From NCBI GenBank assembly GCA_964017235.1, contig OZ024938.1, positions 60,503,816 to 60,567,815 of the forward strand: a stretch of DNA of 64,000 nucleotides. Reading direction: 5' to 3'. The DNA is from Sabellastarte sp. h YS-2021 (taxonomy: Eukaryota; Annelida; Polychaeta; Sabellida; Sabellidae). Under the pieces are notes generated by a model. That model was not told the origin of the DNA. It worked only from the letters and a program-made list of their open reading frames with translations, and searched no databases. The translations under genes and the position numbers were made by a program. Positions 1 to 64,000 of the stretch are shown here, in pieces (position 1 is the stretch's first letter; the number at the start of each line of letters is the position of its first letter).

Positions 1-396
1 GAATTCATTAAAAAGTGCTTAGTAATAAGGTTTGTCTATCTGGGCATTATTATTGTATAGTATATTATAGTATAACTTAATCATACTTGTTATTGAACTA
101 AATTAGAAAGCCACATATATTGGTATTTATACTTTTAATGGAAAATATTTGCTGTTCAACAAAAAATTCTATTTTTACTCAGTGAACAATATTATTATTA
201 TTTACAAAATTTTAAAGTGCTTCATTTTGATGTGTATCAAATTCAATAAAACATACGGGGGTAGAGGAACTATTGTAAGTCCATGGGCAGAAAAAAGACG
301 GCATCAGATAGCATTTGTGCAATCAGACGAGAAGATGCAAAGGAGGATAGGCTTCATGAAACAGGTGAGCCTTAAGCTCGCACCTGACAGATGCCA

Positions 397-437
397 GTGT
401 GTGTGTGTGTGTGTCGGGGGGGGGGGGGGGGGGGGGG
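397..437. repeat. (GT)n tract followed by a G homopolymer
   Basis: About nine GT dinucleotides are followed by a run of about 22 G. This is a simple repeat in the intron upstream of the first GPCR exon. The exact G count is prone to sequencing error. Confidence 0.9.
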
Positions 438-589
438 CATCGTACAACAAGTGGGAGGCTATTCCAAAGTCTTGGGTCCATTGTGTCCATCATGTTTCAT
501 GTACATGAAAATAATATAAAAATATTATAACAAATATTGTGTTAAATACTATAAGGGATCTTCTCTATTATGTTGGTGTGTTGTTTCAG

Positions 590-2289
590 ACGTGGTTTGA
601 AGGCAGTGTTTATGTTGATTCCTTTGTTTGGGCTGCAGTTGTTTCTCACCATTTATCGCCCACCTATGGGAGCACCAGGAGAAAGAGGCTATGAACTGTT
701 TCAGCTTATTGTTGGCAGTTCACAGGGAGTGTTTGTCTCCTTAATCTTCTGCTTCTTCAATGGAGAAGTAAGTATAGGGTATTATTTACTTCAGGTTAAA
801 TTATTACTGATTCTTATTGTGGCCTAGTGGTTTATAAATTTGACAGCCAGTCACAGACTGTCACCTCTGTGTGGGTTTGACTCAACCCAAAATGACAATG
901 CTGAGGGACTGTTCCAGTGTGACACTGGTTTTTGAAAGAAAAGTAAAACCCTAACTTCGAAAATGGTTGAAACCACAAACTCTGAAAACAAATAAAGAGC
1001 ATCAGTTGGAGAAGCTCTACCGAATAGTTAGGGGTCAGGCTTTGACATAAAATAGTGCAGTGATATGGCAAAGGACATATAAAGAGGCAGCAAAACAAAT
1101 ATACCCTGTGTGCAATAAAGCTTTTGGACCAAATAAAATCTAAGCAGTCCTGAAAAATTCATGCAAATTTCATCCACAAGCTGCACACTACTTCTACAAG
1201 TATACCATTTCAGTTTTTATCGCAAACTGAATCCGCAAACTATGTGTTGCATCTGTTCATACAGGTACATTGCACTTACTTATCTCCTTGTCTGATTTCA
1301 AATCATTCCCTGATTTGTGGTGATGTTGATAAGCTACTTACACTTAGTTTGCACAGTTCTGTGGTTGCTTCAAGAGCTGAAAATATTTCACTCATCTGGG
1401 ATCATTTAAGGCTCAAGGCATTTTGTGTCTTAGTAGTTTCCATTCATAAGTGTACAAAAGTTGTATTTGTATTTTGTTAGGATGGGTTTGCTACATTATG
1501 AACCTCATTTCTAGCACATAGTGAGTTTTTAGAAATGTTTGAAAAGCCTGCCACGTCTCACAAGTTGTATTACACTACCACAGGTCAGAGTGGTGAAGGG
1601 GGGGTGGGGGGTGGAATGCATAATATGGAGCTACTCATTTATAAAGATGCACTACCAAGATATAAAGCTCTTATCAGAATTATACAGACAAGGCTATGAT
1701 GCAAAATTCATGCAAAAACATATTGCTACGAATACTCAACTATGTGAACAGGCCATTATTAATACCTACTTGTTTACAGATCAGTGTGATAACTATCTAA
1801 CATAACTGTCTAGCATACACTGATATCTACCACTCACTGTAATATGTTCAAATGTGTTAAATCATACATGTTCAAAGCAATCAAGAATATTCAATTTTCA
1901 ATGCCCTACAGGTTCTCACCCAACTTGGAAACCTGTGCAGTTGCTGTAAATGCTGCCCATTCTCCCAATCAAAGAAGCAACGAAGATTCTCAGTTCAGAT
2001 GACCCAAGTGACGTCAGCAGAGGACTTCCGTACCCCCAATGCATCAATCAAATCCCCCTCACTTTCCAACGGCTCATCACCAGCCAAGAAACTGCCAGGA
2101 GTGAATGGAGAAGCAGAGCTTATGATTGGTATGGACGAGAACATATCATGTGACATATCACGTGATACCAGTCCATCAAATTGTGGAGAGATACAGATTG
2201 TGGTGCCACAGCAGAAAATCAATAATGCAAACGGGTCAAATAACAAGAAGGTGAAATATGCCAAGCTTAACACAACAGTTGACTATTAA
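590..2289 (+). CDS. Class B (secretin-family) GPCR, last two exons (partial)
   Basis: Exons are 590-767 and 1912-2289; the 5' part lies outside the window. The first exon follows a TTTCAG acceptor and encodes TM6 (LKAVFMLIPLFGLQLF), an extracellular loop with YRPP, and TM7 (QGVFVSLIFCFFNGE). It ends at GAA|GTAAGT. The FCFFNGEV junction is the family hallmark at the end of TM7 and is completed by the V of the next exon. The last exon encodes a Cys cluster (CSCCKCC, likely palmitoylated), a basic stretch (KKQRR), a Ser/Pro-rich tail and the C-terminus TTVDY. By family knowledge such receptors bind peptide hormones and couple to Gs at the plasma membrane. By eye TM6 and the RP loop look closest to calcitonin/DH31- or PDF-type receptors, but the ligand cannot be fixed from this fragment. 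Confidence 0.85.
823..957 (+). repeat. tRNA-headed SINE, family C (degenerate copy)
   Basis: The copy starts with an A-box-like GTGGCCTAGTGGTTTA and carries the family core (GTCACCTCTGTGTGGGTTTG). It ends near AAGTAAAACCC. Other copies are at about 6.7, 14.5, 16.0, 25.8, 34.2, 42.6 and 55.0 kb. It lies in the intron between the two GPCR exons. Confidence 0.6.
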
Positions 2290-2544
2290 GAAAGGGTATA
2301 TGGTATAAGTGTGTTATACAATACTCAACAACTATCAAATTATCAATTGTACAGAGGTTATAAAAGCTCAGAAAGAAGCTTAAAAACCTTGTATTGTATG
2401 TATATATATTCCATCAAGATCCTTGGTGAGACTAAGAACTGTTGGTATATTGTTTTCAGATGAATTCAGTGCAAGGATTTTTCATATCATATCCTATTAT
2501 TAAACATGAAAATACTAGTTCAAGCGCTAGTGAGGCTCGTGCTT

Positions 2545-2760
2545 CTAGGAATCACTTTTTTTGTTCATTTTTTTGTCTCCGGACTTTCATGGATTGTGAT
2601 GTAGTGTGATGAGTATCTGTCTCTCCACTAAAGTTAAGTGGCAATGGGCTACGTTAGTACTGGGATGGGTGACCGCTTCAGTGCACTACTGCTGTCTTCT
2701 GATGGCTTTGCGGCTCACGCTAGTAGACCAAAACCCCTTTCGGCGTTGTTTATAAAGGAG
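2545..2760 (+). repeat. 5S-rRNA-derived SINE
   Basis: A conserved leader (GTCTCCGGACTTTCATGG) is followed by a block that resembles the internal promoter of 5S rRNA: AGTTAAGTGGCAATGG, then TTAGTACTGGGATGGGTGAC. The block after it (GATGGCTTTGCGGCTC, then CCCTTTCGGC) recurs in the other copies at 33.8, 41.8, 62.5 and 62.9 kb. It is placed in the likely 3' UTR of the GPCR gene. The resemblance to 5S boxes A and C is seen directly; Pol III transcription is inferred. Confidence 0.7.
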
Positions 2761-3840
2761 TTAGAACAACATTGTATTGTACAATACTAATTTTCGAATG
2801 GTTAAACCACAGTTCCACTGTCAAGATTCGTTTGTCCAATCTTATTGATTGCATAACCAATCCTTTCACTTTTTAAGGCTAACTTAATGGCTGGGAATGT
2901 CAAAAGTATTGGCAGTAAGTTTTTCTGACACAAATACTTACAACAGATCCTTCAATCCTAACTGCCTAATACCTACTTCATACCTTTCCTTACTGGAGGC
3001 ATCAGCTACAACCAAACTGGTGCATCTGCTTTCACTTTTATTTTGATCTTCTTCATATTTGAGAGTGATGTCTTTGTTGGCATGCCTCCCAACTCAGAAA
3101 AATGTTTTATGTTAGGGACCACTTTTTCAAATATATGAAGTACCTCTCATGAATTTTATAAACTGGGCAGAAATATATAAGCTGGAGGGGGTGTGATGGA
3201 CATTCGAGGAGGATTAGTGTTCAACATTTACTACAAATATATCAAAGGTCTCCCTATGGGAGGCATAAGGACAAGGTCCTCAAGGGAAAAGTAAATCCAT
3301 AGAGAATTGACCATAATGAAAGGTGGGAATGGACCATTATGACCTATCATATGGGTCAAATAGCCTATCTTGTCCCTGTCAAAATGGAGGCAAGTGATTT
3401 TGTCACAAGAGAAGAATGGTCAAATAAGTCAACCAGATACTGCATATAAGAGTAAGCAGTGGGGCTTAGTGTTGTAAATGATCTTCATTAATCGTGCCAG
3501 TCAGGAGCAGGTTGTAAAGCCTATATATTTTTGGTCCAATGACCAAACTTCTCTATCAGGCATATCAAATGATCTTTATTTTTTCTTTCCTTTTTGATAG
3601 GATCAGTATTAAGCTGCAAATATTTCTCAAACACGAATGTGAAAGTGGCTTATAGAATCTTGTTATGATTGATTCATTCAGTTTGTGGTACTTGTAATTT
3701 AATGGAAACTGAAACTGCTTTATGTGGACAATCTTGAATGGAGACTAAAAGCTCTGAATGGGTAATTGACTGATTAACTGTTGCCTGTCTGTTCCTTAAT
3801 GTTTCTTATTGTTTTTAGTATATAAATTTGTGTTTTGAAT

Positions 3841-3846
3841 AATAAA
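3841..3846 (+). promoter_or_regulatory. Candidate poly(A) signal of the GPCR gene
   Basis: A canonical AATAAA lies about 1.55 kb after the GPCR stop, in AT-rich sequence with no ORF. A second candidate (GTAATAAATTA) is near 6270. Neither can be confirmed without transcripts. Confidence 0.35.
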
Positions 3847-3899
3847 GTTAATGTTTTTAAAGTTATATTTGTTGGATAATAACACCTTCCTAACCTTAC

Positions 3900-6630
3900 A
3901 GGTAACTAGGTGTTAATTGATTGATGGACAAATGGACCAAAACCATCGGATAAGATATTTATTTCTTTAACAAAAGATGACAATTCCAACTTAGCCAATG
4001 TAAATTCTATGATTAAATTGTGTATTGTTTTGTTTATTTATATATGTACTTCACCATTCCATTGCTTTTGGGTCCATCGATCTGTTTTATGTTACATTGT
4101 ACATATTTATTGTTACATTGAAATGGATAAAAACAAATGATACAACACGCATATATTTCAAATAATTTCTTGCAACTAACAGTGATTGCATGACTAACAT
4201 ATATTGTTGTGAAATGTTACCACTTACTTGTTGTGATGTGTAATAGATTCTAATGCTACAAGTTTTGAGGTGTTTCTGGGCCAACTTCTAGCTTACAGCT
4301 GAGGGTTGTGGGTGTCACTTATTGTCCCAATTCCTTTATGTTGGGTAATACTGGACGTGAACTCTTGATAATCAAATCTGGTCAGAAGATACTAAACTGG
4401 TCACTCAAAACTATATCTCACCCATCTGACTGAAATTAACAATCTGAAATATATTTAGTTTTGTGTGTGTGTCAGCATTTATAACCTATTGCTTTGGACA
4501 GTGTCTTTGTAAACTAATCGACAGATACAGAAGTGATAAAAATTATTTGAAATTATAGAAAATTTGCTAGATGTGCAAATATAGTTTAACATATCACCAA
4601 TTCTAGTTTATTACACCTTAATATTTCAGATTTCAATTTCTTTGGCCAATCACTTAGACCTGGTGACCCAATTCAATTATTTATTTGCTGATGTGAAAAA
4701 TAATTGGTACAAAAAATATATATTTTAGCCATGAATAATTCTGAATAAACCTGAAATCAGTACAAAAAGTGTAAACAATGAATCCAAACTCCAATCAATC
4801 AGAATCGTTTTTAGAAAAAAAAATCAGTTTTTTAGTTGAATTGTGGTTTGGTCACTGGTTTCAATTAGAGGTTTTATTATCGCCCACTAAAACCCTTGTT
4901 TGTGACAGTGTATAGTTTATTCATCTGAAATCCACGCTGATATACCTAAACATAGCATAAATAATGATCTTGCAGTCCATTTGTGCTGAATATCCGTAAT
5001 GAGCAGTTTTTTTTCTAACAGGGCAAGGCAATTAGGGTAATGGGAATATTAGTGCCAAAATACAATGTCTGTACTCCTTGTCTTATTATATTAATAAATC
5101 AAGAAGGTTATCTCAACATTTTAACTTGTTATATCAATAATCTTAGATAAGTATTGTCTTAATTCTCTTAACTTATGACTTCTTAAAATTGAGAAAAGTA
5201 TATTGACATATCAAATTATTAGGTGGACGGTTACTGTACTTATATTAAGTAGACCCTTCTACTCTTCTGTGGTCAAAGGCCCACCAGAGTTATCTAAGAC
5301 TACAATTAAATTCTGTCTATGGTTAGAAAAAATGCGATCAACTTTGAAAGTAAATTTGCCACCTTAAGTAAGGCTTTGCATTTTTTGACCAAAAATAAGT
5401 AAGCCAATGTAAACTCCTCACCAGAAGATTAAATGTTTGTTTTAATGTTTGGAAATCCCCAAAAATGTTTAATATTTAAACAACACTTGAAACAATCTGA
5501 AAAATGCCTATTCTTGTGCAAATGTTTTTCACAGTTGCAACATAGTAAGATGGTTTAATGATCAAGTGTTAAGTCCTGTCTGTAAAGGGTTTACTGGTTC
5601 AGTTTCACTCTACCTGAAAAAAAAAAGATTTTGTTTTTGATCTACGTATTTTTGAGTCCACTGGGCTTTTTTGAAAACTTTTCATCGCTTTGCCGATTTC
5701 TCTGTGTTTCACACGTTAAACTTAACTCTAAATGGAGCACATAGTGAAATGTAATAAATTGCTCTGATTATTTCAACTTTTGCCAATCACAAATCACCCT
5801 TGAACAAATGGAAACAGTTGACTTATGATTTCACAAGTGCATAAAAATCAGTTTATCAATGATGGATCCCTGATCACTAATTGTGTACATTAAAGCATAC
5901 ACTGATCTTGAAGATAAGGAACTTGTATAAATTACGAATGTAATAACTGTCAAACAGAATTCCTCTTTATATATTTAAATGAAAATTTGATCAATGTTAC
6001 AGTGTGCAGCATATTAAGCAATAATAATATGAAATTTTAATTGGAATATTATTCCAAGTGTACAGATATAATGCTGTCGATGCCTGTTTGTGAATTTTGT
6101 AGCTTGGAAGATATTGGAAAACAGATTTATAAGTAAGAAGTAGTTCTTACACAGAAAAGTTCTCTCCTAGTTTCTAGTATTTTTATATATTTTAAACAAG
6201 GTTTCTAGTTCTCAGAAAGACATAATGTGAACACTGCTGTTTCTAGTCATATGTATTTTGTGAAATATTGTAATAAATTATGTCTTATTTTTTGTTTATA
6301 TTGTGTTTTCTTTTACATAATGGGAAATATATGACTGGTATCATTACACTGACCCAGCTCCTCTGGTATTCCTGTAATGGTTTGGTCAATTTTAAAATTT
6401 GGGATGTACATTTCTTTAAATAGCCAATACAATATTATAATAGCCCCTCAATGCTTTGCACGTGTTTCAGTAGGTTAGATAGGAACCCTCGTCCACAGGA
6501 GTAAAAACAAATCCTAAACTTATTTACCATTCTACCATCAAGACTTGTTAAGTACTATGCATGAAGACGTTATATAATATCCTGTGTGAATTTAGTGATT
6601 TCAACAGTGCATAGATGATCACATTATGAC
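3900..6630. other. No gene recognised
   Basis: This is AT-rich intergenic DNA or a long 3' UTR. There is no coding signal on either strand beyond short chance ORFs, and no intact repeat was recognised. Confidence 0.5.
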
Positions 6631-6639
6631 AACTAAGTC

Positions 6640-6800
6640 TCAAAGTCAAAGTTAGTTTTTTCTACACATCCTGTTCAACAGTCAGGGTGATATTGGGCAG
6701 GTCCTCCTCTTTGTCACTTGTGGGTGTTGAACCCACACAGAGGTGGTAGCCTGTGGTAAGATGACAAACTTGCTGACCACTAGGTCACCATGGACCTCTG
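6640..6800 (-). repeat. tRNA-headed SINE, family C
   Basis: On the minus strand it reads an A-box-like GGTGACCTAGTGGTCAGC, then GTGTGGGTTCAACACCCAC (B-box-like), then the 3' core ending CTGACTGTTGAACAGGATG. This is the best preserved head of the family in the window. Confidence 0.65.
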
Positions 6801-7148
6801 GTTGTAATAAAAATAAATATAAGCATAGAATTTATTATGAAAAAAAAAATACTTTATTCTCACCTGTTTGCCAGAGCATCTTTTGTGAGCAATACTAATA
6901 ACATCTGAGAAACTGTCAACATACCTATAGAACAATGTAAAACAAAAAGCTTCTGAAGTAATGGTCTACTAGGCCACTGAGGACCTCAGTTAAGTCTCAA
7001 ATAATTAAGTATAACATATGTAGTTAGGCATAACTGATGACAATATTTTAATCAAACAACAAAATCAACTGTTTATATATATCATATTAAAATAATTTAT
7101 TGTATTCCAAACTCGTCTGACTAAATCTTTGCTCTACAGATTTTATGA

Positions 7149-7437
7149 GGTTGGGGCCACGGGGGCAGAGTGGTAACACTCTCGCCTCCCACCTCTGAGG
7201 CTGGGGTTTGGTTCTCGGCACGGCCTCAATTGGGAAAGCTGGTAGTTGCTTGTTGTGGGTCGGCAGTTTACAGTACACAACCCTGACGAACTGTATGTAC
7301 AGGTTTCCTCTGTTATACATGTAATTGTACAAAAATAAATAAATAAATAAAAAAAGGTTTCCTCTGCCCTTCCAACTACCCGTCGTGATATGACCTTTAC
7401 AGTGCTGAAAGTGACGTAAAACCCCAAATAAATAAAT
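7149..7437 (+). repeat. tRNA-headed SINE, family A, with target-site duplication
   Basis: The head GGCAGAGTGGTAACACTC resembles a tRNA A box, and GGTTTGGTTCTCGG is at the B-box position. The body matches the other family A copies, and the tail is GTAAAACCCCAAATAAATAA. A perfect 13-bp duplication (ACAGATTTTATGA) flanks it at 7136-7148 and 7438-7450. An extra AAATAAAT tract near 7330-7352 interrupts the body. Confidence 0.85.
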
Positions 7438-8555
7438 ACAGATTTTATGATGGCACTATTGTTTAATAATTCAGCAATCAAATATAGCTAGGTCTTTGCA
7501 CATACACAGTGATTTTTGCCATGGGCGTTGGTTGTGTGACTTTCAAGAGTAAGCCTTACCTTTGAATCCAAAATTTGACTTTGTTGTTGAAAATATCAAT
7601 AATATCCTCAATATCTGACTCCTTTTGGGTTTATTCTCCTTTCTAATATTGCTCAGATATAAGAACACAATAACAAGACAGAAAAGCACATGGACAAGAC
7701 ATGTTTATAAGACATAACAAGGGTTGTCCTTAACAGAAGATCAGTACTTTCAGAATGTGAACCATGTATATTAGTTAACATATTTAACTTGTCAAAATCC
7801 ATTATTATCTTCACACAGCATAGGTAGAATTTCATAGAACCACTTAGTCAAAGAAATAGTTCACTTATTCTTTTGCACATACCAATCCTAGTCAATTTTT
7901 TCACAAACTTCCAGGTCCAAGGAAGCGGGCTTTTGGAATGAAATGGTAAATTCGATGGGAAAAATATCATGTTAACATAAACTAGAATAAGGGGAAATTA
8001 AGGTGATGGGATGTCATCTGCCTTGTCCTTGTGACTCAGAAAAGACACCTTGTATCTCGGTAGTGCATGTTTATAAATAAGCAGCCCAATATAGCCATTC
8101 TGCCCCCTTCACATGAGAACTTGTGGTATGATTTCCAACCATTAAAAAATCTGCTACTTAATCCTGACTTATATACACCTAGAAAAGAAACTGTACACTC
8201 CCAAAACATGAAATGCATTCATCTATCAATAAGCCCAGAGGAATTAAATATTTTTGACCAGTATTTAGCACACAAAGTCAGCGTGCAACAGAGCAAACTA
8301 GGATAGAATATCACTTGTCTTATACAAATGACATTGTTTTCTGGTAAACTTCTCTTATATCCCAATGTACGCGTATACACACATAAGTATGCTGCAAATA
8401 TTGTTGAAAAATATGAGCATTGCCTGGTAGCGGGGTAGCAGATACTTGCACGTGCAAATAAGGTGTATTTTCCCAACAAGAGAGTCACTACTTGAACATC
8501 AAACACTAGCTACAGGCCCCACAGTGGGTCAATATGGATGCAAGGTACCTGTGAG

Positions 8556-11500
8556 TGTATTATACGGCACATGCAAACCCTTGTATGGACCAGATTGACA
8601 GCTGTAGCTGCAAGACAAAGTCAGGGTATATCAACCTACATCCATTGGATGGTGTGGCTGCGTATGGCCAGGCACGGTGAGTGGTGTTTTCTTTTAACCT
8701 GTTGACACTATATGTATAGTAGGCATATACTCGGATACATATATATATATTAGGAAATATAGCATGGCAGTTTTTATCTCTAATAGCCATGTTTCACAGT
8801 CACAAAATTGTCAAAATTTTTGCATTTTGGAAAGTCAGGAACCAAATTTGGGGAATCGTACATGTTTGCCCTATTTTTCAAAGTACTCTTGCCTGGTTGG
8901 TAACACACTCAACTAGGAACACAGAGGACCTGGGTTCAAACCTAAGTATAAGACCGATACACAGGGTCTAAGTTTATCACCTAAAATGGCGGTCCTCTGT
9001 CATCCCCAGTGGAAGGATAAAGAATCACAGGGATGTTGGTTAATGGTTAATCCTGAGTCTTTGTCTTTTGGTTAGGGGATTGTCAGTCACTAGAAACTTG
9101 GGCTGTACTTGTCCCAGTAAGAATGGGTCTTTTATTACTTTGAGTCCTGTAGTTAAGGAGATTTGTGGTGGGCATAAATACCCTAAAATATTAATTATAA
9201 CAATAAAAACCTCTTTAAAAACTTTTGTGAGTAAACAGGACTCAAAAGGAGATTTGTGGTATGCGTGAATGCCACAGAATAGTAATTGTAACAATATAAC
9301 ACGTTTAAACACTTTTGTGAGTGAGCAAAATTCTATAAAAGAATTGAGCAGTCTATGTCAGGCGACAGTCATAACCCTAATGTAGCTATTTGACTCCTAT
9401 GATATCCCCATTGCAACTTTGTAGTGACACATACTGTCATGTGGAATAGACGCGAGAACTGTGTTGATTTCTAATACCGTTAATTATCATGTAACCAGAT
9501 ATGACATATATATTACAGTTAAGTGCCCTGTTTATTCAGATATATTCTAAAATGTACCTAATTACCTCAATTACTCTTACCAAATTACCAAATTTTGTTA
9601 ACTTAGAGGCATGTTTAGACAGATTGCTGTAAAAAAAGGAAAATATTATTTTCCAATTAAATTTGTTTTGCATAACAACTGAAAAAGAATAAGTTACACG
9701 ATCAAAATGATAGGTTTCACATCCTCTTAATATTGTCATGATTCATATGGACATCTCACAGCACCAATCCCCCACAACTGTTGCACGATCACTCAACTTA
9801 TTTTTATACAAAACAAGTTGCATTAAGAGCAACTTATGAAAAATTACAATTTTTTAGTTCATGAGAGTTTTTATAAATTCAACAGTAACTTCGAAAACGT
9901 AGCCGTGTAGCAGTACTCTTTGATTTGTTGATCAGTATGTGTCAGACACTATAACTGTGTGTGTTTATCTGAAACAGAATATACAAACTATTCCAAGTTC
10001 TTCTGACACACTTTATGGTGTGCCCTATCCACATCATGGACATGAATACTTTTCACCTCACACGTGACCTTTAACTGACCTTGGACAACTGATTGGATTA
10101 TCCATGAACAAAATTTGCTGAAAAATACATATTTTTGATAGTTTGGAAATATTCCTATCCTGAGAATTATTTTCTTAGAAACCCCCTATTTTGTCTAAAT
10201 GGTTAATTATTAAGAGTTATGGTGGATATTGACTCTGTTTTCCAGGTTCTATGACATATGACATAGGTAAGGACAGTGGCAGAGCTAAACAGGAATTCCC
10301 TTCTTGGGTATTGGTGGAGGTTTGCAGTATTAGTATTAGTAATGACTAAAGGTCACCCTATGTTGGTAATATTTTAACTCTCTGAAATATAAATATTTTA
10401 ATGCTATGTTAAGTTAAACTAATTTTAAACTGAAGGTCGTCTTAAATTTTTTCTTTGGCCTTGAATAAATTTATTATAATGCCGCTTTTGTAATTTGAGT
10501 CAAGGTAGCCTTGAGTAATCAGACATACATTTAGAAAACCCATTGGTGCTTTCTTTCTCAAGGATGTCTTCTATTATTGTTAAATAATTTTAGAATAGAG
10601 TAATATTCTATCTGGCTTGTGTGAATGTGCTACATATGCTGATGATATCATAAGTAGGGACATACTCACACCAAATCGTGAACACTCTGAATCAATTATT
10701 GTTCCAGTTTTCGTTCTGTGAGTGATGATACTGGAGACAACTTTTACTACTACAACCCATGCAGTGCTTTCAGTATGCAACCTTCGTGTCAAGGTGTTTC
10801 AGTAAGTATTGTATATGTTTTACCCAGGATGCAGATTTTTTTATGCATAACCACAAGTAACACTGGGGCCGGTTTCACAAAGGGTCTCAGACTAAGTCAG
10901 GGACTTAAATCTGAGTTTTTTGTCTTTGCTAAGTCCTGGACTTAAATGGATTTCACAAAGGGTGACTTAGCGAAGTCCAAGCTTATCATATAACCACAGT
11001 GGTTTTCTAGGTCATGTGACCCTTTATTTTTACTCAAAATATTTCAGTGTAACATATATCCCTTGTTTAGCTCATTTTATCTTTGAAAAAATGCTGTATT
11101 TTAAAATGGGAAACCTTATAATCACACAGACATGTCCAAAAATAATTTAGGGAGGTGTTCTATATATTTATTCTTTATTTTCAAGCATTTCAAATTTTGA
11201 AGTGAGAAAAATATATGGCGGCCATATTTAAGACTTTGTTTACAAAAGTTAAGCCCACTCTTGGGTAGACTTAGCTAAAGCCTTGACTTAGCAGCTCTGT
11301 GAAATCCTCCAAGTCTTAGATCACAGACTTAGCCTCATTTTGAGACAAACGTCTTCAATTTAAGCCTAAGTCTGGGCTAAGTCCTTTTGTGAAATCGGCC
11401 CCTGGTGTGTTTGCAAGAGGAGTGTACTCCAGTAACTTAAAACTCTGCTCTGTAAAGTCCTGCTGTCAGCAAATACCAAGGTTTTCCAGTAATTTTACAC

Positions 11501-14500
11501 CAATAGTCCAACGCATGGCTTCAGTAATGAAGGCAACCTCAATGGACATCTACAATATTTATGCAGCATATATGCATAATCCTTATGTTTTATATATCTA
11601 ACTCACAACTTAAAAAATACACCGTAATTATGTATGGGGAATTATGCCAAAGATCAGAATCTGTTGTCGAAAGTTTATACACTCTGTGCAACGGCTAAGC
11701 AACATGTTATTTCACTTTCAGCTTATGTTCATTAAGATGTTAAAAATGATAAACAATTACGTATGTTTCATACACACGTTTGAAAAGTTATGCCAATTTT
11801 TAATTTTTGAAGTGGAAACAGTAATGGCGGATCTGCATTAGAGTAAAGGGTAATTAAAAGTCATACAGCCCTCTGACTTGTTATACCTCTACCATATTTG
11901 TATTTATAAAGTGTCACGTGACCAGACTTTAACCAATCATTTTTTTCACTTAGGTGTAAAGCTTACTTGTTTTGTTTACCTATGTGTTACATATAACAAA
12001 ATACACACATGTCACTACTGACAGATGATCATCAAATATCACACCAATAATGTACAGCCAAAGGTATTTACAATAATATGATGTATATATTCCTAGGGCT
12101 GTCAAATGAATTCAGGAGGTTCTACCTATTGTTTGGGAAGTCAGAATACAGCAAAGTTTGTCACATCAGACACCGATAAAACGAATATGATACAGTACAC
12201 CTATAAGTCAACAGATGGTGCAAACAGGTTGTTAGAAATTCATTGAAGTAATATAGAATCTAAGTTGGGATTTGTATCTCTTTCATTAGCTAAGGTTATA
12301 TCTGTCAACATGCTAAGTTGGGTTCAGGTTCAAATCCCATCACCCCAGAGGTGAAAGCAAGTGCCCAGCTGCCAAACCTGTTAATAACTAGATCACTAAA
12401 CCACTTAAATGTATCAGTGTCAGTAATGACACTAACTGGAGCTAAAGGCGTGGAAAATAGATAATTATCATCGGTACACCAGTCATAATAAAGTGTCTAC
12501 AACTTTTCCTATCTTCCTGAAACTATAATGCAGTGTCACTAATTCTTTTCAGATTATTGTGATTAACTTTAATGTCGGTACTATATAAAATTGAATAATT
12601 GGACCAATCAGCTTCTCAGTCATTGTTAATCTTTATTTCATCTCAATGACCTTGTGTGACCTTAAACTTTAGATTGTTCTTACGTGAAATAACTTGCAGT
12701 AATATATAACTTAATTTATTTGCTATTGATCTGGTTATATGTACAGTCTAGAATTTTACAGAATATGTATAAACACAGTATTTTAAACTATTTACATTTA
12801 TAACGGTTTTTGAGGTAACCTTAAATTAAGGACTTTTAGCAAATTTTTAAAAACAATTTCAGGAGTTCTTACAATTTTTGACAGTCGGTTATCACATCAT
12901 AAAATTATCTGTCGACAAATGTAGAACATTTCTAACTTAGACTTTAAGTATTAAAATACTTAAATACTTTAAGTATTACATAAATATTTCAAGTAAGAAT
13001 TATGAAAGAAAAAATTCCCAACTTTTGTTTCATGAATACTAAATAATAAAAAATAAGTGAAAAGCCTTCATTTACTTGGATCTATGGTCAAGTATTGCTG
13101 TAGAATACCAACCCACTTTTTTACTTCTTCAAGCAAAATATATTTTTTGTCTACAGTAAGTGCCCGTTTTTTGACTGTTTCAAAGATTGGAAAGGTAGCC
13201 TACTGTCAACCCATGTGTTACTTTGAAAGTAGCAAGTAGAATTTTAAATTCCATCGTCTGTATGCAAAATCTTGCAAATGAAACAGTTTTTTTTTGTTCA
13301 AAATAAATGGAAATGGTTCTGAAAAATCGGTTCTTATTTTTCAGGATATTAGAAGTACACCTTGTTTGTGATTATATACAAGGAAAATTACAATTCTCGC
13401 AAGAAGATCCCGCATTGACTTACGTAAGTTTGTGCTAAATACCTATTTATCTTATTAAGCGACACAGAAAGGGTAGTACAGGTCCACCAGTTTTTAAAGG
13501 CAATTCTGTGTACAACCCATTTATTAAAATAGCCTGAAAGAGTCACAGTGAAGTGGTCCTTTATATTGTGCAGAAAGTATATTGTTTCATGGTTACGTCG
13601 CAGTAGAAATAGATATGTTGGCCAAGTATTAAAGGGCTGCAATCAAATTTACCACTGAAACCAAACCCAACCTGTACCCATAACTTCAGAGGTGGAAGGT
13701 GAGGGTTTTAAGACTATTTCATAAAAAATTAATTTTACTATACTGTAATAATAAACACAAGATGAAATTCTCAGCCCTGTATTGGGCTTATAGTTTACTT
13801 TAATTTTAATGATATTTTAGGTGTTGATAGTACATAAAACAGAAAATAATCTTCATATTGAAGAATTTTTAAAAATATTTTATTCCAAATACATTCTACA
13901 AATTTTAATAGGCATGTGATTTCACTGGTTATGAATCTAATAGATAACTACTCTAAGTATTACCTCTGGCTTACATTAAGGTCAAGGTTTCACATGCCTG
14001 TTAACAGCTTGGGGGGGGGGGGGCACGGTGGCAGAGTGGTAACACTCTAACCTTCCATCTCTGAGGCCGGGTTTCGGTTCCCGGCACTGCCTCAAGTGGG
14101 AAAGCTGGTAGTTGCTTGCCGTTGGTCGGCAGTTTACAGTACAGAACCCTGTACAGTGTTGAAAGCGGCGTAAAACCCCAAATAAATAAATATATAAATA
14201 AAGTTAACAGCTTGGGTCTTATTCAGACAGGATCGCAACAGCCTCTGCATATTTTTGTGAAATGGGCTCAAAACCATGTCTACTGAGATGCTAGTCAAGC
14301 GTGGCACCCACTTGGCCACTGAGAATCCTGAGTGATTTTTACAGATTGCTTTATTTCATTTGCATGTAGTTCTTTACCGTACTCAGTAGTTTTACTCAAT
14401 TTTGAATACTATACATCTACTCTAAATAAACTTAAACCTGATGCCATGAACAGATATTTTATGATTCCACCATATATTTAGAGGTCTGCGGTGTGATAAG

Positions 14501-16336
14501 CAAGTTTGGCAAGACAGTCACCCTTTGTGGTTTTGACTCCCACGAGGGACAATGCTGAGGACTTGTCCCAATATGACCATGGCTGTTTAATGGGGTGTAA
14601 ACCCTCAAATTTAACTTAGACTCTAACATATACTTTCCGGGTTTTATCAATTTATTTATTTGGGGTTTCACATCGCTTTCAACACTGTATAGGTCATATC
14701 ACGACGGGTAGTTGGAAGGGCAGAGGAAACCAGTACATACAGTTTGTTAGGGTTCTGTACTGTAAACTGCCGACCAACGGCAAGCAACTACCAGCTTTCC
14801 CACTTGAGGCCGTACCGGGAACCGAACCCCCGGCCTCAGAGGTGGGAGGCCAGAGTGTTACCACTCTGCCACCGTGGCCCCCTCCAGGTTTTATCAAAGT
14901 TGTGGAGATTTTTAAATCCCTCAAGCAAAATATGATAACATGTTGGTAAATTTAGCACAAGTTAACTTTTAATCTGCTGTATTTGCTACAAGAAATGATC
15001 TTTAATATGCTAATCAACACAGAAAGCCAAATTGAAGTTTCCTAAACACATTGTAACTTCAGTTTAATACTAGTACCAAAAAGGCAGCCATTTGTTTTCA
15101 CCTATAAACTTAGTCAACAGCAACCAAACCTTCAAAGTTTAAATGTGAGTGTGCTGTATGTATATTGCAACCACAATACTCTTTTTATTCAGACTATGAT
15201 ATTGACCACAAAATATGCGTGCGCAGACTTTGCCCCCAATCCTTTCGACAATATGACAACACCAGCAATGACAACACAGACCCAGGGAACTACCAGCATT
15301 AGCCCAGCAGACTGCGACTGTGATGATAAATCTGACATCACCTGGATACTCGTCACTGTGGTGGTATCAACGTAAGTATAAGCAACATGTGGTGGTGAAT
15401 AACTTCCGTTTTTCACTCATATCTCGGACACTATGTAATCTACAAATATGTGTTTTATATCATTAGAAAGATCTTTTTACAGTGCTTCTGCTCGTTTTTG
15501 TTGCATTAAAATCCATGCAGAAATGGCTGAGAAATCAGAGATCAAATATTGAGATTTTTAGAATAGCTTATGTCAATGTTTTTGACAGCCTTTGTCATAT
15601 TCTCTCTTTAAGCATTGATTTATTTAGTTCATAAATCTTACATAATTATGGATAATAAAAGTATAACATCCCTCATTAGACATGTACAGAAAAAATATCA
15701 CTCATGAAGATTAACAATATAATACTTGTGCTACGTACTCGTATGATATTGTTATCTTCATTTGTGATATTTTTTTTCTGTGTATGTCATTCGAGAAGTT
15801 TTCCTTTTAGATCATCAATTCATGTGTATTGTCTGATATCTTATAATAATAAGCCCACAATATTAATAGATTTCAGCTTTAGTAGGAAATAACATGCCCT
15901 TTCAGTATGGAAATGTAGGATGGTTATCATTTTATCTCCTGGTTACATCATGAAAAGGTTTTTTGCGATCATAGGGGGTTAACAAGATTGGTATCTAATG
16001 ACAGGCTGTCTGTGTTTGCTTCACCTCCTACAGGTGACAATTGTGAGGGTCTGTCCCCATTTGACCCTGGCTGTTGAACAGGACATAAAATATATGTATC
16101 ATCCTTTGCTAAGGTAAAGGTGGCTGTTTGATGGGGCATAAAAAACTCCAACTTTGAAGTTTGGTTGAGGTCAAAAATAGGGTACATATTTGTCCCTGTA
16201 TACTTGTAGGTTTTGTTTGTGTATTCTGATGCTTGTGGCTGCTGTACTGGTTGTGGTGATCAGAAAGTACTCGGGTTCAGGGAGTACATCAACCAGCAAG
16301 GAGACCAGTAACAACAGTCAATATAGAAAGCTGTAG
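8556..16336 (+). CDS. MRH-domain type I membrane protein, copy A
   Basis: Exons are about 8556-8676, then 10708-10801, 12097-12227, 13345-13423, 15193-15371 and 16210-16336. They join in frame with GT-AG borders. The first exon shown encodes a Cys-rich start (SCSCKTKSGYINL); its acceptor is uncertain and a signal-peptide exon must lie upstream but was not found. The MRH ectodomain shows FYYYNPCSAFS, LGSQNTAKFV, VHLVCD, FSQEDPALTY and TKYACAD, the Cys and Tyr pattern of mannose-6-phosphate-receptor-homology domains. A Thr-rich stalk and a DCDCDD cluster precede one TM helix split by the last intron. The tail ends SQYRKL, a YxxPhi endosomal sorting motif. The expected role is glycoprotein recognition in Golgi, endosome or lysosome traffic. 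Sugar specificity is not shown. It is paralogous to the gene at 19861-30647. Confidence 0.75.
8885..9120 (+). repeat. tRNA-headed SINE, family D
   Basis: The A-box-like GCCTGGTTGGTAACACACTC and B-box-like CTGGGTTCAAACC are followed by a body that includes GGCGGTCCTCTGTC. A second copy with the same order of blocks is at 17449-17720. It lies in the first recognised intron of MRH copy A. Confidence 0.6.
9150..9330 (+). repeat. Diverged tandem duplication of about 90 bp
   Basis: AAGGAGATTTGTGGTGGGC to CTTTTGTGAGTAAACAGG is repeated as AAAGGAGATTTGTGGTATGC to CTTTTGTGAGTGAGC, with substitutions throughout. It is intronic with no coding content. Confidence 0.6.
10864..11402. mobile_element. MITE with GGGGCCGGTTTCACAAAG terminal inverted repeats
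   Basis: The left end GGGGCCGGTTTCACAAAG is mirrored by CTTTTGTGAAATCGGCCCC at the right end, about 18 bp with two mismatches. Subterminal blocks are also inverted (ACTAAGTC.. versus ..GACTTAG). There is no ORF, so it is non-autonomous. It lies in an MRH copy A intron just after exon 10708-10801. Confidence 0.75.
12915..13115. mobile_element. Degenerate MITE related to the one at 27.1 kb
   Basis: It shares the order of blocks CATTTCTAACTTAGA, TTTCATGAATAC, CTTACTTGGATCTA-like sequence and AAGTATTGCTGTAGAATA with the better preserved copy at 27129-27331. The left end is too decayed to mark precisely. Confidence 0.5.
14014..14202 (+). repeat. SINE family A with target-site duplication
   Basis: The head GGCAGAGTGGTAACACTC and tail GTAAAACCCCAAATAAATAA are flanked by a 14-bp direct repeat GTTAACAGCTTGGG at 14000-14013 and 14203-14216. 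A G-run at the 5' border has expanded to about 17. The middle of the element is deleted. Confidence 0.85.
14484..14625 (+). repeat. SINE family C (degenerate copy)
   Basis: The copy contains the family core GTCACCCTTTGTGGTTTTGA, then GACAATGCTGAGGACTTGTC and ATGACCATGGCTGTTTAATG. The A-box region is decayed. It is intronic in MRH copy A. Confidence 0.5.
14651..14886 (-). repeat. SINE family A with target-site duplication
   Basis: This is a nearly full-length copy in reverse orientation, starting with the AAATAAAT tail and ending at the GGGGCCACGGTGGCAGAGTG head. An 11-bp direct repeat GGTTTTATCAA flanks it at 14640-14650 and 14887-14897. It lies in an intron of MRH copy A. Confidence 0.85.
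15985..16165 (+). repeat. SINE family C (degenerate copy)
   Basis: The copy contains TGACAGGCTGTCTGTGTTTG, GGGTCTGTCCCCATTTGACC and CTGGCTGTTGAACAGGACAT, the family C core and 3' end. A second 3' end (GGCTGTTTGATGGGGC) follows, suggesting a partial duplication. Confidence 0.5.
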
Positions 16337-16406
16337 GCACCAACAGAGACAAAACAGGGGATACATGCAATACAGACTGTATTTGTCCAGATTATATCTA
16401 TAATTA

Positions 16407-16412
16407 AATAAA
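16407..16412 (+). promoter_or_regulatory. Candidate poly(A) signal of MRH copy A
   Basis: AATAAA lies about 70 bp after the stop at 16334-16336. This short spacing fits a compact 3' UTR. Confidence 0.5.
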
Positions 16413-16674
16413 TAATTATGGTCGCAAAGAATATTATTTAATGCATTTTGGTTATTAAAAAGAGCTACATTTTCTGTTAATAAATTATTCTTTGTTATAA
16501 AACCATTTCTAGCTGTTTAATAAATATCAATATATTGAGCAAAGAACGGTTTACAAGGATTTTACATGGGCTAGTTGTTTTTGTATTTGCAACATTAAAA
16601 CATGTCTATTATGCACAAAAGAATCATTGTAAATTGGGTTTGTTGAAATTTGCAAATAAAGAAGGGAGCTGGAT

Positions 16675-16910
16675 GAATTGGCCCCCTAAAAAAGTCGGCC
16701 CTGGTCAAATCGGCCCCCTAAAAATTCATTCCTGGACAAATCGGCCCCCCAGTTGAAAACAAAATTATAGACTGATATATAATAAATTTAAAAATATTTT
16801 CCAGGGGCCTATTTGGATAGGTGGTTATTTCTAAGGGGACCAATTTGATTAGGATACTTTTTTTCTGGGGGCCGATTTGATGGGGGCCGATTTGATAAAG
16901 GGCCGAATTG
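16675..16910. mobile_element. Fold-back element built of GGCCCCC blocks
   Basis: The left arm repeats GAATTGGCCCCCTAAAAAAG, CAAATCGGCCCCCTAAA and CAAATCGGCCCCCC. The right arm carries the complement (GGGGGCCGATTTGATGG, GGGCCGAATTG). The arms are separated by an AT-rich loop. There is no ORF. It lies in the spacer between the two MRH genes. Confidence 0.6.
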
Positions 16911-17448
16911 TCTATGATTCATAAAGAAACAGTTATTAAACTGAGAAATAATTTTTTTCTCAAATGACTTAAATGATTTATTACCACCAAGTTGTCAGAA
17001 AGGGATTGTACCAAGCGTTGTTATTTAAACAGATTTTCGTTTAAAATTTATTGAAACTTTTTTTACCTTTTGCAATAATAGTGGCTCAATACTATCATAC
17101 ATATAAATGCTAGCTACACGTTTGGATTACTGATAGTAGTTTCGTCATTTCTATTTCTGGTGCATAAATATTGTCATAACAGATCATATGATTGCACTTA
17201 AGTTATCAAGAAACTTGTTATGATAGCTGCATAGGCATGAACACATTTGTGGTTCAACGGATATTTTGATGGTGAAGCATAATTTTATACACAGCTTATC
17301 TCTTTGTTTTCTTTCTACCTTGATCTGTCAGATCTATGTAGAATTTTGATGCAGTTCAAACCTAGATGTCTATTGGCAAGCTTAATCTAGGCACTGACAA
17401 AACTGAGCACATTGGTTGGCAGCGAGCACTAAGGAACAAACATGATCT

Positions 17449-17720
17449 GTCACTGTGGCCTAGTAGGTAACACACTCGCCCAGGAACACAAGAGGACCTT
17501 GGTTCAGTCCCAAGTAGATACAAATACATGGTGGAAGAATCACTTTGAGAAAACAGCCCTCTGCCATTGCGTCTTATTCAAATTGGCAGGCTAACATACC
17601 CCAGGCACATTGACAAATGGTCATCCCCGAGACTCTACCTTTAAGTTAGTGGAATGTCAGTCGCTAGAGAACCTGGGTAGTACTTGATCAGTCGGAATGG
17701 ACCAAATAGTTCTTGGAGGT
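17449..17720 (+). repeat. SINE family D
   Basis: The A-box-like GTGGCCTAGTAGGTAACAC and B-box-like CTTGGTTCAGTCCC precede the family body (CAGCCCTCTGCCATTG, GTCATCCCCGAGACTC). It matches the copy at 8885-9120. It lies between the two MRH genes. Confidence 0.6.
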
Positions 17721-18627
17721 ATTATGCTGACTGTAAAGATACAATACACTGTCTTATCCTGGTTACTTTGCCAGCAAGGCCGATCAAGCACACAGTAGCC
17801 AGATTGCAGAGGCGTACTTAGCCTCTTGCTATCATATCACATATTTTACATAATGTGTAAATTTCTTACCATTCACATTTCTATCATGTTGGTAAATGTT
17901 CTTGTAAGTGGTCAGGTGGATTACTGTAATACAGTTTTTGTACAGAAAACATAGCTAGAGTTTCATTGAGTTAAGAAATGCTTGTATCTAATTGTCTATC
18001 AATTAAAAATTAAAAAAAATCTTATTACCTTTTTCAATAGAAATGACACTGGTTGCCCATTCCACAGTGAATCAAGAACAACCTCCTAATATTTAAGTTA
18101 TACATTTTCGTAAATTACCTCAGCTGTCTGAGATGATAAATACCTGCAAACTCAGTTGAGGCAACAGGTCTTTGGTTTCTAGTGTCCATATCAACAAATA
18201 GGTTGGTAGCCAAAGATTTGCAGTTTGCTGCACCATCAGAATGGCGTAGATGACCCATTTAAAACATTTTTCTAAAAGGTCACCCTTTAAGATTTGCCTT
18301 TTTTCACAATTACCCGAAACAAACACACATGCACATACTCCACATCGGGTATACATTGTTTTTGATATAGACCATCTTGCTATCAGACTATTTTTTTGGA
18401 ATTGCAGTACCTGACAGGATATTCACTTCAACTGGGAGTAATATAAATTTTTGGTTAGATATTAACTTTTATGCTAACGAACCAGTAAGGTTCTTTACCT
18501 ATTTTTGATTTCACTATGAAAGTACAATCAAGACAAGGGTCTATGCTCTTAACCCCAAGGTTTTAACTGGGAATTTAAAATTCAAAATCAAAAATTTTTG
18601 GAAACAGATCCCCAATAACCTTTCAAT

Positions 18628-18670
18628 GGGAGCCTTAGTCGTGTGGTGTAACAGGGGCATAGTTGATACA
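18628..18670 (+). mobile_element. Solo right terminus of a Harbinger-family MITE
   Basis: GGGAGCCTTAGTCGTGTGGT is the right terminal sequence seen at 33.3 kb and 61.08 kb. Here it stands alone and faces the left border of the next element, making a palindrome of roughly 32-bp arms around a short spacer. Confidence 0.65.
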
Positions 18671-18673
18671 TAA

Positions 18674-19317
18674 TGCCCCTGTTCCACCACACAACTAAGG
18701 CTCCCGATTAAGGTATTTTGTGAATTACTTTCCTAAAAATGTTGAGTCCTAGACTGTCTGCTTGAGTGTAATTGGATCTGTTTAGGTCGGTATAAAAATC
18801 AAACATGTTTGATATTTTCACGACTGTAACCGATCCACTTTTGCCCTATCAACAAATATATCAGACTTCCTGAGACCTCCTCAGACCCAAATTTACACAA
18901 TCCTGGGTTGTCTGTGTTGTCAGGTCGGCTTTGTTTTTGCCCAGGAGGTCTGGACTTAATCCCAGATCCATCCCCGACCCATCATGGAAAAGAAAAAGCA
19001 AAAATCGGCCATAGATGTCTGAGGAAATCTGTTATTAGTCCTAGAAAGTCTGAGGAAGTCTCAGACCAGTCTGAGACCCAGTCGGTATATCCCCAACAGG
19101 ATCGGTGTTGAATCCTATCACAATCGTGGCTTAATCGCCTTTTAGTCAGTGAACGATTGTGAGTTGTCTGAGGAGGTCTGAGGGTTCCTGAGAACAATCA
19201 CAGAACTGGAGCCCGATTCCATTGGCCCCCCATTATTTATGTTTTTTTTGCACAGACTCTGGAGGATTAAGGGTCGCTGGACCAATTGGGGCTTTATCAC
19301 TTGGTGGAACAGTGGCA
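18674..19317 (-). mobile_element. Non-autonomous PIF/Harbinger MITE (644 bp)
   Basis: The ends are TGCCCCTGTTCCACC and GGTGGAACAGTGGCA, flanked by TAA at 18671-18673 and 19318-19320. This fits the 3-bp TWA duplication known for PIF/Harbinger. Orientation is reversed relative to the element at 55.6 kb. Subterminal GGTCTGAGG-like motifs and the palindrome ATCAAACATGTTTGAT (18798-18813) are shared with that element. It is more diverged than the copy at 32 kb. Confidence 0.75.
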
Positions 19318-19860
19318 TAATCTAACGTACTCTACACTTTGCTTTTGTTTTGTAATCAAATGTTAAGGTAAACTTTAAAATGATAAATTCATCAATCTTA
19401 AATTTAGGTCACAAGACAGTTTTATGGACTTTTAATATATTTGATATATATCTATGCTAACAGAGCTATACTAATATTTTGTAAAATTACTAGATACTAT
19501 ACTTTATGGCCTATACAGGGGTGGGGTGAGGCTGCTTAACTATTGTTAAATCTGAGCCATGTTTATCGTGTTTAACTCTAATTGTGTCAAATAAATTCCA
19601 GAAGGTCACATGGTGTGAAAATAAGGACAATATGTACACATAAATTATCTAACTCATGTTGATCATAAGCCCATGCCTTATGTCCTTATATTAACATGGA
19701 CAATGACGTATCAAAACAATGGAGAGGCTACACTTGATCCTTGTTGAAACACCAAAGTACTATCTATATATGTGTGTACACTGAAAATATCAGCTAGTTG
19801 ATAAAATCCAAATATCTAGGCCAATGTAAGTATATATTTTGCATAACAGGATTGTACAGA

Positions 19861-20457
19861 ATGAGATTCTCAGCAAATATAAATTTACTTGCAATTATTT
19901 CCGTAGTTATTCTACAGAACAGTCAAGGGAAGCCCGCAGAAAAATGTTTGTACCAAATCAATAATTGTGCCTGCAAAACTGCGGGTGGATATATCAACCT
20001 GGAACCTTTGGATAGAGCCAGAAACACAAGCCAGCCATAGTAAGATGCATAATGTTTTCTGGGAAGATAGATTAAAATTATCATGGTAGTATATCACTGT
20101 TTAATTGAATAAAAATTTTCTATGAACAAGCTAGATGTCTCAATGGTTGGTAAATGTGACATATTATCACTTGCCTGACACATGTGTGGCCGTTGGTTTG
20201 AATCTGGTGCAACAGTGGTGAAATTAAGGTTTTGATGTCGTATTAGCTGTTGACAGGAAAATCAAAGTCCAAGTTCCCACTAAAAATGACAAATAAATGC
20301 CATGTTACATGAATATAAATGATATTAAGATTAAAAGAAAGAAGGGTAGGTTTGAAAATCACACCTGCAAGAAACTAGAAAGGTAGAGAAGTATGCAATG
20401 AAATTTCACGGACTTTCTATCTAGTATTGGCAACTAGAATCATAGCTTCCAATTAGT

Positions 20458-20492
<35 letters not shown>

Positions 20493-23400
20493 GCTGCTGC
20501 TACTACTATTACTACTTCTAATAATGTTGTTTTATTATTGCTTGTTTACAGTTTCAGCTACATCATCGATGGAATGCAGGATGCTCATTACTCTTATAAT
20601 CCATGTACAGCCTTCTCCATAACTGTGCCATGCGAAAATATTGCGGTTAGGAAATGGCTTTTATTGCTGCATTTTCAACAATAAAATATAAATTCAATGC
20701 TGACAGTTTATCATCAAAAATAGTTGCATTCCCCTACGGAAAACCAAACCCAGTAACCATTTTTGGGAAACGTTTGAATGTCTGAATAACAATTCTGTAA
20801 AATAATCAGCAATGATTCAATGCTTGGTGCAAGTTTACTCACTCGTGTGTTTTGACAGAACAACTGCCACTAATCGGTGCAGTGTCAAAGTTTTAAAACC
20901 ATGCTAAAATTTACTCCATTTTATGGATATTTTCCATTCTCATTTCAATGAATGGGTAAAACAGCCTTTAGCTGTTAAAAATGTGCATAAAAATCTAAAT
21001 TTCTGCATGGCATGTAAGTCTCCATTAAACCTTGTTTTAGGCTTGCCAGGCGACTGGATCTGGGCCTATGTATGCCCTGGGAACACAGGACTCAGCTACA
21101 TTTGTAACAAATGAGAAGAATGAGCCAGTACTAGAATACAGAAGCACTACTGGCCCAACAGGCAGGTAATACACTAAATAAATCTTTTCAGAATTTTTTT
21201 CAGAAAACACAACAACATTGGTCTGTAGGATGCACTAAAATTTGTAGGGTAGTTAGTTCTAATTTAAATTATAATTGGACTTTTATAGCGCTTAATCTCC
21301 CCTATTCAAAGGGGACTCTTAGGCACAACAAAACAAAACAGTCAACCAATTTCAATATCCAGGGACAGAAAAGAGTCCAAGCACCACAGAGAACCTCAGG
21401 GGTGAGTAAGACTAAGGAGGGTATGCCTTAGTGTAAAGGTAGGTTTTGAGGCGTTTTCTGAAGGAGACAAGAGTCAGGAACAGCATTCCAGACTGTGGGA
21501 GCATCAAAAACAAAACTATAACCAAACTGTTTGACCGATTTATGGACTGAGGGTTGAAACAAGGAAATTACTACCATTCTGACTGCACCTGATACTGTAG
21601 GAACTGCTGTAGGAAGAGATGTATGCAAAATACTTGGGAAAACCAGTGTAGAGAAACTTATAAACAAGGGATGGCTGTTTTAAAGACTGAGCAATGTTCA
21701 ACAGGAAGCCAATGCAGTTTCTTACGAACAGGAGTTATACTAGTGTATCTACTGGTATTTGATATGAATCTAGCTGCACTGTTTTGGATACACTGTAATA
21801 TACGAAACTTGAACTGAGAGAGACTCCTGAAAAGTGAGTTACAATAATCCAACTTCTACTAACAAGAGCATGGGCCACAAGTACAGAAGCATCTTGAGTA
21901 AGAAACCGCCTGACATGTCTAAAATCACGGAGTTACAAAAAACAACTTATGCAGACATTCTGAACATGTTTGGACAAGGAAAAAATCAGAATTGAACCAC
22001 ACATCCAGATTCTTGACCGACTCAGTAGGGCAGAGAGGATTACCCAAGATGGTAGATAGATAATATGCTTTCAATTTGTCCCTCTGATTTTTAACCAAAT
22101 ACAATAAACTCAGTTTTATTCGAATTAAGTTTGAGTTTACTGGCTGACATCCACTCCTTTATATCATCCAGGCACCTGTTCAACTTTTGAAGGCAGGAGA
22201 TGAATTACTCTGGGATAGATGGATATAGACTTGAGTGTCATTCGCATTTAAAAATGAAACTTTACTCCTTTGTGTTTACCAATAACCAAACTAAGGGGGG
22301 TTGGATACAGAGAAAATAATAAAGGACCCAAGACAGAGCCTTGGGGCACACCAAACAGGAGTTTACAAAGATCAGAGAGAGTATAATCAATTTTTACCCC
22401 ACAGCCCTTAAAGGCTTGGTGGTATTGTTTTCACCCATGGTGTCCGGATTGGCGGGCGGGCGGGCGTCAGGGCGGGCGGGCGGGCGGTGGTAAAAAGTTT
22501 GTCCGGGCTGTATCTCAGAAACCGTAACGTGTAGGAAGTTGATACTTGGTAGGGACATTGGTTAGGGGGTGTAGGTGTGCAACGTCATGGTGTGACCTTG
22601 ATTTGACCTTTGACCTTGCCGTAGTGACCTTGAGGTTGAAAATCTTGTCCAGGCTATATCTTGGGAACCCTAAGGTGTAGGAAGTTGATACTTGGTAGGG
22701 ACATTGGTTAGGGGGTGTACGTGTGCAACGTCATGGTCTGACCTTGATTTGACCTTTGACCTTGCCGTAGTGACCTTGAGTTTGAAAATCTTGTCCGGGC
22801 TATATCTCGGGAACCGTAAGGTGTAGGAAGTTGATACTTAGTAGGGACATTGGTTAGGGGGTGTAGGTGTGCAACGTCATGGTGTGACCTTGATTTGACC
22901 TTTGACCTTGCCGTAGTGACCTTGACCTATAAAATCTAGTCCGGGCTATATCTCGGAAACCGTAAGGTGTAGGAAGTTGATACTTGGTAGGGATATTGGT
23001 TAGAGGGTGTAAGTGTGCAACGTCATTGTCTGACCTTGATTTGACCTTTGACCTTGCTGTAGTGACCTTGACCTATAAAATCTTGTCCAGGCTATATCTC
23101 GGAAACTGTAAGGTGTAGGAAGTTGATATTTGGTAGGGACATTGGTTAGGGGGTGTAGGTGTGCAACATCATGGTCTGACCTTGATTTGACCTTTGACCT
23201 TGCCGTAGTGACCTTGAGTTTGAAAATCTTGTCCGGGCTATATCTCAGAAACCGTAAGGTGTAGGAAGTTAATATTTGGAAGGTACATTGGTTAGAGGGG
23301 GTAGGTGTGCAACGTCATGGTCTGACCTTGATTTGACCTTTGACCTTGCCGTAGTAACCTTGACCTATAAAATCTTGTTCGGGCAATATCTTGGAAACCG

Positions 23401-26400
23401 TAAGGTGGAGGAAGTTGATACTTGGTAGGGACATTGGTTAGGGGGTGTAGGTGTGCAACGTCATGATGTGACCTTGATTTGACCTTTGACCTTGCCGTAG
23501 TGACCTTGAGTTTGAAAATCTTGTCCAGGCTATATCTTGGGAACCGTAAGGTGTAGGAAGTTGATACTTGGTAGGGACATTGGTTAGGGGGTGTAGGTGT
23601 GCAACGTCATGATGTGACCTTGATTTGACCTTTGACCTTGCTGTAGTGACCTTGAGTTTGAAAATCTTGTCCAGGCTATATCTTGGGAACCGTAAGGTGT
23701 AGGAAGTTGATACTTGGTAGGGACATTGGTTAGGGGGTGTAGGTGTGCAACGTCATGGTGTGACCTTGATTTGACCTTTGACCTTGCCGTAGTGACCTTG
23801 AGTTTGAAAATCTTGTCCGGGCTATATCTTGGGAACCGTAAGGTGTAGGAAGTTGATACTTAGTAGGGACATTGGTTAGGGGGTGTATTGGTGCAACGTC
23901 ATGGTGTGACCTTGATTTGACCTTTGACCTTGCCGTAGTTACCTTGACCTATAAAATCTTGTCCGGGCTATATCTCGGAAACCGTAAGGTGTAGGAAGTT
24001 GATACTTGGTAGGGATATTGGTTAGAGGGTGTAGGTGTGCAACGTCATGGTCTGACCTTGATTTGACCTTTGACCTTGCTGTAGTGACCTTGACCTATAA
24101 AATCTTGTCCAGGCTATATCTCAGAAACTGTAAGGTGTAGGAAGTTGATATTTGGTAGGGACATTGGTTAGGGGGTGTAGGTGTGCAACATCATGGTGTG
24201 ACCTTGATTTGACCTTTGACCTTGCCGTAGTGACCTTGAGTTTGAAAATGTTGTCCGGGATATATCTCAGAAACCGTAAGGTGTAGGAAGTTAATATTTG
24301 GTAGGGACATTGGTTAGGGGGGGGTAGGTGTGCAACGTCATGGTCTGACCTTGATTTGACCTTTGACCTTGCCGTAGTAACCTTGACCTATAAAATCTTG
24401 TTCGGGCTATATCTCGGAAACCGTAAGGTGGAGGAAGTTGATACTTAATAGGGACATTGATTAGGAGGTGTAGTTGTGCAACGTCATGATCTGACCTTGA
24501 TTTGACCTTTGACCTTGCCGTAGTGTCCTTGACCTATAAAATATTGTCCGGGCTATATCTCGGAAACCGTAAGGTGTAGGAAGTTGATACTTGGTAGGGA
24601 CATTGGTTAGGGGCTATAGGTGTGTATTATCATGGTGTCACCTTAATTTGACCTTTGACCTTGTCATAGTGACCTTGACCTTTAAAATCTTGTTGCACCT
24701 TTGGGTCTGTCTTTTGATGCAGATTAAGCACTGTTAAAGTCATATTAGAATTTATTAAGAATTTTACTTTCATAACTTCCCATTGTAAGAGATAGAATTT
24801 CATCAAGTGAGCCACATATTTTGCTCCAACACCACACATAAGCATCTCATTAAATGTATTACCACTTCTGTATGCGTGGTAATATTCAAAACATCTAAAC
24901 CATAATTCGGTCATGCAGATGTAGATAAAGAGTGTTGAATTTTAGTTTACCGATTAATGCTGTCATTTTGTTATTGAATTATCTTGTTTAATACTTCATG
25001 TTTACATGCATTATCTTTCTTTTAAACTTTATTTCTTCATTTAAACATTGTTTGGACCTTTATATAACTGACAGTGCTCTGAAAGTATCCTGAACTTTGT
25101 AATGGTACAGTACTTCTATATCTCATGGTGTTGAAAATATTTCCCTAGGCTGTGGGGTACGGGCATTTCTGATGCTATTTTTATTGACTGATAGCGTTCA
25201 GATAGGTAGGAAGTGAACCATTACAGAACAGAACCGCCAATTCTAAACCAGGTCTGAAGACAATGAAGAAGGGTGGAATGATCAATTGTATCAACTGCTG
25301 CTGAGAGATCGAGCAGTATCAGGGCAGTCGGTTTGCCTCTTGACAAAAATATGTGAACTTTATTTTTATAGAAAGAAGAGCTGTCTTAGTTGAGTAACCT
25401 GTTTTATATAGAAGACACAATTATATACAGTTGTTCAACGTTTTGCACTGTAATTCACCAGTCAATGGATCCAACCAACTACAAGCTTTCCAACCTGAGG
25501 TCAGACCAGGATTCATATTTCTAATGTCAGAGGATGGAGTCACATGTGTTACTACAACACCACCACAGCCCCTGCATTCCAACTGAAACATCTGCCTTAA
25601 TTCTGCTATCAATTTGGGACATAGCACTCCTTTGTACTAGTTAGTCTACAACTGTGTTGTGATTAAGCTTCAACTTCTGTAGATCCCACTATTTTGTCTC
25701 CAGAATTTCGTTGTGCACTCTCCTGGTGTACTACTCGCGTTTCTGATTGCTTTGCAGCTAGTGCAACAAAATATCGACCTTGTTAATGTGATAAAGAAGG
25801 TTCATGAGGTGGCCTACTGATAAGTAATTTTGGCTGTCACTGATCTGTGGGTTCAACAAGTGACATTATTAAGGGGCTGTCCCACATTGACCCTGGCCGT
25901 TGAACTGGATATAACATCCTAACAATGACATCTATATATGTAGTTACAGTATATATAAACATGAATGAAACATTATTTTACACTCTGTGACAGTTGGTGA
26001 CTGTTGCTTCAAGGGGTCTCTTTGGGAATGCAAAATATTTAGGGCTGTCTCACATTAATCTGAAAATAAAACCCCACATAATCTTCATTGAAAGGATAAA
26101 TGTTACCTTTGGAATTGGTTGAGTGTCCAGTACTGATTCACATGACCTTATACCACAAATCCACTGTCGCAGGGTCTGTCTCTTGGCCAGCAACATATTT
26201 GAAACCTTTTCACTAGTGAAACTTAAGATTGTAATACTTGTTCCAGGTACACTGTATGGTATAGTCATCTTCATTCATGATGATTATATTTTTGTACATG
26301 CCATTCGGGAAGTTTTCTCATCATATCACAAATGTGGAATTTTTGGAGCATAACTTTTTAAAAGTGAAACATAGCCTTGATCTTGGCTGATACACTATCT

Positions 26401-29400
26401 GTACTTTTTTGCAAAGTTTATTTGTGTACTTGTTTGTTTCTATATCTGTACAGTAGGATTATGAAGGTACTGTTAGTTTGTGAGCCTGAAGAAACTGGGG
26501 CGCTGATTTTCTTTTCTGAAGATCCAACATTGACATATGTAAGAAACATGTCTCTTTAATCTTTTTTCCAATAACTGTAAATTTGCTTGGCAATGTTATG
26601 AAATGTTAATTCAGACCCTTTTATATTTTCATTTTTATTATTGCATGTTTGAAACTTTCGCAATACAATGTCTTTGTAAACTCAACTTTCACTTAATTTC
26701 ATTTATCTTTTTCTGGCGAGACTTTGACCAGTATAACCTTTCTGATGTCTTTTCTGAGTTTATTTGTTATACACTTACTTAATAAGTAAGGCCACTTTCG
26801 ATTATCAACGCCAAAACTGTAATGACATATCATCTGAACATTGTCCTTTTTCAAAAGACAGTAGGTGAAATAATAGTTTAAATAATCCACACTCGCTGTA
26901 AATGATTAGATAATTAGTTTTTGCTGTTCAAACTGCACTTATTTTGGAAAATTCCAGCAGTCATAATAACTTTGGCTGACCCTAATTGTCTCATGTTACG
27001 TATGTTTACATCAATGCTCACCCTTTATATTTATTTTAGGTTACCATAATATTTTATGTACCGATGAATAGAGATTGTCAATTGCTTTTGGTAACCGTAT
27101 CTTGTTACTTAAAGTCACTCTAATTTCTGGGGCTGTATTCTACATCAATACTTAGATCATTTCTAACTTAGATTTCAAGTATTTCTTAGATTTCAAGTGA
27201 GAAATGATGAAACTGAACATTCCTAACTATTGTTTCGTGAATACAAAGCGCAAGAAAAACTTAAGTGAAAAACTTTCGATTACTTAGATCTAAGGTCACC
27301 TTATCTAAGTATTGCTGTAGAATATGACCCCTTATCTTATGAGTATATGCCCAATTTGTACCAGAACAAAGAGTCAGTATGGTGTGTCAAAGTTAGCTGA
27401 ATGGCCATATAACCAGAATCATGCCGGTGGTTTTGACCAATGAAGCTTGGTTGGATGACCAGACAGCCTGAATCACACTGGAGTTGAACCCATGTACAAA
27501 GATGTGAGAGGTTACAGGAGTAATCTACAATCGCATTATGTATAAAAGGCGTCAGTGACAACTGGTCAACTAGTTTGGCATTTACACGGCTTTCACTTGT
27601 GATTATGGGTTTGAATCTAGTTCATGACAAGATTCAGGATAAACTCAGTGCCTGTATTAATACAACCTTATGGCCTGTTCACACCTATACGTGCAATGTC
27701 ATTGAACATGCAGTTCTATGTTTTAAATACTGTTAGAATTACGGTACTACGCTATCATAGTTGATGGTACTACTTTGCCTCATTTTTTGAAACATATTCC
27801 ACTGAAACATCAATTTTCCATCAAATAACACCATATCAGACTTAAAGCCTGTGACTTACTGATAAGATTTACTTACGACTGCCAAGACAATGCTTCAGAT
27901 TAAGTAGATGTTGTATGTTTGTACATTCATTGCATTAGCATAGATTCTACATAGTATAACTCTGTATAACCACAAACTGCTACATAGTGTTATCTTGGTA
28001 TAACATAGTAGGAGGACTGCTCCAACAGTATTATCTCAATCATTTCAAAACAATCACAAGGGGTGACAAAATGTGTTCATTTGGGAAACTTGTAGGGGCG
28101 ATTGCATCAAATATCTTCACTTACACCTACTTAATTTAATCTAATCTAATCTACTGCTTTGCAAGCGCAATATCTTCCCCACAGAGGGGAACTCAGTGCG
28201 CTAATTAAACAAAATCATCATCAGAGGGAGAGTCGAGGGGCATTCAAATTCAGTAATCCAGGATTGTGGGTGTGACCAGGAGGGAAGAAAACTAAGTTGG
28301 GAAACTAGAGTTGAAGAGGTGGGTTTTGAGGTGCTTCCTAAAAGATGCAACAGAGTGACTGTTTCTTACATGAAAGGGGAAAGAGTTCCAAAGGACAGGG
28401 GCATAGTGACTGAGAAGGAATTAGAAAAGTGTTTGATTGATTTGTGTATACTTTGAAGATTAGTCCTAGTAAAATGGAGAGGTATGACCTAAGTATGAGC
28501 TGTAAAAATGGACATAAAACCCCAGCTTACTCATTCCACCATGCATATGTTAGTATAGACTCCTATTAGGAAATTGTGAATTTTACCCTCATTCCAGTTA
28601 TACACCCAGTTTATATTTCATCCTCAGAATACTGTGCTGAAGACCAAGTACGCATGTGCTGACCTAGCTCCCCCTGCCCACTCGGACAACACCACCACTT
28701 CAAGGACAACAGTCACTCCACTCACTTCAACAACTACAGGCCACAAAGACTGCGATTGTCAAGGCAAAGTGGACATCAAAGCTATCATAGCCACAATAAT
28801 AACAGTAACGTAAGTAATGTATAATAGGAAAACTTCCCGAATGGCATAAATGAAAAAATATACATGTTCACAAATTAAGATGGAAATATTTTATGACTGT
28901 ACAGAATTAGTATTATATTGTTCACCCTTTTGAGTGATATAGTTTTTTTTGCAAATGTCTGAAAAGGGGGTGTTTTACATTTATAATCCACCAGTTTGTA
29001 TGAACAATTATTACAGTAAGTCCATATTTAAAGAAAAATTGTGATAATAATAAGTAATAAAGGCAGTGATAATTGTACGGACACCAGTTTACATAAAAAA
29101 ATTTCATATTAAACTTTGAATTCTCTGCAATTTCTTCATGTATTTCAATGCAATAAAGTCAAAGCTGCATACAGATGCCTTTCAAATGGTGTATATTACA
29201 TATTTGTAACTTAGATAACCATTGAAATATTAATGGAAAATCATCATATGTTGATGAATGTATGCACAGGATGTTGCCCTGGTTATACAAATAATATTAA
29301 CAGGTTTGAGTTTCCTAGTGTTTTGGTCAAACAAGGCTCTTCATGAAACATAGAAAGTGTTTTTCTGTAATATTATCTGATGTTTTGATTTCTAAATAAG

Positions 29401-30647
29401 AACACTGCAATCATATATATTCCGTAAAAATACAAAAAAAAAAAAAAAAAAAAAAATTCCATATATATTCCTGTAATGCTAGCTGCATGCATGTTTACAC
29501 CCTCTGGACCTTACTGTGAAACAGGATGTAAAACCCCAAATTTGACTTTGATTAAAACTTTGCCATGTCGGCACACTGCCAATCCACATGCTATTTAAAA
29601 TGCAACTGAAAATGTGTCCAGACAACTGTATATTATTTGAAACAAGGCCCTCTCAAAATAACATTGTCACATCACAAGTGTACCTTGAATTCCAAGACAA
29701 CAGATATTTGTAATATGCCAGAAGGCCTCTTTGGTGCTGTGGGTGACATACTCACCTCCCACCTCTGAGGTCTGTGGTTCAAACCCTGCACCATATGTGG
29801 GAAAGTTGATAGTTGCCTACCTATGCCTGGTAGTTTACAGAATCTTGACCAACTGGTATGTACCAGTTTCCTCTGCCCTTAGAACTACCAGTCGTGAAGT
29901 ACACTGTAACAATGTCTTGAAAACAATGTTAAACCTAAATAAAATATATGAAAATGTTAAACCTAAATAAATAAGTAAATAAATTTGTAATATGCCAAGT
30001 ACCGCAGTGTGGATTTTCAGTGTGTGGTAACAATGAAGCATAAAAAGGACAACCATGATGCATTGTATTAAGGACCCATTTAACATTGCTTAAGTATTAC
30101 ATTATGCCCAAAACAATGAAAATTCATTTGGCATAATTTAATATTTGATGATGCTGACCGCAAAAACGTTAAGCCCCTAATAGTTCTTGCCAACACCTCA
30201 TTAATATATGCAAGACTTGTATTTTATTCCTTAGTAATTTATGCATGACTTGTATTTTATTCCTCAGTAATTTATGCTAGACTTGTATTTTATTCCTCAT
30301 TAATATATGCAAGACTTGTATTTTATTCCTCATTAATATATGCAAGACTTGTATTTTATTCCTTAGTAATTTATGCATGACTTGTATGTTATTCCTCAGT
30401 GAGCTATGTAAGACTTGTATTTTATTCCTCAGTAATTTATGCATGACTTGTATTTTATTCCTCAGTAATTTATGCTAGACTTGTATTTTGTTTTCACAGG
30501 ATTTGTTTATGTGTCTTGATGCTAGTTATTGGGCTGGTTTACATTATGATAAACAAGTGCTGCTTAAAAACTAAAGTGCAGGTATCCAAGAATGAAAATA
30601 ATCAAAACATCCAATATCAGTATGAAAGACTTCCAAGAGATGGGTAA
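19861..30647 (+). CDS. MRH-domain type I membrane protein, copy B (complete)
   Basis: Exons are 19861-20039, 20552-20645, 21041-21165, 26454-26538, 28628-28809 and 30500-30647. Together they are 813 nt, or 270 residues, with consistent phases. Residues 1-23 form a signal peptide. The MRH ectodomain shows [69 protein letters not shown] and KYACAD. A Thr/Ser-rich stalk leads to DCDCQ and one TM helix at about residues 206-232. The roughly 35-residue tail holds CC next to the membrane and YERL, a YxxPhi sorting motif. Family knowledge points to glycoprotein binding in Golgi, endosome or lysosome traffic. Whether the sugar-contacting Gln/Arg/Glu/Tyr set is functional needs an alignment. Intron 3 is swollen by LINE and satellite DNA. 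Confidence 0.82.
20458..20520. repeat. (CTA)n microsatellite
   Basis: CTA/TAC trinucleotides with a few TGC interruptions lie in intron 1 of MRH copy B, about 30 bp before the exon 2 acceptor. Confidence 0.9.
21268..22425 (-). mobile_element. CR1/L2-like LINE remnant: RT motif B to the 3' end
   Basis: On the minus strand the RT-like reading contains [14 protein letters not shown] (motif B) and NANDTQVYI, a decayed form of the YADD catalytic box. Further along it has LDYCNSLF-like sequence, [32 protein letters not shown] and [12 protein letters not shown]. Stops and frameshifts break it, so it is dead. The 3' end reads AGCGCTATAAAAGTCCAATT. It is the same family as 53257-54085. The 5' side is cut off by the satellite, and a further RT piece lies at 25142-25385. 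Confidence 0.8.
22440..24692 (+). repeat. 146-bp satellite, 15 units, with a DR1-type motif in each unit
   Basis: Units start at 22501, 22647, 22793, 22939, 23085, 23231, 23377, 23523, 23669, 23815, 23961, 24107, 24253, 24400 and 24546. Most are 146 bp. A GCGG-rich lead-in precedes them at 22450-22492. Each unit holds TGACCTTTGACCT, whose complement AGGTCAAAGGTCA is a direct repeat of AGGTCA spaced by one base. Two spacer variants (GAGTTTGAAAATC and GACCTATAAAATC) occur in an order that repeats after 1022 bp, so a seven-unit block was duplicated. It lies in intron 3 of MRH copy B. Confidence 0.92.
25142..25385 (-). mobile_element. CR1/L2-like LINE remnant: RT motif A region
   Basis: The minus-strand reading contains [17 protein letters not shown], the RT motif A, then [15 protein letters not shown]. 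This is the segment expected just before the part at 21268-22425. The two pieces are probably one insertion split by the satellite, although the joint is not clean. Confidence 0.7.
25421..25590 (-). repeat. SINE family A (old, degenerate)
   Basis: The blocks CAACTACAAGCTTTCCAACC and GGTCAGACCAGGATTCATAT align in order with the minus-strand family A consensus, with many substitutions. No clear target duplication is visible. Confidence 0.5.
25805..25925 (+). repeat. SINE family C (degenerate copy)
   Basis: The A-box-like GGTGGCCTACTGATAAGTA and GATCTGTGGGTTCAACAAGT precede the 3' core GACCCTGGCCGTTGAACTGG. Confidence 0.55.
27129..27331. mobile_element. MITE with GGGGCTGTATTCTACATCAA inverted termini
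   Basis: The left end GGGGCTGTATTCTACATCAA and the following TACTTAGAT are mirrored at the right by ATCTAAGTATTGCTGTAGAA and TATGACCCC. The arms are about 30 bp with a few mismatches. There is no ORF. It is in intron 4 of MRH copy B. Confidence 0.75.
28125..28470 (-). mobile_element. 3' end of a second CR1/L2-like LINE family
   Basis: The minus strand carries AAGCACCTCAAAACCCACCT, matching the KHLKTH-like end of the LINE ORF, then a 3' tail ending in ATTAGATTAGATTA-type repeats. The copy at 40440-40760 has the same order of blocks. Both are truncated and non-coding. Confidence 0.5.
29428..29456. repeat. Poly(A) tract
   Basis: A run of about 25 A lies in intron 5 of MRH copy B. It may be the tail of an old retroposon, but no recognisable element precedes it. 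Confidence 0.8.
29721..29982 (+). repeat. SINE family A with target-site duplication
   Basis: The head (TGCTGTGGGTGACATACTCA, then GTGGTTCAAACCCTG as B box) and AAATAAATAAGTAAATAAAT tail are flanked by a 15-bp direct repeat ATTTGTAATATGCCA at 29706-29720 and 29983-29997. Confidence 0.85.
30196..30490 (+). repeat. 33-bp tandem repeat abutting the last MRH-B acceptor
   Basis: Nine units with a period of exactly 33 bp can be followed by the GACTTGTAT block at 30214, 30247, 30280, 30313, 30346, 30379, 30412, 30445 and 30478. Each unit has ATTTTATTCCTCAGTAA-like sequence. The array ends directly at the TTTTCACAG acceptor of the last exon. Confidence 0.9.
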
Positions 30648-30719
30648 AATATAACAACAATCAGGAAATACAGAAATGAACTACAAAAATACCTGGTATG
30701 GTAATCATAAATATGCTGA

Positions 30720-30725
30720 AATAAA
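30720..30725 (+). promoter_or_regulatory. Candidate poly(A) signal of MRH copy B
   Basis: AATAAA lies 73 bp after the stop codon at 30645-30647. Confidence 0.5.
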
Positions 30726-30772
30726 GATTATAATTAATATACATGTTAGTATATAATTTAACCTTTGTGTAG

Positions 30773-30778
30773 TTTATT
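30773..30778 (-). promoter_or_regulatory. Candidate poly(A) signal of carboxypeptidase 1
   Basis: TTTATT on the plus strand (AATAAA on the minus strand) is the first canonical signal after the carboxypeptidase 1 stop, 270 bp downstream. It sits only about 50 bp from the convergent signal of MRH copy B. Confidence 0.5.
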
Positions 30779-31047
30779 ATTTTTATCTTATAATTTTGAT
30801 GATCCATATCTTGACTGTAGATCAGTAAAAAGGTACCGAGAAGTTTGTCAGTAATGCTTAACAAACGTAATGACAAGAAAATGTGTAATAATGTGAAAAT
30901 ATTTTTATCACAAAAAGCATTACAATGTGCTTAAATAATTATTTTCATTTTCATGTCAATCAAAATTTCCAAAACTTCATTTAAAACCTGCCAATTAAGA
31001 AACAGAAACATTAAGAAAATAGTAAAGCTTCAGCAGGATGTCAAGAA

Positions 31048-34000
31048 TCAAGTGGTTTTCTCGGTTACTTCAATGGCATCTACCATGGCTACAATGCCAT
31101 TCCAAATCTCTTCAGAGGAAGGTTGGATCTCACTTGGGTCAACAATAAAACTATTCCCTCTCAGCTCTGGAGTGAATGCATACTTAATGCCAGCTGCACC
31201 TTTGGCATGATCCTGAAGAACCCCCGATGAAGCATCTGAAATAGAGCGTATATTTCTAGTTATGAATTATTATGATTGGTTATACGGTATATCCTAGAAC
31301 ATTTGTGAAGTTTCTACATCTATAATTACCTCTGCATAAAAGGTCATGTTTTTGGTGGCTGGAGTTTGTATATCTGTTTGTTTGCAAAATAAATTGAAAA
31401 GTTTTGGACAGATTATATGAATTTTTTTTAGGAAATGTCGATAATGGCAGAAGGAATAGACAATTCAATTTAGGTGATGATCTAGATCACCACCTGGAGT
31501 CAGAAATTTTTAAACAATTTTTGATCATTGCACTCACAATCAATATTAGAGATGTTGGGTCTTGGTGAAGGTATACACTCTCTAAGTACTCTTGTTTAAT
31601 TCATGTTGTACTTATTAAGGGCCATGGCGGTGCAGTGGTAGCACACACTCGCCTCCAACCTTTGAGGTCTGTGGTTCAAACCCTGGACCCTATGTGGGAA
31701 AGATGGTAGTTGCTTACCGATGGTCAGCCGTTTACAGTACAGAACCTTGACTAACTGCATGTATTGGTTTTCTCTGCCCATCAAATTACCCTTTGTGATA
31801 TGACCTATACAAAGCTGAAAATGATGTTAAACCCCAAATAAATGAATATTGTACTTATTGACTTTACATGGCGCCGTGTTGGTGCAGCAGTAATGCCCTT
31901 GTTCCACCAAAGGATTAAGCCCCGATCCTGTCGGCGACCCTTAATCGTGGGTAGTCTTGGAAAAAATGGAAAAAAAATTGACCAATGGGGTGGAAGACAG
32001 AATCGGTGTGAAGGTCTGGGATTAACTACAGATCGGCCTCAGGACGCCCCAGGAGGCCCCAGACAGTCCCTAACTGGTCTGGGACTAAGAACAGACTAAG
32101 CCATTTTTCTGGTAGGTTTGAACCACGATCCTGTCGTAGACAAACCGACTGGGTCCCAGGACGCCTCAGGCCTCCTGGGACTAAGCCCCGACTAACCCAG
32201 GATTAAGTCCCGACCCCACAAGGTGTCCTGAGGCGTCAACAGGCGTCCCCAGACCGAGATAGCCGATTTTTGCTTTGCAATGGGACTAAGGGTCGCAGGA
32301 AGCCTGGGACTAATGTGGGTGTTCCACCACACGACTAAGGCTCCCGATTAAGGGTTTTTGAGGGTCGGTTTCAAAAATATGCTTAGTCTCAGGCTTCCTG
32401 TAAGGGTCGGTTGTGGTCGGTTGAGGCCGTGTGAGAAATCAAACATGTTTGATATTTCTCCCGACCCCAACCGATTATTTTTTCCCGCCATAAACAAAAT
32501 GTCCAGTCCCAGGCTTCCTCAGGCCTCCTCAGATCAAATTTACACAGTCCTATGCTGTCCCACGCCGCCTGCGACCCTTAGTCGCCGACCCTTAGTCCCA
32601 GACCCTCTATACCTTATGCCCTTGTTCCACCAAAGGATTAAGCCCCGATCCTGTCGGCGACCCTTAATCGTGGGTAGTCTTGGAAAAAATGGAAAAAAAA
32701 TTGACCAATGGGGTGGAAGACAGAATCGGTGTGAAGGTCTGGGATTAACTACAGATCGGCCTCAGGACGCCCCAGGAGGCCCCAGACAGTCCCTAACTGG
32801 TCTGGGACTAAGAACAGACTAAGCCATTTTTCTGGTAGGTTTGAACCACGATCCTGTCGTAGACAAACCGACTGGGTCCCAGGACGCCTCAGGCCTCCTG
32901 GGACTAAGCCCCGACTAACCCAGGATTAAGTCCCGACCCCACAAGGTGTCCTGAGGCGTCAACAGGCGTCCCCAGACCGAGATAGCCGATTTTTGCTTTG
33001 CAATGGGACTAAGGGTCGCAGGAAGCCTGGGACTAAGGTATAGAGGGTCTGGGACTAAGGGTCGGCGACTAAGGGTCGCAGGCGGCGTGGGACAGCATAG
33101 GACTGTGTAAATTTGATCTGAGGAGGCCTGAGGAAGCCTGGGACTGGACATTTTGTTTATGGCGGGAAAAAATAATCGGTTGGGGTCGGGAGAAATATCA
33201 AACATGTTTGATTTCTCACACGGCCTCAACCGACCACAACCGACCCTTACAGGAAGCCTGGGACTAAGCATATTTTTGAAACCGACCCTCAAAAACCCTT
33301 AATCGGGAGCCTTAGTCGTGTGGTGGAACACCCACATTACATACTCACCCCCCACCTCTGAGATCAGACTTTGGATTCTTGTCTGACCGTAAGTGGGAAA
33401 GCTGGTAGTGGCTTGCTATTAGTTGGTGGTATACAGAACATTGTCCAACTGGATAAACTGGGTTCCTCTGCCCATCTAACTACCGGTCACGATATAGTTG
33501 ATACAGAGGAATTGGGATTCAAAATAGGTGTTGACTTATATGGCTAAATTCTTCTGTTTTTGATCTGTTACGTTACCGGGATGTGTGAGAACCATTTTCC
33601 TTGTGCAAAATTCTGAGATTTTGCACTGAGACATATGGAGTAGAAATTACATTATCATTCCTTGAAAAACACGAGAAAAAGGTTGATTAATTTGATTTTA
33701 TGTGGTCCATTTATATTTCATATTTAAATCAGTAGACATTTGCAGTACTATACATAAGAAAAAACATAGTTATTAAGTGGGATTCTCGAAAGAGCTCGGG
33801 CTTCTACGGATTACTTTTTTTGTCTCCAGACTTTCATCAATTGTGGCGCAGTGTGATGAGTATTTGTCTTCTCACTGAAGTTAAGCGGCAATGAGCTATG
33901 TTAGTACTTGGATGGGTGACCGTCTCAGTTCTAGACCAGCTGTGGGATGTGTCTGAGTTGGAATTTCTTTGTGTCCCCAGACTTTCGTAAATTCTAGTCC

Positions 34001-37000
34001 ACTACTTGTGTCTCTGATGGCTTTGCGTTCGCGCTAGGGGACCAAAACACCTTTTGGCCTTGTTTTTGTTGTTGTCAAGTTGTGCCAAGTTTATGGTGGG
34101 GAGCAGTAATACCTATTACTGTAATCCCATGTCCCAAGGGTCCTCAATAACCCAGTGGGTCAGCAGGTTTGGCACGTAATCACAGGCTGTCACCTCTGTG
34201 TAGGTTCCACTCTCACAAGTGACAAATGCTGAGGGCCTCAATGTAACCCTGACTGTTAAATGGGACGTAAAATCTCAACTTTGAACTTTGACCCATGTCC
34301 TACTATCAGATAAACACTAAAGATAATCAGAATGTTTGATGCCAAACCATTGTGCTAAGAGCAAAAAACTATGGTCAGCTACATTTTTTTCTGAGTTAAT
34401 CTGAAATTGTATGGTATAATGTGTAATGGGAATTTGTTCATTTTGTTCAAATTAATCTACAATTGTCCAACAGTAGCTGCCTTTTCAAACTTAGACGAAT
34501 GGGGATAACAAAGTACAGCTGTCCACAACTTTTACAATAAACATGGTGGCCAGAAGACTCTGGGACAGGAGATGAAAATCACTGACATGAGGATGACGTC
34601 TAGGAAGAATGAAATTCTATGGAGATAGATAAAATAGGACTCATTTAAGCTTTCTTTAAAAGGTTCAAGTCATACCCAAAGAACTGAGTAAAGAAAGGCA
34701 TGAAATTGTTGAAACTTACACAGAACATCGCACCAGTTTCCCGCCTCCCAACTTGTGCCATGTGTATTTTCAATAGCTGTTGCAACTGCTTCGGCCACAC
34801 TTAACTGCAAAAAGTGACAAAAATTATATCAATGTAGAAATAAACTTTGTATAGTTGGACTTTATCAGTGATTCAATCTCCAAAAAGCCTCCAATAAAGG
34901 CCGAAGGCCTGAATCCTTAATTTAGAGGATATTTTGTGATTGGATAGATGATAAAGTCCAAGCGTACATAGTTTATATCTATTATAAAACGTCGATTATG
35001 TCTTTTCTCAAATAAATAGCCTCAAATAAAGGCCAAAGGCCTGAGTCCTTAATTTAAAGGATATTTTCGTGATTGGATCGCTGATAAAGTTCAAGCATAC
35101 ATAGTTTATTTCTATTATAAAATGTTGATTAGGTCTTTTCTCAAAGCTTTCTGTTTATTGGTTGTCTTAGCCTTTTGAAAATTTATTTTTGAGATTATAT
35201 TTTACAAGCACGTTCAAAGACTGGAAAAGTGGACATTAGTTTTTCTTTTAAGTAATCCCTAGAAATGCGCAGACGCATATTCGTTTACTGGAAAAGTCCC
35301 CTATAATAATACTTGGTAGTCAAAACTTAAAGAGGGAGTTACAGTAGTAGTAACTTATGTAGTGGTTTGCTCTGTTACTGTTCCCAAACCTGGTCAGAGC
35401 AAAAGCTTACTTACCGAGGCCACTATATTTTTGTGTCTATATGCAGTTTGACTGAACAAAAATAATCGTGTTTATTTTATAACATACATTCAGCAAAATA
35501 AATGGTGAAGACTAAAACACATGTGTACAAAATTATTGAGAGTATTAGAGACCTGGGGTCGTATTCATGAAAGGTATTAGCCAAGTCTTAAGCTTAACTT
35601 TTGAATACAAGATTTGGCCAAGACCTTTCATGAATAAGACCACTATATTACTTAACAGTGGCTTACATCAAAAGGGACGTTTTCTACAAGATATTTGTGA
35701 TTTTGAAATAAAATGAACAACCATAGACCATATGAATTATAAAGATACTGCATGTTCAGATATTGCATGAACTTTTTGTGCACTAAAATAGTTACAGCAA
35801 TACCATGGATTAATCTGTTTGCTCTGGTCCTTCACTTATAATGGCTTAAAATGAAAAAAAAATTCCAGTGGTTCACCTAATTTCCTTGACAATCACATTG
35901 GGGCCACGGTGACACAGTGGAATCCTGGCCCCACTTCAAATGAGAAAGCTGGTGGTTATTTGGTGTTGTTTGGTAGTTTACATTACAGAACTTTGACCAA
36001 CTGTATGTGCTGGTTTCCACTGCCCTTCGAACTACCCGATACAATATAACAAAGGTGCTGGGGGGCTCGGTGGTGTAGCGGTTAAAGTTCTCGCCTTCAA
36101 GCTCTGAGGCCGCCGGTTCGAATCTCAGGCTGGGTGCTTCATGTTGGAAAGTTGGTAGTTACTTGCCGATGCCCGGTGGTTTACAGTGCAGTATGCACTG
36201 GTTTCCTCCACCTGTAAACTACCCGTCGCAATATGACCCTGGCTGTTGAGCACAACCTAAAACAACAAATAAATCTAAATCTAAACAAAGGTACTGACGC
36301 ATGATGTGAGGCGCTAAAAAACTAAACTTGACAATCACAAACTGAAAATAATGGGAGGTTCAAAATACATTGTGCAGTAGAAATCAAACAACAAATGCCA
36401 ATTTAATCAAGTTTTGCTAGTTTGCTACAGGAGTGTATGGAAGACACTCATCAGAGACATTGGAGATTTTTTTTACTGCAACAAGATTGTCCGATTTACC
36501 TGATCATCATAATCTGGTGGGAGGGCACATGGGTCTGAGCTATCTCCTTCTGTGAATGCCCAGGGAGTGAGCCAATACTCTGAATAAGTGTGTAAAGTCA
36601 CCCAGGCATTAATACTTGCTCCAATCCTGTCCATCTCAGTCTGTGTATTTCTGGTCACTGGCTCAGAAGCCGGGGTGTCTCCACGGTATGTGTCTGAACA
36701 AGGGTTAGTGCTGGCTCCAACCCCTTGGAACAAAGTAGATTCAGTTTGCTTACTACATTTTAAGGATAGGGCTTGTTCCCCTATGGAATGAGCTCTGTAG
36801 TATCTTGTTGCCTATATTTAATATTACCTCACAGGGGTCCGAGCTAGTTTGGTAAAGTTTGGATAACAACGTTCAATGTCAAGGTGATAGAGTTTAGCTT
36901 GTGAAGAGTCACTAAAAGATCAATATCTCTACAAATTTCTCTACAACAGAATATTAATTTATTTTCATTCAAAAATTAGTTTACTTACAGCTGGCTTCAA

Positions 37001-40000
37001 GCCATAATTTAGAATTTATGAGTTCACTAGAAAATATGTAAAAAAAATGAACAAAGGTATGGTCACGGAAGATCAAAGAAAGTTTTTGTCCATAGTATTT
37101 AATGGAATATCTTATCATACATTGGTCGTGTATTACAACCAATAGAAATTGATAAAAAACAAAACAAAACTACAAACTACAGTTCCCTACAACTGTAGTA
37201 TAACCTGTAGAAATTGGGCATGATGAAACAGTTAATGGTAAGGATGACTTTATGCCATTTTTATGGTCTGTTGAACAATTATAATGACACACAAAAGTTA
37301 AAATACAAGATAACAGCTTAAAAGGGGAAAGATGGGCATCATCAAACTACGAGCGCAAACAACAGTTCTTCAGTTTGACTATGTTAGAACTTACCACCCC
37401 ATTCATAATCATAATTCCTGTTGAGATCAGTGCCAAAACATGCGGAGCCTTCATTCTGTCTCCTGTTTTTGCGCCACAGACGTTCCTATTATTGAAAAGA
37501 AGATGAGCAGAAACCAATCATATAGTTTGCAGAACAAATGCAATCCACATATATCCTTTAAAAGGACATATACCTTAAAATAATATATAAATAGTTAAAG
37601 ATTTACTTAATAATATAATTTAAAAATGCAAAATATTAACCATTACAATTTAATTAGATGATAAAAAATCAGTACAGGTCAAATCGGTCTTGTTCTATGA
37701 ATGTTTGGTGGGATTTTTGCGTGGTGGAGAGGTTCTTATCTTTATATAATACCTTGAGACTCTTTTCTACATTTACATCAATACAATTTTATGTAGCAGG
37801 AAACCCTTGAATAACCTTCAAAATATGAAGGTTTCAGCAGCAAAAAGACAGCAAAAAATCATTTTCCATAAATTAAGCCAGACCATTTAATTGTACATTC
37901 TGCCAATGTCGGAATAGAAGTATATTATTAACTTACATCTGTCCAGGTGTAAATATATCCATCAGGATTCATAACAGGTAAGAAGTACCAGTCATATCCA
38001 TCTAAAAGCCTTGTAGCCTCTGCATCAGTGCCATATTCTTCCACCAGTTTACGGGCAATGTTCATGTGGGTCGCCCCAGCCAGCCATTCACGAGCGTGAA
38101 TCAGTGCATCGATCCAGTAGGCCCTTTTTCCAGCTCCAGGTACAGAAATCTAAGGAAGATGAAGTAATATGTATGGCTATATCACGTGGCTAACAATGAT
38201 ACCTTAGAACTAAATCTGATGTATTTTATTTCAAACAGTCTTTTATAAAGAGTAGTGTTTGTACGAGCCACTGCCAAGGGACACAAAACAAAATCACATT
38301 CTTAAATATAGACATTGGTCGTGCATGGGTCATTTACCACAATGGACAGGCACTTCTAATTATAATTGGACTTTTATAACACTTACTCTTCCCTTTATAG
38401 GGGACTCTGAGGTATAACAGTCTCAAGATGGTCAACTAATTTCAGTATCCAGGTACGGAACAGATGTCAAGTACCAACAGAGAATGGCAGGGGATGATCC
38501 GGCCAAGTGGATTAATGAGGAGAAAATTAATTTTAAAACTTTGTTCTTTTCAGTAAACTATAACCTCAGAATTCTATTTGACATATTGGATCTTCACATG
38601 TACAGCCAAAGAGTCACACTGATGGCCAGTATTCCTGAAGTTCTTTAGCCTGTCACAGGAGACAGTACTCAAGGAGGACCCGTCCTTTAAGTGGTATCCG
38701 AGAAACTATGATCCGGCACTAAGAATATGAAATTTGGACAGGTGAATCACTCCAACGTCTTTGGTTAGGTGAAAATTTCCCAGTGAAAATATATACTTGA
38801 ATAATTATGAATGTCCAAATGTGGCCCTGGCTGTTGAACAGGAGAGTATGCACTTTGACTATGATCTTTGGCTTTAGTTTATTACTAAGACTTGCTTTCA
38901 AGTCCTCAATATTGTGATTCAACAACTTAGCTTTACCGATTATAAGTAGCTGGCAGGCTAAAATGTCCATTTTGATAATAAATACATCTTTTTCCCCTCA
39001 TATTCAAGAAACATATTAATTGTCACAATACAAATTAACAACAAAAACATAGAGCAGGATCCACTTACATGCAATACGTTCATCTCATTTCCCTCAAAGG
39101 ATTGACCGATGGAGTAAACTTCACACTGGAAGCCTTCTGGACAGTTACTAGCCAATCGACGAAGTTCAGGCTCAAACTAAATATGAAAACAAAAATGAAA
39201 GGTTAGTTTGCAGTTGTATACAAGACACTAAACACAGTCAGTGCTCAGAATTATTTCCTAAAGTAGTACTGGTTTGCACCAAACAGTGATATATGATATT
39301 TGATAATTTAGTTGTAACAAATACCAGAAAACAATACAATCCAGCAAAAACAAGAGCACTCTTGTGAACATTTACAAGTAGTCTGTCATGTTTTCCTGTA
39401 AATTATTCCATGCCAAGACAGGATTCACATAAAATTATGCAGATTTTAACATTCTATCCAATTTCTGGATTTCTGTATCCCCAAGCGAGTCTTTGTGCTC
39501 CCTCAAGCATGATTAAATCCATGACAATTTGTCTGGTTCTGTGTTAAAAAATACTGCTGGTTAGATCTCAATAAAAATCTGGATAACCCCCTTGGGAAAT
39601 AAATATCAAAGATCCGGATTTCTCTATTTACTTATTATGGAGTGGTTTAAAAATATCATACATGTCTTGGCGGAGGTATGCACTCTCCGAATGTGGTTGT
39701 TTATTTTATTTTTATCTAACAACATGAAAAAGGTTAATACAGTAGTACAAGGCAGGTAGTGAAACAAAACAGTTAAAATTTGGTACATCTATTAAAATTT
39801 TTTTTACAAAAAAATGTACATCTAAAGAACACAGACCTGAAATCTCTACATATATAAAAATTAAATATAATATTAAGTAGCACTAAGCATCTTATTATAA
39901 TATTTCCAAAACACAAGTGTAGTTTAAAATAAGTTTCTACTGAAATAACTTCCTCATAAAACCACACTAAACAATGGATAGAAATTATTCCTGTGTGTTA

Positions 40001-43000
40001 CTGGCAAATGGTTCCTTGCAAAAAAAGTATTCGACAACTAATAAAATATATATTAAATATTATATAATTCTCTCAATATATTACAACCATTTCTACGCCT
40101 GCAAGTAAGTTTACAAAAATTGTGCCAGTTGTTGACCAAATGTGCAAGTGTCATCATCAGTGTAGATTGATATTAGATTTAATGGCCAAATTAGGATATA
40201 GACTTAGAAGAAAAGAAAGCCACACCTCTTGGAATTCATTAAAGTTGTTGTAGTCAAATGCCTTCTTTCCATGTAGATGTCGTCTGTTTATGATTGCAGA
40301 ATGCTCAGCATCTACCAGACTGAAAGAATAAGGTAACCTCTGTCAAAATGAACACGAGAAACTATAAGGTTACTATTAAATGTGTGTTGACAGTATCTCT
40401 CTGATGTATTGGTCAAATGTCTATAATTTAACTGCGTGTAACCATGTGCACTGATCTACTGCTTTATTGTCACAATATCTTCCCCACCCTAAATTAACAA
40501 AAGGCATGATCAAAGAAATAGTCAAGGGACAATCTAAGTCAGTAACCTAGAGTTGTGGGTGTGACCAGAGGGAAGAATTCTGAGCGGGGAAGGTTGGTTT
40601 GAAGAAATGAATATTAAGATTATTACCTAAAGGATGTAATAGAGGGGTTATATCTTATCTGTAAGGGAAGAGAGCTCCGGAAAGCCAAAGAATAATCCCC
40701 AAGGTAGTTTAAAAATAATGTTTGTGTGATTTGTGAACTTATTATCCAAAGAGGAGATATAAAGGAACTTAGATTTATAACTGCTACAGATGTGGCTTGC
40801 AGGTTGCAGCCTCTGTTAATTTTCTAACAGTTTTCTGACTCATCAGCAGGCTTTTGCAAGGAAGATATTGGGCATATATTTACCTTTGCCTTAGCGGTTA
40901 TATGTTTTGCTGTCTGAGGTTTGTTAATTTGCCCAACTGTCTGCAAAAGAACGTGAAAAGTGATGAATGGCCTCTGATAAAAACTTTCAGGAAATCTTCA
41001 TGCTGGCACAAAAAAAACCAGATGATTTGATTTTGGTGGTGATCCAGACCACTGTCTTGATCCAGAATTTTTAAATGATTTTTTTATTATTGTGGGACCG
41101 GGTTTTTTCAGTTTTTGTGTGTTTTTCTCCATAATTTATCGTCAGATTGCTTGGCAAAACACAGGATACTTGTACTAAAGTGTTTATAAATAGGTTTGAT
41201 TAGGATCCAAGCAAATTCTGGATATTATGAACAAGAACAGGAAAAATAGGGGTTAAAACAAGATAGATGATGGAGATCTGAGCTCTTTGAGTGATTTTAT
41301 AGTTGAGAATACATTTTAGGTTTATTGATATCAATGGTAGAGGTACATTTAGTGATGCTTCTCTATAAATAATAATAAACAATGCAAAGGAAGAACTTAC
41401 TCTTGAACATCTTCAATGTGAATGCTCCAGTTTATACCATTTTCTCTTAGATCTTGTAAGACCAGATCTTCTGTTTCAGGAGTAACCAGAATATGGTTAT
41501 CTCCTACCTGCGATTCTTTCCATACATCTAGCTGAAAGATTCAAAATTTTTATTTGAAAATTGTTCTCTGGATGAAGCCAAAAGAGTCTGATTAACTTTC
41601 AACAAATTATCTGTAACGTTTGATTTATTCCATATACTTAGGTAGGAGAGATTTAACAAGTCTTAATTACATATCTTTCTGCTTAAGATTATTTCCACCC
41701 ACCAAGTTAACAGAGATAAATAAGGCCGAAAGGAGTTTTGGCCTACCAGCGCTAGCCGCAAAGGCATCACAGGCGTGAGTAGTGCACTGAAGCAGTAACC
41801 CGTCCCAGTACTAATTTAACCCATTGCCACTTAACTTCAGTGAAGAGATAAGCACTCGCCCCTTTACGCCACAATTTATGAAAGTCCGGCGGAAAAAAAA
41901 AAAAAGTGATCCTATGAGGCTGTTATTGTTTCCACAGATATACGTACAAAATATTCATAACATTTCAACTTAGTGTCATATATTTCTGTTTCTTAAGATA
42001 AGTCATGAACTTATGGGACATATCAAACGTATTCAGTTTTTGTGATTATGCACTTTTTAAAAGTTGGTTTTGGTTGCCTCTTATTATATGTATTCTGAGT
42101 GTGTGTCCTGCTATGTGTGTCCTGAGTTACAATCTTTCTATATTTTTGGAACAGTTTGCTGTTCTGTTATGTATCTAGCTGAATCATGCCATACAGCAAA
42201 ATATAATCTTTGTCCACTTCCTATACCGTACCTCATATTTTTCTGTAATATCCTTCAATATCTTTCCTGCAGGTACCGACAGCACTTTATATCTACAACA
42301 AAATTTGTAACAGGTTAAGGTACACCTCAATTATTATATTTACTTTATAAACTCATGTTATGGTTAATATTTGGTCCTAAAGTTGTCTTTTTATGACATT
42401 TATACTATCACCACATAAGTAAAGGTAACATTTTAGATCTTATTTTCTGTTAGCTGAATTAGCAGATGCTGAATGCTAGAAACCAAAACATCAATAATAA
42501 TAATAATAGGAATAATAAATCCAAACTAGAGTTATATGGTCTGTTCAACAGCCAGGATCATATTAGAACAGACTCTGCAGACTCGCAGAGTTGAACCCAC
42601 ACAAAGGTGACAGCCTGTGGTTGGTTATCAAATTTGATGGTCACTAGGACTCTGAACACACGATATTAATTACAGCAACAACAATAATAGCAACAACATC
42701 AACAATAATAATAATAACAACAACAAAAACAATATTAACAACAACAAAAACAGTAATAACAAAAACAATAGTAACAACAACAAAAACAATAGTAACAACA
42801 ACAGAAAGGAGCAACACTGGGCGCAAAAGCAGCAACAACAGAATTATTAGCAATAACAGTTGCAACAATAATAATACAAGAAAACAGCAATTACAATAAC
42901 AGCAATGTCAATCAATAACATAATTATAGCTATAATAATTCTCAGTTCCCACTATAAAGCCTTACCCACTGTAGCTTTTACGTGCATCGCTACAAAGCAG

Positions 43001-43036
43001 AAACATAAAGATAGAAAATACTTTTAAAGCCAACAT
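31048..43036 (-). CDS. M14A zinc procarboxypeptidase 1 (complete)
   Basis: Ten exons, 5' to 3': 43036-42966, 42292-42232, 41531-41401, 40319-40226, 39176-39069, 38149-37937, 37485-37395, 36723-36500, 34804-34720, 31235-31048. They total 1266 nt (421 residues, usual for the family), with GT-AG borders and continuous frame. It has a signal peptide (residues 1 to about 20), then a propeptide ([27 protein letters not shown]), then the catalytic domain. Zinc ligands are H173 and E176 in HAREW and H301 in TLHTY. R234, N248 and R249 (TDLNRN) match the substrate-binding set, with Y360 and catalytic E383 in TPELR. The S1' position equivalent to CPA residue 255 appears to be Gln367 (SGVLQDH), unlike Ile in CPA or Asp in CPB. 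It should be a secreted zymogen removing C-terminal residues from peptides, probably digestive. The donor after exon 4 (GAG|GTGTGG) is weak. Confidence 0.93.
31440..31600 (+). repeat. Degenerate dispersed repeat (GGTGATCTAGATCACC family)
   Basis: The block GGTGATGATCTAGATCACCA with a following GAATTTTTAAA-like stretch recurs in decayed form near 39.5-39.7, 41.0-41.1, 45.0-45.2 and 48.85-49.0 kb, always in carboxypeptidase introns. A GGAGGTATGCACTCTC-like 3' block is seen near 31.57 and 39.67 kb. The boundaries are not clear. Confidence 0.4.
31617..31848 (+). repeat. SINE family A with target-site duplication
   Basis: The head GCGGTGCAGTGGTAGCACAC and B-box-like GTGGTTCAAACCCTGG lead to a ACCCCAAATAAATGAA tail. 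An 11-bp direct repeat TTGTACTTATT flanks it at 31606-31616 and 31849-31859. Confidence 0.8.
31866..33510 (+). repeat. SINE family A interrupted by a Harbinger-type MITE
   Basis: The SINE head (GTGTTGGTGCAGCAG) stops at 31890. Its continuation (CATACTCACCCCCCACCTCT, then the body GGGAAAGCTGGTAGTGGCTT) resumes at 33340. The MITE complex lies between. The tail is decayed around 33500. Confidence 0.75.
31894..33336. mobile_element. Double Harbinger-type MITE with one inverted right half
   Basis: The block is two 720-bp units. Unit 1 is a left half at 31894-32310, TAA, then the right half inverted at 32314-32613. A TTA at 32614-32616 leads to unit 2: left half 32617-33033, TAA, right half 33037-33336 in normal orientation. 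The left halves look identical and the right halves differ at about one base. Termini (TGCCCTTGTTCCACC and GGTGGAACACCCACA) match the autonomous element at 55.6 kb, so this is an internally deleted derivative. Short ORFs inside read GC-rich subterminal repeats and are not genes. Confidence 0.85.
33790..34080 (+). repeat. 5S-rRNA-derived SINE
   Basis: The leader GTCTCCAGACTTTCATCAAT is followed by GAAGTTAAGCGGCAATG and GTACTTGGATGGGTGACCG. The latter matches the universal 5S rRNA 3' promoter block very closely. The 3' part (GATGGCTTTGCGTTCGC, CTTTTGGCCTTG) matches the other copies, with an extra internal repetition of the leader block. Confidence 0.75.
34150..34290 (+). repeat. SINE family C
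   Basis: A good copy of the core: CACAGGCTGTCACCTCTGTG, CAAGTGACAAATGCTGAGG, then GTAACCCTGACTGTTAAATG and a GACGTAAAATCTCAACTTTG end. Confidence 0.6.
34860..35150 (+). repeat. Tandem duplication of about 140 bp
   Basis: CAATAAAGGCCGAAGGCCTG to TTATGTCTTTTCTCAAA is repeated as CAAATAAAGGCCAAAGGCCT to TTAGGTCTTTTCTCAAA with about 10% differences. Each copy holds the small palindrome AGGCCNAAGGCCT. It is intronic in carboxypeptidase 1. Confidence 0.75.
35555..35642. mobile_element. Short fold-back element, GTATTCATGAAAGG termini
   Basis: GGGGTCGTATTCATGAAAGG is mirrored by CCTTTCATGAATAAGACC across an 88-bp element. A related element lies at 50460-50568. Confidence 0.7.
35900..36060 (+). repeat. 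SINE family A (deleted copy, host of a second SINE)
   Basis: It starts with GGGGCCACGGTGACACAGTG, lacks part of the head, and has the body blocks GAGAAAGCTGGTGGTTATTT and CTGGTTTCCACTGCCCTTCG. Its 3' part is interrupted by the SINE at 36061. Confidence 0.6.
36061..36283 (+). repeat. tRNA-headed SINE, family B, with target-site duplication
   Basis: The head GGCTCGGTGGTGTAGCGGTT and B box GCCGGTTCGAATCTC are the clearest tRNA-like promoter in the window. The body shares GATGCCCGGTGGTTTACAG with family A and TGACCCTGGCTGTTGA with family C. Flanks AACAAAGGTGCTG and AACAAAGGTACTG (36048-36060, 36284-36296) form a 13-bp duplication with one mismatch. Confidence 0.8.
38355..38510 (-). mobile_element. 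CR1/L2-like LINE, 3' end only
   Basis: ATAATTGGACTTTTATAACA, GGGGACTCTGAGG and GTCAACTAATTTCAGTATCC match the 3' terminus of the LINE at 21268-22425. No coding part remains. Confidence 0.6.
40440..40760 (-). mobile_element. 3' end of the second CR1/L2-like LINE family
   Basis: CTACTGCTTTATTGTCACAA, CAATATCTTCCCCACC and TTGTGGGTGTGACCAGAGG are in the same order as in the copy at 28125-28470. Confidence 0.5.
41722..41900 (-). repeat. 5S-rRNA-derived SINE
   Basis: On the minus strand the leader GACTTTCATAAATTGTGGCG and the 5S-like AGTTAAGTGGCAATGGG, TTAGTACTGGGACGGGT are followed by GATGCCTTTGCGGCTAGCGC. It lies in intron 2 of carboxypeptidase 1. Confidence 0.7.
42535..42650 (-). repeat. SINE family C
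   Basis: The minus strand reads ACAGGCTGTCACCTTTGTGT, GGGTTCAACTCTGCGAG and a 3' end with CTGGCTGTTGAACAGACC. Confidence 0.55.
42660..42900. repeat. AAC/AAT trinucleotide-rich microsatellite
   Basis: About 240 bp of imperfect AACAACAAAAACAATA-type repeats lie in intron 1 of carboxypeptidase 1. The minus-strand Val/Ile/Leu-rich ORF through it is low complexity, not a gene. Confidence 0.9.
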
Positions 43037-43084
43037 GTTTTCCCTTTTCACTAAACCTTTCAGGAATGCAGACCCTTTCTTAAT

Positions 43085-43105
43085 CTATTTATGATATACA
43101 AGTAA
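43085..43105 (-). promoter_or_regulatory. Candidate core promoter of carboxypeptidase 1
   Basis: On the minus strand TATATCATAAATAG lies about 55-65 bp upstream of the ATG at 43036. This is a plausible TATA-like box for a short 5' UTR. The assignment rests only on position and AT content in AT-rich DNA. Confidence 0.25.
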
Positions 43106-43109
43106 CTTT

Positions 43110-44490
43110 ACACCAGACTTTATCGTGTTTTGATAGCACATATATGGTAGATAACAAATCTAATGTTATGACTGTTAATAGAAATATATTATATAGATTG
43201 TATTTCTTTTGATATACTTCTTTACATTCTATGCTGTTGAAAGATGCATACCATTGGACATATGTATTTATATTACAAAGATTATGTATGCTATTAATGA
43301 CAAAGCATTTTATATAAAACATTATGCACAAACATACACAAAATATATCATTTAAGATTGCGGTTTCTTTTGAGAAGTATTGATGTTAATATTCAACTTG
43401 GGATTGTAGCATATGGTTTAAACTTATCATAAAATATCTGTCTAAAATTAGAACAGAAAAATTGGCTGCATCCTTTGACAAAATATTGTCAAATTCAGGC
43501 AGTGTTTTGTTGTTATTTTTATGTAATTGTGTTGTAAAACAAAGGCATATTAGGCTGACATGTGAGATGAAATGTACCACCCCTTAAGTTTATCTTTATG
43601 ATTGTCAATGATTAAAGGTTTTCATGTTTACCAACAAGAAAAGAGGGTTAAATGTTCATCATGCTCAAAATCATGAATAATAAACATCTTGAAAAAGAGC
43701 AGTTTGGTAAAATAAATATTTTATTTCAGAGGTTACAAGGTTGCTTTAGAATGAGTTTAATAAATAACAAGGTTTAGTAAATAAAAAAGGATTTATTTTA
43801 AACTGGGCTCACACTTTTGAGGGCTGGCATTCATTAAAATCTTAACCTAAGGTTCAAACTCAAGTCCTTATAATCTAGGGGTTAAACATTAATTGTGAGT
43901 TCAAACTGAAACTCAAATTTGGATATCACTTAGTTTCAGTTTGTTGTGAACAAAACCCAGCATAAGGCAAGCTAAAACGACAAGATAACTAACATGTCCC
44001 AGAAAAAAAGTATATCAATCCTAGGACCAAAAATGATAGACCTTATGTTTTGTTTTGCCTTGATTTTTAAAGATCACTTGTAACATACAGATGGGATTAC
44101 TCTTGCACAGCAGACAACATTACTCAGTTGAATCTTACAGATAATGTTCTTTTTGGCCAGAATCACTTCTTTTTTAACAGGAAGATGGGTCGTATGATAC
44201 AAAAAAAAGATTGCAGCATTGTAAAGATTCGTTGTAAACACCAAAAACGAATTATCACTAGCAAGGGGACTTCAAGATTACACTCCCGCCCTGTTAACTG
44301 GGTCAGTCAGCCAGAAAACTAGGACAGTGGAATTTGAGTAGAGGCAACATCTCTAAATGCCCTCAAACTTTATTTTAACGGGATATTTCACTATAAGATA
44401 GATTTTGTCAATGAAAATATGTTTACATAAACTGCTTAATTTATTATTATGTATGTAGTGATATAATATTACAATAATAAAATTTTACAC
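43110..44490. other. Spacer between the two carboxypeptidase genes
   Basis: About 1.4 kb of AT-rich DNA separates the start of copy 1 from the 3' end of copy 2. No coding exon, SINE or MITE was recognised. It should contain the copy 1 promoter and the copy 2 3' UTR. Confidence 0.5.
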
Positions 44491-44494
44491 AAAA

Positions 44495-44500
44495 TTTATT
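44495..44500 (-). promoter_or_regulatory. Candidate poly(A) signal of carboxypeptidase 2
   Basis: TTTATT on the plus strand (AATAAA on the minus strand) lies about 125 bp after the stop at 44622-44624. Confidence 0.45.
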
Positions 44501-44621
44501 AAATGTATAATAATTTTACAATAGAACCTTTATAATTATATCAATAATCTTATCTAAAATAATTTCCACAATCATATCACAATTTTGCAGAATTCTTGTT
44601 GTTGGTTGTCTGTATGCTGGG

Positions 44622-47600
44622 TCAGCAAGGCTTTAAGTCACCATTTCTAAGTTCATCAATAGCGTCCACCATTGCAATTATCCCATTATACACTTCATTT
44701 GCAGATGATATAATCTCACTTGGGTCCACTATGAAGCACATTTCGCCAAACCGCAGTTCCAAAGTGTAGGCATATTTCACTTTTCCAACAGCTTTCACGT
44801 GGTCTTGTAAAACTCCTGACGAAGCGTCTAAAAAGTACATTTGTACAAGTCTTGTGATGAGCCACCAAAAAGTGCTCTTGTTTTACACATGCTATCATGA
44901 CTTGATTCAATTCCATGTCACCAGATAGATTACTCAATGATCATCTATCGAACTCGATAACCACTGTGATCTTGTCAATGTTGGGTTTTCATGTCACAAA
45001 AGTAGATACCTCTGCCATGCACATAATAATTAGTAAATGAAAAATCTGGATTATTTATTGTTTTCAGATGGTGATCTAGATCACTCTCAAATTTTAATGG
45101 AATCTAAGTTACATGAAGATCCATCTTCTGATTTTTAAAAAGATGATTCAACCAGTAGTATTTACATAATCCTGCAAGCAAGCAAAGAGACAAATGGGCA
45201 AACAGTCATGAAAATAATAGTTCCTTATAATGAGTTCTAGTTTGACTGTAACTGTTAAAAAGACCTAATAAACTTGACTTTGGATATTATACACATATTA
45301 GATATGAACAAAGGAAACTATTTAAGACTAGTCATGTAATTTTAATGTCATATCTTATCACCCATGCAAGAGCTATAAAAACTACTTACACATCTCTTGA
45401 CACCAGTTGCCTGCTGTGAAATTCTTGCCATTTGTTTTGTCCAGGGCTTTTGTGGCCTTGTCTGCAACAACAAACTACAACCACAAAATTGACACAGAAT
45501 AATCCAAGTTAATGTGTACAACTAAACAGCCATGAGCTAATGGTTGTTCAAGTATACTTCCTAGACCAAACACTGGCCAATTCTTGTTTGGGTATGGTTT
45601 GTTTTGCTAAAGTTAAAATAACCACAGCAGTCTCCAAACTAGATTTGAATTGACTATGTTACCACACCTGGACCCTTCAATATTGTTAATCACACCGACC
45701 CAATTTCCAAATTGGCATTACTAACAGCCAATGAAACGACAGCATTTCCCAGGTCAAGGACGGCCGTAATTTTGCATTCGAAATATTGGATGTTTTTCCA
45801 CTTGAACAATCGAAATAATGTTGTCGTCATATTGCAAGAAAAATTAACTGCCATGATATAAGGTAAAATTAGGTTAAATTAAAAGTCCAGACAGTTTTAA
45901 AACATTGGTAATAAATGGTAACTTATAAAATGACAAAAATTATCACAATTTACTGAAACCAAGGAATACTTGAAATTGATAAATGGTGCAAAAATTACTG
46001 TTAGCAAAAATATCACAGCGTCTTAATGCCTGATTTGTTTAACATATTCAAACCATTTGTAACAACTGATGATTATTGATTATCTTGGATTTCATGGTTG
46101 TGGTTCAACAGGTCCCCTTTGCTTTAATACCTTATTTGTCAGACTTGTCCGACATGGTGGGAACTGAACTATTGAAATCGAGGTGAACTCTTAAAAGTAG
46201 GTGGGGCCTATGGTCTATTATTTTGGACCTGATTTTAGAGCAGACTGTACATGCTACATTTCCTAATCTGGGTTATGAAGAGACCTAAAAGGAGCAGTGA
46301 TACAGGGTTGAAAGAGTTTTACTAAACAAAATTTCACTTACAAGGTCAGCATAGTCAGGTGGGTAATCACACTTGTCAGGATTTTCTGGCTCTGTGTATG
46401 CCCATGGTGTCAGCCACATCTGTGCACAGGAATGTAAGCTCACCCAGGCTAATATATCATCACCTACAACACAAAATTCTTGTCTCCTATGAAAAACATT
46501 AACATTAAGTCACATGAATATAACTTCACCGATAACACAAACTTTTCATTGTGATGACAAATATTAACTCATCCAGGTTAATATACCATTACCCTAAACT
46601 CTAAATCTTCATTTTTAATTGAAAATGTTAACTCACCCAGGTCAATATAGGCCAAGACTATTGTGCTAACTCCTAGAATATAAAACCCAGACGGGTGACC
46701 CTTCCATTGTCTCAACTCTCCATTATTTTTGCATAATGAGAGTTAACACTACATTATTTTCTAACAGTGGATTGCCAAGAACAAAAGGGTACTTAGAATT
46801 TGCCAGTCATCCTCAGCACAATGCACAATACAAAGTCTTTTCAATTCTGAATGACATTCAGAGTTCATAGAAAAAAACCTCATGGAAAAATGCTACCTTG
46901 AAAAAAATACCTCCTGACAAATACATAACTAGCAATTTAATTTATAAAGTTAGATATGTTTTAATTCTTTGCATTCTTTGACTTTACAATAATCTTCTGT
47001 GAACTTAATCGAAGGAGCAGCTAACTTTCAAACAAACTCACTGTGAAAATCTAACCCAGCATACTATATTAAAAGGAGTGTTTTTAGTGGCTCAAAATTT
47101 ACTCAAGTCAAATGAGAAAAAAAACGTAGAGCAAAAATACAGTAGTGAAATGCATTACTGCTGGGTTTATATTTGATTTAAATTTTCAATGTTTTTAAGT
47201 TCAAAACAAAGATTTTAATTTACCTTATTACAGTTTGTTATATAATTCTAAAATGATACACTGTTTCTGGTTGAAATGAATTTTGCTCTTAATGTTGTGG
47301 ATTTATTTTCATAGGAGGTATTACTGAAATACAAAATGTGGAGTAGGCATTTTTCTATGAGGGGTTTTTCCACGAGACAATCTTTCCAGGAGGTATTTTT
47401 CCTTGATTCCAAATTAAGAGACAAAGAAGCACTCTCCATTATGCAAAAATAATTGAGTGTTGAGACAATGGAAGGGTCACCCGTCTGGGTTTTATATAAA
47501 AAATAGATGCAATTTGTGCAATTGGTTGTTCTTATTTCAGTCATAATGTATTCTGTATTTACCAATTTGTAACCCATAGGTTCAAAAGATTTGCATTGAA

Positions 47601-50600
47601 TTTGATGTGAACTGTAACATAGTTGCATTGCTATCCTTTACATCAGCCAAATCGTCATTTCAGTATTATCTTTGCTGACTTATTTTACTTACTTATCATT
47701 TTGTTGCTTGCAGTAGTTTCAAACCTTCAGTTTAATTTAATACATATAAAACTTACTCATTTCATCAATGATTTTTTGCATGTGCTGTGTTTCTTGTGCT
47801 GATGCTGGGTGGTCACCTCTGTATTCATTATTACATGGGTCAGTGCTTGCTCCTACTCCTGGAAAATATCGTATGGCAAATAGATCACATTGCAGAATTC
47901 AGGGGCATTTAGAATCAATACACTTATTTTTCAGCCCTGAGGTCCTTAATGTGAAAGTTGACAGTTGTTTTCCAATTGTCGTTGTTAATGTGACATTTGG
48001 CAGTTTTTCCACCAAGTGTCGTTGTTTTAATAGTCAGAATTATTAGACTCTACATTTTGGCTCTATCTCAACCCTTGTGAGCTATAACAAAAGGTTTGAC
48101 AGTCTGTGTGATAAACTTGAGCTCAGAACATATAGCTAATTAAAACAATTAAAAGAAGAGGAAACAAGGAAACCAACTTTGAGTAAAATCAAGCCATGAG
48201 TAGACCCCACCTTATATGAACAAATAACCCTGATCTGATGAACAGTTTTGGAGTCGCGCATGCGGATATTGCAGAAACAGGACAAAAACATGTCTGGATC
48301 CTTGAAATGGATCCAGATCATCTTTGAGGGGGACTGAGCCATGGGAAGACTCTGCATTGACCCTGATCCGATTTATGTACATGAAAAAACAACAACAGAC
48401 AAACAGACTGATGGGTGAAATTACAGTACAATCATTCCTCCCATTCAGGAGAAGAGGGTAACTGGGTGCATCTGTGCATTATAAAAGGCAAGCCCGGAAT
48501 GCAAAATATAAAACTAAGAAATAGCGACACAATGTTAATATTTTTCCAAGGATATACATGATATATATTTAGCATATATGTTAGTAATTATTTCATGCAA
48601 GTATATTAGAATACATTCACCAACAATTGTGTAACTTAGACGATTTTAAACTTAGAGCAGCTATGAATAATCCTTTTGAGAAAGGGTCACGAACTTAAAA
48701 ATGTGGAATTTCTCCCATGTAGACATTTTGGTGTTTTGACCGAAAGAAACCTTTCTGTGACTGAGTTCAAACTGCCACAATTCACAACAAGAGGACTTGG
48801 AGACTGCACTTCTCAGCCACGGCACATAATAATAATTAAATGTGAAAATTCGATTTTTTTTCTATCCAGACGGTGATCCAGATCATATTCAAAATGGGAT
48901 CTACGTTGGATCAATATTTATGTTTTGATTTTTTCTTCCATAAAGTTCCAACCGGTATTATTGAGTAATTAGAGAAAACAGACAAACAGATGGTCATGAA
49001 AATAATACCTCCTCGACAGAGGTAATGATTACAAGTAACACCGACCATTGGTCCTTATTGGGAAGTTATCAGCAGACTCGTAAGACAAATCCTCTTTGGG
49101 ACAAGTTCATTTAAATCTATTTTTCAAGGAATATTAGTCGTATGATAAGAACAGTAGATAACACAGATTGCAACAACCAAAGTATCAGTCGTAATACTTA
49201 AAGATAGGTCTTAACACTGTTGTTACCAAAGAGTAGTCATGAGTACTTGGGGCGAAATCAGAAAAGTACTTTTACAAAGGTTTTTCAATATGTGGACCAT
49301 TGTTTGAATGATTGTTGTCTACAATCATCTTCGTTATCCCAGGTAAAAAGATTAGTCCCACAACGAAAAAATAATGTGGCATATAGACGGCATAATTGGG
49401 ATGACATGGGGTAAATTTGTCACATTGGAACAGGGATATAACCATATATAACTGTATATTTAATAGAATTATATTCCCACCTCCCCACATATACTGGTAG
49501 TTTCTGTTAAGGTCTGTTCCCACACACTCACTTCCTCTGTTCGGTTCTCTGTTTTGTCTCCACATTCTGTCCTAAAAATACAATCTAAATAGGTCATCTG
49601 GTTTGGAAGTTTTAATTTTTTTATCACAGATCTAAATATTTACCTATTTAAAATTACTCAAATATAAAATAAATTTCACCAACCTGTCTTTTTAGCCATG
49701 TCTTCACCTTTCTATTCTCCACTTATATTGTCATTGAATTATCTGGATATGGATCTTGCAGAATATTAATTACATTTTACTTTTTATATGAAAAAAAACC
49801 AAACATTGTTTTGCAGAATATTAATTTAAAACTACATGTTACCTGTTATAGGAAAAAAAAACATTGATCTACTTCAATATTAAAAACTAAGGATAAACAT
49901 ACAGCAGTGGGAACAATGGGACGAAGACTCACCCCTCCACTCTTAGGTCTTGACTTTGTTTCCCTATCTGGTCGTAAGTGTGAAAACAGGCAGATGTCTG
50001 ATGGTGCCTGACTGTTTACAGATGCTTCATTAACAAGCATGTAAACTATCTCCAAATTTACTTGCCATGATATGACCTATACAATATATTCATAATGTTG
50101 TTAAATCCGAGACAACACCAACAATAAACATCACAATCTCTTTCTTTGCAAAGTATGTTGTAACTAACATTTGTAAGCCTTTAAGTGTGTTTCTATGTGG
50201 TCAGATTACTTTATATCTTTGGTACACATTTGATGTGACCTTGAAGGACACGTTTGATGTGACCTTGCAACCCTCAATATTATTACAAGTACATTATAAA
50301 CTAATAGATTACTCCCCGGCCAGCGACCTTCGGTTCAAATTGATCAATTGGTTTGTATTTAGTGTCTATTATTTTTTCTCAATTACTTGTGATCCTCCTG
50401 ACAAATTCAGTGTAACTTGAAACACTGAGCCGAACCACATTACACATTTAAATGTTACAGGAACCATATTCATGAAAGGTCAATGTCATATCTTAAGCTA
50501 AGGTTGGCTATATTTCTGTACAAAGGTTAAGCCTACTACTTGGTACAGTCCTTTCATGAATACGGACCAAGGTCTTGGAGGTCAATGCTTACTTACAAAG

Positions 50601-53600
50601 GCAAAACAGGTTTCACTTCATTTATATTATGTTTTCTATGGTAAGGTATTCCTAAATTGGAGACTAAGGCTGGAAATACACCTATCCGCAAAAAGAGGGG
50701 CAATAGTTTTTTTCAATAGATGTTGATAGAAAGTCACTGTGATATATCAAAATATCTAGGGTATGACCAGTGCAGATACAGATCCAGATATGGATACAGA
50801 CACTATTGTGGACAATTGTATTTCGCGAGTAATGTTTGAAGATATTTTGTTGTACATCTTTTATTACTCACTGTTGTCCATGTGTAAATGTAACCATCGG
50901 GATTCATGACTGGGAGGAAATACCTAGAATGAAGAGAAAAACCACTAATATATTGCTTATGAATATACTTATCATTATTGATATTAAGTATAGAAATACT
51001 AATGCCTTAAAATATACCTTTCCCATGCGAAGTATACAATGTTATATAAAACTGGCTTAAAAGCTGCAATTTAAACTGGCTTCAGCAGATTGCCCACATG
51101 CGAGGATTTGATTAGCTAATGGTTTCAATCTTATTTTCCTTCGGAAATACCTTATTCAAATCAAGTGACTGTTAATCAGTTATTTAATGGAACTTAAGCG
51201 TTCAGCTGATTGAACTGGACACAGTGTTGTGAAAAATATAAAAAAATATTTACCAGTAAAAAGAAGTTACAGTCATTTAAAATAAGATTAAATAAGAAAT
51301 TGATTGGTCAGGAATTTGAGATTGATAGACAGACCAACAGATTTTCGCATTTAATAAATTATATGTAACAAGCAATAATAAACACATTTAAATATCATAG
51401 GAATATCATACTTGAATATTTTATATAGGTATATGGCCAAAATGGTTTTGATAAAATGTGTCTTTAATGTCAGGTTCAACACATTCTATAGATTATGTCA
51501 CACCGAGTAGAAGTAAGATGAAGAAGACCAATATATACCAGTTGGTACAGATTCTGCACTGTAAACCATTGGAATCATCAGCAATTCCCAATAATTTCCA
51601 ATATAAAGATTGAAACCTCCAGAAACACTCAACCTCTTGACTCCTGAATAATTAAATTTTACAAGTCCTAAATACATAGTACTACAATAACTGGCACATA
51701 CCAGTCAAAACCATCCATCAGCTTTGTGACACTTTCTTCAGTGCCATAATTGTAAATAAGCCTTCTGATTATGTTCATGAGAGTTGCTCCAGTAATCCAT
51801 TCCCTGCAGTGTATCAACGAGTCAATCCAGATAGCCTTGTTAGAAGCATGCCTCTTGGAAATCTACAAACATATATTTCCACTCATTCACAAAAGTGTAC
51901 TTTTTCTCTTATATATATCTGTAGTTTAAGTTTTAGTATTATTTGTAAAATTTGTATGTAGTCTCAAATGCCAAAAACAAGTTTTGGTACCAAAATACAA
52001 CCGAGTGGGGGAGAGAATAAACAGGGGCTGGGTGTATGAATTTAAATGAATCAATATAAATATACAGATATTGGACGACTTTTGGACCTGATCACTGCCG
52101 CCAACCGATCTGACAATCTAGGCAAGCTTATTTAACTCAGCTTGGATTGCAAATGCAAAGTAAGTTAGATCAGTCTTATTTATTAAGTTAAGGAAACAGA
52201 GTTTCAATTAGTAATGCAACTGTGCTTAATGAGTGATGACACATATGGATGTTAACTAACTATTAACACAGAGAGGCTGTATTTAAAAAGTAATTACTTG
52301 CAGCTGATACAACTGATTCAAGTAGGGTCGGAAATATGACTGTACCAACATGGAATTAGCATCGGAGCAAGGCCTGCCCACAAACCTCCTTGACCTTGTG
52401 TTTTGGGGAGCTTTTAAGAGTACATAATGTGACTGAGAGCGAAAAAGGACATTGCCAAAGTTTTCATCATTCAGAGATACTGTACTTGTTAATATCACAG
52501 TGCCCTAATGTAAGCAAGGATGGGATGGGGAGAATGAAATAAGGTTGCAAAATAGTCTGTATAGTGTCATGATGGCAGTTTACTTGGAGAGGAAACCACT
52601 AGAGAGAGACGTTAGTCACATATCATAAAACATCTAGTCTATTTAAAGTTGTGTTTTAAAACTCCAATTTCAACCCATAGTGCAATTAGAATATAATCTT
52701 GATTATTTTACGGAAAATATTTACGTGAAGAATGGTCAGGTTATTCTTCTCATATGTCTGTCCAATTGAGAACACTTCACATGTGAAGCCATCCGGACAG
52801 TCACTGGCAACATGCTTCAGCTCAGCCACCATCTTGAAAAAAATACATATACTTTTTTGACAATTTTCACAAAAGTTAATAAGTTTGCAAAACATAATAA
52901 AAAATAAAGTCATCAATTAGAATAGTCCAACTCCTCCATAAGTAACATTTCCTTTCACATAAAACTTGATTATTTTATATCTTAAACAAAAACATTTAAC
53001 TGTATCTGTTAACCCCACAAATGAACTTATGCATCATCCACTATTTATCTATGACGTCAAATCAATGTTTTATGTTGTGCTCAAATATTTATTTTGTTTG
53101 TTATGCCGTAGAATTAAACACAAATATAGTCAGCAAAAATTAAGCTGGTGTTCAGTTCAATTTCAGTATCAATATATCTGCATGCTATAGCCCTAAAGTA
53201 GATATAGTATGATTAAAGAACAGTAGATATATAGAAGCTTGATTTCCAATTGATATCTTGGGCAGTCCACTCAGCCCTGTTGACCCAGCCAGGAATTTAG
53301 GTGTGTGATTCGATTCAGATTTTTCCTTGTCCAAGCATGTTCAGAATGTCTGCAAAAGTTGTTTTGTGAAACTCTGTGATCTCAGACATGTCAGGCGGTT
53401 TCTAACTCATGATGTTTCTGTACTTGTGGCTAATGCTCTTGTTAGTAGTCAGTTGGATTATTGCAACTCACTTTTCAAGAGCCTCTCCAAGTTCAATCTA
53501 CGTAAATTACAGTGCATTCAAAATAGTGCAGCCAGAATTGTATCTAACACCAGTCGATACACCAGTATAACTCCTGTGCTTAAAAAATTGCATTGGCTTC

Positions 53601-56600
53601 CTGTTGAGCAACGCATGGTATTTAAGACAGCCACACTTGTTTACAAGTTTCTTCACGCAGGTTTTCCTAGGTATTTTGCGCCATATCTTTCTTCCTACAG
53701 CAGTTTGTATAGCACCAGGCTCAGCCAAAGTGGTGGCAATTTCCTTGTCCTTCCAAAGTTCTACCCTTCTGTTCATAAATCTGTCAAGAAGTTTATTAAT
53801 AGTTTTGCTTTTGATGCTCCCACTGTTTGGAATGCTCTTCCAGATGAGATTCATGCCTCTCCATCCTTGGCCTCTTTCAGAAAGCAGCTTAAAACCTACC
53901 TGTACAGCAAAGCATATCACCTTAGGCAAAATCATCCCCTGGTGTCCTCCATGGTGTTTGACCCCTCTTCTGTCTCTAGATATTGAAATTTGGTCTACTG
54001 CTTTTTCGTTTTGTTGCGCCTTAGAGTCCTCTTGTATGGGGAGATTAAGTGCTAAAAAAGTCCAATTTGAAGTTTTTATTAATTAATGGGCCAGAATTTG
54101 GAGTTGGAATCACAGGCTGATCTGAAGGTCCAGGTTAATTAGATAGAGAAAAAGCAATATTTTTTTCCTATTTTTATAAATATTAGAATACTATGTGGTA
54201 CAACGTTAAAGGCATTACATTTTTCAGGGACAGAAAGTAGTCAAGCATCATAAAAAACAACTGCAGAAGTCTAAGGTGGGCAAGCTTCTTCACTTTAGCT
54301 ATATTTATGAAATTATGCATATTACATATACATTCAGAAATTCTAGTCAGCTGTTCATATATTGTAAATGTCACACTTATATGTGCCCTCTTTTCATTTA
54401 TATATACAGGCCTCAATTTGACATTTGATTTCTTGGCCCTCAATCTGCGGGCTTATGTTCAAATGCAGATAGTGGTCCCACACGAGCTTTACTGATGGCA
54501 TCTCCTGCTATGTATGAGCTTAGTTGGTGAAGTAGATCAATACATTATCTTTGACATTTGTCATTGAAATTTATTAGGCAAGACAAATACCAGATATAAG
54601 CAAAGATCAGTTACCATTACCTGGGCATAGGTGTTGTAGTTGTCATACTGAAATGTAAAGGCCTTTTCTGACTGAGATGTGAGTTTTGACTTTCCTGCTA
54701 TTGCAATCTTCTCTTGGTCTATTACCCTAGAAGACCAACAATTAAGCTTTATTGTTACGTTTTCAATGCACAATATAAGTCTCATAGTTGAAAGTGATGA
54801 TTGATAATTATGTATAGGATAGGACTAAGATTAGGACTGTTAGTAAATACCGCCCCTGGTAAGTTCTCATAATTTATGTATCAACCAGATTATGCCCCCG
54901 ACTGCATTATTGGGGCAATCAGTATGCAAACTCTGACAGAAGAATTCGATGGCTTGGTGGTCAGTAAGCATGGAATCTAATCACATTTTTCACCTCTGTG
55001 TGGGTTAGACTCCCACAAGTGGCAATGCTGATCCTGATTTTTGGACAGGTAGTAAAACCCTCACTTGTGTAAAGGGGGTGCCTTATACAAACGAAATTTC
55101 GTTATTAATTGAATATTTTTTTTTTTTTATTTATTTATTTTTAACATATTTGATAGTATACAGTGACAATACATAAGGTTCTTATACTGACAAATTATGA
55201 AGAAAACAAGAAAATAACAGATGTTTTCATGAGAACATTTGACATAAGCTCATACATACATTTCACAAAAAATTAACCATCAACTGTATTATTAGAAACA
55301 ATGAAAAAACAAATAGAAAAAAGTGACATCAGACCTGTACACACAGGAAATTTAAACTGACAGTGTAAATGAAAGTTTTCACACTATATTGAAAATGTTA
55401 ATCCAATGGTCCCACATATTCATCAAGCTTGTTTCGTTCAAATTCACCTTGGCTAATGCCCTCTGTTCATCAAAAATCTTTCTTATTTCTTTTTGTAAAA
55501 AGTAAATGTTTAACATGAAGCCCTTTTTTGAACACCAATAAATATATTTTTTGGTTACTAGTATAACAAAATTTATAGGCCAATAATCTTTGTTTCTCTC
55601 AATATATCCAAGTATTTTCATGGAATCCGTTATCCTAATGCCCCTGTTCCACCAAAGGATTAAGCCCCGATCCTGTCGGCGACCCTTAATCGTGCACAGT
55701 CGGTTGAAAAAAGACAAAAATGGGCGGGAATACTGGGTCGGTACTGAAGTCTGGGATTAAGAACAGATCATCCCCAGGACGCCTCAGGACACCTCAGGAC
55801 GCCTCAGGCGGCCGCAGACAGTCCCCGACTGGTCTGGGACTAAGAACCGACTAAGCCAGTTTTCGGGTCGGTTTCAACCACGATCCTGTCGGACACAAAC
55901 CGACTGGGTCCCAGGACGCCTCAGGCCTCCTGGGACTAAGAGCCGACTAACACACGATTAACTACCGGCGTCCTCAGGCGTCCTCAGGCCTCCTCAGGCC
56001 TCCCCAGACCACGATCCCCGATTATTGTTTTGCAAAGTTGCTGGATTTTCTGGGTATATATATATAAAATTTGCGATCTAATCATCATTGCTTTTCTAGG
56101 AACACACCAGGATGCCACCTTTTAATGGAAGACAGATTCAACAACAACTTAGGGCTTTCTTGGTTTTTATTCAGTTACAAATAATCATGTATTTCCATTT
56201 TTTACGTCAAGCACAGCAACCACCACCACCACCACCAGCACCACCAGCACCCATACAGAGACCTAGAAGAAGGCACAACATGTGGGTCAGGCCATGGCTT
56301 CTGCAGAGAGAGGAGAGGGGGGCCTACCACAACATTATGGCTGATCTGTATGCCACAGACATTCCAGGATTCACCAACTACATGAGGATGACCCCAGAAT
56401 TCTTTGAAATGATGAAGACCAGACTGGAACCACGTCTAGCCAGGCAGGCCACCAACTACAGAGCTCCTATCAGTGTTGGGGAGAAGTTAGCCCTCACCAT
56501 CAGATATCTGGCCACTGGAGAGTCATACACATCATTATCCTGTCAGTTCAGGGTTGGCAGATCCACCATTTCCAAGTTTCTACCAGAGGTCTGCAGGGCC

Positions 56601-59600
56601 ATCCAGGATGAGTTCACCAGAGAGTACCTCAAATGTCCTACTACTCCAGATGAGTGGAAAGAACTGGAAAGGGAATTCAGGATCAGGTGGAATGTTCCAC
56701 ATGCCCTGGGAGCCCTGGATGGAAAGCATGTGGCCCTGAAGAAACCCAAGAACTCTGGAGCCCTCTACCACAACTACAAGGGGTTCTTTTCCATTGTCAT
56801 GTTGGCCTTGGTAGATGGGCAGTACAAATTCAGATGGGTGGATGTGGGTACAGAAGGGTCTTGCTCAGATGCCCAGATATTTAATGCCTCTCAGATGAAG
56901 AGGAGGATTGAAGATGGCAGGATAGGCTTCCCTGACCCAGCTCCTATAACACAGGGTGGTAGAGATGTCCCCTACTTCATTTTGGCAGATGATGCCTTTG
57001 CCCTGAAGACCTGGCTCATGAAACCCTATGGCAGAAGGCTGTTAACAAGGGAGGAAAGGATTGCCAACTACAGAATATCAAGGGGCAGGAGAGTTGTGGA
57101 GAACGCTTTTGGCATCCTTGTGTCAAGATTTAGAGTCATGAGGACCACCATTGAACTACCCCCAGAAACAGTTAGAGAAGTGGTCATGACCTGTGTGGTT
57201 CTGCACAATATACTCAGAAGCCAGTATCAAGGTCAACCTGCTGGTCAGCAGCCTGGGGGTGATGATGATGATGATGATGTGCCTGGTGATTGTGGATTGA
57301 TTGGTGGTGCTGCTGGTGGTGGCCAAGACAGAAACCCTGCTAGAGAGGCCAAAAGACAGAGGGATTACCTGAAGGACTACTTCAATAATGAGGGAGCAGT
57401 GGCCTGGCAAGATGGCAGAATATAAGTCCTGTTGCAGTAAACAGTCCTTTTCAGGACTAACTATAACAGTCCTTTTCAGGACTACCAAATATTCCAAAAA
57501 CAATTAATCAGCTATGTGGACAAACAGACAAACCCCATGCCAAACATAACTTGTTGAGACGGACAAACAGACAAACCCCATGCCAAACATAACTTGTTGA
57601 GACGGACAAACAGACAAACCCCATGCCAAACATAACCTGTCGAGACGTACAAACAGACAAACCCCATGCCAAACATAACTTGTTGAGACGTACAAACAGA
57701 CAAACCCCATGCCAAACATAACTTGTTGAGACGGACAAACAGACAAACCCCATGCCAAACATAACTTGTACAGACGGACAAACAGACAAACCCCATGCCA
57801 AACATAACTTGTTCAGACAGACAAACAGACAAACCCCATGCCAAACATAACTTGTTGAGACGGACAAACAGACAAACCCCATGCCAAACATAACTTGTTG
57901 AGACGGACAAACAGACAAACCCCATGCCAAACATAACCTGTCGAGACGTACAAACAGACAAACCCCATGCCAAACATAACTTGTTGAGACGTACAAACAG
58001 ACAAACCCCATGCCAAACATAACTTGTTGAGACGTACAAACAGACAAACCCCATGCCAAACATAACTTGTTGAGACGGACAAACAGACAAACCCCATGCC
58101 AAACATAACTTGTACAGACGGACAAACAGACAAACCCCATGCCAAACATAACTTGTTCAGACAGACAAACAGACAAACCCCATGCCAAACATAACTTGTT
58201 CAGACAGACAAACAGACAAACCCCATGCCAAACATAACTTGTTCAGACAGACAAACAGACAAACCCCATGCCAAACATAACTTGTTCAGACAGACAAACA
58301 GACAAACACAACTTACTCACCCAACAAACAGACAAACCCACTGTTAAACAAAAGCGAAACACAAAGTGACACATAATATCCTAAATTGAATAATTATTTT
58401 ATATATTTTCAAATCCACACCATAATTTAAACATTTTTCTTTTTTCATGGCTGGGAAACTTATTTGTAGCAGAAATTTTTTTATGGAAATATTCAATTTT
58501 AAATATTCATTTCTAATCACAAAAATTTGGAAAATATAACCATGGAACTAGTTTTGCTTTCAATAATGGGGGATTGTGTTTGCTAAATAGTTTGTCAGTT
58601 CGTTGGCATGGGTTCTATCTACTTTTGGGTTTGGGTGTTTGTTGGTTGGTGGTTACTGGGGTTGGGTTTTTTTGGGGTAGTTGGGTATTAGGTTTGGTAC
58701 TGGGTTTGTTATTTGGGGGTTATGTTTGGTATTGGGTTTGTCTGTTTGTGGGTTGGTAAGTATGTAATTATGCCTTTTAACTCTAGGGAAGGTGCAAGTG
58801 TTGGACTTTTCAATTACAGATTTTAAACTATCCCATGGATTTTAATCTAAAAATGGGCTGATTAATGGCCATATTGGGAGTTACTTTTAATATTTTTTTA
58901 TGTGGCCTTTTTGGTTATGTGTAGTACCATGGGTTATTTGTTTCATGTTTGGGGTGGTGTAAGTGTTGGACTTTAATTTTTTTTTTCTTGTGATAAGTAT
59001 TTGTACTGAAATTTTTTGTTTTGGGAGGGGAATTGGAAGAACACGTAGCTGAATAATTGTTTTTGGAAGAATTGGTGGCCCTGAAAAGGGCCTGGCAGGT
59101 CAAAGACCCGCCCTGACTGGATGGCTACTGAGGAGGCTGCTGTTGAGGCGGTGCTGAAGTGGTGATAGTAAAGAGCTGCTGCTGCGGTTGTTGCTGCTGC
59201 TGCTGAGGCTGCTCGACGATCTGTGTTGATGTCAGATCTGGTAGCTGGCTTAAGATTCCACTCAGATTGTGTCTGCTCCCTTCGTCCTGTACAGTTAGGA
59301 CAGATGTAGGGTTGCTGAAGCCAATGGGGCTTGGTGTATAGTACACAAAACTGCTGCTAGCTGCTGCTTGAGTGGAACTTGACGCCTGTGGAGTGGTTGT
59401 TGGCAGTAGGCCGACCCTCTGGGACTCCGTGGTAACAGTGGCTGATCTTCTGGGCAATGGCTGACGTCTGCGGTTACTCTTAATATTTTCGATATCTCTG
59501 AATATCTTGCCCTTTAATTCTTCAAATTCTTCTTGAGTCATCTTTTCGGCCTCTGATGCCACGTAGTCAAAGAAGGGCTGCCTGTCTGACTTCTGATGCA

Positions 59601-62031
59601 GAAAACCTGAGATAAGTGTCCTCATCTGCTCAAAGTGTTCGAGAATCTTGGAGTCTGTAGTTGAAACGGGTGTTGATGTAATGATGGACTGACTCCTCTC
59701 CCTCAGGACACTGGACTCGAGGTGTTCTGTGTCAGTAGTTGACCCACGTGATTCGTCCTGTTTGCTGGTATTTGGACTGGCCTCAAAACCTGAACTTCTA
59801 TTGGCCCCCTTTCTTCTGATGTGGGTTTTAAGAAAACCCATCTGTTGGTAGACCCAGGACTGTCTCTTGGTCATCTCCCTCGGGGCTTGGCCAGATTGGA
59901 GCTTAGACACCTTCTCACATCAAAGGGCTGGAGCTTAAGTTCTGCAGATATTTCTGCCCAGAGAGCCTCTCTTCTATTCCTGTCGTGGAAACGTGAATGT
60001 TCCTTGTCATACAGTTCAGGGTGCAGCTTGACGAATTCTACAATGGAAACTTCATCACTGTCTGTAAAAGTGGCACACACCCTGGCTCTCTTGGCTGAAG
60101 AATGGCACTCCGGATCTTCCTCACACCTCTCTTCTTCTTCTGCCACAGCTTCCCCAATAGCTGGATCTTCCTGAATCTCCTCCTCCTCTCTCCTCTCACT
60201 TCCTTCTTCTGTAATAACTTCACTCCTCTCCTCTACTTGACTTTCCTTCTCCCTCTCATCCATCTTTTTCCTTCCTCTCTTCCCTCCTTTCTCTTTTCTC
60301 ATGATCCAGTCGACAAAATAATAAAAAAATAGTAAAATGTGTCTCCTAACTGTGAAATTTGCCTTAAGCTCAAGTATATAAAATGTAAAATAAAAATTGA
60401 AAACCCCTACAAATCAGTGACACACGTCTCTCAGTAGCCAAACAGTCAGTAACAATGACAAAGTGTGCGCGGTCGCTTATATAGTCCCAGACCTGCTCAT
60501 TGCCTCGTTTTAATTTCCAACGCGCGGAAAACAGTCGGTTCTTAATCGGTTGTTAGTCCCAGGCCGCCTGGGGCGTCCTCAGGCTGCCGCAGACTGAAAA
60601 TGTGTGGTCCCAGGCGTCCTGGGGAGGCCGGTTTGGATCGGTTAGGGTCGGTTACCCTTAGTCGGTTCTTAGTCCCAGACCTTGATTTTTGGGTCGCAGG
60701 ACACCGCAGACGGTCTGAGGCTTCCGGGGACTAATGAAACCGACTCACTTTCAGACGCATGAAATTCATACGCATCATATTTGAGTCTGGGATTAAGAAC
60801 CGGCCGCCTGGGACTAAGCTACGGAGGTCTGGGACTAAGGGTCGCAGGACGCCTGGGACAACAACCGACTCTGTAAATTTGGGTCTGAGGAGGCCTGAGG
60901 ACGCCTGGGACTGGACATTTTGTTGACGGCGGGAAATATGAATCGGTTGTAGTCGTGTGAAATATCAAACATGTTTGATTTTTCACACGGCCCCAACCGA
61001 CCACAACCGACCCTTACAGAAGGTCTGGGACTAAGCAAATATTTCAAACCGACCCCCAAAAACCCTTAATCGGGAGCCTTAGTCGTGTGGTGGAACACCC
61101 ACATTAATTTTATCCCAACTTTATTGGAGATCCACGATTCTATATTCTGCCAAATAGGTATAACTTTAGAACAATGACAAAAAAGATGAAAAATTGTTTC
61201 TTTTTGGTCCTTACAAAACACACACACATCACTCTCTGTCGATTTAATTTTTCTAAGAAAATACCTAGTTGGTAAAATGCCAAAAATTATTCTGTACTGA
61301 AACCATATTATTGAATTATCTTTAATCGACTTAAAACAACTATGAAATACATTTTTCCATGCTTCATCATCATGTTTGCTTAACATATTTTCCCATTTAT
61401 TTCTCATGGGTAATTCAACATTTTTACAATTGTTAAATAGAATTCTGTAATAAATTTTACATCCTTTTTCTGGTAATAAAAACTGCCTGATGGAAAGAGG
61501 GACATAAGGTCTCTGAATGTGAAAGTTTCCATTTTTTTTATATTTTGCAATAAATTTATTTACAAGGGTATTCACTCTGTGATATTCTAAAAAATTGATT
61601 TTCAACCCAAATGTCTTTTCAATTTTCTGAAGTGTCATTATATCTCCAGTTGACTCAACGATATCTCCAATCAATGAAATCCCTCAAATTAATTGAATAT
61701 GCATAGACACACATGCTGGTAATGAAATGAGACAGAAGGCAATGCTGTTTGTTTAATGAGACATAGCAATGTGCATGTAATTATGTCCCAACTGTTTTGT
61801 CTCTTAATCAATGTAAAGTGACATAAGGTCAAAGTTGCTTATTACAAAAACACACTTTTGATTTACATATACATGTCTTGACATCAGTAGATCTACTACT
61901 TACTTTTGAACATCATCAATTTCAGTCCACCAGGTCAAATCAGCATTTTGAAGCCATTCTTCTGTTTTGCCCAATGATGCTGCAGGGACAGCAAATGAAA
62001 CCTTTCCTTCTCCAACATTCCAATGATCTAA
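44622..62031 (-). CDS. M14A zinc procarboxypeptidase 2 (5' end not found)
   Basis: Exons, 5' to 3': 62031-61904, 54726-54621, 52832-52725, 51862-51702, 50923-50872, 49571-49481, 47858-47757, 46463-46342, 45474-45390, 44827-44622. Phases match copy 1 throughout. Exons 161+52 equal its 213-nt exon and 102+122 its 224-nt exon, so copy 2 has two extra introns. Two upstream exons (signal peptide and propeptide start) are expected, but nothing convincing was seen before 64000. Propeptide marks are [10 protein letters not shown] and WWTEIDDVQ. Catalytic marks are HCREW (zinc), [24 protein letters not shown] (third zinc ligand), [11 protein letters not shown] (Tyr; Gln at the S1' position) and LELR (catalytic Glu). 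All key residues are kept, so the enzyme is probably active and secreted. The first intron shown holds a 6.6-kb nested transposon block. Confidence 0.9.
46464..46650 (-). pseudogene. Tandem exon-border relics in a copy-2-specific intron
   Basis: A unit of about 64 bp that includes the start of exon 46463-46342 is repeated about three more times upstream (at roughly 46504, 46568 and 46633). On the minus strand the relics read ILTWMS-stop and LTWVS-stop where the exon reads ILAWVSLHS. At least one relic keeps an acceptor-like TTTAG|GG. They are duplicated, decayed pieces of coding exon inside the intron that copy 1 lacks. Confidence 0.7.
49895..50110 (+). repeat. SINE family A (old, degenerate)
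   Basis: The blocks CACTCTTAGGTCTTGACTTT, CTGGTCGTAAGTGTGAAAAC, CTGACTGTTTACAG and CATGATATGACCTATAC follow the family A order with many changes. Confidence 0.5.
50460..50568. mobile_element. Short fold-back element, ATATTCATGAAAGG termini
   Basis: GGAACCATATTCATGAAAGG is mirrored by CCTTTCATGAATACGGACC over 109 bp. It is related to the element at 35555-35642. Confidence 0.7.
53257..54085 (+). mobile_element. CR1/L2-like LINE, 5'-truncated, C-terminal ORF2 intact
   Basis: An ORF runs from 53327 to 53986 (219 residues). It encodes the end of a non-LTR reverse transcriptase: [58 protein letters not shown] and [15 protein letters not shown]. The thumb and C-terminal region are present but RT motifs A to D are absent, so it cannot move. 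The open frame implies a fairly recent insertion. The 3' end (GGGGAGATTAAGTGC to AAAGTCCAATTTGAAG) matches the families at 21.3 and 38.4 kb. It lies in an intron of carboxypeptidase 2 on the opposite strand. Confidence 0.85.
54948..55075 (+). repeat. SINE family C
   Basis: The copy has GATGGCTTGGTGGTCAGTAA (A-box-like), CACCTCTGTGTGGGTTAGAC and CCCACAAGTGGCAATGCTGA. The 3' end is shortened to GTAAAACCCTCAC. Confidence 0.6.
55104..55116. repeat. Target-site duplication of the L1-like LINE, left copy
   Basis: ATTAATTGAATAT is repeated exactly at 61688-61700. It directly borders the poly(T) that is the minus-strand poly(A) tail of the LINE. Confidence 0.88.
56112..57425 (+). CDS. Harbinger transposase (DDE_Tnp_4 type), intact, 437 aa
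   Basis: A Pro run (residues 37-46) follows the N-terminus. Residues 64-160 contain a helical region with [15 protein letters not shown], the helix-turn-helix-like segment seen in HARBI1 proteins. The nuclease part has [10 protein letters not shown] (D203), [12 protein letters not shown] (D253), YFILADDAF and RRVVENAFG (E330), the expected D-D-E arrangement. The C-terminus is Asp-rich (a GAT repeat near 57258) and then basic. It would cut and paste the element after import to the nucleus with the partner protein. The single exon has no stop or frameshift. It could also be a domesticated HARBI1-like gene, but the flanking TIRs argue for a transposon. Confidence 0.93.
   Translation: MPPFNGRQIQQQLRAFLVFIQLQIIMYFHFLRQAQQPPPPPPAPPAPIQRPRRRHNMWVRPWLLQREERGAYHNIMADLYATDIPGFTNYMRMTPEFFEMMKTRLEPRLARQATNYRAPISVGEKLALTIRYLATGESYTSLSCQFRVGRSTISKFLPEVCRAIQDEFTREYLKCPTTPDEWKELEREFRIRWNVPHALGALDGKHVALKKPKNSGALYHNYKGFFSIVMLALVDGQYKFRWVDVGTEGSCSDAQIFNASQMKRRIEDGRIGFPDPAPITQGGRDVPYFILADDAFALKTWLMKPYGRRLLTREERIANYRISRGRRVVENAFGILVSRFRVMRTTIELPPETVREVVMTCVVLHNILRSQYQGQPAGQQPGGDDDDDDVPGDCGLIGGAAGGGQDRNPAREAKRQRDYLKDYFNNEGAVAWQDGRI
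57510..58312. repeat. 43-bp minisatellite inside the Harbinger element
   Basis: About 18-19 units of GACAAACCCCATGCCAAAC-containing 43-bp repeats. Variant joints (GTTGAGACGG, GTCGAGACGT, GTACAGACGG, GTTCAGACAG) recur in the same order twice, so a block of seven to eight units was duplicated. Four GTTCAGACAG units end the array. Because 43 is not a multiple of three and no stop occurs on the minus strand, all three minus frames stay open for long stretches. Confidence 0.93.
58321..59110. other. Non-coding interior of the Harbinger element
   Basis: AT-rich at first, then a T/G-rich stretch (58560-58760) made of GGTTTGG and TTGGGTT words. No gene is supported. It should contain the 3' UTRs of the two convergent transposon genes. 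Confidence 0.5.
59125..60302 (-). pseudogene. Harbinger partner protein (MADF/Myb-like), frameshifted
   Basis: From ATG at 60302 the frame gives a basic start (KKMDERE; GKRGRKK, likely a nuclear localisation signal), an acidic stretch and the first part of a MADF/Myb-like domain ([38 protein letters not shown]). It ends in a stop at 59871. The frame at 59910-59125 carries the rest ([32 protein letters not shown]), then a Ser/Thr-rich region and a C-terminal Gln run. The middle helix with the conserved Trp and LR is missing at the joint near 59905, so a short deletion broke both frame and domain. In PIF/Harbinger elements this protein helps bring the transposase to DNA. An intron is unlikely because conserved residues are gone. 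Confidence 0.78.
60964..60979. promoter_or_regulatory. Conserved 16-bp palindrome in the right subterminal region
   Basis: ATCAAACATGTTTGAT is a perfect palindrome. It also occurs at 18798-18813, 32438-32453 and 33197-33212, always in the right half of a family member and in the same setting. It is a candidate binding site for a transposon protein; this is inference. Confidence 0.55.
61688..61700. repeat. Target-site duplication of the L1-like LINE, right copy
   Basis: ATTAATTGAATAT, identical to 55104-55116, marks the truncated 5' border of the LINE. Confidence 0.88.
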
Positions 62032-62259
62032 CTGTCAAAATAAGTATCCAGGAAATATATAAGTTTTAAAATGGTAACACTACAGTTCCACTACAGTTCA
62101 GTGGAAGAGACTCTGAGCATTATCAGGGTAATCCTAGACACTAGTCCTATTTTTAAAAGATACTTGTGAATGTAGTCCACATTCACAAAGTTACAAGATA
62201 CTTCGGGTACCAGCTTGAACTGCGCTCCAGTTAATTTACTGGAATAAAGCAGTTAAATG

Positions 62260-63066
62260 TGGCCATACTGTAGCATTTCTTCTATAGTGCTGTGATTTAT
62301 TATACCCCAGATACTTCTTATTTAAAAAACCTACGCTATTTCTCTGCTTCACAAGATTCATCTTTATGCTTGTAACAGTCGGGAGCAGGTCATTACTTTT
62401 TTTTCTAAGCAGCTCTAGCAAGGCGCAAACTTCTAGCTATCACTTTTTAATTTTTTTTGTCTCTGGACTTTCATGAATTGTGGCATAGCATGTTAAGTAA
62501 GGCAGCAATGGGTTACGTTAGTACTTGGGTGGGTGACCGCCACAGTGCACTATCCCTATCTCCGATGGCCTTGCAGCTTGCGCAAGTCAACTGAAACCCC
62601 TATGGACCTTGTTTAAACTATAGAATTGTTTTATTTAAGATATATGTATGATGTATGTAAGATATATGTATGGCCATACTGTAGCATTTCTTCTAAAGTG
62701 CTGTGATTTATTATACCCCAGATACTTCTTATTTAAAAAACCTACGCTATTTCTCTGCTTCACAAGATTCATCTTTATGCTTGTAACAGTCGGGAGCAGG
62801 TCATTACTTTTTTTTCTAAGCAGCTCTAGCAAGGCGCAAACTTCTAGCTATCACTTTTTAATTTTTTTTGTCTCTGGACTTTCATGAATTGTGGCATAGC
62901 ATGTTAAGTAAGGCAGCAATGGGTTACGTTAGTACTTGGGTGGGTGACCGCCACAGTGCACTATCCCTATCTCCGATGGCCTTGCAGCTTGCGCAAGTCA
63001 ACTGAAACCCCTATGGACCTTGTTTAAACTATAGAATTGTTTTATTTAAGATATATGTATGATGTG
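62260..63066 (+). repeat. Direct duplication of about 396 bp carrying a 5S-derived SINE
   Basis: Copies lie at 62260-62655 and 62671-63066, offset 411 bp, and look nearly identical (one A/T change seen near 62285 and 62696). Each contains the 5S-like SINE (GTCTCTGGACTTTCATGAAT; GTTAGTACTTGGGTGGGTGA; GATGGCCTTGCAGCTTGCGC) at about 62456-62608 and 62867-63019. The shared minus-strand ORF of about 50 residues has no recognisable domain and is probably not a gene. Confidence 0.88.
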
Positions 63067-63069
63067 GAA

Positions 63070-63640
63070 ACATAAAATATTATGTATATAACAATCTGCC
63101 AGTTTCATATAATTTGGTATGTCATCCCCAACTGTTAACCATCCTAAGAGATTATGCGACACTCGGTGGAATATGAGAATTGTTTCTGTAACCACCACCA
63201 AAGGTCAAATTAAAAAATCCCCTTAAAATTCAAGTAACCCCAACAACATTTATTTTTAAAGGATTAAAGAAAAGATATTTATTTTCCAATCCTTGAATTA
63301 GATCTGGGACACCTCTAAAAGCTGAAGGTTGCCGGAGCTAATAATGAAGGTTAGTGGTTTGTATAGCAAAATGATCTAACCTCTGATGAGACCACATATA
63401 CACTGAAGGTCAAATATATAATAACAAAAGTTTATATATCAGGCCATGAGACTAATTTTTTTCAGTTCCCAGAATAATTTTTTTAATGGGGCAAAACTCA
63501 TATGTTTTTTTTCTGTTTTCCATCTTTTTTCAACAGTATCGCAGTATTACTTATTAAGGGGCACGCTAATCCTTCCCCTCAGGGATTGAGGGTTTTATAC
63601 ACAGTGCCAAATATTCTGCCTTCAACACTGATTTCTAACT
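63070..63640. other. No gene recognised
   Basis: AT-rich DNA upstream of the first carboxypeptidase 2 exon seen. The missing signal-peptide exons of that gene could be here or beyond the window. None could be placed with a proper ATG, phase and donor. Confidence 0.4.
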
Positions 63641-63646
63641 TTTAAA

Positions 63647-63880
63647 TTTATTTATTTATTTGGGGTTTTACGTCACTTTCAACACTGTACAGGTCATATC
63701 ACGACGGGTAGTTGGAAGGGCAGAGGAAACCAGTACATAGAGTTCGTTAGGGTTCAGTACTGTAAACTGCCGACCAACGGCAAGCAACTACCAGCTTTCC
63801 CACTTGAGGCCGTGACGGGGATCGAACCCCGGCCTCGGAGGTGGGAGGCGAGAGTGTTACCACTCTGCCACCGTGGCCCC
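63647..63880 (-). repeat. SINE family A, near full length, with target-site duplication
   Basis: The AAATAAAT tail comes first and the GGGGCCACGGTGGCAGAGTG head last. A 14-bp perfect repeat TTCTAACTTTTAAA flanks it at 63633-63646 and 63881-63894. The B box reads GGGGTTCGATCCCCG on the minus strand. It is the cleanest copy for a consensus. Confidence 0.92.
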
Positions 63881-64000
63881 TTCTAACTTTTAAAGATCAG
63901 GTTTTTATCTTTTGTGAATTCTTGTGAAGACTGATTAGAAATCAATACAAATTCAAACACAAACAACTGACTTAGTATCTGATTGAGACCCTACATGGAC

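Follow-up and report, generated by a model that had tools for sequence, protein, structure and literature searches.

A dimer of a young 720-bp PIF/Harbinger-type MITE, possibly made from one element by aberrant transposition

How can two copies of a MITE come to lie side by side with their halves in the same places, but with one half turned round exactly at the borders of the family's target site? The question is raised by a locus at positions 31894 to 33336 of the window, the stretch of 64,000 nucleotides of Sabellastarte DNA that was analysed. Read from left to right, the locus begins after an outer TAA (31891-31893) with the L half of unit A (31894-32310, forward), which starts with the L terminus TGCCCTTGTTCCACCA and is followed by the internal TAA of the element, position 418-420 (32311-32313, forward). 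This TAA is joined to the terminus TGTGGGTGTTCCACCA of an inverted R half, R' (32314-32613, minus strand), which points toward the L half of unit A and so forms the first new junction. At the second new junction a TTA (32614-32616, minus strand), the duplicate of the target TAA as seen on the opposite strand, is joined to the L terminus of unit B. Unit B then runs without disturbance through its L half (32617-33033), an intact internal TAA (33034-33036) and its R half (33037-33336), all forward, to an outer TTA (33337-33339) whose central base does not match that of the outer TAA on the left.

Units A (31894-32613) and B (32617-33336) are 720 bp each and consist of 417 bp of L, the TAA and 300 bp of R. 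Their L halves are identical (417/417), and their R halves, in opposite orientation, agree at 299 of 300 positions with a sole difference at 32389. The layout given in the earlier note, with 417 bp on the left, TAA, 300 bp on the right, TTA and opposed R halves, was therefore correct to the base. An inverted-repeat search found arms of 311 nt (32311-32621 and 33029-33339) that are 99% complementary, a length and identity that exclude a chance origin, and the minimum-energy fold predicted for 32311-33339 as single-stranded DNA pairs the R arms over nearly their full length, in agreement with the 300-bp-arm hairpin expected earlier. All 23 single copies among the best-scoring matches elsewhere in the genome (L025-L047) have the order L-TAA-R, so unit B has the normal layout and unit A is the one that was altered. 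At both breakpoints an exact transposon end is joined to the element's own internal TAA, which is duplicated, so that the new internal junctions of the dimer carry TAA/TAA. To speak of a half inverted between TAA and TTA borders describes only the outcome; the junctions themselves correspond to the insertion of an R end and an L end into a TAA of the element itself.

The repeat unit is a 720-bp non-autonomous MITE of PIF/Harbinger type with TWA target sites. We searched the genome (1.786 Gb in 647 contigs) with the dimer and obtained 2688 first-look candidates, 40 of which were scored, giving 121 matches. The 23 single copies are 720 bp long and differ from their own consensus at 0 to 4 sites; apart from its rearrangement, the window locus is an ordinary member of this family. 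The L and R termini mostly adjoin TTA or TAA, and the inverted terminal repeats consist, at both ends, of TG, four bases that differ and then TGTTCCACCA. Among 62 complete copies, including two end pairs from the composite loci L062 and L066 that were both scored as matching, 38 are flanked by TTA/TTA or TAA/TAA, 19 by TWA on both sides with a mismatched centre and 5 by other triplets. No second full-length dimer of 1443 bp was present among the other 120 of the 121 matches (40 of 2688 candidates scored), and the idea that the dimer is mobile as a unit was rejected because none of these matches covers its full length. We also rejected the R half as a mobile 300-bp element in its own right, because its inner end lacks terminus-like sequence and all 23 singles are L-TAA-R. 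A search of the window for an empty site showed that the flanks match related repeats, with no copy spanning the insertion point. A relative of the MITE, shorter and more diverged, occurs on the minus strand of the window at 18596-19317, with terminus-like sequence in both directions near its end at 18.6-18.7 kb.

A longer element with both termini of the MITE lies at 55639-61103 (forward, 5465 bp), flanked by TAA and TTA. It is 79.7% identical to the MITE over element positions 1-387 and 87.8% over positions 433-720. It contains an open frame of 441 codons from stop to stop (56100-57425, forward) with a DDE_Tnp_4 transposase domain (PF13359, E 4.6e-32), an open frame on the minus strand (59871-60413) with a MADF/Myb-like DNA-binding domain (PF10545, E 1.9e-7), and a third open frame with no domain match. 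A second, MADF/Myb-like protein is typical of Harbinger elements, and the two-gene plan is a hallmark of the family; together with the TWA target, this plan places the MITE in PIF/Harbinger. The coding relative is a candidate for the source of the transposase or for an older kin of that source; with common ends that are 80-88% identical, it may represent a cousin of the element that really acts as helper. An array of 18 copies of a 43-bp unit lies inside it (57518-58307).

Are the two units neighbours that inserted separately, or do they descend from one element? Units A and B both carry the variants 221A, 345A, 346A and 471G, each of which is present in 0 of the 23 singles, as well as the commoner 115G and 479G, and they differ from each other only at element position 645. 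Not all four variants are restricted to the window, as 345A alone is also found in one nested copy at L017; the bit scores of the 40 scored candidates suggest that no other match among them has all of the window's variants. The common private variants imply that both units come from one element or have been homogenised along their whole length. The earlier note had described a pair of MITEs with one half flipped, a view we replace on the strength of these variants: the dimer appears to be one element that was duplicated and inverted, and not two neighbouring insertions.

We then compared the junctions of the dimer with those of nested insertions elsewhere in the genome. At loci of the order L R' L' R, one whole element sits in reverse orientation inside another at an internal TAA, and in most cases a TAA borders it at either end. 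The sites used are mostly at element positions 394-396, 418-420, 440-442 and 454-456, all within GACTAAG, so the internal GACTAA sites, including 394-396 and the 418-420 of the window, are recurrent targets for R ends; most of these loci were picked by a pattern that demands this site and orientation, and they do not give the share of other sites or orientations. The R terminus joined to GGGACTAA, with at most 2 mismatches, gave 74 matches, versus 1 for the pattern read backwards. We inspected 59 of the 74, including L014 and L016, and classified 52 junction rows. An inverted R was followed by its own inverted L in 27 rows, two of which represent the same locus (L060/L061) and 10 of which have no recognisable host L beside the junction. 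The partner L was unrecognised in 24 rows, mostly with a diverged R of about 88%, and these R copies probably belong to another subfamily. Only one row, that of the window (L062), has a forward L after the inverted R. In total, 75 of 81 element-in-element junctions were reversed, a count from loci chosen mostly by the reversed-junction pattern and hence not a fair test of orientation. Two loci have a more complex structure. L017 (501-3726) is a nested array with head-to-tail repeats of a block of about 1.24 kb (L R' L' and part of a host R), which probably arose by unequal exchange between L copies of the nested elements, and L015 (504-3369) is a cluster of whole and partial copies inserted mutually, with breaks that include a TTA at element position 48-50.

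A second rearranged locus, L018, has the order L R L' (396 to 1) L (397-417) R and is therefore the mirror form (L R L' R) of the window dimer. The same locus was read from the other strand as L066, one of the 27 rows with an inverted L after the inverted R; our script had labelled it as unflipped, and we reclassified it by hand, its host R being on the far side. With a sequence this close to the consensus, the two units of L018 are indistinguishable from two independent young copies and can show no private sharing.

We propose that the dimer arose from one element, a young 720-bp MITE of PIF/Harbinger type, by aberrant (alternative) transposition, and give this reading a probability of about 0.5. 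After replication, two identical copies a-L-R-b would lie side by side, as they do on sister chromatids. The transposase would pair the R end of copy 1 with the L end of copy 2 and cut both, and the exact termini at 32314 and 32617 point to these two ends as the ones that were cut. Both ends would then be strand-transferred into the TAA at 418-420 of copy 1 through a target cut with a 3-bp stagger; an attack of both on this internal TAA is what the junctions and the duplicated TAA suggest. The R end would join the TAA on the L side, which reverses the R of copy 1; the L end of copy 2 would join the TAA on the R side, with copy 2 and its right flank following. The product, reached in a single step, would be a-L-TAA-R'-TTA-L-TAA-R-b. 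When we applied this rule to unit B and both flanks from the window, it predicted unit A and the two junctions with one mismatch. The mirror rule, applied to the family consensus and L018's own flanks with the TAA at 394-396 of the second copy as target, predicted L018, again with one mismatch. The reading is based on the order of the halves, the exact ends, the TAA at both junctions, the private variants, the mirror locus and the use of internal TAA sites as targets of nested insertions. From these we infer that the transposase acted in one step, and we presume its timing and that the partners were sister chromatids as opposed to homologues or a transient tandem dimer. Neither the window nor 104 loci, a biased sample, contained a head-to-tail, head-to-head or tail-to-tail junction; with no head-to-tail junction, the tandem-dimer version, a reversed-ends transposition with the same product, has no visible intermediate.

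The same sequence could also arise in two steps, and the junctions therefore do not decide between the routes. A sister or homologous copy would first insert in reverse into the TAA at 418-420 of its twin, giving L R' L' R, and homologous recombination between the R arms would later flip the L between them; at L018, the recombination would involve the L arms instead. Nests of the order L R' L' R are indeed common (18 measurable loci) and use the same TAA sites or ones nearby, flipping a computed nest yields the predicted product exactly, and the R arms are identical at 299 of 300 positions. On the other hand, this route requires a rare insertion of an element into itself followed by a flip. 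In each of the 18 measurable ordinary reversed nests, at least 6 substitutions separate the insert from its host, the closest being L061 (a tandem copy, 6), L019 (9) and L063 (14). The 18 comprise 15 loci (with L060/L061 counted once and L066 left out) plus L014, L016 and L019, which were judged by the separate differences of host and insert to the consensus; L100 and L101, outside this count, are further unflipped nests in which host and insert have clearly different identities. Self-nests thus made up 0 of the 18 unflipped nests, although they should be about as common as flipped ones, with the reservation that the counts are small and that flipping may depend on arm identity. The units of the rearranged loci, in contrast, differ by 0-1 substitutions (2 of 2: the window and L018). 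Two loci drawn at random from 20 would be the two most similar ones once in 190 draws, a figure calculated post hoc for an association that involves two rearranged loci only. We consider the two-step route the main alternative and a serious one, though less likely than the single step. The earlier note had suggested a transposase-mediated event and not random breakage, and here the exact ends, the duplicated internal TAA and the use of the same sites by nested insertions speak for the transposase; a second step without it, by recombination between the R arms, may have followed.

An error of assembly is improbable. The true locus would then be a single unit or an ordinary reversed nest in which the assembler had turned the part between identical arms, and 300-bp arms with 99.7% identity are known to be hazardous; but such an error must also account for the common private variants and the one difference between the units, related structures are resolved by the assembly, as the mirror form at L018 and the many nests of divergent units show, and the whole dimer measures only 1.44 kb. 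Less probable still is template switching during replication, or abortive gap repair after excision, in which R would have been copied backwards with a restart at the L end. The available part of a report on Medicago (PMC2213677) favours abortive gap repair as the origin of its rearranged PIF/Harbinger elements, but both junctions consist of exactly a terminus and a duplicated TWA, and template switching would have no reason to favour such points, either in the window or at L018. Least probable of all are two separate insertions next to each other, of which one had a half randomly inverted between the 3-bp TAA and TTA repeats that do form the borders, since four private variants common to both units show that these are not independent, repeats of three bases alone do not direct inversion and the breakpoints are transposon ends.

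The mismatch between the outer TAA and TTA of the dimer is not peculiar to this locus. A combination of TTA and TAA flanks 19 of the 62 complete copies, the bodies of which are mostly nearly identical, and we therefore rejected an exchange of flanks as its explanation. Centre-mismatched triplets in the window include both 31891-31893/33337-33339 around the dimer and 55636-55638/61104-61106 around the coding relative. Among the young singles the fraction is 7 of 23, and with only 0-4 changes per 720 positions in their bodies, this is far above what later mutation would produce. In nests with a known target, one side was changed at the central base. It is possible that, on excision, the central base of the old site travels with the element to the new one; for rice mPing, non-matching TSDs have been built on purpose, and excision was proposed, in the part of the work available to us, to leave 5' overhangs derived from the TSD (PMC4561436). 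Other repeats in the window are a satellite-like array at 22499-24693 (15 copies of a 146-bp unit, 91% matches) and a tandem duplication at 62260-63065 (411 bp, 2.0 copies, 99% matches).

What would the favoured reading mean beyond this locus? We tentatively suggest, at somewhat less than even odds, that PIF/Harbinger transposase performs hybrid-end transposition (between sister chromatids or with reversed ends) into its own internal TAA, leaving dimers L R' L R and mirror forms L R L' R that can be counted in genomes. Two mirror products in one genome suggest that this transposase, too, is capable of alternative transposition, and the many young, nearly identical MITE copies make such events countable. 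If so, self-rearranged dimers would be a fossil record of hybrid-end events and would also seed palindromes, the window locus being one route by which a MITE can make a palindrome with 300-bp arms. If recombination made the dimers, the same loci would instead report how often short inverted repeats flip. In the literature searched, mostly titles and abstracts, we found no experiment on alternative transposition by PIF/Harbinger and no hybrid-end product.

Several known systems share parts of this picture. In the doubleDs of maize, one element is inserted in reverse into its twin; the window dimer differs in that its inner L again reads forward. The accessible parts of two reports (PMC3744419, PMC8225341) document alternative or non-standard transposition for Ac/Ds, P, impala and Sleeping Beauty. 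According to the same sources, the maize Ac/Ds transposase carries out reversed-ends as well as sister-chromatid transposition, and where inversion breakpoints have new TSDs directly at the transposon termini, these are taken as a sign of alternative transposition by Ac (PMC8225341). Like these events, the dimer would pair the ends of two copies and shows an inversion or inverted duplication whose termini directly adjoin new TSDs (TAA at 32311-32313 and TTA at 32614-32616); such TSDs are equally expected for an ordinary nest that was later flipped. The private variants indicate ends from two copies of the same element in the window, and L018 is uninformative in this respect. Ac/Ds has an 8-bp TSD and involves large flanking segments, whereas here the TSD is 3 bp and the target lies inside the MITE itself. 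Hybrid element insertion of the Drosophila P element, named in part of PMC3744419, is similar in that the ends of two copies act together in one aberrant transposition, and differs in that P belongs to another transposase family. Within PIF/Harbinger, the elements of Medicago include internal inversions and nested insertions, for which the sections consulted propose abortive gap repair (PMC2213677), and Tourist-like or PIF/Harbinger MITEs nested in one another were described by Jiang and Wessler in 2001, as cited in the accessible text of PMC3695323. The family described here resembles the latter in its 3-bp TWA duplication, short inverted termini, non-autonomous nature and members inserted into one another, and is unlike them in that two loci are rearranged nests with one half turned and the units in the window appear to come from the same element. 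Examples of nested MITEs, of PIF/Harbinger MITEs and of alternative transposition exist already; new would be to have them combined, in a PIF/Harbinger element that was rearranged into itself through hybrid ends.
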